Shown: positions 1 through 64,000 of the stretch, one piece after another
How the letters are laid out: every line of letters starts with the position of its first letter
Numbering within the stretch: position 1 is the stretch's first letter
Assembly (NCBI RefSeq): GCF_001507855.1
Contig: NZ_LGEN01000012.1
Span: 26,089-90,088, forward strand
DNA length: 64,000 bases
Direction: 5' to 3'
DNA from: Halomonas sp. 54_146
GTDB lineage: Bacteria > Pseudomonadota > Gammaproteobacteria > Pseudomonadales > Halomonadaceae
Position numbers and translations under genes: made by a program
The notes under the pieces: model-generated
What the model saw: only the letters and a program-made list of their open reading frames with translations
Databases searched by the model: none
What the model was told of the DNA's origin: nothing

Positions 1-644
1 GATTGCAGGAACCCTTCTTTTTGGTCCTGACGATTCTGCACGGCAGTCGGATCGGCCAATTGTGCCGTTGTCGACGCTGGCCCGGCGGCCAACGGATCAA
101 AACCCGCCAAGGTGTTTCCCATGCCTAGCACAGCAGACGGCGACGGTGCTGTGGCTGTCGTGTTGACTTGGTTTCGGTTGCCGCTCTGAAAGAATAGGGA
201 CGAAGCCGCTGCGGCCTCTGCCTCCTCTCGTAGAGCATCGGCAGGATCATGACCGGGTACCGAATAGCTGGCCACCGCTGGCTGTTGCGCGTTCACAATG
301 GCCGGCCCCAGATCACCCGGCAAAGGTGGCCCCAGTTCCGGTACATCGCGAGGCAATGCCGACGGCAATTTGGAATAGTCGGTGGGAAGCCGGTCCAGTT
401 GCTCGGAGCGCGACACACGCTCGACGTTGTACAGCTCCGTCTGCTCGCTACCCCTGCGCTGTGGCGGCTGCAATGACCAGAGTGTGGCCCCGAGCACAGC
501 GACCGCCAGACCACCAGTAAGGATAGCCAACGTACGCCGGTTCAGGCGTGTAATCGGACGTGGCTGGGCACGTAGTGTCACAGTGTCGGGGGGCACCTTA
601 TCCGCCTGCGGCACGGCCCGGTTGATAGTCTCGTCCTTGCTCAT
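1..644 (-). CDS. trbI: TrbI, conjugal transfer VirB10-like protein (partial, 3' end outside window)
   Basis: Read directly from the minus strand: ATG at 644, open to the window edge (about 214 codons). TrbI is the VirB10-type protein that spans the envelope and links the inner-membrane complex to the outer-membrane pore of the mating-pair type IV secretion system. A short cytoplasmic N terminus is followed by one membrane segment (residues about 37-57, LAILTGGLAVAVLGATLWSL) and a Pro/Ala-rich periplasmic linker, as in the family. The conserved C-terminal beta-barrel domain is not in the window. It starts 2 bases after the trbG stop and is the last trb gene, in Tn4371 order. Confidence 0.9.
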   Translation of the reverse strand, partial: MSKDETINRAVPQADKVPPDTVTLRAQPRPITRLNRRTLAILTGGLAVAVLGATLWSLQPPQRRGSEQTELYNVERVSRSEQLDRLPTDYSKLPSALPRDVPELGPPLPGDLGPAIVNAQQPAVASYSVPGHDPADALREEAEAAAASSLFFQSGNRNQVNTTATAPSPSAVLGMGNTLAGFDPLAAGPASTTAQLADPTAVQNRQDQKEGFLQ

Positions 645-646
645 GC

Positions 647-1639
647 TCAGTTCCTCCGTGCCACGCCGTCAGTGCGTTCGATGCGCACCACCTCGCCTTT
701 ATCCCCGCCCAGGCGCAGTTCGGCCGCACCGAACAACCGATCGACGATGTAATACGGTGGGCGGAAGCGGTAGTTCACCAGTTGCCCATCCCCCTCGGCG
801 CCGATCACGAATAGAGGCGGCAGTTCGCCTTGGGCAATACCTGCCGGGAATTGGATATAGACCTTCCGGCCATCATCAAAAGCACGCAGCGGCTTCCACG
901 GCGGCTGACTGCCGCTGATCGCGTAGCGAAAGCGTAGGTTTTCCAGCGCCAAACCAGTGTCCACGGGCGCGACCGCCTCGGCGGCCTGATTCCGACGCTG
1001 CAAGGCAAGCATTTGATCACGCGGGTAATCCCAGGACACCGATGCCATCCACGCTTCGTCCGTTGAAGTCAGCTCCAGCAGGTACGTCCGGCGGTTGGTG
1101 GTAATGACCAAATTGGTTTTCAGATCCGAACGGATGGGCTTGACCAGCACGTTGACACGTAACTCGTTTCCGCTACCGCTGGACGTGTCGCCCACGACCC
1201 AACGCACGGTATCCCCGGCCGCCACCGTCACCAGTTCCTCACCCGGCTGGAGCGCAATCACCGTCACTCGTCCGACCGCCGCATAGATCTGGTACAGCGC
1301 GCCTTCGGTGAAGGGCCAGACCTGGATGGCATTGACGTAGCCCTCACGGGTTGGCGCCATTCGCGCTTCCTCATTGGCCGTGGACACACGCAGGGTTTCA
1401 TCGGCGGGCTCTGACGTCGCCTCAGCCTTGTCGGTTTCCGGCAACGGCTTCAACTGCGCCGGCATCGGTAGTACCTCCGGCACCATCACCACCTCCACGG
1501 CCTTCGGTGGCTCGGGCAGTGGCTGGGCCTGTATGGCTTCATCGAGTGATATAGTCGGTGGCGGCTTCCCCTGCGTAGCGCAGCCCGACAGGACAAGCAG
1601 GGTCAATGGTAAGGCGTAAAAGTGAAAAGACGGTTTCAT
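647..1639 (-). CDS. trbG: TrbG, VirB9-like conjugal transfer lipoprotein
   Basis: 330 aa. VirB9-type component of the outer-membrane core complex of the conjugation channel. The N terminus is a lipoprotein signal (hydrophobic stretch ending in LSGC, Cys19). A Pro/Glu-rich linker follows, then a beta-rich domain with the TrbG/VirB9 pattern (YQIYAAVGRVTVIALQPGEE, later TYLLELTSTDEAWMASVSWDYP). The start codon overlaps the trbF stop (ATGA, 1636-1639), showing translational coupling. Size and position between trbF and trbI match Tn4371-family ICEs. Confidence 0.95.
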   Translation of the reverse strand: MKPSFHFYALPLTLLVLSGCATQGKPPPTISLDEAIQAQPLPEPPKAVEVVMVPEVLPMPAQLKPLPETDKAEATSEPADETLRVSTANEEARMAPTREGYVNAIQVWPFTEGALYQIYAAVGRVTVIALQPGEELVTVAAGDTVRWVVGDTSSGSGNELRVNVLVKPIRSDLKTNLVITTNRRTYLLELTSTDEAWMASVSWDYPRDQMLALQRRNQAAEAVAPVDTGLALENLRFRYAISGSQPPWKPLRAFDDGRKVYIQFPAGIAQGELPPLFVIGAEGDGQLVNYRFRPPYYIVDRLFGAAELRLGGDKGEVVRIERTDGVARRN

Positions 1640-2340
1640 GGCCGGGCTCCTTCGGACGTATCCAGTTCACGGCTCCACGACAGACCATTGACGTAGATGC
1701 CCACGGGGTTACTGCGCAAGCGATCCTCGGTGCGCGGGGGTTGCAGCACGATGGACACCACCGCCGTCCATCGCTCCAGCCCGGCAGCCGCGCCATTGAC
1801 GTAGCGGCGTTCTGTCCAGCGCACGTTGAACGACGTGTCGCTGGCGCGCACGACGCTGGTGATCTGCACCGTCACTGACTCGCGACCGATGCGGGCGAAC
1901 GGGTCGTTGGTGCGGGCGTAGTCGTTGAGCACCGCCGCACCGCGATCGGTGGTGTAGTCGTAGGCATCGAGCCAGTTCTGTCGCACCACGATCGGGTCGA
2001 TGGACAGCGAGCGCACCATCGTGATGAAGCGTGCGATGTGGTGCGCCGTCTGCGCATCGTTAGGCCGGTAAGGCGTAGCGGCTTCACCCACGGCTCGCAC
2101 TTGTCCGGCCTGATCCACCTCCACCACATAGGGCGTGACGATGGACTGCGCTGAACGCCACAACAGGCCACCGGCCATCAACAACGCAAGCACCAGGCAG
2201 CCGAAGGCCATTAATCGCCAGTTCTTCGCTTGCACGCGGGCCGAGCCGATGCGCTCATCCCACACCTGGGCGGCGGATTGGTAAGGGGTGGCTGGTTGCG
2301 GCGATTCCGCATAGCGCACCCTGGGTCGTTTGAATCGCAT
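1636..2340 (-). CDS. trbF: TrbF, VirB8-like inner-membrane conjugal transfer protein
   Basis: 234 aa. VirB8-like bitopic protein of the mating-pair complex. A cytoplasmic N terminus is followed by one membrane helix (about residues 44-64, LMAFGCLVLALLMAGGLLW) and a periplasmic NTF2-like domain with the family's RFITMVRSLSID and NVRWTERRY segments. It lies 18 bp downstream of trbL and overlaps trbG by 4 bp. No defect is visible. Confidence 0.95.
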   Translation of the reverse strand: MRFKRPRVRYAESPQPATPYQSAAQVWDERIGSARVQAKNWRLMAFGCLVLALLMAGGLLWRSAQSIVTPYVVEVDQAGQVRAVGEAATPYRPNDAQTAHHIARFITMVRSLSIDPIVVRQNWLDAYDYTTDRGAAVLNDYARTNDPFARIGRESVTVQITSVVRASDTSFNVRWTERRYVNGAAAGLERWTAVVSIVLQPPRTEDRLRSNPVGIYVNGLSWSRELDTSEGARP

Positions 2341-2358
2341 GGGTGGTCTCCTTAAAGG

Positions 2359-3726
2359 TCAGGTATCGGAATCATTCAGGCTTGGACCGGAACCCGCACC
2401 GCCACCGTCGCCACTGCGCAATGTATGGGCGGTCGTCGTAGCGGCTTGGGTGATCTGCTGGCGGCGGTGCAAACGCCTAGCCCAGGCGGGTTGTTGTTGA
2501 GGTGGCGATGTCGCGCTCTGGCCCGCTCCAGCGGTGCCAGAGCCCACGCCATCATTGGTGGCCGAGCCGTTCCAGCCCGCGCGGAAGGGAGCGGCCATGC
2601 GTTGTCCAACAGAGGAAGCACGAGCCGCCGTGCCTCGTCCGGCCGCTTGAGCACCGGACTTGGCGACATGCCCAAGGCCTGCCGCCGCTCCCTTGAGGCC
2701 GCCACCAGCTGCGGTCGAACCGGCCTGAAACGCCGACTGGGCACTGCCGACGGTCGAGGCAGCAGCACGCGCCCCCGTGCCGGCGAGCTTTGCGGCGGCC
2801 GGGGCCATGCGTGCCCCAGCCATCACCGCTCCACCCACCCCCGTTGCAGTGGCGCCAACGGCCACGGCGGTACCGGCAGCGCCAATAGCCGCGCCTGCCA
2901 TTGCACCGGCACCCAATTGCGGTCCGCCAGAAATCAGCCCGGTGGCGATGCCCGGCCCGAAGATGCCCAACGCCAGCAAGGCGAGCGAAGCCAGCATGAT
3001 GACCAATGCGTGATCGATGGACGGCTCGTCAGGATGTACTTGGAACTCGGCGAAAAGCCCCGTGCCGATACCGACGATCACGGCCAGTACCAGCACCTTG
3101 ACGCCGGAAGACACCACGTTGCTCAGCACCTTTTCGGCAAGGAAGCTGGTCTTGTTCCACAAGGCGAACGGCACCAGCACGAAGCCCGCCAAGGTGGTCA
3201 GCTTGAACTCAATGAGTGTGATGAAGAGCTGCACCGCCAGTATGAAAAAGCAGACGATGACCACCAACCAAGCGAGAGACATCACCGCGATAGGAGTGAG
3301 GTTCACAAACACTTCCGGGAAACCCGACATCTCGCTGATCTGTTCCAGAATCGGGGTGCCGGCGTCAATACCGATCTTGGCCAGCCGGCCCGGCTGCAAA
3401 AAGTGCTCCATGCTCACGGTCGAGCCGCTGGCCGTCAGGCCTAAGCCGGCAAAGGAGCGGAAGACGATACTGGCCAGCCAATTGAAGTTGCCGATGATGT
3501 AGGCGAAGGCCCCGACGTAAAGCACCTTGCGCAGCAGCTTGGCGATCACGTCCTCGCCCTGGCCTGTGGCATGGCTCATCGCCCAGTAAAGACCGGCGAT
3601 GGTCATGTCGATAGCGATCAGTGTGGCGGTCAGAAACGCCACCTCACCCTGCAACAGCCCGAACCCCGAGTCGATGTAGGTGGCGAAGGTGTTGAGGAAA
3701 CGATCGATGACCGTCACGTCATTCAT
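2359..3726 (-). CDS. trbL: TrbL, VirB6-like polytopic conjugal transfer protein
   Basis: 455 aa. VirB6-type inner-membrane channel component. The first ~270 residues carry several hydrophobic segments (around 25-50, 85-110, 150-180, 205-230 and 240-265). The rest is a long Ala/Gly-rich, low-complexity tail ending in a Gln/Arg-rich stretch, typical of TrbL in Tn4371-type elements. The ATG at 3726 follows the trbJ stop by 12 bp. The high-GC Ala/Gly tail produces long but meaningless antisense reading frames. Confidence 0.93.
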   Translation of the reverse strand: MNDVTVIDRFLNTFATYIDSGFGLLQGEVAFLTATLIAIDMTIAGLYWAMSHATGQGEDVIAKLLRKVLYVGAFAYIIGNFNWLASIVFRSFAGLGLTASGSTVSMEHFLQPGRLAKIGIDAGTPILEQISEMSGFPEVFVNLTPIAVMSLAWLVVIVCFFILAVQLFITLIEFKLTTLAGFVLVPFALWNKTSFLAEKVLSNVVSSGVKVLVLAVIVGIGTGLFAEFQVHPDEPSIDHALVIMLASLALLALGIFGPGIATGLISGGPQLGAGAMAGAAIGAAGTAVAVGATATGVGGAVMAGARMAPAAAKLAGTGARAAASTVGSAQSAFQAGSTAAGGGLKGAAAGLGHVAKSGAQAAGRGTAARASSVGQRMAAPFRAGWNGSATNDGVGSGTAGAGQSATSPPQQQPAWARRLHRRQQITQAATTTAHTLRSGDGGGAGSGPSLNDSDT

Positions 3727-3738
3727 AGCCCAGCCTCA

Positions 3739-4482
3739 TCAGTTGCCGTAGAAATCCACACGCTGTGGCGTGTAGGGCGTGCCGTTGCCCAGGAAGCGGC
3801 GTGTCACCTCGCGACCACGCTCAGTCGCGGCGGCTTGGCGTGCCAGCTCCAGAGCTGCCGCCCTTTCCTGGGTAATTTGAAGTTGCTGGGCCTGAATCGA
3901 CTGCTTGGCCTGCAAGGCTAGAAGCTGGTTCGTCGCCTGCGTGGCTTGCAAGGCGCCTTCTGCCGACTGGCTCTGACTCACCAGGTCGGCCAGTACGTGT
4001 TCGTCCTGTGTCAGGTTCTGCGATACTTGGGCTTGCATCCGCATAGCGGTGTGCAACCCGTCGAGTGTGTACTTCCAGCGTTCCTGCGCATCCTGGTACA
4101 TCTGATCGCCGCTGACGGTGGCGGCGTACGCTTCCGGATACAGCCGTGCGAACTCGCGGTCGAGGTTATGCACGTCATAGGCCAGACCCTGCGCCTCAGC
4201 TATCAGGCGCTCGGTGGTGGCCAGCGTTGAGCGCAACCGATTGACTGTATTGAAATCCAGACCTGCAAGATTGCGTGCCTGGTTCCTCAGCATTTGCGCC
4301 TCGTTCTGAAGCTGGTTGATCTGGTTATTGATCTGCTCCAGTGTGCGGATCGCGGTCAGCGTGTTCTGCACGAAGTTAGAAGGGTCGAATACAGTGAATG
4401 CGGACGCGGACTGCACGGTCATCAGCGACACCGACAGAACGGCTGCCAGCGAGAAGGACAACAAGCGGGGTTTAGTCTTCAT
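3739..4482 (-). CDS. trbJ: TrbJ, VirB5-like exported conjugal transfer protein
   Basis: 247 aa from the ATG at 4482. This start is preferred because an AGGAG Shine-Dalgarno lies upstream and a clean signal peptide begins there (MKTKPRLLSFSLAAVLSVSL... ending SASA); the longer frame would overlap trbE. TrbJ is a VirB5-like periplasmic or pilus-tip protein, largely helical (NQINQLQNEAQMLRNQARNL). The C terminus ends RRFLGNGTPYTPQRVDFYGN; its PYTP element is shared with the EexN lipoprotein at 11361-11639. It sits between trbE and trbL. Confidence 0.93.
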   Translation of the reverse strand: MKTKPRLLSFSLAAVLSVSLMTVQSASAFTVFDPSNFVQNTLTAIRTLEQINNQINQLQNEAQMLRNQARNLAGLDFNTVNRLRSTLATTERLIAEAQGLAYDVHNLDREFARLYPEAYAATVSGDQMYQDAQERWKYTLDGLHTAMRMQAQVSQNLTQDEHVLADLVSQSQSAEGALQATQATNQLLALQAKQSIQAQQLQITQERAAALELARQAAATERGREVTRRFLGNGTPYTPQRVDFYGN

Positions 4483-4493
4483 AAAGGAGTCTC

Positions 4494-6941
4494 CTACGGT
4501 TCGATATTGGGATTGAAAGCGGTCGCTGACGGAAGGACAGTAAACGAAGGCAACAGGTCGGCGCCCCAATCAAGACCACGATGGCGCAGCCAAGCGGCGG
4601 CGAAACCTGGTGCACCTGCATCTCCCAGTACGCGGTCGATGTCACGCTGATCCTGCGGTGCAGAGGCGCCCGCAAATGCCAACGCAATTGGCCCCAAGTC
4701 GAGATCAAACAGACGATTTCCCAAGCGCGACTGGTAGTAGTAGTCCCGTTTTGGTTCGGCGCTAGCAACGATCTCAATTTGCCGATTGTTAAGGCCAAAG
4801 CCCTCATAGATAGTGCGAATCTGCGGCTCGGTGGCCTGTGGGTTTGGCAGGAAAATGCGGCTGGCGCAGCTTTCAATGATGGCCGGGGCGATACTGGAGT
4901 CTTTGATATCGGCCAGTGACTGCGTGGCAAAGATGACGCTGACATTCTTCTTGCGCAGCGTCTTAAGCCATTGGCGGATACGCGCCGCGAACACTGGGTC
5001 ATCGAGGAACAGCCAGGATTCATCGAGAATCAGCAGCGAAGGAGCGCCGTCAAAGCGTTCGTCAAAGCGCGCGAACAGATAGCCCAGCACGGCCAGTACC
5101 GCCGCCTTGCTGTGCATCAGCTCCTCCATCTCGAAGCCCTGCACGTCGGCGCTGCCGAGCCGGTCATGATCGGCATCGAGCAGCTTGCCGTGGGCGCCGC
5201 CCAGTACATAAGGCGCCAGCGCCTGGCGCAGCGCATTCGATTGCAGCAGCACGGAAAGCCCGGTCATCGTGCGCTGTTCGATCGGCGCACCGGCGAGACT
5301 GCCCAGCGCCGACCAGAGCGTGGCCTTCTCGTCGGGGCCAACCGTCACGCCTTCGTGCAGTAGCCGACCTTCCACCCATTCCGCCGCCCAGGTGCGGTAG
5401 CCCTCGGTGTCGATGCGGGCCAGCGGCTGGAAGGCGATCTCGCCATCGTTGCCCAGGTCGTAATGCTCGCCGCCCAGGCCGAGGATGGTGGCGCGCATGG
5501 AGCGGCCCATGTCGAAGGCGAAGATGCGCGAACCGGCGTAGCGGCGGAACTGCATCGCCAGCGTGGCCAGCAGCACGGACTTGCCCATGCCGGTCGGTCC
5601 CACGACCAGGGTGTGGCCCACGTCGCCGATGTGCGTCACCAGCCGGAACGGCGTCGCGCCATCGGTACGGGTGACGATCAGCGGCGGGCCATCGAGATGC
5701 GGGTTCTTCTCCGGCCCGGCCCACACCGCCGATACCGGCATCATGTGCGCCAGGTTCAGCGTCGAGACGATGGGCTGGCGCACGTTGGCGTAGGCGTTGC
5801 CGGGAACGGACGACAGCCAAGCATCCACGGCGTTGAGCGTTTCGGGGATGGTGACGAAGCCCCGGCCCTGGATGACACGCTCCACCAAGCGCTGCTTCTC
5901 GTCGGCCAGGGCCGGGTCGGCATCGAGTACCGTCACCGTGGCGGTGAGGTAGCCGAACGCGACCTGATCGCTGCCCAGCTCCTGCAAAGCGGCATCGGCG
6001 TCCGCCGCCTTGTTGCTGGCATCGGTATCCACCAGCGGGCTTTCCTGCTGGAAAATGGTTTCGCGCAGCAGCGCCACCACGTTCTTGCGCTTGGCGAACC
6101 ACTGGCGACGCAGGCGGCCCAGCTCCTTTTCCGCCTCGGCCTTGTCCATGCACAGAAAGCGCGTGCTCCAGCGATAGGCAAAACCCAGCCGGTTGAGGTC
6201 GTCCAGCAGACCGGGCCAGGTCGAGGTCGGAAAGCCCCGCACCGACACCACGCGCAGGTGTTGATCGTCCAGCACGGGCGCGAGGCCACCGATCAACGCG
6301 ACATCGGCCAACAGCGCATCCAGATAGAACGGCACGTCCGGCACGCCGATGCGGTACTGCCGCGTCGAGATGGTCGAGTGCAGGTAGGTCAGCGTCTGGC
6401 TGTCATCCAGCCAGGCGATCTCCGGCATCACGCCATCGAGCAGGTCGAACACGCGATCGGTTTCCGCCACAAAGGCATCCAGCCGACCCTGCCAATCCAC
6501 TCCCTCGCCGGGCGCGTTCTCGTAGAGCACCTTGGCGGCGCGGGCGCGGGATTCCTCCGGCGGCAGGAAAACCAACGTCAGGTAGTAGCCACTCTCGAAG
6601 TGCTGGCTCGATTCCTCGAACGCGGCGCGGCGTTCCTCATCCACCAGCCAGGACAGTGCCTCGGGAAAGTCGGCCTGCGGATAATCCGCCGCTGGCTGGC
6701 GTTGGGCCTCGATGAACAGCGCCCAGCCCGAACCGAGCCGGCGCAGCGCGTTGTTGAGCCGCGCCGTGGTGGCGATCATTTCGCCCTGCGTGGCGCTGTC
6801 CAGGTCCGGCCCACGAAAACGTGCCGTCCTCTGGAACGAACCATCCTTGTTGAGCACCACGCCCGGCGCGGCCAACCCGGCCCAGGGCAGCCAGTCGGCG
6901 AGCAAGGCCGGACGCTGGCGGTATTCGGCAAGGTTCAGCAT
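4494..6941 (-). CDS. trbE: TrbE, VirB4-like conjugation ATPase
   Basis: 815 aa, normal length for a VirB4-type ATPase that powers pilus assembly and substrate transfer at the cytoplasmic face. Walker A GPTGMGKS is at about residues 448-455, and Walker B LLILDESWLFLDD at about 655, followed by the ATQSLADI sensor region. The N-terminal CagE/VirB4 domain is complete. It lies 12 bp downstream of trbD and 11 bp upstream of trbJ in the trbBCDEJLFGI operon. Confidence 0.97.
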   Translation of the reverse strand: MLNLAEYRQRPALLADWLPWAGLAAPGVVLNKDGSFQRTARFRGPDLDSATQGEMIATTARLNNALRRLGSGWALFIEAQRQPAADYPQADFPEALSWLVDEERRAAFEESSQHFESGYYLTLVFLPPEESRARAAKVLYENAPGEGVDWQGRLDAFVAETDRVFDLLDGVMPEIAWLDDSQTLTYLHSTISTRQYRIGVPDVPFYLDALLADVALIGGLAPVLDDQHLRVVSVRGFPTSTWPGLLDDLNRLGFAYRWSTRFLCMDKAEAEKELGRLRRQWFAKRKNVVALLRETIFQQESPLVDTDASNKAADADAALQELGSDQVAFGYLTATVTVLDADPALADEKQRLVERVIQGRGFVTIPETLNAVDAWLSSVPGNAYANVRQPIVSTLNLAHMMPVSAVWAGPEKNPHLDGPPLIVTRTDGATPFRLVTHIGDVGHTLVVGPTGMGKSVLLATLAMQFRRYAGSRIFAFDMGRSMRATILGLGGEHYDLGNDGEIAFQPLARIDTEGYRTWAAEWVEGRLLHEGVTVGPDEKATLWSALGSLAGAPIEQRTMTGLSVLLQSNALRQALAPYVLGGAHGKLLDADHDRLGSADVQGFEMEELMHSKAAVLAVLGYLFARFDERFDGAPSLLILDESWLFLDDPVFAARIRQWLKTLRKKNVSVIFATQSLADIKDSSIAPAIIESCASRIFLPNPQATEPQIRTIYEGFGLNNRQIEIVASAEPKRDYYYQSRLGNRLFDLDLGPIALAFAGASAPQDQRDIDRVLGDAGAPGFAAAWLRHRGLDWGADLLPSFTVLPSATAFNPNIEP

Positions 6942-6953
6942 CGCGGCATCCCC

Positions 6954-7238
6954 CTACACGTCCAGCAGCGGCTTGTGCTTGATGTGCCGGGCGAAGACCT
7001 GCATGAACTGCGGGTCGAGGCGCGCACCCCAGACCGCCAGCGAATGGCCGACGATCCACAACACTAGGCCCGGAATCCACAGTTGCAGGCCCAGCCCGAC
7101 GGCGGCGGCCAGGGTGCCGTTGGCGATGGCGACCGTGCGCGGCGCGCCGCCCAGCAGGATCGGTTCGGTCAGCGAGCGATGCAGTGGAATCTCGAAGCCG
7201 GGTGCAAAGCCCGGCGTTGCTTCGTTGGCGGCGTTCAT
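6954..7238 (-). CDS. trbD: TrbD, VirB3-like inner-membrane protein
   Basis: 94 aa. VirB3-like small membrane protein that works with the VirB4 ATPase. It has two adjacent hydrophobic helices (about residues 38-55 and 57-72) after the typical IPLHRSLTEPILLGGAPR entry motif. The start overlaps the trbC stop by ATGA at 7235-7238. Length and order are normal. Confidence 0.94.
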   Translation of the reverse strand: MNAANEATPGFAPGFEIPLHRSLTEPILLGGAPRTVAIANGTLAAAVGLGLQLWIPGLVLWIVGHSLAVWGARLDPQFMQVFARHIKHKPLLDV

Positions 7239-7612
7239 ACGACGGCCCCGCCGGAGAAGCTGAAGAACGACAGGAAGAACGAGGACGCGGCGAAGGCGAT
7301 GCTCAGCCCGAACACGATCTGGATCAGCTTGCGGAAGCCTCCGGACGTGTCGCCAAAGGCCAGCGCCAGGCCCGTGGCGATGATGATGATCACCGCCACG
7401 ATGCGCGCCACCGGCCCCTGGATGGATTCGAGGATGGCTTGCAGCGGCCCTTCCCAGGGCATCGAGGAACCGGCCGCGTGCGCCGTGCCGGCCATCAGCA
7501 GGAACACGAGCGCCAGCAGCAGCCCCTGTTGCGCCGGCTCGGCCAGGCGGCGCAGGCGGGCAAGACGGAAAGGCGGATTGTCAGAAACGCGCAAAGCATG
7601 AGAAGGCGTCAT
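7235..7612 (-). CDS. trbC: TrbC, VirB2-like conjugative pilin
   Basis: 125 aa. Prepilin of the conjugative pilus. There is an N-terminal signal region with a hydrophobic core and AHA-type cleavage site near residues 40-48 (LLMAGTAHAAGSSMP), then two hydrophobic helices (about 68-90 and 100-122), as in VirB2/TrbC pilins. ATGA overlaps join it to trbB and to trbD. Confidence 0.93.
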   Translation of the reverse strand: MTPSHALRVSDNPPFRLARLRRLAEPAQQGLLLALVFLLMAGTAHAAGSSMPWEGPLQAILESIQGPVARIVAVIIIIATGLALAFGDTSGGFRKLIQIVFGLSIAFAASSFFLSFFSFSGGAVV

Positions 7613-8655
7613 GTCAGTTCTCCAGTGGGGTCAGGGGACGGGGAGGCAGTCGGCGACAGCTCGGGAAACGGCGTTTCCAGCGCGTCCGCCAGTTGGTAGC
7701 CCGTGGCGTCGAAGCCGACGACACGGGTGATGCTTTCGACGTGGCGATTGCGGCCACGCCCGGCGATGCGCACCACGACGTTGATGGCGTCGGCGATCAA
7801 CGCACGCGGCGCGTTCGCGGCGACTTCGAGAATCAGTTGCTCCAGGCGCAGCAGCGCGCCTTGCGCGGAACCGGCGTGGATGGTGGCGATGCCGCCCGGA
7901 TGGTCGGTGCCCCACAGCTTGACGAGATCCAGTGCCTCGCCGCCGCGCACCTCGCCGACCACCACGCGGTCGGGGCGCAGCCGCATCGTGGCCCGCGCCA
8001 AATCCCGCATGGAGGCCACGTTGCTGTGCGTGCGCAGCGGCACATGGTCGCGGGCCACGCATTGCAGCTCCACCGTGTCTTCGAGCACCAGAATGCGGTC
8101 GCCCGTGGTGGCGATTTCGGCCAGCAGCGCATTGGCCAGCGTCGTCTTGCCGGTGCTGGTGCCGCCCGCGATCAGGATGTTCTGGCGCTCGCGCGTGGCG
8201 CGGCGCAGGAACTCGGCCTGCGCCGTGGTCAGGATGCCGTCGGCCACATAGCGATCCAGGCTGATGACGTTGATGGCGCGCTTGCGCAGCGCGAAGGCCG
8301 GCCCCGGCGCCACCGGCGGCAGGACGCCCTCGAACCGCTCGCCCGTCTCGGGCAGTTCGGCGGACAGCAGCGGCTGGCCGCGATGCACTTCCGCCCCGAC
8401 ATGGGCGGCCACCAGCCGGATGATGCGTTCGCCATCGGCCTCGGACAGTTCCACGCCCAGGGGCGCGCGGCCGGACGACAGGCGATCCACCCATAGGGTG
8501 CGGTCGGGGTTGAGCATGATCTCCACCACGTCCGGGTCTTCGAGCGCGGCGGCGATCACCGGCCCCATCGCCGTGCGCAGCATCTGGATGCGGCGATCCA
8601 GCGAGGTCGCGGCCGATGAACGGGGTTCGGGCGGGATCTGCGGGACGGCGCTCAT
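7609..8655 (-). CDS. trbB: TrbB, VirB11-like traffic ATPase
   Basis: 348 aa. Hexameric cytoplasmic ATPase of the VirB11/GspE class. Walker A GGTSTGKT lies at about residues 164-171. The Asp box (ILVLEDTVELQC), a Walker B-like segment (RPDRVVVGEVRGGEALDLVKLW) and the His box (GTDHPGGIATIHAGSA) are all intact. It overlaps the CopG-like gene by ATGA at 8652-8655 and trbC by ATGA. Confidence 0.97.
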   Translation of the reverse strand: MSAVPQIPPEPRSSAATSLDRRIQMLRTAMGPVIAAALEDPDVVEIMLNPDRTLWVDRLSSGRAPLGVELSEADGERIIRLVAAHVGAEVHRGQPLLSAELPETGERFEGVLPPVAPGPAFALRKRAINVISLDRYVADGILTTAQAEFLRRATRERQNILIAGGTSTGKTTLANALLAEIATTGDRILVLEDTVELQCVARDHVPLRTHSNVASMRDLARATMRLRPDRVVVGEVRGGEALDLVKLWGTDHPGGIATIHAGSAQGALLRLEQLILEVAANAPRALIADAINVVVRIAGRGRNRHVESITRVVGFDATGYQLADALETPFPELSPTASPSPDPTGELT

Positions 8656-9128
8656 GAGGCACGCTCCGCAGCACGTTCATGGGCTTCGGCCTGCGCCGCC
8701 GCGTCATCCATCCGCATTGGGTCGGGGTGCAGTTCCTCCACCACATCGCGCACCAGGCTGCGCCCGCGCAGCAGGTGGCGGCCCAACTGTTCAACGAACT
8801 GCTCGAAACGGGCCTTGCCCTGCGCGCGGGCCGCGTCCTGATGCGCTTCGGGCACCGGCGTGCTGACCGTCAGGAAGTAGCGCACGAACAGCGCCAGCGT
8901 TTCGATCTGGATGTTCTGGTCGCGCTCCAGTCGATCGGCCTGCCGCGACAGGCGATCCAGCCGCTTGGCGATGGCCGCCTCGCGCTGGTCGCCCGCGTCC
9001 GGCGACAGCCAGGACGCCAGCGCCGCCGCGACGATGGACGACTTGGACACGCCTTTCTTGGCGGCCAGTTCTTCCAGCCGCTTGGCGTGCTCGTGCTGGA
9101 TGAACAGATTGAGGCGGTATTGGCTCAT
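8652..9128 (-). CDS. CopG/ribbon-helix-helix-like protein of the transfer operon
   Basis: 158 aa. The N-terminal ~50 residues (YRLNLFIQHEHAKRLEELA followed by GVSKSSIVAAAL) match the ribbon-helix-helix fold of CopG-type DNA-binding proteins. The remainder is a charged helical region. A gene of this kind sits between traG and trbB in Tn4371-family ICEs. It is translationally coupled to both neighbours by 4-bp overlaps. A role as operon autoregulator or relaxosome accessory factor is inferred from fold and position only. Confidence 0.85.
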   Translation of the reverse strand: MSQYRLNLFIQHEHAKRLEELAAKKGVSKSSIVAAALASWLSPDAGDQREAAIAKRLDRLSRQADRLERDQNIQIETLALFVRYFLTVSTPVPEAHQDAARAQGKARFEQFVEQLGRHLLRGRSLVRDVVEELHPDPMRMDDAAAQAEAHERAAERAS

Positions 9129-11125
9129 AGGTCGATTCCGTCGTTGGGGTCGAGGGAAGCCAGCCGGGCCGTGCGCTGCATGGCCGGGTCGAGCTGGCCG
9201 GGAAGCGGTAGCGGCAGGTCGTCGTCGTCATCGAGCAGCCCCAGGTCATTGCCTGCGGACAGCGGTTCGGGGCTGTATTCGGTAACTTCGGATAGCTCCG
9301 GCTGGCGGCGCGGGCCGCCGTCATCGGTGCCGCCCAGGTCGTCGGCGGATGCTGTGGCCGGCGCGGCGGGTACGGCCGGGATCGCCAGCCCGCTCCAGTC
9401 GTCGGGCCGCGATGGCGGCACGTCGGCGTACTGCCCGGTCGCCAGCGCGGGCGGCGGCAGCACACGGCGCTTGAAATTGGCGTCGGTGTAGTAGCGCAGC
9501 TTCTTCGCCTTGATCGGCGCGACGCTGGACACCATCACCACGGACTCATCCGGCGGAAGCTGCATCACTTCGCCGGGCGTCAGCAGTGGCCGCGCCGTTT
9601 CCTGGCGCGACACCATCAGGTGCCCGAGCCAGGGCGCGAGCCGATGGCCGGCGTAGTTGCGCTGCGCGCGAAGTTCGGTGGCCGTGCCCAGCGTCTCGGA
9701 GATGCGCTTGGCGGTGCGTTCGTCGTTGGTGGCGAACGTCACCCGCACATGGCAGTTGTCCAGAATCGAATGGTTCTGGCCGTAGGCTTTGTCGATCTGA
9801 TTGAGGGACTGCGCGATCAGGAAGCTGCGGATGCCGTAGCCCGCCATGAAGGCCAACGCCGTCTCGAAGAAATCCAGGCGCCCCAGCGCCGGGAACTCGT
9901 CGAGCATCAGCAGCAGCTTGTGGCGACGCTCGATGCCGTCGGAGCCATCGAGCGATTCCGTGAGCCGTCGTCCGATCTGGTTGAGGATCAGCCGGATCAG
10001 CGGCTTGGTGCGGCTGATGTCCGAAGGCGGCACCACCAGATACAGCGAGACTGGATGTTCTGCGGCGATCAGATCAGCGATGCGCCAGTCGCAGCGTGAC
10101 GTGACTTCCGCCACCGTGGGGTCGCGGTACAGGCCCAGGAACGACATGGCGGTGGAGAGCACACCCGAGCGCTCGTTGTCTGCCTTGTTGAGCACTTCAC
10201 GCGCGGCGGATGCCACCACCGGATGCGGCGCATTGCCTAGGTGCCGCGTCGTCATCATCCGATGCAGGGTCAGCTCGAACGGGCACGCCGGGTCGGACAG
10301 GAAATTGGCGACGCCGCGCAGCGTCTTGTCCTCGCCGGCGTAGAGCACATGCAGGATGGCGCCGACCAGCAGCGCATGGCTGGTCTTCTCCCAGTGATTG
10401 CGACGTTCCAGCGCGCCTTCGGGATCGACCAGAATGTCCGCGATGTTCTGCACGTCGCGCACTTCATGCGCGCCGCGCCGCACTTCCAGAAGCGGGTTGT
10501 AGCCAGCCGACTGCGCGTCGGTCGGGTTGAACAGCAGGCAGTGGCTGAACCGTGAGCGCCAGCCGGCGGTGATCTGCCAGTTTTCGCCCTTGATGTCGTG
10601 GATGACAGCCGATGCGGGCCAGCTCAACAAGGTGGGCACCACCAGGCCGACACCCTTGCCCGAGCGCGTGGGCGCGAAGGCCAGGACGTGCTCCGGGCCT
10701 TCGTGGCGCAGGTACTGCCGCTCATGCTGGCCGAGAAAGACACCGACGGGCTGGGTCAGTCCGGCCTTGTGGATGTCACTGGCATCGGCCCAGCGGGCCG
10801 AACCGTAAGTCGTGACCCTGCGCGCCTGGCGTGAGCGCCAGATGGACATGCCGATGGCGACCACCACGGCGATGAGTCCGCTGCCGCCCGCGATGGCGCC
10901 GCCGATGTCGAAGACCTCCGGCGCATAGGCGCCGAAGAAGAACCACCACTCGAACAGTTTCCAGGGGTGATAGACCGGCGTGCCAAAGAAGTCGAACCAG
11001 GGCGAGCCAAGGCGTAGCTGATAGCCCAGGGCGGCGGCTGTCCATTGTGTGGCGCTCCACACACCGGCGATCACGATGCCGAATACGACGGCGATCTGCC
11101 CGAACAGCACGTTCGTCCCTTGCAT
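9125..11125 (-). CDS. traG: TraG, VirD4-like type IV coupling protein
   Basis: 666 aa. Membrane-anchored ATPase that brings the relaxase-DNA complex to the transfer channel. There are N-terminal membrane helices (about residues 10-30 and 75-95), Walker A PTRSGKGV at about 152-159, and Walker B LLLMLDEFPALGR around 400. The tail is Pro/Asp-rich and acidic. It is the first gene of the trb operon. The region 11126-11360 holds a terminator for the upstream genes, and a short inverted repeat (CGGTC-AAA-GACCG, 11218-11230) that could serve traG control. Confidence 0.97.
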   Translation of the reverse strand: MQGTNVLFGQIAVVFGIVIAGVWSATQWTAAALGYQLRLGSPWFDFFGTPVYHPWKLFEWWFFFGAYAPEVFDIGGAIAGGSGLIAVVVAIGMSIWRSRQARRVTTYGSARWADASDIHKAGLTQPVGVFLGQHERQYLRHEGPEHVLAFAPTRSGKGVGLVVPTLLSWPASAVIHDIKGENWQITAGWRSRFSHCLLFNPTDAQSAGYNPLLEVRRGAHEVRDVQNIADILVDPEGALERRNHWEKTSHALLVGAILHVLYAGEDKTLRGVANFLSDPACPFELTLHRMMTTRHLGNAPHPVVASAAREVLNKADNERSGVLSTAMSFLGLYRDPTVAEVTSRCDWRIADLIAAEHPVSLYLVVPPSDISRTKPLIRLILNQIGRRLTESLDGSDGIERRHKLLLMLDEFPALGRLDFFETALAFMAGYGIRSFLIAQSLNQIDKAYGQNHSILDNCHVRVTFATNDERTAKRISETLGTATELRAQRNYAGHRLAPWLGHLMVSRQETARPLLTPGEVMQLPPDESVVMVSSVAPIKAKKLRYYTDANFKRRVLPPPALATGQYADVPPSRPDDWSGLAIPAVPAAPATASADDLGGTDDGGPRRQPELSEVTEYSPEPLSAGNDLGLLDDDDDLPLPLPGQLDPAMQRTARLASLDPNDGIDL

Positions 11126-11283
11126 GACTTGGCCTCCGACTTTTCCTGCGCTGATTCCCCATGAAAAAGCGGCACTTGGATGTGCCTGTCATGGGAGGAT
11201 CGGTGCCGGGCCAGTGCCGGTCAAAGACCGTTATCAGAACCTAGGTGATGCAAAAAACATCGTTTCAGGCGGGGGCGAACACG

Positions 11284-11318
11284 ACAAAAACGCCGCCAGC
11301 GCGGGCGCGCTGCGGCGT
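11284..11318 (-). terminator. Intrinsic terminator between eexN and traG
   Basis: Minus-strand hairpin with arms ACGCCGC plus AGCGCG (one bulged C) around a 2-base loop at 11290-11318, followed on the minus strand by five T (11286-11290). It should end transcripts from the LysR/eexN side, so traG needs its own promoter in 11126-11283. Confidence 0.7.
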
Positions 11319-11360
11319 GTCGGCAAAGAAAAGCGGAATTTGTTGCGAGTGGCCGACGAA

Positions 11361-11639
11361 TCAGAACGTCGGTGGCGTTTCCGGCGGTGTATAGGGCACG
11401 TTGCCGTCACCGAAGAAGCGCCGGTTCGTCGCCTCGGCCACGCGGTTGCACAGCACGTCGCCCAGCCGTGGCCGGTCGGTCTTGCACTGCTCGCGCAGCT
11501 CCCTCAATCGCTCGGGATCGGCGACCAGTTCCTCCACGGTCGGCACGTCAGCCTGGCTGGATGCCTCCTGCCTAGGTGCTTCCGATTGGCCGCAGGCGGC
11601 CAGCGCTGCGACCAGCAGTAACGGGATGAGTTGTTTCAT
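11361..11639 (-). CDS. EexN-family lipoprotein, candidate entry-exclusion protein
   Basis: 92 aa. Lipoprotein signal with lipobox LAAC (Cys16). The mature part carries a helix with two Cys (REQCKTDRPRLGDVLCNRVAEATNRRFFG) and ends in NVPYTPPETPPTF. Proteins of this type are annotated as EexN (entry exclusion) beside conjugation genes. AGGAGG lies before the ATG at 11639. Its C-terminal RRFFGDGNVPYTP resembles the TrbJ tail RRFLGNGTPYTP in this same ICE. It lies 23 bp downstream of the LysR gene; a terminator separates it from traG. Confidence 0.82.
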   Translation of the reverse strand: MKQLIPLLLVAALAACGQSEAPRQEASSQADVPTVEELVADPERLRELREQCKTDRPRLGDVLCNRVAEATNRRFFGDGNVPYTPPETPPTF

Positions 11640-11662
11640 GGCTCGATTTCCTCCTGGTCAGA

Positions 11663-12577
11663 TTAGGACGGCGGCACGGACCTGACGCCTTCGGGGGATT
11701 CGATGGCCTGCACCCGCTCGATGAAACGAACCAGCTCTTCCGAAATCTCGCCTTCGCGCCGCAGCAGGTAGGTCAGCAGCATGGGCGAACGTCCCGCCAA
11801 GGGTCGAGCTACTACGCCGGGCTCCCGGCTTGCCGCGATGTGCGGGCCGCCTGCCAGTCCCAAGGCGAAGCCGGCTGAAACCACCACCATCATCAGCTCG
11901 AACGAGGCGACGCGCTCGACGATCAGCGGTTCCCGGTCAGAGCGGCGCAGAACACGCTCGACTTGTCGCGCGAGGCCCTCGCACGCCTGCGGGTCGCATA
12001 GCACCAGTGGATAGCGCAGCACTTCGTCCAGCGGGATACGTTTGTGCTTGAGCAGCGGATGCCGCGCTGGAACAGCGACCATTAGCGGGTCGCTCCAGAT
12101 CGGCTCGGCCACGATACCATCTCCCACCTCGTCCGACTGTGCGAAACCCACGTCGTACAGGTCGTCATGCAATCCCTTGAGTTGCTGCGAGAGAGGCACC
12201 TCAAACAATCGGATTTCGACCTCGGGTTCCTCCTGCCGGCAAAGCGCCAGCAAGGACGGCAGGCGTGAGGGTGTGATGCCATCGGACAGCGCGATGCGCA
12301 ACTGGCCGTGGAAGCCACTGGCTGCCGCCTTCACGCTGTCGCGGGCCTGCTGCAAGGCGGAGAACACACGCGGCACGTGCTCCAGAAACAGTCTGCCGGC
12401 CCGCGTCAGACGTGTGCTGCGGCTAGTACGGACGAACAACTGCTCGCCCAGGTCTTCTTCCAGTTCCTTGATGGTGCGCGATAGCGGCGACTGCTCGATG
12501 TGCAGCCGCTCGGCCGCACGGGCGAAGTGGAGTTCTTCGGCCACGGCCAGAAAGCAGCGCAAGTGACGAAGTTCCAT
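11663..12577 (-). CDS. LysR-family transcriptional regulator
   Basis: 304 aa, standard length. An N-terminal winged helix-turn-helix (MELRHLRCFLAVAEELHFARAAERLHIEQSPLSRTIKELE) is followed by a periplasmic-binding-like effector domain (about 90-295). Tn4371-type ICEs carry a LysR-like regulator (often called traR) just before traG, so control of transfer genes is likely. The inducer is unknown. Coupling to eexN (23 bp) suggests joint transcription. I give no symbol because traR is also used for unrelated proteins. Confidence 0.9.
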   Translation of the reverse strand: MELRHLRCFLAVAEELHFARAAERLHIEQSPLSRTIKELEEDLGEQLFVRTSRSTRLTRAGRLFLEHVPRVFSALQQARDSVKAAASGFHGQLRIALSDGITPSRLPSLLALCRQEEPEVEIRLFEVPLSQQLKGLHDDLYDVGFAQSDEVGDGIVAEPIWSDPLMVAVPARHPLLKHKRIPLDEVLRYPLVLCDPQACEGLARQVERVLRRSDREPLIVERVASFELMMVVVSAGFALGLAGGPHIAASREPGVVARPLAGRSPMLLTYLLRREGEISEELVRFIERVQAIESPEGVRSVPPS

Positions 12578-12713
12578 GTGTCCCCTTCCTCACTGGGTGG
12601 CTGGCAAATCCTTGCCGTGATAACTGAGTTCCGCGTTGGCACAGATCTACGTCTCGCGGTGCGTTCTTCTTGTGAGTACTCACCGGCACAGCCGGTCGGT
12701 TGCGCCCCGTTCT

Positions 12714-13163
12714 TTAAGGCTTTCGAGAAGCCAGGAGCTTGCGAAGCGCGCCCAGCATGCCAACGCCAAGAGTCAAGCTGCTGCCAAGATTCTCGATGCG
12801 GTGGCCGGCTGCGGTGGCCAGTTGCACGATGCCTTGCGTATCGGCCGTGACTGTTTCAAGCGCGGCGGCCTCCATTTCGGCAAGTGCCTCCAGTTCAGGG
12901 GAATGTGGCTCATGCAAGGTGTAACCCAGCAAAATGAGCGCCGCCACCAAGTAAAGGGTAGCGATTGCCAGTGTTGCCCCGAGATCACCGAGAGGAGCTT
13001 TGATGGCCAGGAACAGCGCATAAGTCGCCAGCCCGGAGGTGGCGATGAACGCCGCGATAGCCAGTGCGGCGGTGATACTGCGCCGAATGAGCTGTCGAAG
13101 CAGGACTTGGCGGCGCAGCAATGCTATGCGGCCGTAGAGTTTTGCAGAGTTGAGAGTCGACAT
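12714..13163 (-). CDS. Phage-holin-like (DUF1469-type) membrane protein
   Basis: 149 aa. Two hydrophobic helices (about residues 30-55 and 62-82) are separated by a short KAPLGDLG turn, and an amphipathic helical C terminus follows. This matches the 'phage holin family' small membrane proteins that are usually found beside ElaB/YqjD-type genes, as here with the next gene 30 bp away. No phage gene is nearby, so a lysis role is unlikely. Envelope or stress-related function is inference. Confidence 0.65.
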   Translation of the reverse strand: MSTLNSAKLYGRIALLRRQVLLRQLIRRSITAALAIAAFIATSGLATYALFLAIKAPLGDLGATLAIATLYLVAALILLGYTLHEPHSPELEALAEMEAAALETVTADTQGIVQLATAAGHRIENLGSSLTLGVGMLGALRKLLASRKP

Positions 13164-13193
13164 AGGAGACCTTTCAAGGAAAGCACAAATCGG

Positions 13194-13475
13194 TTATCGA
13201 GCCTGGTAACCGATGACGACGCCCGCAGCCAGGCCGATGCCAAGCGCGGCCAGCGCCGTCAAGCGCGGGTGCCTATTCAGATCGTCCGCAAACTCGTCAA
13301 GGGTTTCGTTTACAGCTTTCAAGAAAGCGTCGGCATCGTGTAATTGAGAACGTGCTTCGCTGACGCAGCTCACTTCTTCGGTGGGGGGCGGGGCTTCATC
13401 TTGCGGCTTCGTCCGTTGGCGAGCTTGCTCGGCGATCTCTACGCCAAGGGCTTTGATTTCACTTGTCAGATTCAT
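13194..13475 (-). CDS. ElaB/YqjD/DUF883-like membrane-anchored protein
   Basis: 93 aa. A charged amphipathic N-terminal region (SEIKALGVEIAEQARQRTKP, later LHDADAFLKAVNETLDEFADDLNRHP) is followed by a C-terminal hydrophobic anchor rich in Gly/Ala (LTALAALGIGLAAGVVIGYQAR). This is the layout of the YqjD/ElaB family, some of whose members tether ribosomes to the membrane in stationary phase. Family membership is inferred from architecture. It precedes the holin-like gene on the same strand. Confidence 0.6.
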   Translation of the reverse strand: MNLTSEIKALGVEIAEQARQRTKPQDEAPPPTEEVSCVSEARSQLHDADAFLKAVNETLDEFADDLNRHPRLTALAALGIGLAAGVVIGYQAR

Positions 13476-13584
13476 CGCCTTTCCCCTTCAATAGAATTTT
13501 CCGGCTGTCACCTTCCCATGCATCTGCACATGCGCCAGAGACGAGAATGCGCAGGACATGCCTGCGTCTCCGGCATTAGGGAAA

Positions 13585-14292
13585 TTACTTTTTGGCCTCG
13601 TCGATGGACTGGCGGATAGACGCATAGGTTTCGGAGAAAAGCCGCTGGGCTTCCCCATAGCTCTTTTTCGTGGTCTCCCATACCTCGGACGAGGCTTTCG
13701 AGACCCGGGCCTTGGTCTCCTCCACATCTGCATTCAGTGCAGCAATACGCCCTTCAATGGCTGCGCGCTGATCCGCCGCGAGCTTGGCCGCGTCGGCACG
13801 CAATCCAGCAAGCGCTTTCTGCTGCGCATTCAGTTCCGCCTCCAGTACGGCACGCTGCGTAGCGATGCTGGCCTTGCTTTCCTCAAGATATTTGTCTCGG
13901 GTGGCCTGGAAGGTGGCCCAATCGTTGTCAAGTGCCTGACGTGCTTCGGCGATCTGGGCATCGCTCCAGTTCTTTGCGTTGGCTGCGGCATCTTGAGCCC
14001 GGTGGCGATAGGTATCCCGCTGCTTGCGCAGGTCCGCCAACGCCGCATCGGCCTTGGTGCGCGCCTCGCCCCGGAGCCTGCTGGCGTCTTTTTCCAGGGC
14101 AGTAATGTTGGCATCAAGCTGGGCCAGCCGATCCTGCGACCACGCCAGTGCTTGGTGAACCCTTGAGGGCTCCTTCTGTGCGGCGGCTGAATCGGCCTGT
14201 GCTTCTGCATTCTGTGCCAAGGCGGGAGGAGCTGACAGCAACGCTGTCTGAGCAAGCAGCGCCAAGGCGATTGTGGAAAAGCGAAGTTTCAT
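13585..14292 (-). CDS. Exported coiled-coil protein of unknown function
   Basis: 235 aa. A clear signal peptide (MKLRFSTIALALLAQTALLS, cleavage after PPALAQ) is followed by a nearly continuous Ala/Gln/Lys/Glu-rich amphipathic helix (DANITALEKDASRLRGEARTKADAALADLRKQ). Predicted periplasmic coiled coil. AGGAG precedes the ATG. It resembles the following 202-aa protein in composition and may be a distant relative with an added signal peptide. Function unknown. Confidence 0.75.
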   Translation of the reverse strand: MKLRFSTIALALLAQTALLSAPPALAQNAEAQADSAAAQKEPSRVHQALAWSQDRLAQLDANITALEKDASRLRGEARTKADAALADLRKQRDTYRHRAQDAAANAKNWSDAQIAEARQALDNDWATFQATRDKYLEESKASIATQRAVLEAELNAQQKALAGLRADAAKLAADQRAAIEGRIAALNADVEETKARVSKASSEVWETTKKSYGEAQRLFSETYASIRQSIDEAKK

Positions 14293-14340
14293 GGTGATTT
14301 CTCCTGATAAGCCAAAGTAAAAGCAACGTGGCGCCTAGGT

Positions 14341-14949
14341 TCAAAGAACCTTGGAAAAGGCATCCTTGATCTTCTGGACCGTGACGTCGTGAGCTGCCTT
14401 GGCATTGGTGAACCCCTGCTTGACGGCACGCCAGGATTCATCGCCGGCGTCCTTGACCTCACCGATACGTGCCTGAAATTTCTCGGCCTCAGTGGAAAGG
14501 TGATCGAACGCGGCATCGAGTTCGCCGCGGGCTTTCTCGACGGCATCGGCCGCCTGGTCACGCAACTCCTTCAGGGAGTTTTGCCACGCTTCCCGCTGTG
14601 CGTGCGCACGGACGACGACGATGCTGCGCGTGGTTTTCACCTGATCGCCGGTCGTGGCGACAAACTGCTGAAGGGCGGACTCGACCTCGACCCATTCGGC
14701 TTCGAGCTTGTCCTGAATTTCGCCCGCTTCCTGCTTCGCGGTGTCCGCTTGGGCGCGCAGATCATCGTAGTACTGCTGCAGCTTCGCGCGGGATGCCGCG
14801 AGGCGTGCGCGGGCTGCGTCGGCTTGCTTGCGGGCATCCTCCTTGATATCGGCGGCCGATTTTTCGACCTCGGAGAGAATGGCATCGGTCTCATCGAGAC
14901 GCTGCTTCGCCCATGCGATGGTTTGGTGTGCGTAGGATTGGAGAGTCAT
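14341..14949 (-). CDS. Cytoplasmic amphipathic-helix/coiled-coil protein of unknown function
   Basis: 202 aa, no signal peptide or membrane segment. Long Ala/Lys/Glu/Asp-rich helices (QRLDETDAILSEVEKSAADI, KEDARKQADAARARLAASRA) give a LEA- or apolipoprotein-like pattern of 11-residue-type amphipathic repeats. It is 48 bp upstream of the exported coiled-coil gene and 36 bp downstream of tetR, so the small genes may form one unit. A role in membrane or desiccation/solvent stress is speculation. Confidence 0.72.
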   Translation of the reverse strand: MTLQSYAHQTIAWAKQRLDETDAILSEVEKSAADIKEDARKQADAARARLAASRAKLQQYYDDLRAQADTAKQEAGEIQDKLEAEWVEVESALQQFVATTGDQVKTTRSIVVVRAHAQREAWQNSLKELRDQAADAVEKARGELDAAFDHLSTEAEKFQARIGEVKDAGDESWRAVKQGFTNAKAAHDVTVQKIKDAFSKVL

Positions 14950-14985
14950 GATGTATTTCCTTTCAGTTGAGAGGGATTGATGGAG

Positions 14986-15687
14986 TCAAGTGGGGCCTGT
15001 TTTTCGGTTCGCGCTGTCATCAGCCGGCCGAACAGCAAGAAAGCCGCTTCGGCAGAGATCGCGGACCATGTCCGTGATCTGCCTGACGGCTTCGTTCTGA
15101 ATGCTTTGCCAGTCCATGCCACGGAGCATCACGCCGCGCAGAAACCTGAAACTGAAAATTGCCGTCAGAATTGCGATGACGCGCAGCCGCAGTGCCTCGT
15201 CATCGGAAGATCTGCCGCTAAACTGGCTGGCGGCATGTACTAGACGCTTCTGCAGCGGAGCGATCGCGCGTTCATGAATCAGGGCGAAGGCGTCGTCGTT
15301 GTCGTAAGCGCAGCGGGCCACGAATGCCGTCCAGGCATGCGGCTCGGCCTCGTCCAGCATGGTGTGGAGCACTTGGATCAGTGCGCGTTCGAAGCGAACG
15401 GAAAGCTCGATGTCCGGCGTATCGTCGAGCAAGGCTGCGGCTTCCGCGAAGCGATTGGCCGCATATTCGGCGATCATCTCCGCTGCGGCCAGATAGAGTT
15501 CCTTCTTGCTGCCGAAATGGTAGGGAATGGCCGACAGCGTGGTTTTAGCCGCTTGGGACAAGGCACGTGTGGTTGCCCCCTCGTAGCCAACGGCAGCGAC
15601 AACGTCAATCGTCGCTTCGATCAACTGCGATCGGGTCTTGGCACTGCGGGCCTCGTGGCCGCTGGTTGTTTCGGCATGATTTGGCAT
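14986..15687 (-). CDS. TetR-family repressor with CecR/CerR-type C-terminal domain
   Basis: 233 aa from the ATG at 15687, chosen for the GGAGG at good spacing; the longer frame would run through the operator. The N-terminal TetR helix-turn-helix is clear (TRSQLIEATIDVVAAVGYEG, TTRALSQAAKTTLSAIPYHF). The ligand domain resembles CecR/CerR regulators that control efflux genes. A near-identical operator lies just upstream of its own start (15717-15734) and before the RND pump operon (26209-26226). This supports autoregulation and pump control. Ligand unknown. Confidence 0.88.
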   Translation of the reverse strand: MPNHAETTSGHEARSAKTRSQLIEATIDVVAAVGYEGATTRALSQAAKTTLSAIPYHFGSKKELYLAAAEMIAEYAANRFAEAAALLDDTPDIELSVRFERALIQVLHTMLDEAEPHAWTAFVARCAYDNDDAFALIHERAIAPLQKRLVHAASQFSGRSSDDEALRLRVIAILTAIFSFRFLRGVMLRGMDWQSIQNEAVRQITDMVRDLCRSGFLAVRPADDSANRKTGPT

Positions 15688-15716
15688 ACATCCTCCGACT
15701 GTTCCGATGAAAATAT

Positions 15717-15734
15717 AGTTCATACGAACGATCT
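15717..15734. promoter_or_regulatory. Putative TetR operator upstream of tetR
   Basis: AGTTCATACGAACGATCT. It matches the perfect inverted repeat before the MFP gene (26209-26226) at 15 of 18 positions and contains GTTC-ATAC-GAAC. It lies 29 bp before the tetR start and just beyond the glycosyltransferase stop, where a tetR promoter would be. Confidence 0.7.
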
Positions 15735-15736
15735 TT

Positions 15737-18472
15737 TCAATGGTAATGGAATTGCGAAAAATCGGGTGCCTCATGGTCAGTGGCAACGGTCATAGGGGTC
15801 TCAAGCCGATGAGGGACGTCGCCTGGCTGATCCGAAGCTCCTTTGAGGGCTTCGCCGCCTGGACCCAGACCTACCAGGCTGACAGCCTCCTGGAAGCCCT
15901 GAATGGGCTCCTCCAGGCCGCCAAGCGTCAAGCGCGTAGTCGGATCGGCTTCGAGAAGATGCGCGCCGTGCTTTTGCGCATCGCCGTTGGGTTCGACTTC
16001 GCCCGGATTAATCCGCATGCCGCTGACCCCCTTCGCCCCCCTGCTGCGAGGGTGCAACTGCACACTGGTGCGAGCGAGCGCCGCCATCCTGTGCCACCAG
16101 GCGGGCAGGAGCGCCCACGAAGTACCGGCGGGTACAAATTCACGCCCCTGCGCCGACTCGAACGCCCGAAGCCGCGCAAGGTATGACCGCACGCGGCGCG
16201 GCTCCAAACGCTGCAGGTCAATCCGCCCGTAGTCCTCAACGAGCCGGGTGAACAGCGCGCGCAGGCGATCGGTGCGGGGATGCAAGTCATCTTCGACGTG
16301 CTCGGTGGCGAGTCGGGCGAGCTGGAGCCCGCGGCCGACGAGACGGTGGAACTCCTGTGCGGCGGGGAAGCTGCCCAGGCGTTCGATCCGCTTGAGCGGC
16401 AGTTTCACGTATACCGCGAGCAGACGCCGCAAATCGGCGCGGATGGCCTGCGCCAGCGCCAAATGAGGACGGCTGGTCAAGGAGGAGTGCGCAGATTCCG
16501 AAGCTGGCCAGCATGCCCGCAGGTTCTCCACGTAGAGCCGCCGGTCGCCGAAGTAACCGGTGACCTGCCGGGTCGCTGCCTGCTCAAGCGCATCCCGCGG
16601 TGCATCGCTCAGGACGCGCGCCATCGAGCGCAATGGCTGCCCGACCGACAGCGGAAAACGGGAGAAGCGGTAGCTTGCCTGCGTTCCAGGCAGCAATCGG
16701 TAGGCCACCAGTTCTTCCCGCAAGGAAGTATCGGCCTCGAAGTGCGCCCGCATCCGCTCGAACAAATCCAGCGGCATGCTCGGCAGACCCGCCCGGTCGT
16801 ACAAGGAGCGGTCGTCGTAGCCACCGGCGGCGAGAATTCGCGCAACCACGTCGGCGCAATTGAGATCGCTCCTGCTCCAGCGCAGGCTTGCGTCCCGGAA
16901 TCCGTTTTCGATGCGGTGGGCCTCGGCCACCATCGCCGCACGGCGCTCGGCGGGAATGCCCTGGACCCGCAGCCCGAGCGTCTCACGGCCATAGGCCATG
17001 CCGTAGGTGTTGGTGTGAACTTGCGAACGGGACGGACGATGGATGCCGTACAGGTAGTCCGCCAGGCTCACGTGCTGCAGGAAGTTCGGGTCGACGGACG
17101 GGTCCGCGATGTAGTTCGCGCTGTAGACGGTGTCGCCGATGCGCACGGCAAGATGCCCGAACGGGTTTTCGAGAACGACCCGTTGCGGCGTTTTGGACGT
17201 GGCGTAGGACAACAGCAGCTCGACCTCTGCCGGTGCTTCGGAATCCAGTTGCGCCAGCGCCTGATCGATGCCCTGGACGGGCGCGCCGTTCTCGACGCCA
17301 TAGCCGGGCAGCGGGCGGCCTGGCCGGAAGCCATCGTCCAGCGCAAACCGCACGATGCTCGCGATGTCGATGCCCTGCCGGAACTCCTGCTGGGCTCGCA
17401 GCATGGCCTCGCGCTCGGCAGGGTCGCCCAGCAGTTCCATCACGGATCTGCCCGCATCGTCGGCGCTGGCCGCGAACCGGGCCAGGCCCTGGCGCAGGAA
17501 CAGCGCGGCGTTTTCGCGTTCATGGCCGCTGATCACGTCGAGCAGCACGGTCGGCACCCCGAGGGCAAAAGCCTCTGCGGGCGTCATCCCGCCGGCCTTG
17601 GTGACCAGGATGTCGGTGGCTGCCATGCACGACGCCATCTCGCTGCGCGGCAGCAGCCCCAGCGGCTTCAACGTCACCGTGTCCGGCAGCCTTTCGCGCA
17701 GATCGGCAAGCGCCTCGTATTGCCGCGTATTCGTGCCGCACACTGCGATGATCTGCAGGCGGCCCGGGCGGCGGCGAACGATGCTTTCGACGACCCCCAG
17801 ATAGTCGCCCGCTCCTTCCTTGCCGCCGGTCAGCAGCAGTGTCGGCACCTCCAACGACAGCCCAAGGCCCTGGAGCGTGGCACGGCGGGCGTCGGCGGAT
17901 GCCGCGGGAATCCGCACCGGCATGCCGCTGGTAACGATTTTATCGGCCGGAACGCCTGCGGCCAGCCAGCGCGTTTTCAGTTCCGGGTGGGCAAGAAAGG
18001 TACGGTCGATCCGCTTGGAGATGCGCGGGAAATAGCCCTCGAAGAAATCCGTATGCAGCCAACCGATTCTCGTGTCGGACAGCAGTCCTTTTTCCCGCAA
18101 GGTTCCCAGCACTTGGGCCGCCCCGTAGTGGGTGGCGAGAACGGCATCCGGCCGCTGCGCGGTCAAGTAGGCCGATACGCTTTCTTCTGGATAATCGTTG
18201 GGCAGCATCGACAGCGAGGCCACACGGCTGCCGCGCGCCTGCATCGTACGGAACAGACTCTCGAAGCACTCCGGCAGATGGTTGGCGACGAACCAGTACA
18301 GGCGCTCGTCAACCCGTCGCCACACCGGATGCATGAACGTGCGGATGTCCTGCATCAGCACCCGGGTCGCCGGAGATTGCCGCCGTATCTCGTCCTGAAT
18401 GGATTGCGCGGCACTGATGTGTCCGTATCCGATGGAAGAATAGAAGATGACGACCTTCCCGGTGGTGCTCAT
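15737..18472 (-). CDS. MGDG-synthase-like glycosyltransferase fused to a permuted papain-like domain
   Basis: 911 aa from the ATG at 18472 (ATGA overlap with ubiB-like gene). Residues 1-390: MGDG synthase/MurG-like GT-B fold (VVIFYSSIGYGHISAAQSIQ; donor-site segment ILVTKAGGMTPAEAFALGVP at about 288-307), expected to add a sugar to a lipid. Residues ~415-555: a second domain with His440 (NPFGHLAVRIGDTVY) and Cys539 (DLNCADVVARIL), the order of permuted NlpC/P60-like enzymes. Residues ~560-810 are helical and unassigned. The last ~85 residues read antisense through an ISL3-like transposase remnant, so the native C terminus is lost or altered. Confidence 0.82.
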   Translation of the reverse strand: MSTTGKVVIFYSSIGYGHISAAQSIQDEIRRQSPATRVLMQDIRTFMHPVWRRVDERLYWFVANHLPECFESLFRTMQARGSRVASLSMLPNDYPEESVSAYLTAQRPDAVLATHYGAAQVLGTLREKGLLSDTRIGWLHTDFFEGYFPRISKRIDRTFLAHPELKTRWLAAGVPADKIVTSGMPVRIPAASADARRATLQGLGLSLEVPTLLLTGGKEGAGDYLGVVESIVRRRPGRLQIIAVCGTNTRQYEALADLRERLPDTVTLKPLGLLPRSEMASCMAATDILVTKAGGMTPAEAFALGVPTVLLDVISGHERENAALFLRQGLARFAASADDAGRSVMELLGDPAEREAMLRAQQEFRQGIDIASIVRFALDDGFRPGRPLPGYGVENGAPVQGIDQALAQLDSEAPAEVELLLSYATSKTPQRVVLENPFGHLAVRIGDTVYSANYIADPSVDPNFLQHVSLADYLYGIHRPSRSQVHTNTYGMAYGRETLGLRVQGIPAERRAAMVAEAHRIENGFRDASLRWSRSDLNCADVVARILAAGGYDDRSLYDRAGLPSMPLDLFERMRAHFEADTSLREELVAYRLLPGTQASYRFSRFPLSVGQPLRSMARVLSDAPRDALEQAATRQVTGYFGDRRLYVENLRACWPASESAHSSLTSRPHLALAQAIRADLRRLLAVYVKLPLKRIERLGSFPAAQEFHRLVGRGLQLARLATEHVEDDLHPRTDRLRALFTRLVEDYGRIDLQRLEPRRVRSYLARLRAFESAQGREFVPAGTSWALLPAWWHRMAALARTSVQLHPRSRGAKGVSGMRINPGEVEPNGDAQKHGAHLLEADPTTRLTLGGLEEPIQGFQEAVSLVGLGPGGEALKGASDQPGDVPHRLETPMTVATDHEAPDFSQFHYH
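15809..16024 (+). mobile_element. ISL3-like transposase C-terminal remnant
   Basis: The plus strand encodes about 72 residues (WLIRSSFEGFAAWTQTYQAD, then LEALNGLLQAAKRQARSR, ending FDFARINPHAA) typical of the C-terminal end of ISL3-family transposases. The frame has no native start, no catalytic DDE region and no stop directly after INPHAA. It is a decayed fragment between the glycosyltransferase and tetR, marking past insertion and deletion. Confidence 0.65.
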
Positions 18473-20214
18473 CGTCCTCTCCCGCTGCGCAGAATGGAAA
18501 GCAGAAGCCATAGGCTGCCGACTGTCGCGCCAAGGAATCCGAGAAAGCCAAAGACCGGCAACCCCAGGAGCGTCGGCCCTCCCGACACGGTCATGACGAT
18601 GGACGAACCGACGATGAGCGCGGCGACGACGATCCCGATCACCAGACGGTTGGCGGCATTGTCGAGCTGATCGCCGACCCGTCTCAGATGGGTGACGTCG
18701 ATGTGTACTTCCAGGCGACCGCGGCGGGCGGCTCGCAGCAACCGGGAGATGTCCTGGGGCAAGCCAGCCAACAACGAGAAGATGTCACCGGCCGCCCGCC
18801 GCCCCCGTCTGAGCAGCGCTGCCGGGGAGTAGCGCGCGTGCATGGCACGCTCCAGCAGCGGCAGTGCCTGGTTGGCCATGTCGAAACCGGGATCGAGTTC
18901 ACGGCCCAAGCCTTCCAGTGTGACGAAGGCTTTGACCAGCAGGGACAGATCGTTGGGCAGGGCGAGGTGATGCTGGCGCGGGATCGCCACGAGGTCGGAC
19001 AACATTACGCTCAACCGCAGTTGCTTCAGTGGCACGCCGTGGTAGCGATCTATGAAAGACTGGACTTCCGACAACAGATCCTGCTCATTTGCCACACCGT
19101 CGCTCGTCCATTCGAGCATGACGTCGACGACGCTGCGGGCGTCGTTCCTCACCAGCCCCAGCAGCAGGCGGATCAACTGGTCGCGGCGTTCCTCCTCCAG
19201 CCTGCCAACCATGCCAAAGTCGATGAAGGCGATTCGATTGCCCGGCAAATAGAACACGTTGCCCGGATGGGGGTCAGCGTGAAACACCCCGTCCTCGACG
19301 ATCATCTTCAGTACGGCATTGGCGCCACGCCGTGCGAGCATCTTGCGGTCCAGGCCAGCCTGATCTACGGCCTGAAGCCTGCGCCCGGAAATACCACCAA
19401 TGAATTCCTGTACGCAGACCCGCTCGCCGGTCCACTGCCAATACACGCGGGGAATGACGATGATGGGATGTGCGCCATCCGCGTCCGGCTTCTCCTCGCC
19501 CGGGACGACAGGAGGAGAGTCCTGATCGGTATAGCCGGTGAAGTTCTCGGCGATGCGTTCGGCATTGCGGCATTCGCCGGCGAAATCGAGTTCATTGCGC
19601 AGCGACTGGCCGAACTGGCGCACCATCTCGCGCGGATGCAGGACGCGCCATTCCGCGCTCTCCGTCTCAGCGAGTTCGGCCAAGCGCGCAAGCCAGCGCA
19701 GATCGGCTTCCAGAATGGGCCGAATGCCGGGCCTGCGCACCTTGACCACGACTTCGCCGCCATCTTCGAGACGCGCCCGATGCACCTGCGCAATGGAAGC
19801 GGCCGCCAAGGGCTCGGGATCGAAGGCCGCGAAGATTTCCTCGGGTGGCGCGCCGAGGTCTTCGGTGAGCTGCTGATGTACGGCTGCCCAGGGAGCGGGC
19901 GGTGCGCTGTCCTGCAACTTCCCGAATTCGGCGGTCCACTCGGGTTCGAGTAGATCGACCCGGGTAGCGAGCACCTGGCCGAGTTTGACGAAAGTCGGCC
20001 CCATTTCCTCCAGCGCCCGCCGCACTCGTTCAGGGGGCGTCATGTGGGCGAAGTCTGTCGCTTCGTTCCAGTGCAGTGCCGTCCCCGCCCGCTCCAAGAC
20101 GTTGGACAGCCCCATCCGGCGCACCATGTCGCCAAACCCGTAGCGGACTAGGATCGAGGCGATTTCGTGCAAGCGCCGTAGATCACGCATCGCGGTCAGT
20201 GCCTGCCAGAACAT
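18469..20214 (-). CDS. UbiB/ABC1 (AarF)-family atypical kinase
   Basis: 581 aa. ABC1-family protein-kinase-like ATPase. Hallmarks seen: the KxGQ motif (FVKLGQVLATRVDLL, about residues 75-90), VVKVRRPGI, the catalytic DPHPGN and the metal-binding IDFGMVG. Two hydrophobic helices at the C terminus anchor it to the membrane. Canonical UbiB acts in ubiquinone synthesis; this cargo copy is coupled to a glycosyltransferase (ATGA) and sits 9 bp after an efflux outer-membrane gene, so lipid handling is an inferred alternative. It is probably a second copy beside the host ubiB. Confidence 0.9.
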   Translation of the reverse strand: MFWQALTAMRDLRRLHEIASILVRYGFGDMVRRMGLSNVLERAGTALHWNEATDFAHMTPPERVRRALEEMGPTFVKLGQVLATRVDLLEPEWTAEFGKLQDSAPPAPWAAVHQQLTEDLGAPPEEIFAAFDPEPLAAASIAQVHRARLEDGGEVVVKVRRPGIRPILEADLRWLARLAELAETESAEWRVLHPREMVRQFGQSLRNELDFAGECRNAERIAENFTGYTDQDSPPVVPGEEKPDADGAHPIIVIPRVYWQWTGERVCVQEFIGGISGRRLQAVDQAGLDRKMLARRGANAVLKMIVEDGVFHADPHPGNVFYLPGNRIAFIDFGMVGRLEEERRDQLIRLLLGLVRNDARSVVDVMLEWTSDGVANEQDLLSEVQSFIDRYHGVPLKQLRLSVMLSDLVAIPRQHHLALPNDLSLLVKAFVTLEGLGRELDPGFDMANQALPLLERAMHARYSPAALLRRGRRAAGDIFSLLAGLPQDISRLLRAARRGRLEVHIDVTHLRRVGDQLDNAANRLVIGIVVAALIVGSSIVMTVSGGPTLLGLPVFGFLGFLGATVGSLWLLLSILRSGRGR

Positions 20215-20223
20215 TGCGTTTCC

Positions 20224-21711
20224 TCATCTTTTCGGGGGCTGGTTGATGCCACCGCCCAGCGCCGCGTACAGCCCGATTTGGCTTGACAAGGCCGCCCTGC
20301 GTACCTGCACCAGTTGCTGCTCGACGGCAAGCAGGTCGCGCTCGGCGTCCAGTACCTCCAGGTGCGCCGCCGAGCCAGCATCGAACAGCATCCGCGCCAG
20401 TTTCAAACGCTCGCTCTGCTCGGCGTGGGCCTGGCGCGCCACGACGAGCTGCTCGGTGAGCTTCTGCCTTGCGGCCAGGGCATCGGAAACGTCGCGAAAT
20501 GCTGCCTGGATCGCGCGTTCGTATTCGGCAATGGCAATGTCACGCCGCACGACGCTAACGTCGAGATTGGCCTGTCGCATACCGGCATCGAAGATCGGTA
20601 GTTCGATCGTCGGCTGGAACAACCATGCCCGGGTGCCCGACGAAAACAGGTCGCTCAGGCTGGTGCTGACCGAGCCGGCGCCGCCAGTCAGTGCGATGCG
20701 TGGGAAGAACGCGGCGCGCGCCGCACCGATGTTGGCCTGGCGCGCCCGCAGCGCATGCTCGGCGGCCAGGATGTCCGGGCGGTTGACCAAGAGGTCCGAT
20801 GGCAGCCCGGGCCTCAGTTCGGGCATGACCAGGGCTTCATCCATCGGGGCTGATGACGGCGGCAATTGGGGTTCGCTGCCGAGCAGTAGCGCCAGGGCAT
20901 TGCGCTGCTGTTCGCGCGCAAGCTCCAGTTGCACCTGCAGGGCTTTGCCCTGGCTGAGCAGGGTGCGCACTTGGGTCAGTTCCAGCCGCGAGCCATGGCC
21001 CAGCTCCAAGCGCTTCTGGAAGATTTGCGCCAGCTCTTGCTGGTTTTCAACCGTGCGCCTTGCCAGCGAAATGCGCTCGTCGAGTTCGCGCAGGCCCAGG
21101 TAGGCATCAGCGACCTGGGCGACCAGCGCCAATTCCACGGCGCGCTGGCCCTGCTCGGTGGCCAGCCATTGCTCCAATGCGGCGGTCTTCATGCTGCGTA
21201 CGCGGCCCCACAGGTCCAGCTCCCAACTGCTGATGCCCACGGAGGCTACGTTGACCTCCAGGACCGAGCGGCCCGCCAGCGGCTGTAGCCCATCGGGCAG
21301 GCCGGCGCGGATTTGCTGCGCCCCCACGCCGACCATTGGCGCCTGCTGCGCACGCTGGATGCGAAAGGCGGCACGCGCTTCCTCGGTGCGCAGCACCGCC
21401 ACGCGCAGATCGCGGTTGTTTTCCAGCGCGGTCTCGATCAGCGCCTGCAAGGCCGGGTCGGTGAAGTACTCGCGCCACGCCAGGTCAGCCGCGGCCGCAA
21501 CGCCCGGCGTGTCGGGCTGCGTCCGCCAGTTCGATGCGACGGGGAGCGCTATGGGATCGAGCGCGGGTGCCAGTGAGGCGCAACCGCTCAGCATCGCCAG
21601 CACCGCCACCGCCAGCGTGCCGACGAGCCGATGGCGGGCCGATGGGCCGGTCTCATGGCCTGGGCGGGCCTGGCGACTGCGAGGGGATGTACCGCGGTCA
21701 TTCTCATGCAT
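20224..21711 (-). CDS. Outer-membrane efflux lipoprotein, NodT/OprM type
   Basis: 495 aa from the ATG at 21711, which has AGGAG six bases upstream and overlaps the RND stop by 8 bp. The lipobox LSGC follows a hydrophobic segment (LVGTLAVAVLAMLSGCASL). Two TolC-like repeats (each a long helical pair, e.g. NRDLRVAVLRTEEARAAFRI) identify an OprM/NodT trimeric outer-membrane channel. It completes a tripartite pump with the two upstream genes. Confidence 0.92.
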   Translation of the reverse strand: MHENDRGTSPRSRQARPGHETGPSARHRLVGTLAVAVLAMLSGCASLAPALDPIALPVASNWRTQPDTPGVAAAADLAWREYFTDPALQALIETALENNRDLRVAVLRTEEARAAFRIQRAQQAPMVGVGAQQIRAGLPDGLQPLAGRSVLEVNVASVGISSWELDLWGRVRSMKTAALEQWLATEQGQRAVELALVAQVADAYLGLRELDERISLARRTVENQQELAQIFQKRLELGHGSRLELTQVRTLLSQGKALQVQLELAREQQRNALALLLGSEPQLPPSSAPMDEALVMPELRPGLPSDLLVNRPDILAAEHALRARQANIGAARAAFFPRIALTGGAGSVSTSLSDLFSSGTRAWLFQPTIELPIFDAGMRQANLDVSVVRRDIAIAEYERAIQAAFRDVSDALAARQKLTEQLVVARQAHAEQSERLKLARMLFDAGSAAHLEVLDAERDLLAVEQQLVQVRRAALSSQIGLYAALGGGINQPPKR

Positions 21712-24700
21712 GGTCTGCTCCTGTGGCCGCCGGGGTTGCATGGCGCTTCGCATGCAGCTCGTAGAGCAGCGGTACGACGAACACGGTCAGCGCAGTCGAG
21801 ACCAGCGTGCCGAAGATCAGCGAGACGGCTAAGCCCCCGAAGACCGGGTCGGTCACCATGACGGCCGAGCCGAAGATGATCGTCAGCATCGTCAGCAGGA
21901 TCGGCCGCAGACGCACCGCGCCGGCCTCGCGTACGGCATCCTCCAGCGGCATGCCGTGCCTGATGTTGTCCTGGATGAAGTCGATGATCAGCAGCGAGTT
22001 GCGGATCACCACGCCCGCCAGGGCGATGATGCCGACCATGGATGTCGCGGAGAAATCCACGCCGACCAGCCAGTGCCCCGGAAAAATGCCGATGATGCCC
22101 AGCGGCACGGCTGACATGGCCACCAGCGGAATGATGAACGAGCGGTAATAAGCGACCAGCGCGAAATAAATGATGAGCAGCGCGCCGCTGAGCGAGATCG
22201 TGAGATCCCGGTATACGTCCAGCGTCATGCGCATCTCGCCGCCCCACAGCAACTGGTAGCCGTCGATGGTGTCGGGCACGTCCTCCTTGAAGCGCAGGTT
22301 GCCGGTGCGCAGCGGACGTCCGTCCGGCGCGGTGATGCCGTGCAAGCGCCGCTGCAGGTCGAGCACGGCGTACAGCGGCACCGAGTCCGACAGTTCCGCG
22401 CCGACGAAGGTGACCTTCTCGTTGTCGCGGTGCAGGATGGGGCGATCGACCGATGCGGGGACCACTTTGACCAACTCCACCAGCGGCACGGGCTGGCCGG
22501 CGGCGTTGTCCACGAATACCCGGTCGAGCCGGGCGGGATCGACCTCGAAGCGGCGCGGCACGAAGGCCCTGACTGGCACCGGCAGTTTCTCGTCCGGCAG
22601 GTGGGCGCGGCCGAGGATGGTGCCGCCGTAGACCAGCGCCAGCGCCTCGGCAATCTGCGCAGTCGAGACGCCGGAGAGCGCGGCCTTGTCCTTGTCCGGC
22701 ACGATGCGGTGCTCCGGCACGTCTTCCGGCTCGGTATCGGTGATATCGACGATGTCGTAGGTCTGTGCGAAGGCCCCGCGTACCTGGGCCGACAGTGCGC
22801 GCAGACCCTCGGCGTCCGGGCCATAGATTTCCGCCAAAACAGTCGAGCGCAGCGGCGGACCCGGCGGCTGCTCGACCAGCGCCACCTCGGCACCGGGCCA
22901 GGCAGCGCGAATGGTCTCCACTTTGGGACGCAATTCGCGCACGATGTCGATGGAGCTTTCCTTGCGGTGACGCTTGTCGATGAGGTTGACGCGGATTTCC
23001 GCGATGTGGCTGCCGGCACGCGCGGCCGTGCCCTTGAACAGGCCGTTGAAGTCGGCCACACCTGCCTGGCCGACCCAAGTCTGGTAGTTGAGCACCTGCG
23101 ATTCCTGCGCCAGCACTGCGGTGACCTGGCGCACCAGGCGATCGGTGTCTTCCACCGGCGTGGTTTCCGGCATCGAAACCACCACGTTGAAGGTGTTCTG
23201 GTCGTCCTTGGGCAGAAAGCCGATCGGCACGCCCAGCGCGGACACGGCCCCGCCCACGCCCGCCGGACGGACGAACTGCCAGGCGCCTTGCATCAGCGAG
23301 ACCGTCATCAGCAGCAGCACCGCCAGAGCGAAGCCGATGCGCACGTTTCTGTATTGCTGTAAGGGGCTGAACAGGCGCAGGTAGAGGCGCTCGATCCGCC
23401 CCGGTGCGCCATGACCATGGGACTGTTGCCCGTGCGCTGATTCTTCCTGCCGGATGTCGTGGCGATGAAGCCAGCGATTGGATGCCCACGGTACGACGAT
23501 GTAGGCCACCACGATGGAGGCGGCCATGGCAACTGGCACGGTGACCGCCACCGGGAAAAAATACTGGCGCGGCATGCCGGTCAAGGCCAGCAGCAAGGTA
23601 ATGAAAACCAGCATCACCGCGAAGGTGGCCAGGTTGGTGGCGTTGCCGATCTCGTTGGTCGCCAGCACGGTTTCCGCTTCCTTGTCTGCCTTCGGTTTGC
23701 GGCTGGCGTAGTGGCGGTGGATGTTCTCGATGACCACGATGGCGGCATCCACCAGCAGTCCTAGCGCCAGGATCAGGGCGAAAAGCGTGACGCGGTTGAT
23801 AGTGACGCCGCCCAGCAGGTTGGCCGTCAGCGTGATACCCATGATCAACGGCACCGTGATCATCACGATCAACGCCTCGCGCCAGCCCAGGAAGAGGATC
23901 AGCACCAGGCCCACGGTGACCAGGGCGATCGTCAGGTGTTCCAGCAGCAGGTTGACCGCGTCGTCGGCCTTCTGGCCGTCGTTGCGCGTCACCACGACCT
24001 GGATGTCCTGGGGCACGAAGGTGGCCTGCATGCGCTGCATGCGGTCGATCACTGCATTGGCGACCACCACGGCATTGGTGCCCTTCTTTTTGGCCACGGC
24101 GATGGTGACGGCGGGCAGGTCTGTGGCATCGGCCGTGCCAAAGCGTGGATCACCGAGACCGAAGGAGAGGCGGCTGGCCGTGGTTGGCTCCGACGGCGGG
24201 CCGTCGGTAACGGTGGCCACGTCGCGCACGTAAACCGGCCGCTTGTCGCGCACGGCGATGAGCTGGTTACGCACATCCTCGGCCGAGGTGTAGGCCGCAT
24301 CCAGCTTGATGGCTTGTACCTGGCCGTCACGTACGGTGGGCGGCAGTGGCAACGTCAGGTTGCTGATTGGGAAGGCCGCTCGGGCTTGGCCCAGGGTCAC
24401 GCCGTAAGCCTGTAGGCGATCGGGGTCCAGTTCGATGGTGATTTCGCGGTGCTGCCCGCCGCGCAGCGACACCACCGAGACGTTCTCGGTACTGCGCAGG
24501 CGCTCGGCCATGCGTTCGGCCATGCGGTTGAGCGCGTAGTCATCGTATTTCGACGAAGCCAGCGTGAAGGTGACGATCGGCACGTCGTCCGCGTCGACGC
24601 TTTGCACCAATGGCGTCGTGGCATCGGCAGGCAGCCAGGCGCGGCTGGCCATCACGCGGTCATAGAGCTTGACCAGTGACTGCTCCTTGGATTCGCCGAC

Positions 24701-25012
24701 CTTGAATTGCACCTGAACGATTCCCTGTGAGTTGCGGGAAGTGCTCTCGATGTGATCGACGCCGGGCAGTTCGCTCAGGATGCCTTCGAGGGGCGTGACC
24801 ACCAGCGATTCGACCTCACTGGCAGAGGCGCCCGGCAAGCCGACCATAACGGCGGCGGCGGGCACGATGATCTGCGGGTTCTCCTCGCGCGGGGTCTGCA
24901 GCACCGCCACGACACCCATCAACGCCACGGCGATGATGAAGACCAGCGTGAGCTTGGAGGTGATGAAGTGCTTCGCGAGAAAACCCGCGAAGTTCAGGCG
25001 CCGCGACGTCAT
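21704..25012 (-). CDS. RND-family efflux transporter, inner-membrane permease
   Basis: 1102 aa. Large RND antiporter with about 12 membrane segments and two periplasmic loops. Visible: the N-terminal helix (LTLVFIIAVALMGVVAVLQT), GLPGASASEVESLVVTPLE, and the TM4 segment ALGLLVDAAIVVIENIHRHY, where the second Asp of the usual VDDA is Ala (VDAA). The last helices include MVGIIALAGVVIRNSLLIID. ATGA-type coupling to the MFP gene. Substrate cannot be read from sequence. Confidence 0.93.
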   Translation of the reverse strand: MTSRRLNFAGFLAKHFITSKLTLVFIIAVALMGVVAVLQTPREENPQIIVPAAAVMVGLPGASASEVESLVVTPLEGILSELPGVDHIESTSRNSQGIVQVQFKVGESKEQSLVKLYDRVMASRAWLPADATTPLVQSVDADDVPIVTFTLASSKYDDYALNRMAERMAERLRSTENVSVVSLRGGQHREITIELDPDRLQAYGVTLGQARAAFPISNLTLPLPPTVRDGQVQAIKLDAAYTSAEDVRNQLIAVRDKRPVYVRDVATVTDGPPSEPTTASRLSFGLGDPRFGTADATDLPAVTIAVAKKKGTNAVVVANAVIDRMQRMQATFVPQDIQVVVTRNDGQKADDAVNLLLEHLTIALVTVGLVLILFLGWREALIVMITVPLIMGITLTANLLGGVTINRVTLFALILALGLLVDAAIVVIENIHRHYASRKPKADKEAETVLATNEIGNATNLATFAVMLVFITLLLALTGMPRQYFFPVAVTVPVAMAASIVVAYIVVPWASNRWLHRHDIRQEESAHGQQSHGHGAPGRIERLYLRLFSPLQQYRNVRIGFALAVLLLMTVSLMQGAWQFVRPAGVGGAVSALGVPIGFLPKDDQNTFNVVVSMPETTPVEDTDRLVRQVTAVLAQESQVLNYQTWVGQAGVADFNGLFKGTAARAGSHIAEIRVNLIDKRHRKESSIDIVRELRPKVETIRAAWPGAEVALVEQPPGPPLRSTVLAEIYGPDAEGLRALSAQVRGAFAQTYDIVDITDTEPEDVPEHRIVPDKDKAALSGVSTAQIAEALALVYGGTILGRAHLPDEKLPVPVRAFVPRRFEVDPARLDRVFVDNAAGQPVPLVELVKVVPASVDRPILHRDNEKVTFVGAELSDSVPLYAVLDLQRRLHGITAPDGRPLRTGNLRFKEDVPDTIDGYQLLWGGEMRMTLDVYRDLTISLSGALLIIYFALVAYYRSFIIPLVAMSAVPLGIIGIFPGHWLVGVDFSATSMVGIIALAGVVIRNSLLIIDFIQDNIRHGMPLEDAVREAGAVRLRPILLTMLTIIFGSAVMVTDPVFGGLAVSLIFGTLVSTALTVFVVPLLYELHAKRHATPAATGADHA

Positions 25013-26169
25013 CGCGCGCCCCCGACGGCCTGGATCGGCATGCCGTCATGGACGGTGTCGGCGACGCTGGCGAGGATGGTTTCTCCGTCCGACAGGCCCG
25101 CGGTCACCTCCACCACATCGCCCAGGCGCTGGCCTGTGCGCAGCCAGCGAAAACGCGCCACACCTTCCTGCAGCACGAACACGCCGTCCAAACCGCCGCG
25201 CCGCACGAGGGCCGTACGCGGCACCGTGACGGCCCGCTTCTCGTCCAGCAGGATTTCGAGACGGCCGAACATTCCCGGCAGCAGGCGCGCGTCCCGCGGC
25301 AGCACGATGTCCACCTCGTAGCGGCGGGTCACGCCATCGCCCGATGGCACCACGCCCCGGACCCGTCCCTTGAAGCGCTCATCGCCCAGCGCGTCGATGC
25401 GCACGGGAATCAAGTCACCGGACTTGATTGCCGCCAGGCTGCGCTCAGGTACGAACGCCTTGAACAGCAAGACCTCACGCGACTCCACCGTCATCAGCGG
25501 CGCGCCGGGAGTGGCCATCTCACCGCTGCGCCGGGCCACCGAGACGACCACGCCATCCACCGGACTGGTGATGGCCACGTAGTTGCGCTGCGCTTGTGCC
25601 GCCGCCAGCGCCGATTGCGCTTGCTCCAGCGTCGCGCGGGTGGTTTCCTCCCGCACCCTGGACTTGCGCAGCGCGTCGGCCGAGATCGCGCCAGCCGGCA
25701 CCAGTTGCGCATTCTGGTTCACGTCGTACTGCGCATCCCGCCAAGCCTCCTGGGCGGCCTGCACGCCGGCGCGTGCCTGCGCGATAGCCGCGTCGATGTC
25801 AGAGGCGTCGATGCGCAACAGCAGGTCGCCGCGCCTGACCGCCTGGCCCTCGCGAACATCGAGCTGGCGAATGAATCCGGTCACGCGCGAAGCTACGTCG
25901 ATGCGTCCGTCAGAGACGACGCTGCCAGTCACATCGTTGGTAACAGGTAATCGTGCCTGCCGTACCACAGCGACTTCTGCAGCCACCGGCGTGGCCACGG
26001 ATCTAGACGAGATTGAGCCATCAGTGCAGGCAGCGAGCAGAAGTACACACATGGACAGCACGGCCACCGTGCACGCCTGCACGCTCCTGCCCGTGCTCAA
26101 AGTGCCAGTCTCCCGGACCGACGGCACGGGTCTATGGAGGTCGAGCGCATAGGTAGTCAAGCGATTCAT
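25009..26169 (-). CDS. RND efflux periplasmic adaptor (membrane fusion protein)
   Basis: 386 aa. Lipoprotein signal (VLSMCVLLLAAC). HlyD-like layout: lipoyl half (IDVASRVTGFIRQLDVREGQ), helical hairpin (about 125-175), second lipoyl half (NYVAITSPVDGVVVSVARRS) and beta-barrel. First gene of the pump operon; overlaps the permease gene by 4 bp. A perfect inverted-repeat operator lies 40 bp upstream (26209-26226). Confidence 0.92.
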   Translation of the reverse strand: MNRLTTYALDLHRPVPSVRETGTLSTGRSVQACTVAVLSMCVLLLAACTDGSISSRSVATPVAAEVAVVRQARLPVTNDVTGSVVSDGRIDVASRVTGFIRQLDVREGQAVRRGDLLLRIDASDIDAAIAQARAGVQAAQEAWRDAQYDVNQNAQLVPAGAISADALRKSRVREETTRATLEQAQSALAAAQAQRNYVAITSPVDGVVVSVARRSGEMATPGAPLMTVESREVLLFKAFVPERSLAAIKSGDLIPVRIDALGDERFKGRVRGVVPSGDGVTRRYEVDIVLPRDARLLPGMFGRLEILLDEKRAVTVPRTALVRRGGLDGVFVLQEGVARFRWLRTGQRLGDVVEVTAGLSDGETILASVADTVHDGMPIQAVGGAR

Positions 26170-26208
26170 GAGTGTCTCGAAGGTCTTGGTTATGTCAGAT
26201 TCTAATAG

Positions 26209-26226
26209 AGTTCGTACGATCGAACT
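26209..26226. promoter_or_regulatory. Putative TetR operator upstream of the RND pump operon
   Basis: AGTTCGTACGATCGAACT: 6-bp arms AGTTCG/CGAACT around a 6-bp centre, within an AT-rich promoter-like region before the MFP start. It differs from the site before tetR at three positions. A paired site in both promoters is the expected layout for a local repressor-pump circuit. Confidence 0.75.
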
Positions 26227-26354
26227 ATATTTTATCGAATAATTTGGTCAAGTGCGGAACGAGCGGATGACCTCCGTGCTCGCTCGATGTTTTCTTGATC
26301 GGAAGGTGTGCAAGCCCTCCGTATCGTGTTGCTAGCTGCGTTTTGTTTACCGCC

Positions 26355-28334
26355 TCAACTGATAGCAGGCCCGCGTGCGCGCCCAATCTCCCAAGACACC
26401 CCGCCACCGCGCACTGTGGCCGCGAGCTGCTGACCCAGCCGCTGTTCGATCACTGGCTTCCACGGCACCAAGCTGAACCCCATGCCGTCATCGAGCATCG
26501 CGTAGCGCCCGCTGGCGAGCATGATGCTGCGCCGGTAGATACCGGCCACGCGCTGGCCGTCGGCCACCGGACGGTGCTCCAAGCCGGATTCGGCGGCAAT
26601 GTCCTTGGCGGCCTGCGCCAGTTCCCGATTGCGCAACGTGCCCAGCAGGTTCCGGGCGAGGATCACGCGCTGCCCGCGCCGCTCGGCCAGCCCTTGTTCG
26701 GTCAGGAAGTCGGCGCGCTGCTGCATGGCCTGCTTGGCCTCGCCGCCAAAGCCCAGGTCGCCCAGGCCCGAGCCGCCAATCAACTGCTGGTCGAGCCAAG
26801 TAGCCCCGATCACGCGGGCCTGCCGCTCGATGGGCAGGTGCGATTTCAGTTCCACGGCCACGCCGCCCAGGCGCTGCGCGTCGTAGCGGCGGCCCTGCTC
26901 GGGCAGGTCGCCCGGCACCTTCCATAGCCCTTCGGCCACGCGCTCCACGATGCCGGCCCGGCGCAGGGCTTCCAGTCGGCGGACGTGGGCCGCGACGACT
27001 TCCTGCGGATCGCGGCCGGGCACAGCCTGACCCCGCGCCACGGCAAGGTGATGGTCGGTGCGGTACAGGCCACCGCTCGCCAGCGCGGCGATGTTGCGGT
27101 CGGCTGCCCGCACGTCGGCAGATCCCTTCACCTCCACCACGGCGCCGGCCGGGTAGTTCGCCAACTCGTCGCGGGCGTTGAGCGCGACGTAGTGGGCCTT
27201 GCCGTCCACGCCGTCGATGACCAGATAGCCCCGGTCGCGCAGCTCGTCGGCCAGCCCCTTCGCGGCCACCCGGCCGAGAATGGTTCGGCCATCGTCCCCA
27301 GGCTCGAACACCGCCAGCTCGCGCGGCTCGCCGCGCATGGCCCGCTGCATGGTGCGGATGATGTCGCCACGCTCGCCCAGGGCGCGCAGGGTCTCTTCCG
27401 CGTCGGCATAGACGGCCCAGGTGCCGGGCTGTATTTCGTCGGCCAGGCCCAGGCGCTGCAAGCGTTGCAGGCGGCCGATTAGCAGCAGGCGCTGGCGTTG
27501 CAGCCGCGGTTCGTTGAAGCGTTCGATCTGCACTCGGCCGTCCTCGCCGACCTCGCGTTGCAGGGTGCGATCCAGGCTCGTCCACCGCTCCTGCTCCACC
27601 TCGCGCTGCAAGGTCTGCTGGATCTCCAGTTCGGTGCGCGGCCCCAGCCATTCGGTCGCCAGTTCGGCGGCGCGATGGCGAAAGCCTTGCGCGATGTAGT
27701 CGCCCGAGATGATGAGGTCTTTGCCAGTGTCGTCACGCCCGCGCACGATCAGGTGAGTGTGCGGGTTGTCGGTGTTCCAGTGATCTACCGCCGCCCAATC
27801 CAGCCGCGTGCCCAGGTCGGCTTCCATGCGATTCATCAGGTGCCGGGTGTAGGTGCGCAGGTCGTCCAGCTCGGCGCCGTCCTCCGGGGAAACGATGAAG
27901 CGGAAATGGTGCCGGTCGTCGGCGGCCCGCTCCTTGAAGGCGTCGAGGTCGGCTTCGTCGGTTTGCGGCCCGTAGGCTCGGCCCGGCTCGCCATCGCGGC
28001 CCGCGCCATCGCGCTCGATGTAGCGCAGGTGCTTGGCGAGCGATTGCGGGCTGGCATTGCGCTGATTGACCAGCAGCGTCTTGATGGTTACACGCCGCGA
28101 CAAGGGCGTGAGCTTCGCGCCCGCGAAGCGCGCCGCCGTATGGCCGCGCCCCAAGCGCGAACCGGGGCGCTGGCCGGCGCGTGCGCCGCTGCCACCGGCT
28201 GCGGAATTGCGCATAGAGGACTTGCCGCCGCTGGCCTTGCCCGCCTGCTTGAGCACCTTGGAAACGAAGCCCTGGCCCCGGTTCTTCGGGGCACTGGGGC
28301 GCACGCGGAAATCGTCGTCGCGGCGGTCGCTCAT
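26355..28334 (-). CDS. Conjugative relaxase of Tn4371 type (HUH nuclease with DUF3363)
   Basis: 659 aa; the ATG at 28334 has GGAG seven bases upstream. Nicks oriT and pilots the strand in transfer. The metal-binding HUH region is clear (DHWNTDNPHTHLIVRGRDDT), preceded by HFRFIVSPEDGAELDDLRTY. The C-terminal half is the DUF3363 region found with this relaxase class (MOBP/VirD2-like). Length is normal and the C terminus looks complete. It is separated from traG by the cargo block, a known insertion site in this ICE family. Confidence 0.93.
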   Translation of the reverse strand: MSDRRDDDFRVRPSAPKNRGQGFVSKVLKQAGKASGGKSSMRNSAAGGSGARAGQRPGSRLGRGHTAARFAGAKLTPLSRRVTIKTLLVNQRNASPQSLAKHLRYIERDGAGRDGEPGRAYGPQTDEADLDAFKERAADDRHHFRFIVSPEDGAELDDLRTYTRHLMNRMEADLGTRLDWAAVDHWNTDNPHTHLIVRGRDDTGKDLIISGDYIAQGFRHRAAELATEWLGPRTELEIQQTLQREVEQERWTSLDRTLQREVGEDGRVQIERFNEPRLQRQRLLLIGRLQRLQRLGLADEIQPGTWAVYADAEETLRALGERGDIIRTMQRAMRGEPRELAVFEPGDDGRTILGRVAAKGLADELRDRGYLVIDGVDGKAHYVALNARDELANYPAGAVVEVKGSADVRAADRNIAALASGGLYRTDHHLAVARGQAVPGRDPQEVVAAHVRRLEALRRAGIVERVAEGLWKVPGDLPEQGRRYDAQRLGGVAVELKSHLPIERQARVIGATWLDQQLIGGSGLGDLGFGGEAKQAMQQRADFLTEQGLAERRGQRVILARNLLGTLRNRELAQAAKDIAAESGLEHRPVADGQRVAGIYRRSIMLASGRYAMLDDGMGFSLVPWKPVIEQRLGQQLAATVRGGGVSWEIGRARGPAIS

Positions 28335-28346
28335 GGCAGTCTCCAA

Positions 28347-28782
28347 GGAAAGCTATGGCGTGCCACGGCGTGCGAAGCACGCGGGCCGCCCTGTCTTGGC
28401 GCGGACTTCGCGCCACAAGCGGCACGGCGGCGAAGCCGCTGTGTGCCGCGCCACCCCCACGTGCAGACTGGCTTTCGACGCGGCCCTGTGCCGCGTCCTT
28501 TTGTCTTGCCTTCCGCCTTTGCCCTTCGCTGTCGCTCCGGGCGTCGGCGGCCCGGCGGCGCTGCGCTGCTTGCAACCCGCCCGCCGGCGAACGCGCCAAT
28601 GGCTGCAGGCCGGGCGCGTTCGAGGCAAGACGCCTGCACGTTGGACGGCTGCGCCGGATGTTGCGCGAGGCGCGGCGCGGATGCGCCCGCGCTGCACGCG
28701 CGACGACACGGCGGCAGCCACCGGAACGACATGCCCGATGGCACGATGAGATGCACGGCAACGTGCAGCGAATCGGCGGCCA
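28347..28782. other. Non-coding region with clustered inverted repeats, candidate oriT
   Basis: 436 bp, very GC-rich, without a convincing gene. It carries a run of perfect inverted repeats: GCGTGC/GCACGC (28368-28382), TGGCGCG/CGCGCCA (28397-28415), GCGGC/GCCGC nested in GGCAC/GTGCC (28421-28447), GACGCGGC/GCCGCGTC (28477-28497) and TGCACG/CGTGCA (28752-28767). Position directly before the relaxase gene and this secondary structure fit an origin of transfer or relaxase-operon control region. I found no RP4-type nick sequence. Confidence 0.45.
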
Positions 28783-29382
28783 TCATGGGCGTGTTTCCAG
28801 CCAGACCGGATACGCGACGCCGATCACGGCGGATGCGCTGACCGGCCCGAAATAGCGGCTGTCGAACGACGCTGGATTGGTCACGCTCAACAGGAACAGC
28901 TCGCCCGATTCGAGGCGGCGGCAAAGCTGCAAGGATGGCAGCGGCCGGCCCAGCCGGTCGGCAGGCAGCGCGGCGGCCGCAGGCACGCCGTCGATGCGTA
29001 CCTGCCCGGCGACGATGCAAACGTGTTGCGGCGCGACCGCGCCCACACGTTTGAGCAGCGGAACGCGGGTCGGCAGGTAGCCGCGCTGCGCAGCCAGCAT
29101 GGCGGCCCTGTCGGGCAGCGGCACCAGCACGATGCTGTCCACGGACAACGGACGTGGCAGCGAGGCGGTGCGCGGGTCGAACGGTTCGATGCGATACCAG
29201 CCGACCGCCACGCTGTCGGACGGGTTGTAGGTCAGACGCGGCAGCGGCGACACGAAAGCCGCCCAGGCCAGCGCAGCGAGGCCGACGGCGGCGAAGCCCG
29301 CCAGCACGATGCGAACGCGCAGGCGCGAGCGAGGTTGCGGCGCGACTTCGTGCGTGCATGGGGTGTTGGATTGGGTCGTCAT
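28783..29382 (-). CDS. traF: TraF-like conjugal transfer peptidase (S26 family)
   Basis: 199 aa. Signal-peptidase-like protease that in related systems matures or cyclises the TrbC pilin. One N-terminal membrane helix (about 22-45) is followed by the catalytic Ser region (YNPSDSVAVGWYRI) and the Lys region (VPLLKRVGAVAPQHVCI), then a C-terminal SRYFGPVSASAVIGVAYP motif. Start overlaps the DUF2840 gene stop by ATGA. Confidence 0.92.
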   Translation of the reverse strand: MTTQSNTPCTHEVAPQPRSRLRVRIVLAGFAAVGLAALAWAAFVSPLPRLTYNPSDSVAVGWYRIEPFDPRTASLPRPLSVDSIVLVPLPDRAAMLAAQRGYLPTRVPLLKRVGAVAPQHVCIVAGQVRIDGVPAAAALPADRLGRPLPSLQLCRRLESGELFLLSVTNPASFDSRYFGPVSASAVIGVAYPVWLETRP

Positions 29383-29936
29383 GGCAGCGCCTTTCCGGCC
29401 AGCCAGGCGGCGTGCCGCTCGGCGGTGTATTCGGGCAGCGCCAGGCGGGCCGCCAGACGGTTGCCCAGCGTGCGCCAGTACGCTGGCGACACGTCGATGG
29501 CGGCGATGCCTTGCCCTTCGATGCCGTCGATGCGTTCCAGCACGGCACGCACCGCGTTTTCGCCTTCGGCGTGCAGCAGCAGGCGTGCGCCGGGCCGCAC
29601 GCCGGGGATGCGCTGCATGTCGTCCAGCGGCGTGGCGGCTTGCATCACCATGAGCTGCCAGCGGATCGTGCCGTAGTCGTTTGCTTCCCAGCGCACGCGG
29701 CAGAACATTGCACGCGGCAGGAACACCGCGCAGCGCCGCCAGCGGTCGAGCCGCAACGTGCGTGCCGGTTCGCCGAAACGCAGGTAGAGCTTGAAGCGCG
29801 GTTCGATGTAGGCGAGCGATACGCGCGTCAGCGGCACGCTGCCGGCCTGGCCGGCGAGCGTCGAAAGCGAAGGCGGCGGCGCAGCAGCCGGTGCAGCCGT
29901 CGCCGCGTGAGCGGCAGGCAAGGCGGATGCGTTCAT
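29379..29936 (-). CDS. DUF2840 protein of the ICE core
   Basis: 185 aa from the ATG at 29936 (ATGA overlap with the previous gene). Ala/Pro-rich start, then a compact domain (RVSLAYIEPRFKLYLRFGEP, FCRVRWEANDYGTIRWQLMV, YWRTLGNRLAARLALPEYTA) matching the DUF2840 proteins always found between parB-like and traF genes in Tn4371-type ICEs. Function unknown; conservation and coupling point to transfer or maintenance. Confidence 0.85.
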   Translation of the reverse strand: MNASALPAAHAATAAPAAAPPPSLSTLAGQAGSVPLTRVSLAYIEPRFKLYLRFGEPARTLRLDRWRRCAVFLPRAMFCRVRWEANDYGTIRWQLMVMQAATPLDDMQRIPGVRPGARLLLHAEGENAVRAVLERIDGIEGQGIAAIDVSPAYWRTLGNRLAARLALPEYTAERHAAWLAGKALP

Positions 29937-30196
29937 GGCAGGTTCTCCGGGCGCTTGTCGGGGAACTCCCGTTCCAGCAAGCCGCGCAGCAACTCGGCCA
30001 CGGTCACGCCCTGGCCGAAGGCGGCGATCTTGATGCGTGCACGTAGCGCGGGCGTCACGTCGAGCGTCAGGCGGGCCGTATAAAGGTCGCCCTTGTTGAG
30101 CGCATCGGCATCGCCCTGGCGAATCCACGCCTCGGCGTGCGGATTCGCGGGCGGACGTGCGCCGATGCCGACGCGCTTGCTGCGCGGGATGCTCAT
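29933..30196 (-). CDS. Small ParB-like ribbon-helix-helix partition partner
   Basis: 87 aa from the ATG at 30196, overlapping the parA stop by ATGA. The C-terminal half (YTARLTLDVTPALRARIKIA, then QGVTVAELLRGLLEREFPDK) reads as a ribbon-helix-helix DNA-binding fold. Directly downstream of a ParA ATPase, it is the likely centromere-binding partner. Assignment rests on fold and position. Confidence 0.78.
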   Translation of the reverse strand: MSIPRSKRVGIGARPPANPHAEAWIRQGDADALNKGDLYTARLTLDVTPALRARIKIAAFGQGVTVAELLRGLLEREFPDKRPENLP

Positions 30197-30831
30197 GTCG
30201 GCCACCGCAGCAGTTCATCGGTGAGCACGGCGATCTCGCGGGCGGCGGCGCTGTCGGGCGCCGTCTCGCGGGCGAGCCGGCCAGCGGCCACGCTGTCGGC
30301 GAAGACGATGCGCTGGCGCACTTCGCTGCGCAGCGCCGGCAGCGGCTGTTCGGCCAGCGATTGCCGCGCTTCCCTGCCGATGATGGTGGTGCTGACGCGC
30401 CGGTTGATGACGAAGGCCGCGTGCAGCGCAGGCCGGAACACCTGCGCTTCGCGGATCAGCGCCACCATCTCGGCGCTGGCCCACAGGTCATACGGACTGG
30501 GCTGCACGGGAATCAGCACGCGCTCGGCCGCCAGCAGCGCGGAACGCGCCAATGCGGCGATGCGCGGCGGGCCGTCGATGATGACGTGATCGGCGCGGCG
30601 GGCCAGCTCCGGCGCTTCCTGATGCAGCGTCTCGCGGGCGAGGCCCACGGTGCTGAACAGCCGGGGCAAGCCCTGCTGGCTTCTGCGCTGCGTCCAGTCC
30701 AGTGAGGAACCCTGCGGGTCGGCATCCAGCAGGATGACGTGCAGACCGCGCATCGCCAGTTCGCCCGCGATGTGCGTGGCGAGCGTGGTCTTGCCGACGC
30801 CGCCTTTCTGATTGAGAAGCGCGAAGATCAT
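30193..30831 (-). CDS. parA: ParA-family partition ATPase
   Basis: 212 aa from the ATG at 30831. Deviant Walker A (LNQKGGVGKTTLATHIAGEL) at residues 6-14, LLDADPQGSSLDW and the VIIDGPPR Walker B region mark a small ParA/Soj-like ATPase. Lies between the iteron region and the parB-like gene; probably stabilises the excised ICE. Confidence 0.92.
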   Translation of the reverse strand: MIFALLNQKGGVGKTTLATHIAGELAMRGLHVILLDADPQGSSLDWTQRRSQQGLPRLFSTVGLARETLHQEAPELARRADHVIIDGPPRIAALARSALLAAERVLIPVQPSPYDLWASAEMVALIREAQVFRPALHAAFVINRRVSTTIIGREARQSLAEQPLPALRSEVRQRIVFADSVAAGRLARETAPDSAAAREIAVLTDELLRWPT

Positions 30832-31007
30832 GACGCGGCCTCCCATGCTGGAAAGCCGGGATTCGCCTGCCCTGCAAAACGCTGTTCGCTGTGCCGTTTG
30901 GCGGTTGTCCACCGAAACGGTGCGCTTCTACTAAAAGTTAGAGATTTATAGTTAGGTAAGTTAGAGAGGCTGAAAACCCGCGCCATTACTGGCTTTGCGG
31001 CGTTTTC

Positions 31008-31072
31008 GTACTCCTGATAGCACGATAGGCGTACTCCCGATAGCACGATACCGGGTACTCCTGATAGCACGA
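31008..31072. repeat. Three iterons between repA and parA, candidate origin of replication
   Basis: Three copies of the 18-mer GTACTCCYGATAGCACGA at 31008-31025, 31031-31048 and 31055-31072 (start-to-start 23 and 24 bp; the middle copy has C at Y). Next to them is an AT-rich stretch with three GTTAG words (30937-30943, 30951-30955, 30960-30966). Helical-turn spacing beside a RepA gene is the signature of an iteron origin or of repA/parA autoregulation. Confidence 0.82.
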
Positions 31073-31096
31073 GGCCGTCCACAGCTTTTCCCGCAG

Positions 31097-31942
31097 TTAT
31101 CCCCGTGCCGTATGCAGCACGGGCCGGAAGGTCAGCAGTTCGGTGTTGTCGTCCGGCATGCGCTCGATGCCGAGGACGTAGCCGGGTAACGACTGCCGTG
31201 CCACCAGCACGCGCAGGTCGTAGGCGAAGTCCGAGAAGCGAGCCGCGCTGCCGGATTTGCGATGCAGATGCCGGAAGTCGAATTGCCAGCCGTGTTCCTG
31301 CCGCCCGCCGTGCTTGCGTACCAAGCGGTACAGCCAGCGTTCGATGCCGCCCTTCAAGCGGAAATAAGCCGGGTCGATGGTCAGCACCAGGGCGGCGTCG
31401 AGCACGCCGGCATAGAACCAGTCCGGCAGGATCAGCTCGATGCCCAGCGGCGTGCCGCTGGCATCGGCCAGTTCGCGCCATTCGTTGATCCACGAAAAGC
31501 GATGCAAGCGCCTGCCCGTGGTTTCTCGGATGGACGTGGCCACACTGGTCGATTGCAGCCGGTCGAGCGCCGCTTTCAGGCGCAGGTAGTCGTTGAGGGA
31601 TGTGCCGCGCCCGATGAAGCGCAGGATCTCGTAGGGCGTGGCGTGTATCCAGCGCGACGGGCGAATGCCCGCGTCGCGTGCCTCCACGATCTGCGAGGCC
31701 GCCCAAATCAAAACGTCGGCATCCCATATCGTGGCGATGCCGTGCTCGGCCGTGCCTTCCACGCGGATGGTGATGTTCCCGCTGCGGAAGTCGATCGGCG
31801 CGATGCGCCGCGACTTCGCCAGCGAGAAGAATGGAAAGGCCATCAAGTCCTGGCTGTCGCGTGGCGCCATGTCGCCCGGCAGCGCGCGGAACAGGTCGAG
31901 CTGTTCGCACTGCGGCAAGGCTTGCCCTGGAGGGCCGGACAT
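31097..31942 (-). CDS. repA: RepA-like replication initiator protein
   Basis: 281 aa from the ATG at 31942; a GTG at 31954 is an equally possible start. Plasmid-type replication initiator of the RPA family (DLMAFPFFSLAKSRRIAPID, IHATPYEILRFIGRGTSLND, TTGRRLHRFSWINEW). Initiators of this type bind iterons; three lie 25 bp beyond its stop. It should allow the excised ICE circle to replicate transiently. Confidence 0.9.
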   Translation of the reverse strand: MSGPPGQALPQCEQLDLFRALPGDMAPRDSQDLMAFPFFSLAKSRRIAPIDFRSGNITIRVEGTAEHGIATIWDADVLIWAASQIVEARDAGIRPSRWIHATPYEILRFIGRGTSLNDYLRLKAALDRLQSTSVATSIRETTGRRLHRFSWINEWRELADASGTPLGIELILPDWFYAGVLDAALVLTIDPAYFRLKGGIERWLYRLVRKHGGRQEHGWQFDFRHLHRKSGSAARFSDFAYDLRVLVARQSLPGYVLGIERMPDDNTELLTFRPVLHTARG

Positions 31943-31968
31943 GGCGAAGGCCACCCACGCGCCGACGA

Positions 31969-32253
31969 TCAGCGGCCATCACGGTAGTCACCCGCGTGGC
32001 GTTCGGCGTATTCCGGGTCGGATGTAGCCTCGTAGCTGCGCTGGTCGGCCCAGGCATCGAGGTCGCTTACTGCGTACATGACGCGGCGACCGAACTTGCG
32101 GAACTTCGGGCCACCGCCGATCACGCGCTGCTTCTCCAGCGTGCGAGGACTGAGGCGCAGATACTCGGCGGCTTCGTCGTTGGTCAGGTAGCGTTGGGGC
32201 TGCGAGGGCGCAGCGACAGTAGCGGCGGCAGGCCGCAAGGGAGAGGGTCGCAT
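31969..32253 (-). CDS. AlpA-like helix-turn-helix regulator
   Basis: 94 aa from the ATG at 32253, which has GGAGG eight bases upstream. The MerR/excisionase-type helix-turn-helix is clear (YLTNDEAAEYLRLSPRTLEK, GGPKFRKFGRRVMYAVSDLD). Small AlpA-like proteins at this place, just before repA, are universal in the Tn4371 core. It may act as excisionase or repA regulator; the sequence does not decide. Confidence 0.88.
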   Translation of the reverse strand: MRPSPLRPAAATVAAPSQPQRYLTNDEAAEYLRLSPRTLEKQRVIGGGPKFRKFGRRVMYAVSDLDAWADQRSYEATSDPEYAERHAGDYRDGR

Positions 32254-32367
32254 GGGGTGTACCTCCATCAAGCCCGGCCACACCACGCGGCCGGATAGAG
32301 GCACTTTCAAGAAAGCAAGGCTTCTTGCTAAGGGACGATTTGCAGGGGGCGCGAAACGTCCCCCCTC

Positions 32368-33138
32368 CTAATGCGACGGGAACGGCGGAAGCTGTGCCAG
32401 GCGGCGGTAGCCGCCGCGCATCAGGCTATTGCCCCGGCGTACCAAGCGACGCACGCGGGCACGCAAGGCGCTGTCGGCGTGCCAGTCGTCCGCGACGACA
32501 TCAGCACCGAACAGCCCTTCGGCCACCTCGCGCAAGGACGCACCGGCCAGGGTGGCGTCGAGCGCCTGCAAGGTGTGCAGTTCCAGCAAGTTCGACAGGG
32601 AGGGCCGAGGTCCTGTCAGCGCGACAGGAGGGATGCCGGTGACGGTTGCCAACTTACCCAGCGAGGCCGACAACACCTGGCAGCGTGCGCGGGACGTGCC
32701 GGATGCTCGAATGGCATAGGCGTAAGCCATGCCATCGGCCAGGTCGGGCGCCAAAGCGAAGTGCAGACAGGCACCCGGCCAGCGGGCCACCAGTATCAAT
32801 CGCCGCCCATCATGGATCAGGTGCTTGTGGCCCGGAAGGCGCCAAAGCGTGAAGACTTCCGTATCGAGCGGTGGGTCGACATCTGGATAGAGTTGGAGTA
32901 CTGCATCGTGATCGGGAAACCAAGCTGGATGCGCTTCGCGCGCATCCACCGCCGGGTTTTCCAGCAGGCGTAAGCCCCAGCGCAGCGCCGCGTCCGACCG
33001 GCGCCGACGGCGTAGCCAGTCTTGGCGATAGTCAGGATGACGGCGCAGGTATTCCCACGCCAGCGCGGGGCCATCTAAGTGCAGAGCATAGAGATAGGCC
33101 GCCGCTGGATACCAATACTCAGAGCTGCGATCAGCCAT
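32368..33138 (-). CDS. DUF2285 protein with transcriptional-regulator-like N terminus
   Basis: 256 aa. N-terminal region ADRSSEYWYPAAAYLYALHL with AWEYLRRHPDYRQDW (DUF6499-like) and C-terminal DUF2285 (LEVAEGLFGADVVADDW-type segment, ALRARVRRLVRRGNSLMRGG), which has a predicted helix-turn-helix. Conserved regulator-like gene of ICE cores of this type. Upstream 33139-33460 should hold its promoter. Confidence 0.85.
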   Translation of the reverse strand: MADRSSEYWYPAAAYLYALHLDGPALAWEYLRRHPDYRQDWLRRRRRSDAALRWGLRLLENPAVDAREAHPAWFPDHDAVLQLYPDVDPPLDTEVFTLWRLPGHKHLIHDGRRLILVARWPGACLHFALAPDLADGMAYAYAIRASGTSRARCQVLSASLGKLATVTGIPPVALTGPRPSLSNLLELHTLQALDATLAGASLREVAEGLFGADVVADDWHADSALRARVRRLVRRGNSLMRGGYRRLAQLPPFPSH

Positions 33139-33460
33139 GGCGCAACCTCCCTCGGCTTGAGGTACGTCGCCACGGCGGATACTCGTGCTATGGAGCGATC
33201 ATCAGAATGTCATGGGTCCAACGATAAACTGTTAGTGTCAAGACCGATTGGCTCCGAGCTATTGCAAGTTTCGTCCGAATGCGACGGCGGCCTGCCCCAA
33301 AATGGCGTGCCGCATCGGCCAGCCTGCCAAAAGCCGCACCAGACATCATGACCGTTTCGATCAGGTGCGCACCATTTCTATGCAAGGCCGGCCATTGAGA
33401 CCCAACCGGTCTGAGGCCAGACCCAAAAAGACACAATGCGCTGGCGTTGTCTCTGATTGT
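33139..33460. other. Intergenic region, probable promoter of the DUF2285/repA operon
   Basis: 322 bp. A TTGACA occurs on the minus strand (33235-33240), but no strong -10 stands 17 bp away. A possible 82-aa minus-strand frame at 33188-33436 has no recognisable domain, no good ribosome-binding site and overlaps the promoter area, so I do not call it. Otherwise nothing is seen. Confidence 0.4.
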
Positions 33461-33790
33461 TCAGTCGATGATCGAGCCGTTCTCCTCAGCCAGCCGCAGG
33501 TATTCCGACAGCCGCCGCACCGGCTGGAAGTAGTGATCGCGCATCACGGGCTGCCGGTGCGGCCCGACGATGGACGCCAGATCAGACAACTTCACCGTTC
33601 CCAACTCAGGCATCCCGATCCCTAGGTCGATCAGGCCATGGGCTGTGTCCCCGTCAGCAGGATCGAGCGAGGCCAGCAGCCAGGTAGCGTGAGCGTCCGG
33701 GGTGAACAGCCGCACGACTGGCATCGGGTCCAGGGAGTCGCCGTTGGTGATCAATTGCGCACGCTCCGCGTCGGTGATGAGCAGAGTCAT
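33461..33790 (-). CDS. DUF2958 protein
   Basis: 109 aa. Starts MTLLITDAERAQLITNG and contains the typical PVVRLFTPDAHATWLLASLD, DLGIGMPELGTVKLSDLASI and DHYFQPVRRLSEYLRLA segments of DUF2958, a family found almost only on mobile elements, often near antirestriction genes. Cytoplasmic, function unknown. 33791-34075 upstream holds no gene I can support. Confidence 0.85.
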   Translation of the reverse strand: MTLLITDAERAQLITNGDSLDPMPVVRLFTPDAHATWLLASLDPADGDTAHGLIDLGIGMPELGTVKLSDLASIVGPHRQPVMRDHYFQPVRRLSEYLRLAEENGSIID

Positions 33791-34075
33791 GGCCGCACGC
33801 CTTCCTCAAAGGAGCAGAACCACCAAACCGCTTCACCATTTGTACGTGAAAACTCAAAAGCGCAACCCCACGAATCAGCCGAAGCGTAGAAGCGTGAAGG
33901 CGCATTGGCGTAGGTCTGGAAAGGCACAAATACGACTCCTCGAATTTGGCGAGATCCGCAAAACCGGATTTCTGTAAAAGCGCGGAACTGGGAATCAATA
34001 CAAAATGAACACTATAGATTGTAGCCCTATAGGATGCAATAGGTTGTCATCTTGGTTTTTGAGAGGAAACCATAG

Positions 34076-34363
34076 GTGGCGGCAGAGTACTCATTGGCGA
34101 GGGCGTTGAAAGCAGTCAGGAAAGCGCGTGGCTTGAGCCAGGAAGCGTTTTCCGACGTGTCGAGCCGTACCTATATGAGCACCTTGGAACGCGATCTGAA
34201 AAGCCCGACCCTCAGCAAGCTGGCCGAACTGTGCGAGGTGATGGAGGTGCATCCGCTTACGTTGTTGACGTTGGCATATACTGGTGATAGCGAAGACCAA
34301 GCCGATCAACTCCTTGCACAAGTACGGCAGGAATTGGAAGAGATTACTGAAAACAATCTTTAG
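34076..34363 (+). CDS. Xre-family helix-turn-helix regulator of the SIR2-HerA locus
   Basis: 95 aa, GTG start with GAGAGGAAA upstream. Classic Cro/CI helix-turn-helix (LKAVRKARGLSQEAFSDVSS, YMSTLERDLKSPTLSKLAEL) filling most of the protein. Lies 127 bp before the SIR2 gene on the same strand; likely controls it or itself. An 8-bp CCTATAGG palindrome occurs in the region before its start. Confidence 0.85.
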   Translation: MAAEYSLARALKAVRKARGLSQEAFSDVSSRTYMSTLERDLKSPTLSKLAELCEVMEVHPLTLLTLAYTGDSEDQADQLLAQVRQELEEITENNL

Positions 34364-34490
34364 GTAACTGAGGTTGACTATTTGCTGTCGCAAAGTGCGT
34401 AAACACTTCAGACTGGTGTGACTGCGCGTACAAATCATCGATCACTAACATCACGTAGGCCGACGAAAAATAATCATACTGGAGGAAGAA

Positions 34491-35666
34491 GTGATCTCTA
34501 TCAGCGACATTTACGATAAGGACGTCAATTTTTTGTTTGGCTCAGGGGCTTCATTTGGACTTCTTCCCACGCTGCAACTCCAGTTATCTAATGAGAATGG
34601 TGGAAAATTCACGCTAGAGGAACTGGCGACGAAATTCGAGCAAGAACGTGACCGACGTTTCGTTCCGTTGTTCATGCACTATTATTCCACCTGCATCAGG
34701 CCCGCAGAACAACTCACGCTCGAAACAGCAACGGCTACCGACTCCGGTAACCAGGTCATTGAGAACTATCGTACTTTTCTCACTACGATTTTAGAGATGG
34801 TCAAGCGGCGAAAGGCATTGGATCGCTGTTGCAACGTCTTCACAACGAATTACGATGGATGCTTTCCGCTTGTGGCCGACCAATTGCTCAAAGAGGGGCA
34901 CACGGACTTTATCTTGAACGATGGTTCGCGTGGATTTACTAAGCGGATATTACAGGCTCGAAATTTCGGTTCTTACCTTTGCCAAACTGGTGTCTTCGGC
35001 CGTTATCAAACCAGCATCCCACAGATCAACCTGATCCATCTCCACGGGTCGGTGTACTGGAGCAAAACAGACGGGGCCATCTTGGTCGATTACGATATTT
35101 TGTCCAAAGAATCCTTGTTGAGCGAGGATTTGACAACTGCGTTGCAGCAGTTTTCTGACGTTCTCGATAGCTCCACCGCCACGCTAGAAGATTTGCAAGA
35201 GCCAGATTTTGATGACGATGCCCTGTCTGTATTTTGGGCGAAGTATGAACAGATGCCCATCGTCAACCCGACTAAGTGGAAATTCCATGAAACCGTGTAT
35301 GAGGAGCACTATTACCAGATGCTCCGATTGCTCAGTTATGAACTTGAGAAGCCAAATGCAGTACTTATTACCTTCGGTTTTTCCTTCGCTGACGAGCACA
35401 TCCTCAATCTTGTGATGCGCTCTTTGTCAAATCCGGGACTACAAGTATTTGTATGCTGCTTTAATACTGCTGAATACCAAGTGATGTGTGAGAAATTCAA
35501 GGGCTACCGCAACGTCCAGTGTCTTGGCATCGATGGGGAAACCATAGATTTCTCAACGTTTAATAAGAAGATTCTGGCATGGCCAGAGGCATCCATCAAA
35601 ACGGCACAGCCTGCGGCTGAGGCAGGATCTGATGTAATCGATGATGGAGCCGAAGCAAGCGTATGA
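34491..35666 (+). CDS. SIR2-domain protein, NADase-type defence effector
   Basis: 391 aa, GTG start with GGAGG close upstream. SIR2 fold: nucleotide-binding GSGASFG (17-23), TTNYD with Asn120 and Asp122, His185 in LIHLHGSVYW, and FGFSFADEHIL near 315. In defence systems such SIR2 proteins degrade NAD+ during infection. It overlaps the HerA-like gene by ATGA (35663-35666), so the two are coupled: the SIR2-HerA (Nezha-type) pair. G+C is below that of the ICE core. Confidence 0.92.
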   Translation: MISISDIYDKDVNFLFGSGASFGLLPTLQLQLSNENGGKFTLEELATKFEQERDRRFVPLFMHYYSTCIRPAEQLTLETATATDSGNQVIENYRTFLTTILEMVKRRKALDRCCNVFTTNYDGCFPLVADQLLKEGHTDFILNDGSRGFTKRILQARNFGSYLCQTGVFGRYQTSIPQINLIHLHGSVYWSKTDGAILVDYDILSKESLLSEDLTTALQQFSDVLDSSTATLEDLQEPDFDDDALSVFWAKYEQMPIVNPTKWKFHETVYEEHYYQMLRLLSYELEKPNAVLITFGFSFADEHILNLVMRSLSNPGLQVFVCCFNTAEYQVMCEKFKGYRNVQCLGIDGETIDFSTFNKKILAWPEASIKTAQPAAEAGSDVIDDGAEASV

Positions 35667-37465
35667 GTATCCGCGTGGGTGATGTCATCGCTGTTCATGG
35701 CACTAAGGTGATTCTTAAGATCGACGAACAGTCCAGTAAAGAGACGCTATTTCACGGTGGTAAAAAATACAAAGGTGTATCTATCCGCGAATATCTTTCT
35801 ATCCAGCGTGGTTTTCGGGACATCATATGCATGGTTGAAGGTGAATACCTTGACGAAAGCCGAATTGAGACACGGAACGGTAAGCCGTCTTATGTGCGGA
35901 AGGTTGAGGTTAGGCCTATCGGATTCTTTGACCATACAGGCTTCTCCCAAGGGATAAAGTACTTACCGATGATTCAGGACCCTGCATTCCTGATGCCAGA
36001 GGAGCGAATCCGATCCATTTTCGACCGAAAGTCTGATGGCGAATTCAAAATCGGGCACATGCTTAAAGAGGAGATCGCAATCGGGCTTCCATGGAAACGC
36101 CTCTTTAACAGTCATATTGGCATATTTGGAAATACTGGAAGCGGTAAATCCAATACGTTAGCGAAGCTCTACTCCGTACTATTTGATGAAAAACTTCAGC
36201 TAATTGCTGGGAAGAGCCGTTTCATTATTCTCGACTTCAACGGAGAATATGGGGGCGAGCAGCTAGCCCCAGCGGAACACAAAACTGTCTATCAGCTCTC
36301 TACACTGATAAATCCTGATCCTGAAGACCTCAATGCCCGCTTCCCATTGGCACCGCAAGAGTTCTGGGATATTGAGACACTATCATTACTTTTCCAAGCG
36401 ACCACCAACACGCAGCGACCATTCCTAAATCGGGTCATTTCCGGGAAACTTAAGTACGGAGGCAACCGTGCTGCATTGGCGAACTACGCAAAAATGAAGT
36501 TCCGCCAGTCATTCTGCGCAGGCGAAGTTAAACCCGCAACGCTAGATCTTATGCGGACGGTTGCTCGGCGCATGAACAACCAAGCCGTTCAGGATCTCTT
36601 GGCGGAGGTTACGTGGTACCGCAATGGTCGTTTCCATTGTAGGGCGTTCATTGACCCCGATGGAAATCAATACGCGGCACACATCGCACCGACCGTAGAC
36701 ACACTAGATATTCAAGGTCTCGACGAATTTGATGAGCTCGTTCTTCGTGTCAACCTGCAATTGATGTCTGACTTGAATGCAGGTTATGTCCAGTTCGAGC
36801 ATATTCAGCCACTACTCAAGCGCGTTGAGTCGTCGTTATCCAGTATACGCAAAGTCATTGTGATTGGAGATGCTCCACAACCCGAAAGGTTACTAACGGT
36901 CGTTTCTCTACGCCGCTGCAACAACGAAGTCAAAAAAGTCTTACCGTTGCTATTTGCCAAGCACTACTACAACGCACACAAGGCAGCTGTAGATACTCCT
37001 CCCGACCGAACGATTCATGTCATTGTCGATGAGGCTCACAACATCCTATCTGACCAATCCACTCGAGAAAGCGAAAGTTGGAAGGATTATCGACTAGAGC
37101 AGTTCGAGGAAATCATCAAAGAGGGGCGCAAGTTTGGAATGTTTGTCACGATCGCTAGTCAGCGCCCCGCCGACATCTCCCCGACCATTATTTCCCAACT
37201 GCACAACTTCTTCATCCATCGGTTAGTGAATGACCGAGACCTATACCTGATCGACAATACGATTTCAACGCTGGATTCCCTGTCACGAAGCCTCATTCCA
37301 GGGCTTTCTCAAGGTTGCTGTGTGGTAACAGGTACGGCCTTCGATTTACCAATGGTTATACAAGTAGACCGTTTGCCCAGTAATAAGCAACCTAGCAGTG
37401 AGGACGTAGACCTTGAAAAGCTCTGGAACACACCTGCTAATGGCAATGAGGATGCCTGTAGCTAG
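35663..37465 (+). CDS. HerA-like ATPase, partner of the SIR2 effector
   Basis: 600 aa. An N-terminal HAS-barrel-like beta domain (VGDVIAVHGTKVILKIDEQS) precedes a FtsK/HerA-type ATPase with Walker A GNTGSGKS (156-163), Walker B HVIVDEAHNIL (about 452) and the motif ASQRPADISPTIISQLHNFF. Known SIR2-HerA systems form a large complex with nuclease, helicase and NADase activity; the same is inferred here. No frameshift seen. Confidence 0.93.
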   Translation: MSIRVGDVIAVHGTKVILKIDEQSSKETLFHGGKKYKGVSIREYLSIQRGFRDIICMVEGEYLDESRIETRNGKPSYVRKVEVRPIGFFDHTGFSQGIKYLPMIQDPAFLMPEERIRSIFDRKSDGEFKIGHMLKEEIAIGLPWKRLFNSHIGIFGNTGSGKSNTLAKLYSVLFDEKLQLIAGKSRFIILDFNGEYGGEQLAPAEHKTVYQLSTLINPDPEDLNARFPLAPQEFWDIETLSLLFQATTNTQRPFLNRVISGKLKYGGNRAALANYAKMKFRQSFCAGEVKPATLDLMRTVARRMNNQAVQDLLAEVTWYRNGRFHCRAFIDPDGNQYAAHIAPTVDTLDIQGLDEFDELVLRVNLQLMSDLNAGYVQFEHIQPLLKRVESSLSSIRKVIVIGDAPQPERLLTVVSLRRCNNEVKKVLPLLFAKHYYNAHKAAVDTPPDRTIHVIVDEAHNILSDQSTRESESWKDYRLEQFEEIIKEGRKFGMFVTIASQRPADISPTIISQLHNFFIHRLVNDRDLYLIDNTISTLDSLSRSLIPGLSQGCCVVTGTAFDLPMVIQVDRLPSNKQPSSEDVDLEKLWNTPANGNEDACS

Positions 37466-37754
37466 TTCGATGGTAATAGCTAGTCCCTTCAAGGATAAGC
37501 GGATAGCAAACCTGGAGCAGCGCGATCCGCAGAGCGGAGACGCAAGGAGGCATTTCGCTTATTATCTATTTGTATGGATTGACTGCCATCATCCAATAGG
37601 GAACATTCGTCCACCGATCACAACAACGATCCGCTCATGTTCAACGAAGTCGTTCCCCTGTTGGCTTTTGCCAGTAAAACTGTGAGAATCTGGTTTCATG
37701 CCTACCAGGTACAACCTGTAGATAAGAGTTTCACAAGATTGCAAAAGGTTTGTA

Positions 37755-38918
37755 GTGAGTGAAGAGCAGCCAAATCCTATCATCCTGAATGCAGAAGAAC
37801 TTAGAGCAAGCATGCTCTTAAACATCTTTGCAGGGAACCCCCTCTACGGTCTAGACGAAGAATATGCTTTCTTCTACGATGAAACCAATAACATCCGCAA
37901 GTTCTGGATCAGGGATGACGGTTTCAACGAGCAGCCGAAGAACTTTGTCTTAGGTGGAATTGCCCACAAAAAATCCGAACCGTTAACCGGGCTTGATGAG
38001 TTGGTCAAATCGCTGCACATCCAAAAGTCCGCCAAGGAAATCAAGTTCAATCAGCTTGCTACGGGTAGCTATCTCGGCGTGCTGAACTCCAGGAAAATAA
38101 GGACGCTTTTGGAGTGGCTGAGTGCCAATGGGGTGTTCATCCACTACACAAACTTCAATATTCTCTATTGGTCACTGGTTGACATTGTGGATTCGCTCTG
38201 GGATGAGCCCGAGCTGCGCCAGTACATGCCGTATGTCATGCACATCAAGGGCGAACTCTTCAACCTTGCCAATGCGGATTTAGATCGGTTGGTGCCAATT
38301 TTAAAAAAATATCGATTTCCAAATGTTCAGCGAAATGCAAGTTTTTCGTTCATGACGGAATTTTCTGACCTTCTTGAATCAGTCTCCAAGAAGCCACAAT
38401 CTGACATCAGCGAACTGGTTATATACATGGTTCGCAAAGCGGCAAACCTTCCAGAGTTACCCTTCATTGTGGACAACGAAGATGACGTGCTCATTGATAG
38501 CTTCGACAGTCTATTCCTGCGACCCTTGTACATTTACCCAACAAGCTCTCATACCTTTGACAACGAAACCGAGGTTCAGGAGGCGCTGGGGAACACTCAG
38601 ATTGGATACAAGGGAAGGTTCGTAGAATATTCCTTCGTGGACTCCCGAGATTGCATAGAGATTCAATTGTCGGATGGCATCTGTGGATTGCTGGGTAGCC
38701 ACTTCAATTTCTTGGAGGAGCATTCTGTTGAGGAGCTGATTGAGATTAAGAAAAACCTCAACCCTGTCCAACGCCAGACTCTCTCCTTGCTCCGCAAACT
38801 TATAGACATCTCCGACACTCAAAGCAATGGATTCATGTACCGAATCTCTCCGATGGATAGTGACTATAAGAATGACTACTTCTTGCATGACCGTACTTTG
38901 CCCGACCATCTGGTTTAA
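37755..38918 (+). CDS. DUF3800 protein next to SIR2-HerA
   Basis: 387 aa, GTG start. N-terminal DUF3800 signature YAFFYDETNNIRKFWIRDDG with KNFVLGGIAH and KEIKFNQLATGSYLGVLNS, followed by VDSRDCIEIQLSDGICGLLG, whose acidic residues fit the RNase H-like fold proposed for this family. 289 bp separates it from herA and holds no gene, so it may have its own promoter. DUF3800 proteins recur in defence islands; whether it belongs to the SIR2-HerA system is open. Confidence 0.8.
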   Translation: MSEEQPNPIILNAEELRASMLLNIFAGNPLYGLDEEYAFFYDETNNIRKFWIRDDGFNEQPKNFVLGGIAHKKSEPLTGLDELVKSLHIQKSAKEIKFNQLATGSYLGVLNSRKIRTLLEWLSANGVFIHYTNFNILYWSLVDIVDSLWDEPELRQYMPYVMHIKGELFNLANADLDRLVPILKKYRFPNVQRNASFSFMTEFSDLLESVSKKPQSDISELVIYMVRKAANLPELPFIVDNEDDVLIDSFDSLFLRPLYIYPTSSHTFDNETEVQEALGNTQIGYKGRFVEYSFVDSRDCIEIQLSDGICGLLGSHFNFLEEHSVEELIEIKKNLNPVQRQTLSLLRKLIDISDTQSNGFMYRISPMDSDYKNDYFLHDRTLPDHLV

Positions 38919-39055
38919 CGTTGCCAGAGAGGCCAGATCTGCGCGCCTGCCTACCGTGCGACGATCAACTCTGACGCTTAGTTGTACTCTTTCTTAGTGC
39001 GCGATGGTCTGCAAGGGGTCACAACCGAACACTAATCTTCTGCATAAGTCGAAGC

Positions 39056-39076
39056 AAAAAGGGGGCCGAAGCCCCC
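39056..39076 (-). terminator. Intrinsic terminator of radC
   Basis: Minus-strand hairpin GGGGGC-TTCG-GCCCCC (39061-39076) followed by five T (39056-39060), four bases after the radC stop. Perfect arms and a UUCG loop. Confidence 0.85.
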
Positions 39077-39080
39077 AGGA

Positions 39081-39590
39081 TCAGATCAGGCCACGCTCTG
39101 CAAACGACGTAGTGTCACTACCGGCGACAATGACATGATCCAGCGTGCGCACGTCCACCAGTGCCAGCGCCTCTTTGAGCCGCTTAGTGATGGCCTCATC
39201 GGCGCGGCTCGGCTCGGGATTTCCGCTGGGATGATTGTGCGAGAAGATCACCGCCGCCGCATTGAGCCTCAGGGCTTCCTTGACCACCTCGCGTGGATAC
39301 ACCGAAGCACTGTCGATGGTGCCCCTGAACATCTCGGTGTATTCGATCAAGCGATGCTGCGAGTCGAGGAACAGTACTGCGAAGACTTCGTGCTCGAAAC
39401 CAGCCAGCTTGGCACACAGGTACTCTTTGACGAGTGCCGGTGAGGTGAAGGACATACCCCGCTGTATTTTCTGGTCGATGACCTGACGCGCGGCGCCAAG
39501 AATCTGATCTACCGACGCCGGCAGGTAGCGCCCTTGCGCGTCACGGACCAGCAGAGAGGAATCGAACGAGGAAAAGGACAGTTGTGTCAT
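39081..39590 (-). CDS. radC: RadC-family JAB/MPN-domain protein
   Basis: 169 aa. JAB metalloprotease-like domain with EYLCAKLAGFEHEVFAVLFL, HNHPSGNPEPSRADEAITKR (metal ligands His, His and Asp) and HVIVAGSDTTSFAERG. Short mobile-element version without the N-terminal helix-hairpin-helix of chromosomal RadC; a standard Tn4371-core gene. Molecular function is not established. It has its own terminator. Confidence 0.92.
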   Translation of the reverse strand: MTQLSFSSFDSSLLVRDAQGRYLPASVDQILGAARQVIDQKIQRGMSFTSPALVKEYLCAKLAGFEHEVFAVLFLDSQHRLIEYTEMFRGTIDSASVYPREVVKEALRLNAAAVIFSHNHPSGNPEPSRADEAITKRLKEALALVDVRTLDHVIVAGSDTTSFAERGLI

Positions 39591-39957
39591 GATCGTGCTC
39601 CGGTTGCTCGGGCGGAATTGCCCGGAACCGGCGTCAGCACGGCGCAGCGCAAGCTGTCACAGGGTCATGAACGGCCATGGCCGCAAGCGTGCGAGCACGC
39701 GCAGCCCTTGACGGCGAGAACGCCGTGGTACGGTGAAGGGAACAGCAAGACCGCCCATACCCTACCCACTACACACTCTCGCCCTTGGCAAGCGGAGCGC
39801 GCAGACCCTCATGGGCCGGAGGTTTCAGGGATCAAAGCCGGATGGCCGCGATTCGGTACGAAGCGTGGGGCGTAGCCCGCGAGCCCGACGGCGTCACGCC
39901 GGGACACAAGAAATATCGTTAGCGGAAAGTCAAAATGATACTGATCTTCAACCGCAA
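39591..39957. other. Non-coding leader region upstream of radC
   Basis: 367 bp, no convincing gene. GC-rich and structured, with a GGCGTCACGCC palindrome (39890-39900). It probably holds the radC promoter and a long 5' leader on the minus strand, and the 3' end of the MBL operon. No terminator hairpin with a T-run was seen for the MBL operon. Confidence 0.4.
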
Positions 39958-41028
39958 TCAATTCTCTTGATCTTCAGGATATGGAGCTTGGGGAATCGGC
40001 ACCCAGCCATCACGAGTGATGCCAGCGCCGATGCGTATGTTCTGGCCTTCAGTTGCAGTCCAATGCCCACCCCGATGCAGTACAGCTCGAATCACCGATT
40101 TCCTCGGATGATCCTCGTCTGCTTTGGCGGAACTGCATATAGCATTCCAGTGGTGTTTGTCAGGCATTGCGTTCAGGCGTGGACCAAGAAGTTGATCCAT
40201 AATCTCCGTCGAAACGTTGTGTCGTCCGCCATGATGAGGCACCTGAAAGTATCGAATACCTGGCAATGCGAGTCCAGCAACAGGCGCGTGGTCGATTACC
40301 TCTTGCAGCGCTTCACGCCCAGCATCGCCAGTAAGCAGGACGCTGTGGCCGTTTAGGATGGCCGTCTGCACCACACTCATTTCGTTTTCACGACTTGTCG
40401 GCTCTGGTGGAAAATACTCTTCCCCCCACAGGGACTTCATATAGGTGGTCGCGGCCTTCACAACCCGGAATATGCTGCTCAGCACGCTATCTGAAGCACT
40501 TTCCTCAACAGCTTCCGGTGTCTTTGCGGAATCCACAATCAGGTCGAAGTAGCGAGACAGTGTGGGCGCCATCACCACGAAGGGACCGATGCTCTGCCCC
40601 TGAAGAGGAGAATGGATTGGAATTCCCTTCTCCAGCGCAATGTCCTCAAGAATTGCCGTGGCATCATAGATGGATCGCAACTTTCGTCTCAGTGCTTCAG
40701 CTGATTCATAGTTCTCGAATCGAACAATCAACTGGTCCGCGTATATCCACGGCCTGTTGATCCAAAGATTTCTGACCGTGCATTGCTCTAGGACTTTTCG
40801 CAGCCCATTGGCATGATCGCGGTCTGGATGCGTGAGGATCACATGGTCGATGACAGTTGTTCCGTAATAGGTTTTCAGGTGCTCGACAATCTGATCTCCC
40901 GTATCCAGATATCCACCGTCAACGACGTGCACACCCTCAGTGCCATTCACCGAATAACGCAGCGTGATTGCATCCCCGCTTTTCGCTGTTTCGACGCCAA
41001 GAAAATCGATCTCGAAGTAGTCAGCCAT
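39958..41028 (-). CDS. ComEC-type metallo-beta-lactamase-fold hydrolase (third gene of E2-E1-JAB operon)
   Basis: 356 aa, no signal peptide. Metal site HPDRDH at 67-72, LLTGDAGREAL near 233 and FQVPHHGGRHN near 265, the pattern of ComEC/Rec2-like cytoplasmic MBL hydrolases (phosphodiesterase/nuclease-like). It lies 45 bp after the E2-E1-JAB gene. The operon's first gene is another, diverged MBL. Substrate unknown; a nucleic acid or cyclic nucleotide is possible for this fold. Confidence 0.85.
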   Translation of the reverse strand: MADYFEIDFLGVETAKSGDAITLRYSVNGTEGVHVVDGGYLDTGDQIVEHLKTYYGTTVIDHVILTHPDRDHANGLRKVLEQCTVRNLWINRPWIYADQLIVRFENYESAEALRRKLRSIYDATAILEDIALEKGIPIHSPLQGQSIGPFVVMAPTLSRYFDLIVDSAKTPEAVEESASDSVLSSIFRVVKAATTYMKSLWGEEYFPPEPTSRENEMSVVQTAILNGHSVLLTGDAGREALQEVIDHAPVAGLALPGIRYFQVPHHGGRHNVSTEIMDQLLGPRLNAMPDKHHWNAICSSAKADEDHPRKSVIRAVLHRGGHWTATEGQNIRIGAGITRDGWVPIPQAPYPEDQEN

Positions 41029-41073
41029 ACATCCCTTTCGTTTTATGCCAAGAAAGTGCCGGCGGCTTTGCCT

Positions 41074-43329
41074 TTACCAGCGATCCACCGCACACCTGAG
41101 TCCTGTCGGAGTCCATACCAACGACACGGCGGGAAGGCCGCCAGCATCCTCGGCGATGCCGCGCAACGTATTTCGGTCTATGCCCGAATGTGCGCCGCCT
41201 TTCGGGTGGCTATGCCAAGTGCCGATGAAGGCCAGATACCCCAAAGAGGTTCCATTCGCTGTGCGCAAATTTTGAACAAGCCCATTCGTCCCAAGGACGA
41301 AGCGGGCGGCCTCCCGAATGCTGTCAGGCGGCGCATCCACGAGGCCAGCAATGGTGATGGTTCGATTCTCAAACGAGATACGACCGACCAAGGCTCCACC
41401 TGTTTCCAGAGCGCCCCAGCGCAGCGCATCAGCATGGATCGCTTGCACGACAGGGTGCAGAATCCGAATGTTCCAGCCACCATCGTCTGCTACGTTGAGC
41501 ACAGTGGTCGGGCCGAGGCTGGTGCTGGTCCATGCCATGCCGAGGCCTTCGGTATCCGAGACCCCGGCGCAAAGCGTCGCCTCCTTCGGGAGTCCGCCAA
41601 CGAGCCAGCGTTCCAGTTGCAGGCCAGCTAATGAAGCAGAACGCGAAACAACGGCATCGGACATTGGCATCGTCAGTGAACGGCAGTTGTCGCCCACAAA
41701 AATACGCGTCGGCTCAGACGTATCGCCAGCAATCGACGCCCGCAGTTCCGGCACAAACCGACAGCACTCGAACAAGAATGCCGTAAGATCGTCAACCCGA
41801 CCGGCGCGACCAGGCCCTTCAAGCAAAACCGCGACACAGCGCCCCTGGCCATACATGACGATCCGTGCCAACCGCGCAGGGGATTGGTTCAGCGCCGTTG
41901 ATTGCGTTTCTGCGGCCAACACCTGAAGTGAGGCTGTCGCATCCACGATGAGGGCCGCATCCTGCGGAACGGTTGCAGCAAACTGCGCAGCATCGACCAA
42001 GAGAGTCACTGCGTCGGTGTCGAACGCTTGCGATTGAAGATGCGACAGCGACTCAAAGGCCGTCTTCATCAGCGTCGACTTCCGAGGTGGAACCAGCATC
42101 GGTCCCCGCTCAATGAGCGCATGCCGCGCCGCATTGTGAGGCGACATAGACTCGTTATCGACGAAAGTCATCGAACCGAAGCCCGCTCGCCCCAGTTGCA
42201 TCGCGATTTTCGATCCCAAACTTCCGCAGCCGAGCATGACCAGCGGCTGCGATGTGGCTGCTGCTGGAATGCCGGACGCCCTTGCCAGCAGCTCGGGAGA
42301 CAACGCATGCGCGTGAAAGGCTGAATGAACCGTGGCGTTTCGCTCCAGGAGTGATCGCGCGTTGAGTTCATAGCGCACAATGTAGGGCAATACTTCGACG
42401 CTTCTCCCTGGTGAGCCCACAAGCGACACTGGCCTTTGCACAGTCAGAATAACAATCGCGTACAAGCCATACACCCAGCCACGCGAGTCCTGCTGCATAT
42501 CCAGGATCGAACGTCCGTAGTAGCCATCCAGGCTTTGGGCCAAAGCGTCACGATCTATGCCCAGTTCCACTGCTCTATCGAGCAGCGTCGCGAGATCGAC
42601 AACCGTCTCCGGTTGATAGCGCCCGACCACATACGGGTGATTGCCGGTCATTGGCGCCCGCGCGATGAAGGCTGCGGCATGGCCATTCCCCCACTTCCCC
42701 AACTTGTCGTTGTGAACATCCTGCGAGAAAACAGTATCGAATTGCGCGGTCAGTTCGGTATTGATGATGGCGTACATACCGCCATCGATCGTCACATAGC
42801 GTGCGGGAACTACCAGAATCGTGCCGTCAACGGGAGCGTTGGCCGCGACCTTCTCGGCACTGAATATGACGGTGGAAGGACAACTGTCTCGGCGCGTCGG
42901 CTCCCACCCATGCTCCAAATCCAGCAATGTTCCGGCTGCGGCCTTGTGCAGCCAATCGATCAACTGGTCGACAATGGCGTCCAGACCAAACCGATGCAGT
43001 AACTCGTCCAACGACCCCTCGAACAGGCACGGCGAGACCAACTCGCCTTCCTGATGGGGGTTGATGTGCGGCAAGTTGAGCGGGAAGTCTGCACGCAAGA
43101 AGGGCTTGGGGGCGAATAGGGGCCAGTCATTATCGAATACCAGAACGCATGTCTCGACGGCACGTACGCCAGTTTGGGAGACGCCGTTACGCCGAGACCT
43201 GCTTGGCAGTTGAACGGCAACATCGACCTCTATCTGTGTCGATACACCGCTTGCCTTTGGCTCGCCAACGCGGATCAAGCCACGATGACGTTGAAGTTGA
43301 TGCAGTGCGTCTGCGATGGCGTCTGTCAT
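41074..43329 (-). CDS. E2-E1-JAB triple-module ubiquitin-like conjugation protein
   Basis: 751 aa. Residues 1-150: E2/UBC-like region with Cys101 in LVSPCLFEGSLDELL. About 360-600: ThiF/E1 adenylation fold, LGCGSLGSKIA (366-376), Asp391 in FVDNESMSPHNAAR, and a candidate transfer Cys549 (DNCRSL). About 630-751: JAB deubiquitinase-like domain, Glu642, His706-x-His708, Ser715 and Asp718 (TWHSHPKGGAHSGID). All three catalytic sets are intact, so it could both attach and remove a ubiquitin-like tag. No ubiquitin-like gene or CD-NTase is adjacent. Starts in ATGA overlap with the upstream MBL gene. Confidence 0.88.
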   Translation of the reverse strand: MTDAIADALHQLQRHRGLIRVGEPKASGVSTQIEVDVAVQLPSRSRRNGVSQTGVRAVETCVLVFDNDWPLFAPKPFLRADFPLNLPHINPHQEGELVSPCLFEGSLDELLHRFGLDAIVDQLIDWLHKAAAGTLLDLEHGWEPTRRDSCPSTVIFSAEKVAANAPVDGTILVVPARYVTIDGGMYAIINTELTAQFDTVFSQDVHNDKLGKWGNGHAAAFIARAPMTGNHPYVVGRYQPETVVDLATLLDRAVELGIDRDALAQSLDGYYGRSILDMQQDSRGWVYGLYAIVILTVQRPVSLVGSPGRSVEVLPYIVRYELNARSLLERNATVHSAFHAHALSPELLARASGIPAAATSQPLVMLGCGSLGSKIAMQLGRAGFGSMTFVDNESMSPHNAARHALIERGPMLVPPRKSTLMKTAFESLSHLQSQAFDTDAVTLLVDAAQFAATVPQDAALIVDATASLQVLAAETQSTALNQSPARLARIVMYGQGRCVAVLLEGPGRAGRVDDLTAFLFECCRFVPELRASIAGDTSEPTRIFVGDNCRSLTMPMSDAVVSRSASLAGLQLERWLVGGLPKEATLCAGVSDTEGLGMAWTSTSLGPTTVLNVADDGGWNIRILHPVVQAIHADALRWGALETGGALVGRISFENRTITIAGLVDAPPDSIREAARFVLGTNGLVQNLRTANGTSLGYLAFIGTWHSHPKGGAHSGIDRNTLRGIAEDAGGLPAVSLVWTPTGLRCAVDRW

Positions 43330-44513
43330 GATGACCCGTGCGGCATGGGAGTGCGCGCGGAGGTGATCACGGCGGCAGCCTTTGATCCTGCTTCCTTCTT
43401 CGATGGAGGCTGCACCCCCTGAGCGGTGACGGTGAAAACGAGAGGCTCCACGGATTTTTCGCTCGGGTACTCGCCGGTGCAGTAGAACTCGCCTTTTACC
43501 TCGTCCACGATTGCCACGTACTCACGCTTTGCGCGGATGCAGGGCGGATCGCTGTCGTCATCTTTAATCGGTTTGCTACTGGTGACGATGACAGCGCCGT
43601 CACGGGTCTGCGAAAGCGCACTGCGGGCATCGGTATCGAGCTTGGCCTTTTCGCGGAGGGTAGACCAACTGTCTTCGGACAGTGAACGCCAAGAGCAGTG
43701 ATGTGGTGCCTGCATGATGTCGTACTCAAGCGCATCGGCTTCGGCCTTGTGGCGCTGCCACTGGCGGTTCCAGATAAATACCTCAGCATCGCCACCAGTA
43801 AGGAACTTCGCGCCATCTGGCGTCTGTGCATCAGCGGCCAATGTGATGTTCAGGATCACACTGGACTGGTTCTTGACCAGGCACTCTTCGTCGTCGTCCT
43901 GGGCATCCAGAGGCGCCAGAAGGAACGCGGAGAAGAATGCGGAACTCTTTCCATTGATCGTCGAGAAGCGCGTGTCCACCTTCCGTAAAATCGAGGTGAG
44001 ATCATCAGTTTTTCCGTCGATGTCCTCGCCCATGATCTGAATGCGATCACCGTTTGCAACGGCGAAGTTCTGGTCGCGGTTCAGTTGTACACGTCGACGT
44101 GCCTCCGTGTTGAATGCTTTAGCGTCGTCACTCAAGGTGTGCGTCTTGCTGGCGCGTCGAAACACAATCGGGGACGACCACATCTCGCGGATCACGATCT
44201 TCTTGTCCTTGTCGTCCTTCTTGTCATCCGGGTACTTGTCCAACGATCCTAGGTAGAAATGCCGCGCCAAACCACGGCAATGATCCTGGTCCGGGTGGCT
44301 CAACAGGAAGGCATCGACATACGGCCTGCCGTTCTCATCCTTCTTCAGCCGTTCGCGCAAGTCCTTGGCAACATCGCGCACGTCCTTATCGGGGTCGTCG
44401 GCGTCTTGTCGGATGTTGATGTCGATCAGCAGCGTCGTCGCGTCGAGATCGCCGAATTTGATGAGGGTCATGTCCCCGTTGTCGACGGGGAAAAACGTGA
44501 TGGTTGTAGGCAT
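43326..44513 (-). CDS. MBL-fold hydrolase, first gene of the E2-E1-JAB operon
   Basis: 395 aa. Metal site HPDQDH at 73-78, FLTGGDAEVFIW and APHHCSW mark a ComEC-like metallo-beta-lactamase fold, with a charged insertion (DKYPDDKKDDKDKK) after the HxDxDH loop. The tail after ~365 is basic and flexible (PPSKKEAGSKAAAVITSART). It overlaps the E2-E1-JAB start by 4 bp. A promoter with palindromes lies upstream, shared with the divergent WYL gene. Confidence 0.85.
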   Translation of the reverse strand: MPTTITFFPVDNGDMTLIKFGDLDATTLLIDINIRQDADDPDKDVRDVAKDLRERLKKDENGRPYVDAFLLSHPDQDHCRGLARHFYLGSLDKYPDDKKDDKDKKIVIREMWSSPIVFRRASKTHTLSDDAKAFNTEARRRVQLNRDQNFAVANGDRIQIMGEDIDGKTDDLTSILRKVDTRFSTINGKSSAFFSAFLLAPLDAQDDDEECLVKNQSSVILNITLAADAQTPDGAKFLTGGDAEVFIWNRQWQRHKAEADALEYDIMQAPHHCSWRSLSEDSWSTLREKAKLDTDARSALSQTRDGAVIVTSSKPIKDDDSDPPCIRAKREYVAIVDEVKGEFYCTGEYPSEKSVEPLVFTVTAQGVQPPSKKEAGSKAAAVITSARTPMPHGSS

Positions 44514-44548
44514 ACAGGTCTCCGGGTGGACGGCCGAAAAGTAATCGA

Positions 44549-44581
44549 GTATAATTATTATACGGATATTTTTTATACCCG
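44549..44581. promoter_or_regulatory. Divergent promoter with WYL-regulator operator candidates
   Basis: Perfect palindrome GTATAAT-T-ATTATAC at 44549-44563, then an imperfect inverted repeat CGGATAT-(5)-ATACCCG at 44563-44581, in the 88-bp AT-rich gap between the MBL gene and the WYL gene. The palindrome contains TATAAT on both strands, so binding there should block both promoters. Confidence 0.7.
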
Positions 44582-44601
44582 TCTACTTTATAGGCGTAAC
44601 G

Positions 44602-45504
44602 ATGCGAGAAACCCCTATCACTACTGTCGAACCAACTGAGCCCAAGGGACTAAGCTGGGGGTTGGAGAGTAGGCTTCAATTTATTGATTTCCGTCTGCGC
44701 TGGGAGCGGCGCATTAACCGCATGGACCTCACCGAGCACTTCGGCATATCGGTTCCCCAAGCATCACTGGATATTGCCAAGTACACTGAGTTGGCACCGA
44801 GCAACCTGACTTACGACCGCAGTTCCAAGACTTACACGGCATCACCGAGTTTTTGCCCGCTTTACCAACGAAGTTCGGGCCAACGCTATCTAGCGGAGTT
44901 GCTGGCGACGAAAATGGGAGTTGTCGAGCCGGCGGCCAGCTTCATCGGCTCCGCGCCGGAGACAGATTGGGCTCCTTCCCCCTGGCGCACGATCAATGAG
45001 CAGACCGTCGAAGCAGTAGTCCGGGCAATCCGGCAGCAGGAAGCGATTCGGGTGAGCTACCAGTCCATGACGTCCTTGGACGAATCGATTCGCCTGCTGT
45101 CCCCTCACGCGCTTGGCAACGACGGTTTTCGCTGGCACGTGCGCGCGTTTTGCCACAAACGCCAGCGCTTTAGTGATTTTGTCCTAGCTCGAATCTTGCG
45201 CATCGACGGTTTCGAGGCAAGCCAAGTGGACTTCAGCCAGGATGCGCATTGGCATACTGTACTGACGCTTGTCCTTGCGCCGCACCCCGATTTGCCGACA
45301 GCCAAGAGGCGAGTCTTGGAATTGGATTACGGCATGGAAGATGGCGAGGTCAAACTTCCGTGCCGCCAAGCATTTCTGTACTACACATTGAGGCGTTTGG
45401 GCTTGCACACCAAGGAAGCTCCTGACCCTCTCACGCAACAGATCACGCTGAAAAACCGAAATGAAATTCAACCCTACATTGATGGATTGACAACGCAGGC
45501 CTGA
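44602..45504 (+). CDS. WYL-domain transcriptional regulator (BrxR/CapW-like)
   Basis: 300 aa. An N-terminal winged helix (LQFIDFRLRWERRINRMDLT, EHFGISVPQASLDIAKYTEL) is followed by a WYL domain (IRVSYQSMTSLDESIRLLSP, GFRWHVRAFCHKRQRFSDFV) and a C-terminal WCX-like region. Size and layout match BrxR/CapW, repressors of BREX, CBASS and other defence operons. Divergent from the MBL/E2-E1-JAB operon and followed after 6 bp by a putative membrane-protein gene. Sensing a nucleotide or nucleic-acid signal is inferred from the family. Confidence 0.88.
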   Translation: MRETPITTVEPTEPKGLSWGLESRLQFIDFRLRWERRINRMDLTEHFGISVPQASLDIAKYTELAPSNLTYDRSSKTYTASPSFCPLYQRSSGQRYLAELLATKMGVVEPAASFIGSAPETDWAPSPWRTINEQTVEAVVRAIRQQEAIRVSYQSMTSLDESIRLLSPHALGNDGFRWHVRAFCHKRQRFSDFVLARILRIDGFEASQVDFSQDAHWHTVLTLVLAPHPDLPTAKRRVLELDYGMEDGEVKLPCRQAFLYYTLRRLGLHTKEAPDPLTQQITLKNRNEIQPYIDGLTTQA

Positions 45505-45510
45505 CTCTTC

Positions 45511-46299
45511 ATGACAACAATTTTCGAACTGGTCAAAGACCCCTATGAGCGTAAAGCGCGCGTTACCCCAGGACTTCTTGTGGCCTTGCCATTGTTAGTC
45601 CCCTTACTGTGCGTCTATGGAGCTAAGCATCCTGTGCTTACAGGTGTGGTTGGCCTGCTCGGCGGCTGCGGTGCTATTTATGCCCTTGCAAGTGTTGCTC
45701 GTGGGCGCGGGAAAAAACTTGAAGAGATGCTGGTTGCAAAATGGGGCGGCATGCCAACAACCATCGCGTTACGTCATCGTGATAGGTTTCTTGATAGTGT
45801 CAGCAAACAACGTTACCACACTGCAATTACGGAGAAGCTCGGTATTGCTATGCCGACAGCAGAAGAAGAATCAGCAAACCCTGACAAGGCGGATGATATC
45901 TATATTGGTGCAACCAGGCGGCTTCGTGAGCTGACGCGCTCTAATAAAAAGCTCTTGCTAAAAGAGAACATTGCCTATGGATTTCACCGCAATATGCTGG
46001 CGATGAAACCGGTTGGCATCGTATCGTGCCTTTTGGGTATCGCCTACGGATTAGTGATTGCAAAAGTTCTGCAGGTAATACCGCCCCATTTTGTCCCGGC
46101 ACATCTTGCAGAGCCGGGGCTTGCCGCAGGCTTGACGTTGCTTACTTCTATGGCGTTACTTGCTGGCTGGCTATTGTATTTCGATAAGAGCGCAGTTAGG
46201 CGAATGGGGTTCGTTTATGCAGAACGCCTGTTTGAGTGCTTGCCGATTTTGCCTTCTTCAGCACCATTGGAATGGGTCTCAACACCAACTAGAGACTGA
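45511..46299 (+). CDS. Predicted four-helix membrane protein downstream of the WYL regulator
   Basis: 262 aa. Two N-terminal helices (about 20-40 and 44-63), a cytoplasmic region with conserved-looking motifs (KWGGMPTTIALRHRDRFLDS, YGFHRNMLAMKPVGI), then two C-terminal helices (about 167-188 and 205-225). No usual ribosome-binding site; probably coupled to the WYL stop 6 bp before. I do not know a named family. Its layout resembles 4-TM pore-forming effectors of defence systems, a hypothesis only. Confidence 0.7.
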   Translation: MTTIFELVKDPYERKARVTPGLLVALPLLVPLLCVYGAKHPVLTGVVGLLGGCGAIYALASVARGRGKKLEEMLVAKWGGMPTTIALRHRDRFLDSVSKQRYHTAITEKLGIAMPTAEEESANPDKADDIYIGATRRLRELTRSNKKLLLKENIAYGFHRNMLAMKPVGIVSCLLGIAYGLVIAKVLQVIPPHFVPAHLAEPGLAAGLTLLTSMALLAGWLLYFDKSAVRRMGFVYAERLFECLPILPSSAPLEWVSTPTRD

Positions 46300-46344
46300 G
46301 GTTCGAGTCAATCTCCAGACAAGCCATTTGGCTCGACTCGAGCT

Positions 46345-47661
46345 TTAGCTTGCAGAATTATTTGGTTCGGTACGGGACGTTTCCTCGTAGCGGGCCGCAG
46401 CGTGATTATGTCTGAGATCCGAAACTACGGCGATCAATCTATTGACCGGCTCGGCCAATCGCTTCGGTAGTACACGGTGCTCGGAAAAGATTTTTTCATT
46501 GGCGATCCATCGCTTCGCAACCCAGACATCGTCTTCGGGGTGATTATTGTCAACACCGTTGCAATACTTATAGCCAACAAGGGCATCGGTATGCGATAGC
46601 AGGATACGCGCCATGGTCATGTGGAAACGGTGCGCCTGAAGATCTGCTGGCCCCTTGGGGCGAGGAAGGGTCAAGCGGAGACATTTCTGATCATTAAAGT
46701 CCTTCCAATCAGGACCGACGACCTGCCCGGCACGCTCCAGCATCTTGCGGGCCTGGTCGTTCTTACCGTTGACTATCGCCACAGCAACCGTCCCTTTCGG
46801 ATACTCCAGCTTTTCGGCCAGGAGATTCATCCAGTTCACCAGCTTGTTCAGCGTTTTATCGTCGGCAAACACGAGGAACTGATGGCGCTGATCGTCGTCG
46901 AGAAACGCCGGCAATTGCGCATAGAGTGGGTATAGCAAGTCATGGATATAGATGTAGGTCTGTCGTCGCCCTTGTTCATGGTTACGGGTGGTTGCCGTCA
47001 ACACTTTCTGTGCCCATTTCGGAGTAAGTTCGGGCAGGGTCATTTCGGTGATATCGATGGAGATGAGTGGGAAGCCGAGAGACTTTCCGATCAGCGCCTT
47101 CCGACCGTCAAAGGCGTGGCCAAGTTCGATTTCAACACCGCCAAGCACCATCGGTTCAGCCTGGACCGGCGGTCCAAGCACAGCCACATCGAGCCGGAAC
47201 TTGCTGCCGAAAGGCGTCTCTAGAGGATGCTCAGTTGCCACTCGGTCGGCGCCAAGCAGCAAGTTCCCCTCCAGCGGATAATCCGATGAATCCAAATCGC
47301 TGAACGACCAGGGCATTGCAAGCCCAGCACGCAAGCGCCTTGAGAGCTCGTCCGCGACAAGTTCTTTCGCCCGCCGGTGTTCAGGGCTTTCCTGAATAGC
47401 ACTCCATCGGTTAGCTTCTTCATCGTCGAAGTGAGCTTTAGGCTTAAAGGTGTGCTGAGTAGGCAGTACTCGAAAATGGGATCGTCGGCGCAATTTGCCA
47501 TTTTCAAAGGAAGGACTGACCCACGTCACCATTTGCCGCGATCCATCGGAAGAGACCAATGGCCAAAGCTTGCGCGCATGTTCCCGGCTACGGACGTCAC
47601 GTGCCGCAATCGTGGTCTGGAAAAGCCCTTTCCGGGAAAAAACAACAATCGCCTCGTCCAT
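46345..47661 (-). CDS. CoiA/PD-(D/E)XK-like predicted nuclease
   Basis: 438 aa from the ATG at 47661; the longer frame would overlap the HEPN gene. Middle region reads SPEHRRAKELVADELSRRL (helix often preceding CoiA-type nucleases), Asp158 in RLDVAVLG, Glu177-x-Glu179 in GVEIELGHAFDGRK and Lys188/193, a D-ExE-K pattern of PD-(D/E)XK enzymes. Then a long helical part and a His/Arg-rich C terminus. Last gene of a minus-strand operon; 11 bp after the HEPN gene. Nuclease call is motif-based. Confidence 0.6.
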   Translation of the reverse strand: MDEAIVVFSRKGLFQTTIAARDVRSREHARKLWPLVSSDGSRQMVTWVSPSFENGKLRRRSHFRVLPTQHTFKPKAHFDDEEANRWSAIQESPEHRRAKELVADELSRRLRAGLAMPWSFSDLDSSDYPLEGNLLLGADRVATEHPLETPFGSKFRLDVAVLGPPVQAEPMVLGGVEIELGHAFDGRKALIGKSLGFPLISIDITEMTLPELTPKWAQKVLTATTRNHEQGRRQTYIYIHDLLYPLYAQLPAFLDDDQRHQFLVFADDKTLNKLVNWMNLLAEKLEYPKGTVAVAIVNGKNDQARKMLERAGQVVGPDWKDFNDQKCLRLTLPRPKGPADLQAHRFHMTMARILLSHTDALVGYKYCNGVDNNHPEDDVWVAKRWIANEKIFSEHRVLPKRLAEPVNRLIAVVSDLRHNHAAARYEETSRTEPNNSAS

Positions 47662-47672
47662 TGGCTCCCCCT

Positions 47673-48491
47673 TTACGCAGGCACAGCAGCAAGCCTCGTG
47701 ACGCCATCCAGCTTGCGGTGAATCAGTGACACCAGCGTCAGGATGTCCAGGGCGTCTTGTTCGGACATCGGCCAATTCGTCTTCGCAGCATGGGCAAGCG
47801 GATTGCGTACCGCTCCAAACAGACCGACCAGCAGGTTTGCAAAACCTTTCTGTTCGCTCTTTTCGGACTCCGAGGTAAGTGTCTTTAAGGCAAGAACGGG
47901 TTGTTGGCCCGCAAAAGCCTTATTCACAAGGTCAGCACCATCGCCGCTCAGGCCTGAGAGCTGGCGAATCCGCTCGGCGACGCCCTTGGTTGCTTCAAAG
48001 ACTGCGTGAAAATAGTTCTCTTCCATTAGCTCCGCACGACAGTAGTTCAGGACTTCTGCATGCACAGTCCGACTTTCCAGCGCCGCCTTGAGGCGCCCGG
48101 CTCGGGCTCGGGCCTCATCCAGCGTATTGGCCTTATCGGCATATCCAACTTTGCCGTCTTCACGCACGTAGAAACCCGAAAAGGCCAAGACAACATTGAG
48201 TTCATCTCGGCGCCACGCGAATGCTCCAGGATTACTGGCATAGCTCACCGGATTCATCGCGCGATTGATGAACATGATGAGATGGTTACCAACCTTATGC
48301 TGGTTCTGCGCGCCAGCCAACGCATTGAACAGCCGTTTCCACTTGGTCATGTCTGGGGATGAGTCGGCTACTTGGACCTCTTGTAACAACCGCCCGATCT
48401 GCGTGCCAGTCAGACCTTGTGCGGTGTCGGCAAGGACGCGGCAGGCAGCTTCCAGGTGCTGGGAGCTGAACGGGGCAATTTGTGAAGCCAC
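47673..48491 (-). CDS. TIGR02391/Ymh-like HEPN-domain protein, abortive-infection type
   Basis: 272 aa with a GTG start at 48491 preceded by GGAGG; the frame upstream overlaps the antitoxin and lacks a ribosome-binding site. The C-terminal part has the HEPN ribonuclease motif RNPLAH (Arg229, His234) preceded by GFANLLVGLFGAV, as in TIGR02391 (Ymh) proteins. N-terminal ~150 residues are helical. HEPN proteins often cleave RNA in abortive infection. It sits 25 bp after the antitoxin gene, so is probably under its control. Confidence 0.75.
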   Translation of the reverse strand: MASQIAPFSSQHLEAACRVLADTAQGLTGTQIGRLLQEVQVADSSPDMTKWKRLFNALAGAQNQHKVGNHLIMFINRAMNPVSYASNPGAFAWRRDELNVVLAFSGFYVREDGKVGYADKANTLDEARARAGRLKAALESRTVHAEVLNYCRAELMEENYFHAVFEATKGVAERIRQLSGLSGDGADLVNKAFAGQQPVLALKTLTSESEKSEQKGFANLLVGLFGAVRNPLAHAAKTNWPMSEQDALDILTLVSLIHRKLDGVTRLAAVPA

Positions 48492-48516
48492 TATCTGTAC
48501 CTCCGTCGCACATTCA

Positions 48517-48822
48517 TCAGATAATGGCCTGCAAACCCTTGTCGGCGATGACGTTAAGTAGCTTGAGCGCCGGGCCTGCTGGGTGCGTTTCACCCTGTTC
48601 CCACTTGCGTACCGTCGAAGCCGTAGTGTGCAGGTGATGGGCGAACACTGGCTGACTGAAATGCAACGCTTCACGCAGACGCTTGATGTCGTCCGCGCTG
48701 AACTCGCGCACCGGCGGTGGGCAGATCGCGTCGAATTCACGCATCGTCACTTTGCTGATCGCGCCAGCGTCTTGCAATGCAGCCAGATCACCGCGCAAGG
48801 ATTCAATGATTTTACTTGTCAC
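48517..48822 (-). CDS. Xre-family antitoxin (HigA/NadS-like)
   Basis: 101 aa from a GTG at 48822 with GGAGG before it. Helix-turn-helix in the C-terminal half (IKRLREALHFSQPVFAHHLH, STVRKWEQGETHPAGPALKL), the NadS/HigA arrangement. Overlaps the toxin gene by 11 bp. Expected to neutralise the toxin and repress the operon at the palindrome in the promoter (49210-49220). Confidence 0.88.
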   Translation of the reverse strand: MTSKIIESLRGDLAALQDAGAISKVTMREFDAICPPPVREFSADDIKRLREALHFSQPVFAHHLHTTASTVRKWEQGETHPAGPALKLLNVIADKGLQAII

Positions 48823-49186
48823 AACATACCTCCAATAGAACACCAGCCTGCAATGCCTTCACCAATTCCTTAGCCGACAGCTCTAGAAATACCTTGCCGG
48901 CATATTGCAGCGCTTTTTTCTCTTCCCGCGTGATGTTCGACTTGTCGCTTTTCGGGAACCCGTGCAGGAATACATAACGGCGGCCAACACGGGCCGATAA
49001 CAAGGTGCGGTAGCCACCGCTCTTACCCGCACCAGGGCGAGCTACCCGCTTCTTATAAAGGTGGCCGCCCAAGTCGGCATCAATTAGCCCGTTCTCCATT
49101 TCCTGGACCGCCTTGCACAGGGCCGTATCGGACAGTTTCTCGCCCGCTTGCCACCGCGCAAAATCCTTTCGCTTCAAGACATTCAT
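48812..49186 (-). CDS. RelE/HigB-like toxin (DUF1044 type)
   Basis: 124 aa from the ATG at 49186. KRKDFARWQAGEKLSDTALC, then DLGGHLYKKRVARPGAGKSG, GYRTLLSARVGRRYVFLHGF and SDKSNITREEKKAL give the RelE-fold DUF1044 pattern; such toxins usually cleave mRNA. First gene of the operon toxin-antitoxin-HEPN-CoiA-like. A good promoter lies 18 bp upstream. Confidence 0.88.
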   Translation of the reverse strand: MNVLKRKDFARWQAGEKLSDTALCKAVQEMENGLIDADLGGHLYKKRVARPGAGKSGGYRTLLSARVGRRYVFLHGFPKSDKSNITREEKKALQYAGKVFLELSAKELVKALQAGVLLEVCCDK

Positions 49187-49203
49187 ACACATCCACCCCA
49201 ATA

Positions 49204-49232
49204 ACTATACCCGTAACGGGCATGATTGTCTA
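49204..49232 (-). promoter_or_regulatory. Promoter and operator of the toxin-antitoxin/HEPN operon
   Basis: Minus strand: -35 TAGACA (49232-49227), 17-bp spacer, -10 TATAGT (49209-49204). The spacer starts at the -10 side with the palindrome CCCGT-A/T-ACGGG (49210-49220), an ideal site for antitoxin repression. Confidence 0.75.
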
Positions 49233-49263
49233 TCCCTCGCAGGAGCCCCCAATGGTCGCCCAC

Positions 49264-49298
49264 GCTCAATAGTCGCACCGCTATTGCGACTATTGAGC
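49264..49298. repeat. Perfect 14-bp inverted repeat between int and the toxin gene
   Basis: Arms GCTCAATAGTCGCA and TGCGACTATTGAGC flank a 7-base centre. It lies 25 bp after the int stop and 32 bp before the -35 of the toxin promoter. No T-run follows on either strand, so it is a weak terminator at best; regulator binding is an alternative. Confidence 0.8.
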
Positions 49299-49322
49299 GG
49301 CAAACCTGTACACCGACCCTGC

Positions 49323-50522
49323 TCATACTGAGGCTCCCTTGACACGCGGAGCCCCTATAATTGTCTTACGCCGGTTCGCTACGAGTTCGGCCGCCTCACG
49401 AACCGGATCATCCTCGGTATGGATGTAGCGCATAAACATGGTCACAGTCTTGTGCGCTGTCAGTACCATACCGACTTTGACTGGAATACCCGAGTTGGCG
49501 ATGTCTGTGGCCGAGCGATGTCGGATGCCATGCGTGCCGACGTGAGTGACGCCAGCCGCCTTGAGTGTACGGGTCCAGCCGCCGTAATACTCCCCATAGG
49601 TCAAGTGGGTGAGCGGGTTACGCGGCGATGGCAGCACATAACGTCCGCCTTCCTGTCGAGGTGCCGTGGAAAGCAGTCGATAGGCTTCCTCGCTCATGGG
49701 TTTTGACATACCACCGGTCTTGCTGTCGGGCCAGACCACCCGGCGGTTCTCCAGGTCAATCCATTCCCATTCAAGCAGCACTATTTCAGAACGCCGGGCA
49801 GCGAACTCGAATTGCAGACGAATTGCCAGCGGGATGACATAAGGCACTAAGCGTTCAGCCTCAACTTGGTCGAGGTGCTTGAATAGCTTGGCCATCTCTC
49901 CGTCAGTAATGAGCCGGGTTGTCTTGCCACCGGTGTACAGCGGAATGTGTCGGCACGGGTTCGAGCCATCCGGGCGGTACCCCCAAATCTCAGCAAGGTT
50001 GAACATCTTACGCAGGACGGACAGAGCTTTATTGGCCTCGCCTGGCTTATAATCGAGCTTCTTCATCATTGTCGCCACGTCGGCACGTTTCACATCCTTT
50101 ACCTTGAAACGACCCAGGATTGGGATGATGTTGCGGTCAATATTGCCTTGGTAGCCCCTCTGAGTACTGGGTTTGTTGCGGTGCCTGGAGTAGTCCTCCA
50201 TGAACTTCACGCACAGTTCCTTGACGGTGGGCGCTTTGCGCGCTTCGGCCTTGGCGGCCCCCGGATCGCCGCCTCGGCGAACCTCGGCCAGCCAGTTTTG
50301 CGCCAATGAACGGGCCTGTTCGACAGTCAACTCTCCGTACAGGCCCAGTGCTGGCTTACGCCGCTCACCGGCATTCGTCCGGTACTGGAGCATGAAGACC
50401 TTGCGGCCGGCCGGCGTGATCTTGCACAGGAAGCCGGGGACGAGAGTGTCGCGCAACTCGACGGGCTGCGCCTGGGGCTTTGCCGCATCAATTGCGGACT
50501 TGGTGAGTTTGATCTTGGCCAT
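49323..50522 (-). CDS. int: Tn4371-family site-specific tyrosine integrase
   Basis: 399 aa from the ATG at 50522 (GGAG six bases upstream). DUF4102-type arm-binding N terminus (LTKSAIDAAKPQAQPVELRD, GFLCKITPAGRKVFMLQYRT), core-binding domain (about 100-190), and catalytic domain with Arg in EFAARRSEIVLLEWEW, HxxR in GTHGIRHRSATDIANSG, and the nucleophile Tyr in MFMRYIHTED. All key residues present. It catalyses ICE integration and excision; the attachment core lies upstream next to metK. Confidence 0.96.
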   Translation of the reverse strand: MAKIKLTKSAIDAAKPQAQPVELRDTLVPGFLCKITPAGRKVFMLQYRTNAGERRKPALGLYGELTVEQARSLAQNWLAEVRRGGDPGAAKAEARKAPTVKELCVKFMEDYSRHRNKPSTQRGYQGNIDRNIIPILGRFKVKDVKRADVATMMKKLDYKPGEANKALSVLRKMFNLAEIWGYRPDGSNPCRHIPLYTGGKTTRLITDGEMAKLFKHLDQVEAERLVPYVIPLAIRLQFEFAARRSEIVLLEWEWIDLENRRVVWPDSKTGGMSKPMSEEAYRLLSTAPRQEGGRYVLPSPRNPLTHLTYGEYYGGWTRTLKAAGVTHVGTHGIRHRSATDIANSGIPVKVGMVLTAHKTVTMFMRYIHTEDDPVREAAELVANRRKTIIGAPRVKGASV

Positions 50523-50697
50523 AGCTGACTCCTTGGAAAGACCCGTTTCCAGGAGCCTGTTAGGAGCCAAGCGGATGGAAGCCGGGTCAAGTTTCGGAAA
50601 GCACCGGCATATGATGAATTAGCCTAAGTTATTGATAAACCTGCTGTAGCGAGCTTAGGCGTAGTCCAGCGAAGTACGGTGCTGGAGTCATGGTGAA

Positions 50698-50705
50698 ATA
50701 AAAAA
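50698..50705 (-). other. Putative ICE attachment-site core (Tn4371-type) at the metK terminator
   Basis: TTTTTTAT on the minus strand fits the 8-bp TTTTTYAT core reported for Tn4371-family ICEs (from memory). It forms the T-tract of the metK terminator, on the chromosome side of int. The other copy should lie beyond trbI, outside the window. Confidence 0.55.
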
Positions 50706-50730
50706 GCCCCCGGCCGAAGCCAAAGGGGCG
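50699..50730 (-). terminator. Intrinsic terminator of metK
   Basis: Minus-strand stem GCCCC...GGGGC with an inner GGC/GCC pair (50706-50729), followed by six T. 29 bp after the metK stop. The T-tract coincides with the proposed ICE attachment core. Confidence 0.85.
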
Positions 50731-50758
50731 ATTTCTTACAGAAGGTGTGGCCAATAGC

Positions 50759-51979
50759 TTACAAACCGGCGGCCTTACGCAGCGCATCGGCTTTATCAAT
50801 CTTTTCCCAGGGAAACGCGGTAAAGGTTTCGGTATGCCTTTTTCCTTTATCGTCGCTCCAGGTGTAGCTGTGCTCAAACGGCTCGCGGCCAAAGTGGCCA
50901 TAAGCGGCGGTGAGCTGATACATCGGGTGCAGCAGATCGAGCATTTTGGTGATCGCATAGGGGCGCAGGTCAAAGTGCTCGCGCACCAGCGCAACGATCT
51001 TGGCATCGTCAATCTTGCCGGTGCCGAAAGTGTCGACCGACACGGACGTCGGTTCCGCCACGCCAATGGCGTAAGAGACCTGAATCTCGCACTTGTCTGC
51101 CAGGCCTGATGCCACCACGTTCTTAGCCACGTAGCGGCCCGCATAAGCGGCGCTACGGTCAACTTTAGACGGGTCTTTGCCCGAGAACGCACCGCCGCCG
51201 TGGCGCGCCATGCCGCCATAGGTGTCGACGATGATCTTACGGCCAGTAAGCCCGCAGTCACCTACCGGGCCACCAATAACGAATTTGCCGGTCGGGTTGA
51301 TATGGTACTGAGTATTCTCGTCTAACCATTCAGCGGGGATCACTTGCTCAATGATCTCGCGCTTGATCATTTTACGCAGCTCATCCTGGTTGATTTCTGG
51401 ATTATGCTGGGTAGACAACACAATGGCATCAACACCACAGGGCTGGCCTTGGGCGTTATAACGAATAGTGACCTGGCTTTTAGCATCCGGGCGCAGCCAC
51501 GGCAGCAGCCCATTTTTACGCAGTTCGGCCTGACGCTCGACTAAACGGTGGGAGTAGTGGATCGGCGCCGGCATAAATGAATCAGTTTCATTAGTGGCGT
51601 AGCCAAACATCAAGCCCTGATCACCAGCGCCCTGATCTTCCGGCTTGCTGCGGTCAACGCCCTGAGCGATATCGACACTCTGCTTTCCGATCAGGTTAAC
51701 CACGCCGCAGGTCGCGCCGTCAAAACCGACATCAGATGAATTATAGCCAATGCTGATAATCACATCGCGCACTAAGGCTTCTAAATCGACCCATGCCGAC
51801 GTGGTGATTTCACCCGCAATAATAGCGACACCCGTTTTTACCATGGTTTCACAGGCGACACGCGCCTGTTTATCACGGGCAATAATGGCATCTAGCACGG
51901 CGTCAGAAATCTGATCGGCAATCTTATCAGGATGACCTTCTGAGACGGACTCGGAGGTAAACAGGGAATATTCGCTCAT
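50759..51979 (-). CDS. metK: S-adenosylmethionine synthetase
   Basis: 406 aa. Makes S-adenosylmethionine from methionine and ATP in the cytoplasm. Complete, with [20 protein letters not shown] at the N terminus, the signature [12 protein letters not shown], and [20 protein letters not shown]. First host gene after the ICE; minus strand, divergent from tkt. The 254-bp gap to tkt holds both promoters; no riboswitch is evident. Confidence 0.98.
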
Positions 51980-52200
51980 CGCGCACTCGACCCTCTGTAT
52001 GATGGCTGCCTATGGTCAACAGCATCAGCAGGAAATCATGGCAGGTGAACCCTGCCCGTATTAGAGAGCGGCAGCGCCGCCTCGGGTGGCAGAGTCTACA
52101 CGCTGTCGGCGATGCTTCCCAGAACGTGTACCCCATAATTTACCGCTATCACTGCCGCTGCATTTGCCGCCACATAGGAAGTCAGCGACAATAGCGCCTT

Positions 52201-52206
52201 TATAAT
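52201..52206 (+). promoter_or_regulatory. Possible -10 element of tkt
   Basis: TATAAT 28 bp before the tkt ATG, with GAGGAG between them as ribosome-binding site. No clear -35 hexamer stands at 17 bp, so the call is tentative. Confidence 0.35.
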
Positions 52207-52233
52207 CTCTGTTTTCAGGCGAGGAGCACCCCC

Positions 52234-54249
52234 ATGCCGTCCCGTTTTGAGCTAGCCAATGCCATTCGCGCCCTTTCCATGGATGCCGTTCAGAAAGCCA
52301 AGTCAGGCCATCCTGGCGCCCCCATGGGCATGGCTGATATTGCCGAAGTGCTATGGAATGACTACCTCAAGCACAATCCCGAAGACCCTAAATGGGCTGA
52401 TCGTGACCGCTTTGTGCTCTCCAATGGCCACGGCTCCATGCTGCTTTACTCGCTGCTGCACTTAAGCGGCTACGAGCTTAGCCTGGAACAGCTGCAGAAT
52501 TTCCGTCAGCTGCATTCACCTACCGCCGGCCACCCCGAGTTTGGCTACGCGCCGGGCATTGAAACCACCACCGGTCCGCTCGGCCAGGGCTTTGCCAACG
52601 CGGTAGGCTTTGCGATTGCCGAAAAAACCTTGGCGGCGCAGTTCAACCGTCCTGGTCACACCATTGTTGACCACCACACCTGGTGCTTCTTGGGCGATGG
52701 CTGCTTGATGGAAGGTATCTCCCATGAAGCAGCTTCCCTGGCGGGCACCCAGCAGCTAGGCAAGCTGATTGCGCTCTACGACGATAACGGCATCTCTATT
52801 GATGGCGAGGTTGAAGGCTGGTTTACCGACGACACCGCCAAGCGCTTTGAAGCCTACGGCTGGCACGTGGTGCCGAACGTGGATGGCCACAAACCTGAAG
52901 AGATCAAAGCCGCTATTGAACTGGCCAAGAGCCATGACGATAAGCCGAGCCTGATTATCTGCAAAACCATTATCGGTTTTGGTGCCCCTAATAAGCAGGG
53001 CAAAGAGGACGCACACGGTGCGCCGCTCGGCGATGAAGAAGTGGCGCTGGCACGCACACAGCTAAACTGGCCACACGCGCCGTTTCATATTCCTGAGCCG
53101 ATTTACTCTGGCTGGGATGCCCGCGCGGAAGGTAAAACCCGCCAGCAGGAGTGGGACGCACGCTTTGCCCGCTACGCTGAAGCCTTCCCCACCGAGGCAC
53201 GGGAATTTAAGCGCCGCATGAAGCGCCAGCTGCCCACCGAGCTTGCCACCGAAGCGCTAATCGAACAGGCCCAAGAGCGCGGCGAAACCATCGCCTCGCG
53301 TAAAGCCTCGCTTGAAGCGCTGAATGTGATTGGCCCGCAAATGCCTGAGCTGCTGGGCGGCAGCGCTGATCTCGCGCCTTCTAACCTAACGTTCTGGAAA
53401 GGTGCCAAGGCGATCACCCCGGAAGACGCCAGCGGCAACTACCTACACTACGGTGTGCGTGAGTTTGGCATGGGGGCGATCATGAACGGGATTGCGCTAC
53501 ACGGCGGCCTGGTTCCTTACGGTGCCACCTTCCTGATCTTCATGGAGTACATGCGTAATTCAATTCGCATGGCGGCGTTGATGGGCCAGCAGGTGATTTA
53601 CGTGTTTACCCATGACTCCATTGGCCTGGGTGAAGATGGACCCACTCACCAGCCCATTGAGCAGCTCACCAGCCTGCGCACCACGCCTAACTTAAACACC
53701 TGGCGCCCCTGTGATGCGGTGGAAACGGCAGCCTCTTGGGATGCCGCGCTAAAACGCCACTCTGGCCCGACGGCGCTGGTGCTTTCCCGCCAAAACCTGC
53801 CCCATCAGCAGCGCACTAAAGCGCAGCTAGCGGCGATTCAGCGCGGGGCGTATGTACTGAAAGACAGCGAGGGCAAGCCTGAGCTGATTCTGATTGCCAC
53901 CGGTTCAGAAGTTGCGTTGGCGATGGACGCCGCCGCCGAACTTGAGCAACAGGGCAAAGCGGTTCGCGTTGTTTCTATGCCGTCGGCCTACCGCTTCAAC
54001 GGCCAAGACGCAGATTACCGTGAAAGCGTGCTGCCTAAAGCGGTCACCAAACGTATCGCTATCGAAGCCGCCCACGCTGACTACTGGTACAAATATGTGG
54101 GTCTGGAAGGCCGCGTGATCGGCATGACGACCTACGGGGAGTCAGCCCCGGCGGGTGATTTGTTCAAACACTTCGGCTTTACCGTCGACAATGTGGTCAA
54201 GCAAGCCAACGAACTGTTCAACGAACCACTCAACGAACGACTCGGCTAA
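52234..54249 (+). CDS. tkt: Transketolase
   Basis: 671 aa, full length. Thiamine-diphosphate enzyme that moves two-carbon units between sugar phosphates in the pentose phosphate pathway. Visible: [20 protein letters not shown], ThDP site [18 protein letters not shown] with [10 protein letters not shown], and the pyrimidine domain ([20 protein letters not shown]). Clustered with epd, pgk and fba, all on the plus strand; lrgAB lies between. Confidence 0.98.
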
Positions 54250-54252
54250 GCC

Positions 54253-54606
54253 ATGCCGGTACTCAGTGGCTTTCTATGGCTAGTTAGCTACTGGCTGATC
54301 GGTGAAGGGGTGGTTTACTTCACCGGTCTGCCAATATCTTCTGGCGTCATTGGTATGCTGTTGCTGTGTATAACGCTCGCCGTGCGTGGGCGCGTTCCTG
54401 ACAACATTGCCGCCGCCGCCCAGCCGCTCATTGCGCTACTCGCCATGCTGATTATGCCCGGCGTGGTCGGTGTATTTTTCATTCTTGGTGAGCTAGCCGG
54501 GCAGTGGGTCGTTATTCTTATCGCGTTAGTGGTGGGCACGTTACTTAGCGTGTTTACCACGCTCTGGTTGCTCAAACGTCTTATCGGGCAGTCACATGCC
54601 AACTAA
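54253..54606 (+). CDS. CidA/LrgA-family membrane protein
   Basis: 117 aa with four hydrophobic segments (about 5-25, 30-46, 56-80 and 85-108) and the family motif SSGVIGMLLL with IMPGVVGVFF. Holin-like or transport-related inner-membrane protein acting with LrgB, whose gene overlaps by 11 bp. Begins 3 bp after tkt, so it may be read from the tkt transcript. Confidence 0.9.
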   Translation: MPVLSGFLWLVSYWLIGEGVVYFTGLPISSGVIGMLLLCITLAVRGRVPDNIAAAAQPLIALLAMLIMPGVVGVFFILGELAGQWVVILIALVVGTLLSVFTTLWLLKRLIGQSHAN

Positions 54607-55312
54607 TTCTTTGCTAACGATGTTAACCACCACCCCGCTGTTTGCGGTGGGGTTAACGCTTGCCGCTTACCTGATGGGCAGCACGATTTTTCAGCGTTTA
54701 AAACGCCCTTCGTGGCTACCGGCTATTTTAATCGCTGCATTGGTACTGGCCGCGGCATTGGCAGTGATTGGCTTGCCCTATGCCACTTACCAACAGGGGG
54801 CAACATGGCTGACCATACTGCTAGGGCCCGCCACGGTGGCGCTGGGTATGCCGCTTTATCAGCAGCTGCCGCGCATTGTTGAATTGTGGCGTCCTCTGGC
54901 GATCTGTTTGCCTATCGCCGCGACACTGGCGGCTTTCTATGCGCTGGCGATTGCCTGGTTGCTGGGTAGCTCCGATACGATACTCGCGTCGATTGCCGCT
55001 AAATCGGTCACCGCGCCCATCGCTATCGGTATTACCGAGCAGCTTGGCGGCACGGTTGCTTTGCTGCTAGGCGCGCTTTTGGTCACTGGCGTCATCACCA
55101 TTCCCTGTGTCAGCTTCGCCGCGCGTTGGCTGAAGATCGACGATGAACGCTTAATTGGCTTCACCCTGGGTCTCAACGCCCATGCGATTGGAACCGTGCG
55201 CGCGTTTGAGATTAGCCCCACGGCGGGTGCTTTCGCTTCACTGGGCATGAGCCTTACGGGCATCTTCACCGCGTTACTGCTGCCGCTCGCCTGGCGGCTG
55301 CTCGGTATGTAG
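54596..55312 (+). CDS. LrgB-family membrane protein
   Basis: 238 aa, polytopic. Carries the LrgB signature (LLPRSVTAPIAIGITEQLGG-like KSVTAPIAIGITEQLGGTVA) and GLNAHAIGTVRAFEISPTAG near the C terminus. Pairs with the LrgA-like protein. LrgAB/CidAB-type proteins have been linked to autolysis control and to pyruvate or glycolate export; here the glycolytic neighbours favour a metabolite role, by inference only. Confidence 0.92.
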   Translation: MPTNSLLTMLTTTPLFAVGLTLAAYLMGSTIFQRLKRPSWLPAILIAALVLAAALAVIGLPYATYQQGATWLTILLGPATVALGMPLYQQLPRIVELWRPLAICLPIAATLAAFYALAIAWLLGSSDTILASIAAKSVTAPIAIGITEQLGGTVALLLGALLVTGVITIPCVSFAARWLKIDDERLIGFTLGLNAHAIGTVRAFEISPTAGAFASLGMSLTGIFTALLLPLAWRLLGM

Positions 55313-55424
55313 CTGAGTGGGTAGGTAGCGAATGAGCATGTAGCTGATAAGCGCAGCCGTTATAAGCGCACCGCGTTTAAGCGGCTATTTCGATCACTTT
55401 TTCACCTTTAAGAGCCACCCTTGC

Positions 55425-56462
55425 ATGGCTAATTCCGCTTCTACATATCGCATCGCCATTAACGGTTACGGACGCATTGGCCAATGCGTGCTGCGAGCGC
55501 TGGTCGAGCGGCATCACCCAGAGCTTGAAGTGGTCGCTATTAATGAGCTGTCTGACCTTGCGACCATCACCTATTTAACCCGTTACGACACGACCCATGG
55601 CCGTTTTCCCGGTGACGTTGACAACGATGGCCAGCACCTCATCATCAACGGCCAGCGGATTCAGGTGCTATGCGAAAAAGATCCGCGCCAGCTGCCCTGG
55701 GAAGCACTCGATGTGGACCTGGTACTGGAGTGCTCGGGAAGCTTTAAAGATCGCGCTACCGCCGAGCAGCACTTAGCCGCCGGGGCGAAACGGCTGTTAT
55801 TTTCCCAGCCTGCGGAAAATGATGTCGACGCGACTATCGTGTGGGGCATCAATGAAGGCGAGCTGGCGCTTTCCCAGCGGATTCTCTCTGCTGCCTCGTG
55901 CACCACTAACTGTCTAGTGCCACTGTTAACCATTTTGGATGAAGCGCTTGGCCTTGAGCACGGCGTGACCACGACCATCCACTCGGCGATGAACGACCAG
56001 CCGGTGATTGATGCCTACCATCAAACCGATCTACGTCTTACCCGCTCCGCGATGCAGTCTATTGTGCCGGTGGACACCGGCTTGGCATTGGGCATTAGCC
56101 GCTTAATGCCTAATCTCGCGGGTCGTTTTGAGTGCTTACATGTGCGCGTGCCGACCATTAATGTCTCTGCAATGGACGTGGCACTCACCATCAACCGCGA
56201 CACCCATCGCGATGAAGTCAATGCGCTGCTTCTATCCGCCAGTCAGCAACGCTTAAAAGGGGTACTTGGCTATACTGAAGCGCCCATGGCATCGATTGAT
56301 TTTAATCACGACCCTCGCTCCGGCATCGTGGATGCCACGCAAACCCGGGTGGCCGGCAAGCGCCTAATCAAGCTGCTGTGCTGGTTCGACAACGAGTGGG
56401 GGTTCGCTAATCGTATGCTCGACATTAGCCAGCGTTTGGCACGGCTGTCGGCAGAAACGTAA
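55425..56462 (+). CDS. epd: Erythrose-4-phosphate dehydrogenase (GAPDH family)
   Basis: 345 aa. NAD-binding [16 protein letters not shown], catalytic Cys in [14 protein letters not shown], and [20 protein letters not shown], the Epd-like form of the segment that differs from ordinary GapA. Epd oxidises erythrose-4-phosphate toward pyridoxal phosphate synthesis. The order epd-pgk-fba is widespread in gammaproteobacteria. A GapB-like glycolytic role cannot be fully excluded. Confidence 0.9.
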
Positions 56463-56509
56463 CCGGTTTACCTTTCGTTCAACGGCATAAACACGAGGAA
56501 ACTGCTCAC

Positions 56510-57679
56510 ATGAATGTGAAAAAAATGACTGACCTTCCCTTGGAAGGACAACGCGTGCTGATCCGTGAAGACTTGAATGTACCCATCAAACATGGCCGTG
56601 TTTCAAGCGATGCTCGCCTGCGGGCAGCACTGCCCACTATTCAAGCGGCCATGAACGCTGGGGCGAAAGTGATACTGATGAGCCACTTGGGACGCCCCAC
56701 CAAAGGCGAACCTGCCGAGGAGTTTTCCCTTGCGCCCGTGGCTGAACACCTGGGTGAACTGCTAGGCCGCCCTGTACCGCTGATCAAAGCGTATCTCGGT
56801 GAGTCTTTTGAGGTCGCTAACGGCGACGTGGTGCTGCTTGAAAACGTGCGTTTCAACAGCGGCGAGAAAAAAGATGATGAACAGCTGGCGAAACAATACG
56901 CGGCGCTGTGCGATATCTTTGTGATGGACGCTTTTGGCACCGCCCACCGCGCCCAAGCTTCTACCCATGGCGTGGCGCGCTTTGCCCCCACCGCCTGCGC
57001 AGGCCCTTTGCTTGCCCAAGAGCTCGACGCGTTAGAAAAAGCACTGGCGAATCCAGCACGCCCAATGGCCGCTATCGTCGGTGGTTCAAAGGTGTCTACC
57101 AAGCTCGACGTGCTCACCGCGCTGGCTGATAAGTGCGATCAGTTAATCGTCGGCGGGGGTATCGCCAACACCTTTATTGCCGCTGCGGGCTACAATGTTG
57201 GTAAGTCACTCTATGAAGCCGAGCTGGTTGGCCAAGCCAAAGCGCTGATGGAAAAGGTGTCAATTCCGCTACCTACTGACGTTGTGGTTGCCACCGAGTT
57301 TTCTGAATCGGCCACCGCCGTTGTCAAACCGGTCGATCAGGTGGCTGACAATGAAATGATTTTAGATATCGGCCCAGATACCGCCGCTCATTTGGCGAGC
57401 TTGCTCAAAGAGGCCGGCACTATTTTGTGGAACGGCCCTGTTGGGGTGTTTGAAATAGACCAATTTGGTCAAGGCACCCAGGTGATCGCCCAGGCAATTG
57501 CTGACAGCGCGGGTTTCTCTATCGCCGGTGGCGGGGATACGTTGGCGGCTATTGATAAATATGCCATTGCTGATCACGTTTCCTACATTTCAACCGGAGG
57601 CGGTGCTTTCCTTGAGTATGTCGAAGGCAAACAGCTGCCGGCCGTCGCGGCGCTCGAAGCCGCCGCCAAACGCGGTTAA
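56510..57679 (+). CDS. pgk: Phosphoglycerate kinase
   Basis: 389 aa, normal for the bacterial enzyme. Interconverts 1,3-bisphosphoglycerate and 3-phosphoglycerate with ATP. Substrate region [20 protein letters not shown], hinge [20 protein letters not shown] and the nucleotide site [10 protein letters not shown]... to [14 protein letters not shown] are present. 47 bp after epd. Confidence 0.98.
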
Positions 57680-57741
57680 CATTGCACGACTTGAACCTGC
57701 GCTTACTAAAACCGTTCGCGCCGCCAACTTGTTCTTACAGT

Positions 57742-57798
57742 CTGTTTTTTACACCCTGTTTTTTTACAACCTGACTTTTACAACCCGATTTTTACAAC
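57742..57798 (+). repeat. Tandem degenerate 14-15 bp repeats between pgk and fba
   Basis: Four units of the form CTGTTTTTTACAAC at 57742-57755, 57756-57770, 57771-57784 and 57785-57798, with a possible fifth, weaker unit before them. They end 17 bp before the fba ATG and cover the fba ribosome-binding region upstream. T-rich on the plus strand. Confidence 0.75.
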
Positions 57799-57815
57799 AT
57801 AGATAAGGTGATTTC

Positions 57816-58880
57816 ATGGCTCTGATCAGCATGCGCCAGATGCTCGACCACGCCGCCGAGTATGGCTACGGCATTCCGGCTTTCAACGTCAATAACCTTG
57901 AGCAGATGCGCGCCATTATGGAAGCCGCGGATGCCACTGATTCTCCCGTCATCGTGCAGGCTTCTGCGGGCGCTCGTAAATATGCCGGCGCTCCGTTCTT
58001 GCGCCACTTGATTTTAGCGGCCGTCGAAGAGTTTCCGCATATTCCGGTGGTGATGCACCAGGATCATGGCACTAGCCCGGCGGTTTGCCAGCGCTCTATC
58101 CAGCTTGGTTTCTCTTCCGTCATGATGGATGGCTCCCTGGGTGAAGACGGCAAAACCCCCATGGACTACGACTATAACGTGGCGGTTACCCGCCGCACGG
58201 TAGAGATGGCCCACGCTTGTGGCGTTTCCGTTGAAGGCGAGCTGGGGTGCTTAGGCAGCCTGGAAACCGGTATGGCGGGTGAAGAAGACGGCATTGGCGC
58301 TGAAGGCAAGCTGGATATGGAGCAGCTGCTAACCGACCCTGAAGAAGCCGCTGAGTTTGTTAAAGCGACCCACGTAGACGCACTGGCGATTGCCATCGGC
58401 ACCAGCCACGGCGCTTACAAATTCACCAAACCACCCACCGGTGATACGCTTTCTATTAAGCGTATCAAAGAGATCCACGCGCGGATTCCCGACACCCACC
58501 TGGTGATGCACGGTTCCTCCTCGGTGCCGCAAGAGTGGCTGAAAGTCATTAACCAGTACGGCGGCCAGATCCCGGAAACATACGGTGTTCCAGTGGAAGA
58601 AATCGTCGAAGGTATTAAACATGGTGTTCGCAAGGTCAACATCGATACCGACCTGCGTTTAGCGTCCACCGGTGCGGTGCGTCGCTTTATGGCGGAAAAT
58701 CCTGCTGAGTTTGATCCGCGTAAGTTCCTTAAAGAAACCGTGACGGCGATGCGCGACTTATGTATCGCCCGCTACGAAGCGTTCGGCGCTGCAGGCAATG
58801 CTAGCAAGATCAAGCCGATTAATTTAGAAGAAATGTTCCTACGCTATGAGCGCGGCGAACTGGCTCCCAAGGTCAAGTAA
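57816..58880 (+). CDS. fba: Class II fructose-bisphosphate aldolase (Calvin-cycle subtype)
   Basis: 354 aa. Zn-dependent aldolase: [55 protein letters not shown] and the GTSHGAYKF and HGSSSVP zinc/phosphate sites. The sequence type is the long class II form (Calvin-cycle subtype, CbbA-like) used in glycolysis/gluconeogenesis too. Follows pgk with the repeat array between; a strong terminator follows. Confidence 0.96.
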
Positions 58881-58941
58881 ACCGGTACGTGGCACTGCCT
58901 ATAGGTGCTGTTTATCGGTACTGACAATGGGTACTATTTAT

Positions 58942-58970
58942 AAAAGACGACCAACCGGTCGTCTTTTTTT
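58942..58970 (+). terminator. Intrinsic terminator of fba
   Basis: AAAAGACGACC-AACC-GGTCGTCTTTTTTT: 7-bp GC-containing stem extended by A/T pairs and followed by seven T. 60 bp after the fba stop. Confidence 0.9.
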
Positions 58971-59096
58971 CCCTCAGAACCTATTATGATCAATAAAATA
59001 GATATTGCATTGCAGCATTGGTACGCTAAGACTAATGGCGAATTCACGCGGGTTCGTGTTCCAACGATTCGTTTTCCAACATAGAGGTAAACATTT

Positions 59097-59447
59097 ATGA
59101 AACACTCATCAACGCTGCCACTTATGCCTCCTACCCCGCTGGCGATGTTCGATATTTGGAAGGCTGGTCAAATGGCATTTGAGCTATGGTCCACCTCCTT
59201 ATCCACTATCACTTTGCGCAATCATTTATGGCAAACACAGCCTTTTTTCAGCCCGAAAATGATGAAAGAAAATCAGCGCATGGTCACCGAAAAGCTCGAG
59301 GCCAGCATGGAAGCCGGCCTCGAAATGCAAAAAATGCTGTTTAATTCCATGAATGGCCAGGTAGCCCCCTGGTGGATCACCAGCCAGCGCGCGATGAAGC
59401 CTTACCATCAACGCAGTAGTGCTAACTCACGCCGGCTCGCCAAATAG
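59097..59447 (+). CDS. Small helical protein, possibly phasin-like
   Basis: 116 aa. AGAGGT lies before the ATG. Helical, Met/Gln/Lys-rich, with amphipathic segments (AMFDIWKAGQMAFELWSTSL, MMKENQRMVTEKLEASMEAG). The start pattern recalls phasin-type granule-associated proteins, and halomonads store polyhydroxyalkanoate, but no defining motif is present. Convergent with the acidic-protein gene 17 bp away. Confidence 0.55.
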   Translation: MKHSSTLPLMPPTPLAMFDIWKAGQMAFELWSTSLSTITLRNHLWQTQPFFSPKMMKENQRMVTEKLEASMEAGLEMQKMLFNSMNGQVAPWWITSQRAMKPYHQRSSANSRRLAK

Positions 59448-59464
59448 CGCTTCAGGCATTGGCG

Positions 59465-59875
59465 TTATTCGCTATCGTCAGTGCCATCATTGTCAGCGTT
59501 TTCGCTATTCTCTTCTTCGCTGCTGTGGATGGCGTCTTCAGGGCTACCGGTTCCGCCTGTGCCAGCCTCGGGGCTTCGCTCTTCGCTGGGGCCAGGTTCT
59601 AGCTCTACGTCATCCTCGCCTTCACGCGCGGCTTCGCCTTCACCGTTATTCTCTTCCTGCTCTTCTTCGTGACTGCTTGCCTGATTGTCAGAAGCAGCTG
59701 ATTCACTTGAAGAAGCTTCCTCTTCATCGCGCTTTACCGATCCTGCTTTAATGCCGTACTCTTTTTCTAGTGCTGCATCATCCAGAGGCTCGTGATTATC
59801 AGCCACCACATAGCTCGTGGTCGTTAGCAACGCCGCGCTGAGCACAAAAGGTAGAATCCAGGGGGTGTATCGCAT
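59465..59875 (-). CDS. Highly acidic exported protein of unknown function
   Basis: 136 aa. Signal peptide (MRYTPWILPFVLSAALLTTT, cleavage near VVADN) then a low-complexity region very rich in Glu, Asp, Ser and Gly. No domain. Extreme acidity suits a secreted or periplasmic protein of a halophile. The opposite strand also has an open frame here, explained by the Ser/Glu codon bias. Confidence 0.65.
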   Translation of the reverse strand: MRYTPWILPFVLSAALLTTTSYVVADNHEPLDDAALEKEYGIKAGSVKRDEEEASSSESAASDNQASSHEEEQEENNGEGEAAREGEDDVELEPGPSEERSPEAGTGGTGSPEDAIHSSEEENSENADNDGTDDSE

Positions 59876-59924
59876 GGTGCGATCTCCATATTGTGATTAT
59901 GACAGGATAGTATATCCCTACTCT

Positions 59925-59959
59925 CTTTTCGGCGTAGCTTGCTTTTCGGCGTAGCTTGC
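59925..59959. repeat. 17-bp tandem duplication
   Basis: CTTTTCGGCGTAGCTTGC occurs at 59925-59942 and 59942-59959, sharing one base. It lies in the 289-bp gap between the acidic-protein gene and the HAD gene, which otherwise shows no gene. Likely a recent slippage event. Confidence 0.85.
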
Positions 59960-60164
59960 CCGCTTTTAACATTAGTGGAAGCTGAAAAACATTCATCAAT
60001 AGCCACCAAAATGAGCCTAACTGTTTAAGCTGGCTCACCAGTATCGTGCAAGCAAGCAAAAAATAACAAAACAGTGTTCACAAAAGGGGAAAAATCCCGT
60101 TCAATAGCGGTATGGTTGGCTTTAATTAACACTGGCAGCGCGTTAGCCGCTGCAAGGAACCGCA

Positions 60165-60863
60165 ATGCCGCTCCCACTTTTGCTGTTTGACTGTGATGGC
60201 ACACTGGTCGATAGCGAGCCGCTTTTGGCTGAAGAAATGGCCGCAGGCCTTAATGCCGTAGGGTTGCCTTTTGCATCTACTGATTATTTAGGCGAGTTTC
60301 GTGGCGCGCGCTTTCGGCGCATCGTTGCAGAACTGCAGCAGCGGCATGGTGAGGTGGACCCTGAAAAGCTTGATAGCATGGAAGTTACCATGCGAGCTAA
60401 TTTAGCCACGCGACTTGCTCAGGAGCTAACGGCGATACCCGGCGCTCATGAAGCATTGGATATACTGACGGCTTACCCAAGCGCCGTGGTCTCCAATGGC
60501 CCTGAACGCAAAATTCAGACGGCTTTAGCCGCCACGGGGCTCAGCGACTATTTTGGCAAGCGTTTATTCAGTGGTTATACCGCTAATTGCTGGAAGCCCG
60601 AACCTTGTTTACATTTACACGCAGCAAGTATCATGGGCTACTTGGCGAGTGACTGTATTGCCATTGATGATGCCTTAGTGGGTGTTCGCGCGGCGCTACA
60701 AGCTGGCATGATGGTTATCCACTTGAACCGTTTTCCGGATGCCGAAACCACGCCTGAAAACGCGATTATGATCACTAATATGTATCAGTTACCCGCGGTA
60801 GTAGAACGACTCACCCGTGAATATTGGCGAACACCTGTGCCTCAACACTCAGCAGGAGGATGA
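60165..60863 (+). CDS. HAD-family phosphatase (YieH/phosphoglycolate-phosphatase-like)
   Basis: 232 aa. Haloacid dehalogenase fold: motif I FDCDGTLVDSE (catalytic Asp), a helical cap (about 20-85), motif II VVSNGPE, motif III Lys in CWKPEPCL and motif IV IDDALVGVRAAL. Closest in layout to YieH (6-phosphogluconate phosphatase) and Gph. Substrate not decided by sequence. yciH follows after 1 bp. Confidence 0.88.
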   Translation: MPLPLLLFDCDGTLVDSEPLLAEEMAAGLNAVGLPFASTDYLGEFRGARFRRIVAELQQRHGEVDPEKLDSMEVTMRANLATRLAQELTAIPGAHEALDILTAYPSAVVSNGPERKIQTALAATGLSDYFGKRLFSGYTANCWKPEPCLHLHAASIMGYLASDCIAIDDALVGVRAALQAGMMVIHLNRFPDAETTPENAIMITNMYQLPAVVERLTREYWRTPVPQHSAGG

Positions 60864-60864
60864 A

Positions 60865-61239
60865 ATGGCTTCTTTGCGTGACCAACTGGGGGGGCTTGTT
60901 TACTCCACAGAACACGGCAAAACCTGCCCCACTTGCCGGGAAGCGCTGGATACTTGCCGCTGTGATGAAGTTGGCGAGCAGGCGCGGCTGGCGGCACTTG
61001 ACGGTGTGGTACGCATTCGACGTGAAACCAGCGGCCGAAAAGGCAAAGGCGTTACTACCGTTAGCGGCATTCCACTGCCTAGTGATGAGCTTAAAACGCT
61101 GGCAAAATCGCTAAAAAAGCGCTGTGGAACGGGCGGCGCTGTTAAAGAGGGTATCATTGAAATTCAAGGCGATCATCGGGATACCCTACGCCAGGAATTA
61201 AGTGCTCTTGGCTACCAGGTCAAACTCGCTGGAGGCTAA
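60865..61239 (+). CDS. yciH: YciH, SUI1/eIF1-like protein
   Basis: 124 aa from the ATG at 60865, with AGGAGGA just upstream. N-terminal CPTCREALDTCRC looks like a small metal-binding knuckle; the SUI1/eIF1 fold follows (VRIRRETSGRKGKGVTTVSG, RCGTGGAVKEGIIEIQGDHR). YciH modulates translation initiation fidelity. Confidence 0.94.
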   Translation: MASLRDQLGGLVYSTEHGKTCPTCREALDTCRCDEVGEQARLAALDGVVRIRRETSGRKGKGVTTVSGIPLPSDELKTLAKSLKKRCGTGGAVKEGIIEIQGDHRDTLRQELSALGYQVKLAGG

Positions 61240-61296
61240 AGGCTTCTACATCATCATGACTTATCACTGGATAAGTCGCTAGAGCAAGGCACTGTA

Positions 61297-62205
61297 ATGG
61301 CTTGGCTGGAATACGTGTTACCGCTAATTTTTTTATTCCCCATGGCAGCCATGGGCAGCATTGTTTTAGCGCTGCGTAGCTTGCACGATGCCCGCGTTCA
61401 TTCCCCCTTCAACGCACCGCTTCATGAACCGGGTCAAGCATTGCGCAACCGACTTGACCAAGCCTTCTCTAGCCTATTTTTAAACGGGGCGTTAGGGCCC
61501 ATTATCAGTCTCGCGCCGCTTGTTTACGGCATGGGGCGCATGCTGTTTGTCGAACAACAGGATTGGGTTGAATGGGCGCTGTATGGCTTACTCAGTACGC
61601 TGCTTGTCCTGATGTTTTCACTTCTTTTGGTACGCGACTATCAGCGTATCCGGCGGCTAAAGCTAGGCTTAGCCTGCGAGCTCGCCGTTGGCCAAGAGCT
61701 AGAGCGCTTGGTTCGCCCTGATGCACATCCCTACTATGTCTTTCACGACGTGCCCACCGATAGCTTTACCATCGACCATGTGGTGGTAACACCGCATGGT
61801 GTGTTTGTCATCGAAACACGTGCTAGAACGCTTGCCATCGGCACTGATGGCAAAGAGCTCAACACGGTGGCAGTAGAGCGCGAGCGCTTACGCTTTCCGC
61901 ACTGGCAAGAGCGCCGCCCGCTGCATAAAACCCGCCAGGGGGTCAGTTGGCTTTCTCATTGGCTAGAACGCCGCTGTGGCGTCCCCGTGCCAGTGCGTGG
62001 GGTGTTGGTATTGCCCGGTTGGAAAATAGATAACAGCGAGGCCGCCCCCGATATTCTTGTGGTAAGCGGTGACACACTGGCTAAGCAGATAACCGAGCTA
62101 ACGCCCGGCCCACTCAATGACGCCATACACGATAAAGTCATTAATATTTTGCTTGAGCGCGCCAGGTTGATGGAGTTGAAGCACCTGAGCCAGCCTTCGG
62201 TTTAA
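61297..62205 (+). CDS. NERD-domain membrane protein
   Basis: 302 aa. Three hydrophobic segments in the first ~120 residues (about 5-27, 60-82 and 90-112), then a NERD (nuclease-related) domain with FTIDHVVVTPHGVFVIETRA and VRGVLVLPGW. In the active NERD motif an E-x-K is usual; here ETRA replaces it, so nuclease activity is doubtful. Confidence 0.82.
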   Translation: MAWLEYVLPLIFLFPMAAMGSIVLALRSLHDARVHSPFNAPLHEPGQALRNRLDQAFSSLFLNGALGPIISLAPLVYGMGRMLFVEQQDWVEWALYGLLSTLLVLMFSLLLVRDYQRIRRLKLGLACELAVGQELERLVRPDAHPYYVFHDVPTDSFTIDHVVVTPHGVFVIETRARTLAIGTDGKELNTVAVERERLRFPHWQERRPLHKTRQGVSWLSHWLERRCGVPVPVRGVLVLPGWKIDNSEAAPDILVVSGDTLAKQITELTPGPLNDAIHDKVINILLERARLMELKHLSQPSV

Positions 62206-62231
62206 GAGCTTTCGGTTTAAGTACCTTTGAC

Positions 62232-63563
62232 TTAATCACCACGTAGACGCCCGCCCATTTCTTGGGCTAGATCGACTGCGTAGTGATCGGTCATCCCGCC
62301 GATGAAATCCAGCATTCGCCGGTAGCTATCGTAAAGAGGCCAAGAAGGTAGCGGGGTATTTTCACCGATAAGCGCCAGTACGCGCTGGTGTTTAAACGAT
62401 GAATGCCCGGTGTGATGGAGCTCATGCGCGGCACCAATAAAAGCCTCTAATAAAATGCCAAGCGTTGTATAAGCGCCAATCTCGAGCTTTGCCTTACGCT
62501 CATTCTGGAAAATCCGCTCTCGAGCCAGCTGCTTTGCCGCTTGCACTCCCCAACCTAAATCGGGGTGACATAGCTCTAAAAGATCATTACTGAGCGTGCC
62601 ACTCAGCAGGGCCTGCTCATGCTGTACAAACACTGCGCCGACATCATTGACTGCACGCTCCATGGCGGCCCCTCTTAGCAGGGCGATCCGGCGTCGTTGC
62701 GAGACATTATTACGCTGCATTTCCGCATACTCAGGCGGGAAATCCCCAGCAACTTGGCGCAGAATTTCCACCACCTCTTCGTAGCGTAAAATGCCCATCT
62801 CCAGGCCGTCTTCCAAATCCAATAAGGCATAGCAGATATCATCGGCGGCTTCGACCAGCCATGCCAATGGGTGGCGACACCAGCGCTGCTCCCCTTGCGG
62901 TAGCAAGCCAACCGCCTCAGCTACCTCTTTTAGAAGAGCTTGTTCGGACTGATAAGCACCAAACTTGCCCGCGCGGCCACTGTAGCGAACGGTCCACGGA
63001 TATTTCAGCAGCGTCCCCAGGGTGGCCGACGTGAGCCGCATACCGCCATTAAACTGGTTATATTCGATCTGCGTAATGACACGAAAGCCCTGGGCGTTGC
63101 CTTCGTAGGTCAGCAGGTCTTCGCGCTCTGCGTCTGATAGGCCTTCCAATAAGCCACTGCTCTGCGCCCGCTGAAACCAGTCGCGAATCGCGTACTCGCC
63201 AGCGTGGCCAAAAGGGGGGTTACCAATGTCGTGGCCAAGGCAGGCTGTTTGTACTATCACGCCAAGATCAGCGGGGGTAATCCATTCAGGTAGGTGGTCA
63301 TGCAGCAATTCGCCCACAATCATGCCCAAAGAGCGCCCCACACAGCCAACTTCTAGCGAGTGAGTTAGGCGGGTGTGGATATGATCATTTTCTGTTAGCG
63401 GGTGAACCTGCGTCTTACGGCCCAGACGCCTAAATGAGCCGGAGAAGACAATCCTATCGTGATCTTTATGAAAAGGGCTCCGGCCGATTTCACGGGTGCT
63501 CGCTGAGCGTTGGTCATGAAGACGACGTGGGGAAAGTAGCTGTTCCCAGCGCATCTGAGTCAT
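62232..63563 (-). CDS. dgt: dGTP triphosphohydrolase-like HD-domain protein
   Basis: 443 aa from the ATG at 63563 (AGGAGG seven bases upstream; longer frames would enter the terminator). HD domain: FRRLGRKTQVHPLTENDHIH, TRLTHSLEVGCVGRSLG, CLGHDIGNPPFGHAGEYAI with the paired His-Asp. Hydrolyses dNTPs to nucleosides and triphosphate. Lies just downstream of the rrn terminator in the same direction. Confidence 0.93.
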   Translation of the reverse strand: MTQMRWEQLLSPRRLHDQRSASTREIGRSPFHKDHDRIVFSGSFRRLGRKTQVHPLTENDHIHTRLTHSLEVGCVGRSLGMIVGELLHDHLPEWITPADLGVIVQTACLGHDIGNPPFGHAGEYAIRDWFQRAQSSGLLEGLSDAEREDLLTYEGNAQGFRVITQIEYNQFNGGMRLTSATLGTLLKYPWTVRYSGRAGKFGAYQSEQALLKEVAEAVGLLPQGEQRWCRHPLAWLVEAADDICYALLDLEDGLEMGILRYEEVVEILRQVAGDFPPEYAEMQRNNVSQRRRIALLRGAAMERAVNDVGAVFVQHEQALLSGTLSNDLLELCHPDLGWGVQAAKQLARERIFQNERKAKLEIGAYTTLGILLEAFIGAAHELHHTGHSSFKHQRVLALIGENTPLPSWPLYDSYRRMLDFIGGMTDHYAVDLAQEMGGRLRGD

Positions 63564-63593
63564 TGGCATTCCTCCTTGAGGAGTGCATTTTGC

Positions 63594-63632
63594 CATAAAA
63601 AAACCCCCAGAGCGTAAGCCCTGGGGGTTTTT
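63594..63632 (-). terminator. Terminator of the rRNA operon
   Basis: Hairpin AACCCCCAG/CTGGGGGTT (63602-63629) with a 10-base loop, followed on the minus strand by seven T (63597-63603). Eight bases after the 5S 3' end. Confidence 0.9.
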
Positions 63633-63640
63633 GGTATAAG

Positions 63641-63759
63641 TGCCTGACAATGACCTACTCTCGCATGGGGAGACCCCACACTACCATCGGCGCTAAGCGG
63701 TTTCACTTCTGAGTTCGGCAAGGGATCAGGTGGTTCACGCGTGCTATGGTCGTCAGGCG
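63641..63759 (-). rRNA. rrf: 5S ribosomal RNA
   Basis: 119 nt. The minus strand reads GCCTGACGACCATAGCACGC at the 5' end and ends GTCATTGTCAGGC; the two ends pair. Internal GAACTCAGAAGTGAAACCGC and GGGGTCTCCCCATGCGAGAG are typical of gammaproteobacterial 5S rRNA. Confidence 0.96.
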
Positions 63760-63923
63760 TAACTGGCTATGTATATCATGCTGACTAGCATTTGCTAAAT
63801 TGTGTGCGTCTCATTGCCCGCCGCCCCGGCGTTATCCTGCCTGGGCCACACGCTGCGTATCCGGCTTTCTGTTGGTCTCTCAACCTTAACGTCATCATTA
63901 CGACCAGACCCCTTGGGTGTTAT

Positions 63924-64000
63924 AGGGTCAAGCCTCACGGGCCATTAGTACACGTTAGCTCAACGCCTTGCAGCGCTTCCACACCGTGCCTATCAACCAG
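63924..64000 (-). rRNA. rrl: 23S ribosomal RNA, 3' end (partial)
   Basis: The minus strand ends GTACTAATGGCCCGTGAGGC followed by TTGACCCT, matching the 3' terminus of bacterial 23S rRNA. The rest of the gene is beyond the window. 63760-63923 is the 23S-5S spacer and holds no tRNA. Confidence 0.93.

Follow-up and report, generated by a model that had tools for sequence, protein, structure and literature searches.

Enzymes of the E1, E2 and JAB type take part in bacterial immunity in the Bil and Bub operons, which also encode a ubiquitin-like protein. A related arrangement forms row 6a of Iyer et al. 2006, whose section on these operons describes an E2-E1-JAB triple module that in most operons lies almost always beside a metallo-beta-lactamase (MBL); the 6a operons usually have two genes, and they are described there with an E1, an E2 and a deconjugase and without a known substrate (PMC1779556). 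For type II CBASS, the part of Jenson et al. 2023 on the cGAS terminus reports that the terminal glycine or alanine of cGAS is conserved only where the operon has a complete Cap2 and Cap3, that thioester formation and conjugation of cGAS depend on this terminal residue, and that Cap3 cuts there (PMC10097602). Our literature search found no paper on the anti-phage activity of 6A-MBL, and the word "anti-phage" rests on the NCBIfam name, which implies a source; the same search found no description of the MBL of these pairs as a modifier or of the membrane partner reported below.

The window, i.e. the whole stretch of 64,000 nucleotides of Halomonas sp. 54_146 that was analysed, contains a five-gene cassette with such a pair (Table 1). 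All five genes were confirmed at the positions given by the first-pass annotation, as were the 4-bp overlap between the E2-E1-JAB and MBL1 genes and a 45-bp gap. As in 6A-MBL, an MBL is adjacent and the E2, E1 and JAB parts lie within one protein in the order that had been claimed, with Pfam matches to Prok-E2_A (E 3.9e-52), ThiF (1.2e-9) and Prok-JAB (1.4e-10). The triple-module protein scored 548.6 bits against NCBIfam NF058523, "anti-phage 6A-MBL system cap2_3 protein" (cut-off 320), and MBL1 scored 446 bits against NF058524, "6A-MBL system MBL-fold protein" (cut-off 220). Because of row 6a and of these NCBIfam matches, the E2-E1-JAB and MBL1 pair is known as a kind, and the description of the system as uncharacterised had to be dropped. 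Two different MBLs are indeed present in the operon, but of these MBL1 alone is part of the known 6A-MBL pair, as MBL2 comes from a different MBL family. Unlike the 6a operons of Iyer et al., the cassette adds MBL2, a CapW regulator and a four-helix membrane protein (4TM), which fits no NCBIfam model.

Table 1. Position of the cassette genes and related features in the window.
Feature	Position	Strand	Remarks
MBL2, 356 aa	39958-41028	-	PADLOC PDC-M48B family; without terminal glycine
E2-E1-JAB triple-module protein, 751 aa	41074-43329	-	NCBIfam NF058523, 6A-MBL_cap2_3
MBL1, 395 aa, ComEC-like metallo-hydrolase	43326-44513	-	NCBIfam NF058524, 6A-MBL_enzyme
Predicted-disordered tail of MBL1, residues 373-395, ending PMPHG393-SS	43329-43397	-	G393 codon at 43335-43337
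Imperfect palindrome, 21 bp, candidate CapW operator	44562-44582		In the divergent promoter
CapW/BrxR-type WYL regulator, 300 aa	44602-45504	+	Matches solved CapW/BrxR structures
Four-helix membrane protein (4TM family A), 262 aa	45511-46299	+	No family match in the libraries searched

Unlike the Bil and Bub operons, no ubiquitin-like gene was seen in the cassette gaps, which at 45, 88 and 6 bp leave no room for another modifier gene, in agreement with the first-pass annotation; likewise, no beta-grasp gene was seen within the cassette. The annotation had also reported that a CD-NTase, as in type II CBASS, is missing, and no such match is listed among the ten genes at 34491-47775 (for the E2-E1-JAB protein, among the best 25 of 51 PADLOC families). 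A ComEC-like MBL attached to a defence operon is also found in the trypsin-MBL pairs of HamM, Avs1a and Lamassu, as given in the portion of PMC12799240 on these pairs; unlike them, the ten genes scanned show no Pfam match to a trypsin-like protease.

Co-occurrence of the five genes in other genomes, on which the first-pass annotation had made its single-system reading depend, was surveyed in 63 genome loci fetched by E2-E1-JAB (L006-L068), about one third of which gave only weak or partial matches. All five genes are intact and in the order of the window in 23 of the 63 loci (in L029, L032 and L039 the second MBL is shorter), a grouping that is not due to chance, and they occur in another order in L031 and L043. 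That the five genes form a linked set, the membrane protein and CapW included, is therefore supported. Cassettes with the same profile scores occur in several genera, and 12 Acinetobacter plasmid records, one of which was read, match both E2-E1-JAB and 4TM. Broken copies were found of MBL2 in L006 and L024, of 4TM in L025 and of E2-E1-JAB in L045, with the remaining genes at full length.

The loci with an E2-E1-JAB frame of at least 650 aa above 150 bits were grouped in 38 clusters, whose features were read on one representative each and whose members vary (e.g. L028 is without 4TM, and L033 and L042 are without MBL2). L002, L003, L045, L053, L054, L057-L060 and L062-L068 were left out of these clusters, and pieces or repeats of one locus (L001, L076-L083, L090, L108 and L109) were excluded. 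MBL1 is a separate neighbour in 36 of the 38 clusters, is run together by a frameshift in L035 and is missing in L056. Among the representatives, 4TM family A is present in 25 and missing in 13, MBL2 is present in 16 and missing in 22, and CapW is present in 17 and missing in 21; thus, only MBL1 and E2-E1-JAB are near constant. Five of the 13 clusters without 4TM (L038, L041, L046, L105 and L106) show in its slot a second membrane family with no detectable similarity to 4TM, L051 shows PADLOC PDC-M48A in that slot, and L037, L044 and L104 show other hydrophobic proteins; no membrane protein was found in L040, where the contig starts inside MBL1, L055 and L107. Furthermore, 4TM occurs without MBL2 in 11 of the 38 representatives, and it lies directly behind E2-E1-JAB in L048-L050, L052 and L070-L072.

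A sample of 398 Pseudomonadota genomes, chosen independently of the locus, contained E2-E1-JAB over the cut-off in six, the genome of the window being one of the positives. In all six, an NF058524 MBL adjoins E2-E1-JAB on the same strand and has a glycine at or near its end (PHGSS, THGLR, KHGDDD, AHGCRNKDS, GHG and RAG), and each system has a multi-pass membrane neighbour: family A in four, the second family in G271 and, in G183, another protein with four hydrophobic stretches. A seventh NF058524 protein, in G006 (L127), ends VGYGD and adjoins two frames, some 2.4 kb from each other, that match E2-E1-JAB. Three genomes have E2-E1-JAB relatives below the cut-off, and in two of them (G207 and G082) the stretches read held no full MBL1 or 4TM. 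The 4TM protein was found in 6 of the 398 genomes, two of which (G384 and G039) have it with MBL2 and without E2-E1-JAB.

The WYL gene, which had been called BrxR/CapW-like, is so by its matches to Stenotrophomonas maltophilia CapW (7tb6, E 1.3e-73) and BrxR (7t8k, E 4.3e-44), and it has both the subfamily sequence of CapW/BrxR and the place beside an immune operon. In the part of PMC13373217 that concerns it, CapW is a repressor released by single-stranded DNA; it adjoins some CBASS operons, and CapW or CapH plus CapP lies beside 219 of 544 Bub operons. The shared promoter, described earlier as palindromic, holds a 21-bp imperfect palindrome that pairs in 7 of 8 arm positions, occurs at one place within the window and is a candidate CapW operator. 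Its ACG-N15-CGT outline is present in 17 of 24 CapW-MBL1 gaps, in 16 at the aligned place, compared with a mean of 0.29 and a maximum of 2 in the shuffle control, the 24 gaps being related and not independent.

Alignment of 39 non-redundant E2-E1-JAB sequences (frames of 640-900 aa scoring >300 bits) shows that 25 of the 751 positions are invariant and that 14 of these 25 are residues expected in the active sites of E2, E1 or JAB, which bears out the earlier claim that the three sites are retained. These 14 are H88 and C101 in the E2 part, which likewise do not vary in an alignment of 17 E2 regions; G367, G369, G372, D391, R402, K417 and C549 in the E1 part, with C549 taken to be the E1 cysteine and the others assigned to the ATP site; and E642, H706, H708, S715 and D718 in the JAB part, presumably the metal site. 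Therefore, the E2, E1 and JAB activities appear to be under selection together.

The core of MBL1 has the ComEC beta-lactamase-like domain as its best PDB fold match (9ic4, E 1.3e-13), in agreement with the profile search (9ic4, E 9.6e-5), and its putative metal site (H73, D75, D77, H78, D242 and H271) does not vary among the 40 sequences aligned. The column of G393 is likewise invariant in these 40 chosen sequences, which include Bacteroidota and the cyanobacterium Nostoc and go down to 23% identity. In the AlphaFold model the core is confident and residues 373-395 have a pLDDT below 50; the NF058524 model stops at residue 366, 27 residues before G393. Among the best 120 of 3360 homologs passing the E-value, a list that includes the protein of the window and many close relatives, 117 end in HG followed by zero to six residues: 41 end exactly in HG, 67 in HG plus two residues and nine in HG plus one, three, four or six. 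The extensions after the glycine are of 34 different kinds and unconserved, and the three exceptions (350, 320 and 380 aa) stop before the end of the tail. In these listed homologs, mean conservation is 72% in residues 362-390 and 82% in the body, and it reaches 98-99% in H392 and G393. When 117 of the 120 (proteins shorter than 370 aa omitted, the 380-aa exception falling inside a cluster) were clustered at 80% identity, all 36 representatives kept the terminal glycine.

The ends of MBL1 and MBL2-type proteins were also compared. Of 35 non-redundant MBL1 proteins found beside E2-E1-JAB, 31 have the motif [HY]G within the last eight residues, versus none of 32 MBL2-type proteins, and any glycine is present there in 35 of 35 versus 16 of 32, a contrast that confounds family with association since the control belongs to another MBL subfamily; the other four MBL1 ends carry RAG or FG. 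L113, the one MBL1-like protein found without E2-E1-JAB, has no terminal glycine, but because it scores only 48 bits against the NF058524 cut-off of 220 it is not a true within-family control, and it was omitted from the 35. The ends of several MBL2-type proteins, unlike those of MBL1, are acidic (EPDE, DDTDN, VEDND, DVEDDD and EDQEN among L073, L074, L093, L095, L096 and the window protein at 39958).

MBL2 matches PADLOC PDLC04676 (PDC-M48B) with 509 bits and mostly accompanies the membrane protein, also at loci without E2-E1-JAB. The first-pass annotation had proposed a 4-TM protein, and the 262-aa product indeed shows four hydrophobic stretches, with a model of pLDDT 86 and pTM 0.81. No PDB fold match was found for it; all Pfam and NCBIfam rows for the window protein and 31 relatives are weaker than E 0.001, and none of the 31 family members has a PADLOC match at E 0.01. 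The cassette is like PDC-M48, which pairs a protein A with an MBL B, in that MBL2 is PDC-M48B and L051 has PDC-M48A in the membrane slot, and unlike it in that the 4TM protein of the window matches no PDC-M48A model. Clusters with 4TM but without E2-E1-JAB numbered 21 after removal of L045 and L054, whose E2-E1-JAB genes are cut, from an initial 23, and in 19 of the 21 4TM lies beside an MBL, the exceptions being L089 and L098. The MBL and 4TM clusters without E2-E1-JAB come from Actinomycetota, Staphylococcus, Pseudomonadota and contigs of a viral collection. All ten MBLs that were scanned at further 4TM loci have matches to PDC-M48B models, and searches of plasmid records with 4TM and with E2-E1-JAB hit neighbouring places in unrelated bacteria. 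Because of these clusters, the MBL and the membrane protein look like a wider module to which E2-E1-JAB is an addition, and the 4TM protein is, judged by association, likely a partner of MBLs. Behind MBL and 4TM, two Bradyrhizobium plasmids show a TIR-domain protein, directly at L095:5673-6374 and after a transposase gene at L096:7281-7985; the domain was checked in L095, and the protein is a possible further effector. In L073, a DUF3800 gene follows MBL and 4TM.

The conserved residues and the analogy with type II CBASS point to MBL1 as the probable ubiquitin-like modifier of the E2-E1-JAB protein, joined to targets via G393, with JAB trimming it or reversing the link. MBL1 is not a beta-grasp protein, and neither is cGAS. 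The cGAS/Cap2 precedent supports this reading because it shows the same terminal-glycine signature: as in type II CBASS, E2-E1 and JAB activities are predicted, a separate ubiquitin is missing and the partner enzyme has a conserved C-terminal glycine, although here JAB is fused and the enzyme that ends in glycine is an MBL, which often extends past that residue. MBL1 as modifier would account for the missing ubiquitin-like gene. Whereas the first-pass annotation had suggested that the tagging may be directed at an MBL protein, the evidence points instead to MBL1 being the tag, since MBL1 has the conserved C-terminal glycine and MBL2, 4TM and CapW do not. By analogy with the chemistry of Cap2/Cap3 on cGAS, the E1 part would adenylate MBL1 at G393, the E2 part would transfer it via this residue to the proteins targeted, and JAB would first mature MBL1 by removing the Ser-Ser after G393 and later reverse the link. 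MBL1 would be a nuclease positioned or activated by conjugation, and phage proteins or the membrane module could be among the targets. The membrane protein, often paired with MBL2, may be an effector or dock on the membrane side, and together with an MBL it could be a split version of the ComEC channel-plus-nuclease plan; in the weakest step of the proposal, 4TM, with MBL2 where present, would work in the inner membrane region and, like ComEC, perhaps handle incoming DNA. In line with what is published on CapW at other operons, the regulator would repress this cassette until the DNA is damaged.

The same tail could also be read as a site of activation, where JAB clips it to activate MBL1, much as a trypsin-like protease activates the HamM pro-nuclease, and E2-E1 serves to conjugate something other than MBL1. 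Activation of an MBL by a partner protease is reported for HamMAB in the relevant part of PMC12799240, and two residues follow G393 in the MBL1 of the window; however, 41 of the 120 listed homologs end at HG, with nothing left to clip, and the E2 and E1 cysteines, which need a carboxyl donor, are as invariant as the JAB site, so we judge this improbable. A very improbable reading is that a ubiquitin-like protein from another part of the genome is the modifier and that the tail merely docks MBL1 to the E1. It would fit a cassette in which no beta-grasp gene was seen, but a near-terminal glycine followed by unconserved residues is what a donor needs and not a docking peptide, and MBL1 and E2-E1-JAB are adjacent in all six sampled genomes over the cut-off.

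Two independent modules under one regulator, MBL1 with E2-E1-JAB and MBL2 with the membrane protein, would be compatible with MBL1 as the modifier. The frequency of 4TM beside an MBL in clusters without E2-E1-JAB and the loci in which MBL2 is broken and the rest intact (L006 and L024) speak for them. We nevertheless regard such a division as rather unlikely, given the 11 representatives with 4TM and without MBL2, and the membrane slot that is filled by another family in 5 of the 13 clusters without family A and by PDC-M48A in L051. An exchangeable membrane part suits an effector.

The cassette is predicted to be a virus-defence system. With MBL1 as the modifier, the conserved glycine names a candidate substrate for the 6a operons, down to one residue, and, if true, the principle that a defence enzyme is conjugated through its tail would extend from cyclases to nuclease-fold proteins. 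Lone-MBL defence candidates, in turn, gain a membrane component that is absent from the family libraries searched. We put forward, tentatively, a further class of ubiquitin-like immunity, in which the 'ubiquitin' would be an active ComEC-like nuclease that E2-E1-JAB attaches covalently, by the nuclease's C-terminal glycine, to targets of the phage or the membrane, beside a four-helix partner of lone MBLs in several phyla. Atg8 has a single terminal glycine, and the single terminal glycine of MBL1 together with a membrane partner may mean attachment to the membrane itself.

The cassette sits between a SIR2-HerA pair and an integrase. The SIR2-like protein and the HerA helicase at 34491-37465 (PADLOC SIR2, 172 bits, and HerA, 543 bits) are a second likely defence system, followed by a DUF3800 protein at 37755-38918, which is the PADLOC single-gene candidate PDC-S51 (363 bits), and by a RadC-type JAB protein of only 169 aa at 39081-39590, which adjoins the end of the MBL operon. 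On the other side, a 476-aa protein without significant Pfam, NCBIfam or PADLOC family is encoded at 46345-47775. The region at 47673-50570 contains a Hypoth_Ymh protein, an HTH/RelE toxin-antitoxin-like pair and a phage-type integrase by an S-adenosylmethionine synthetase gene, and is possibly the end of an integrated element.
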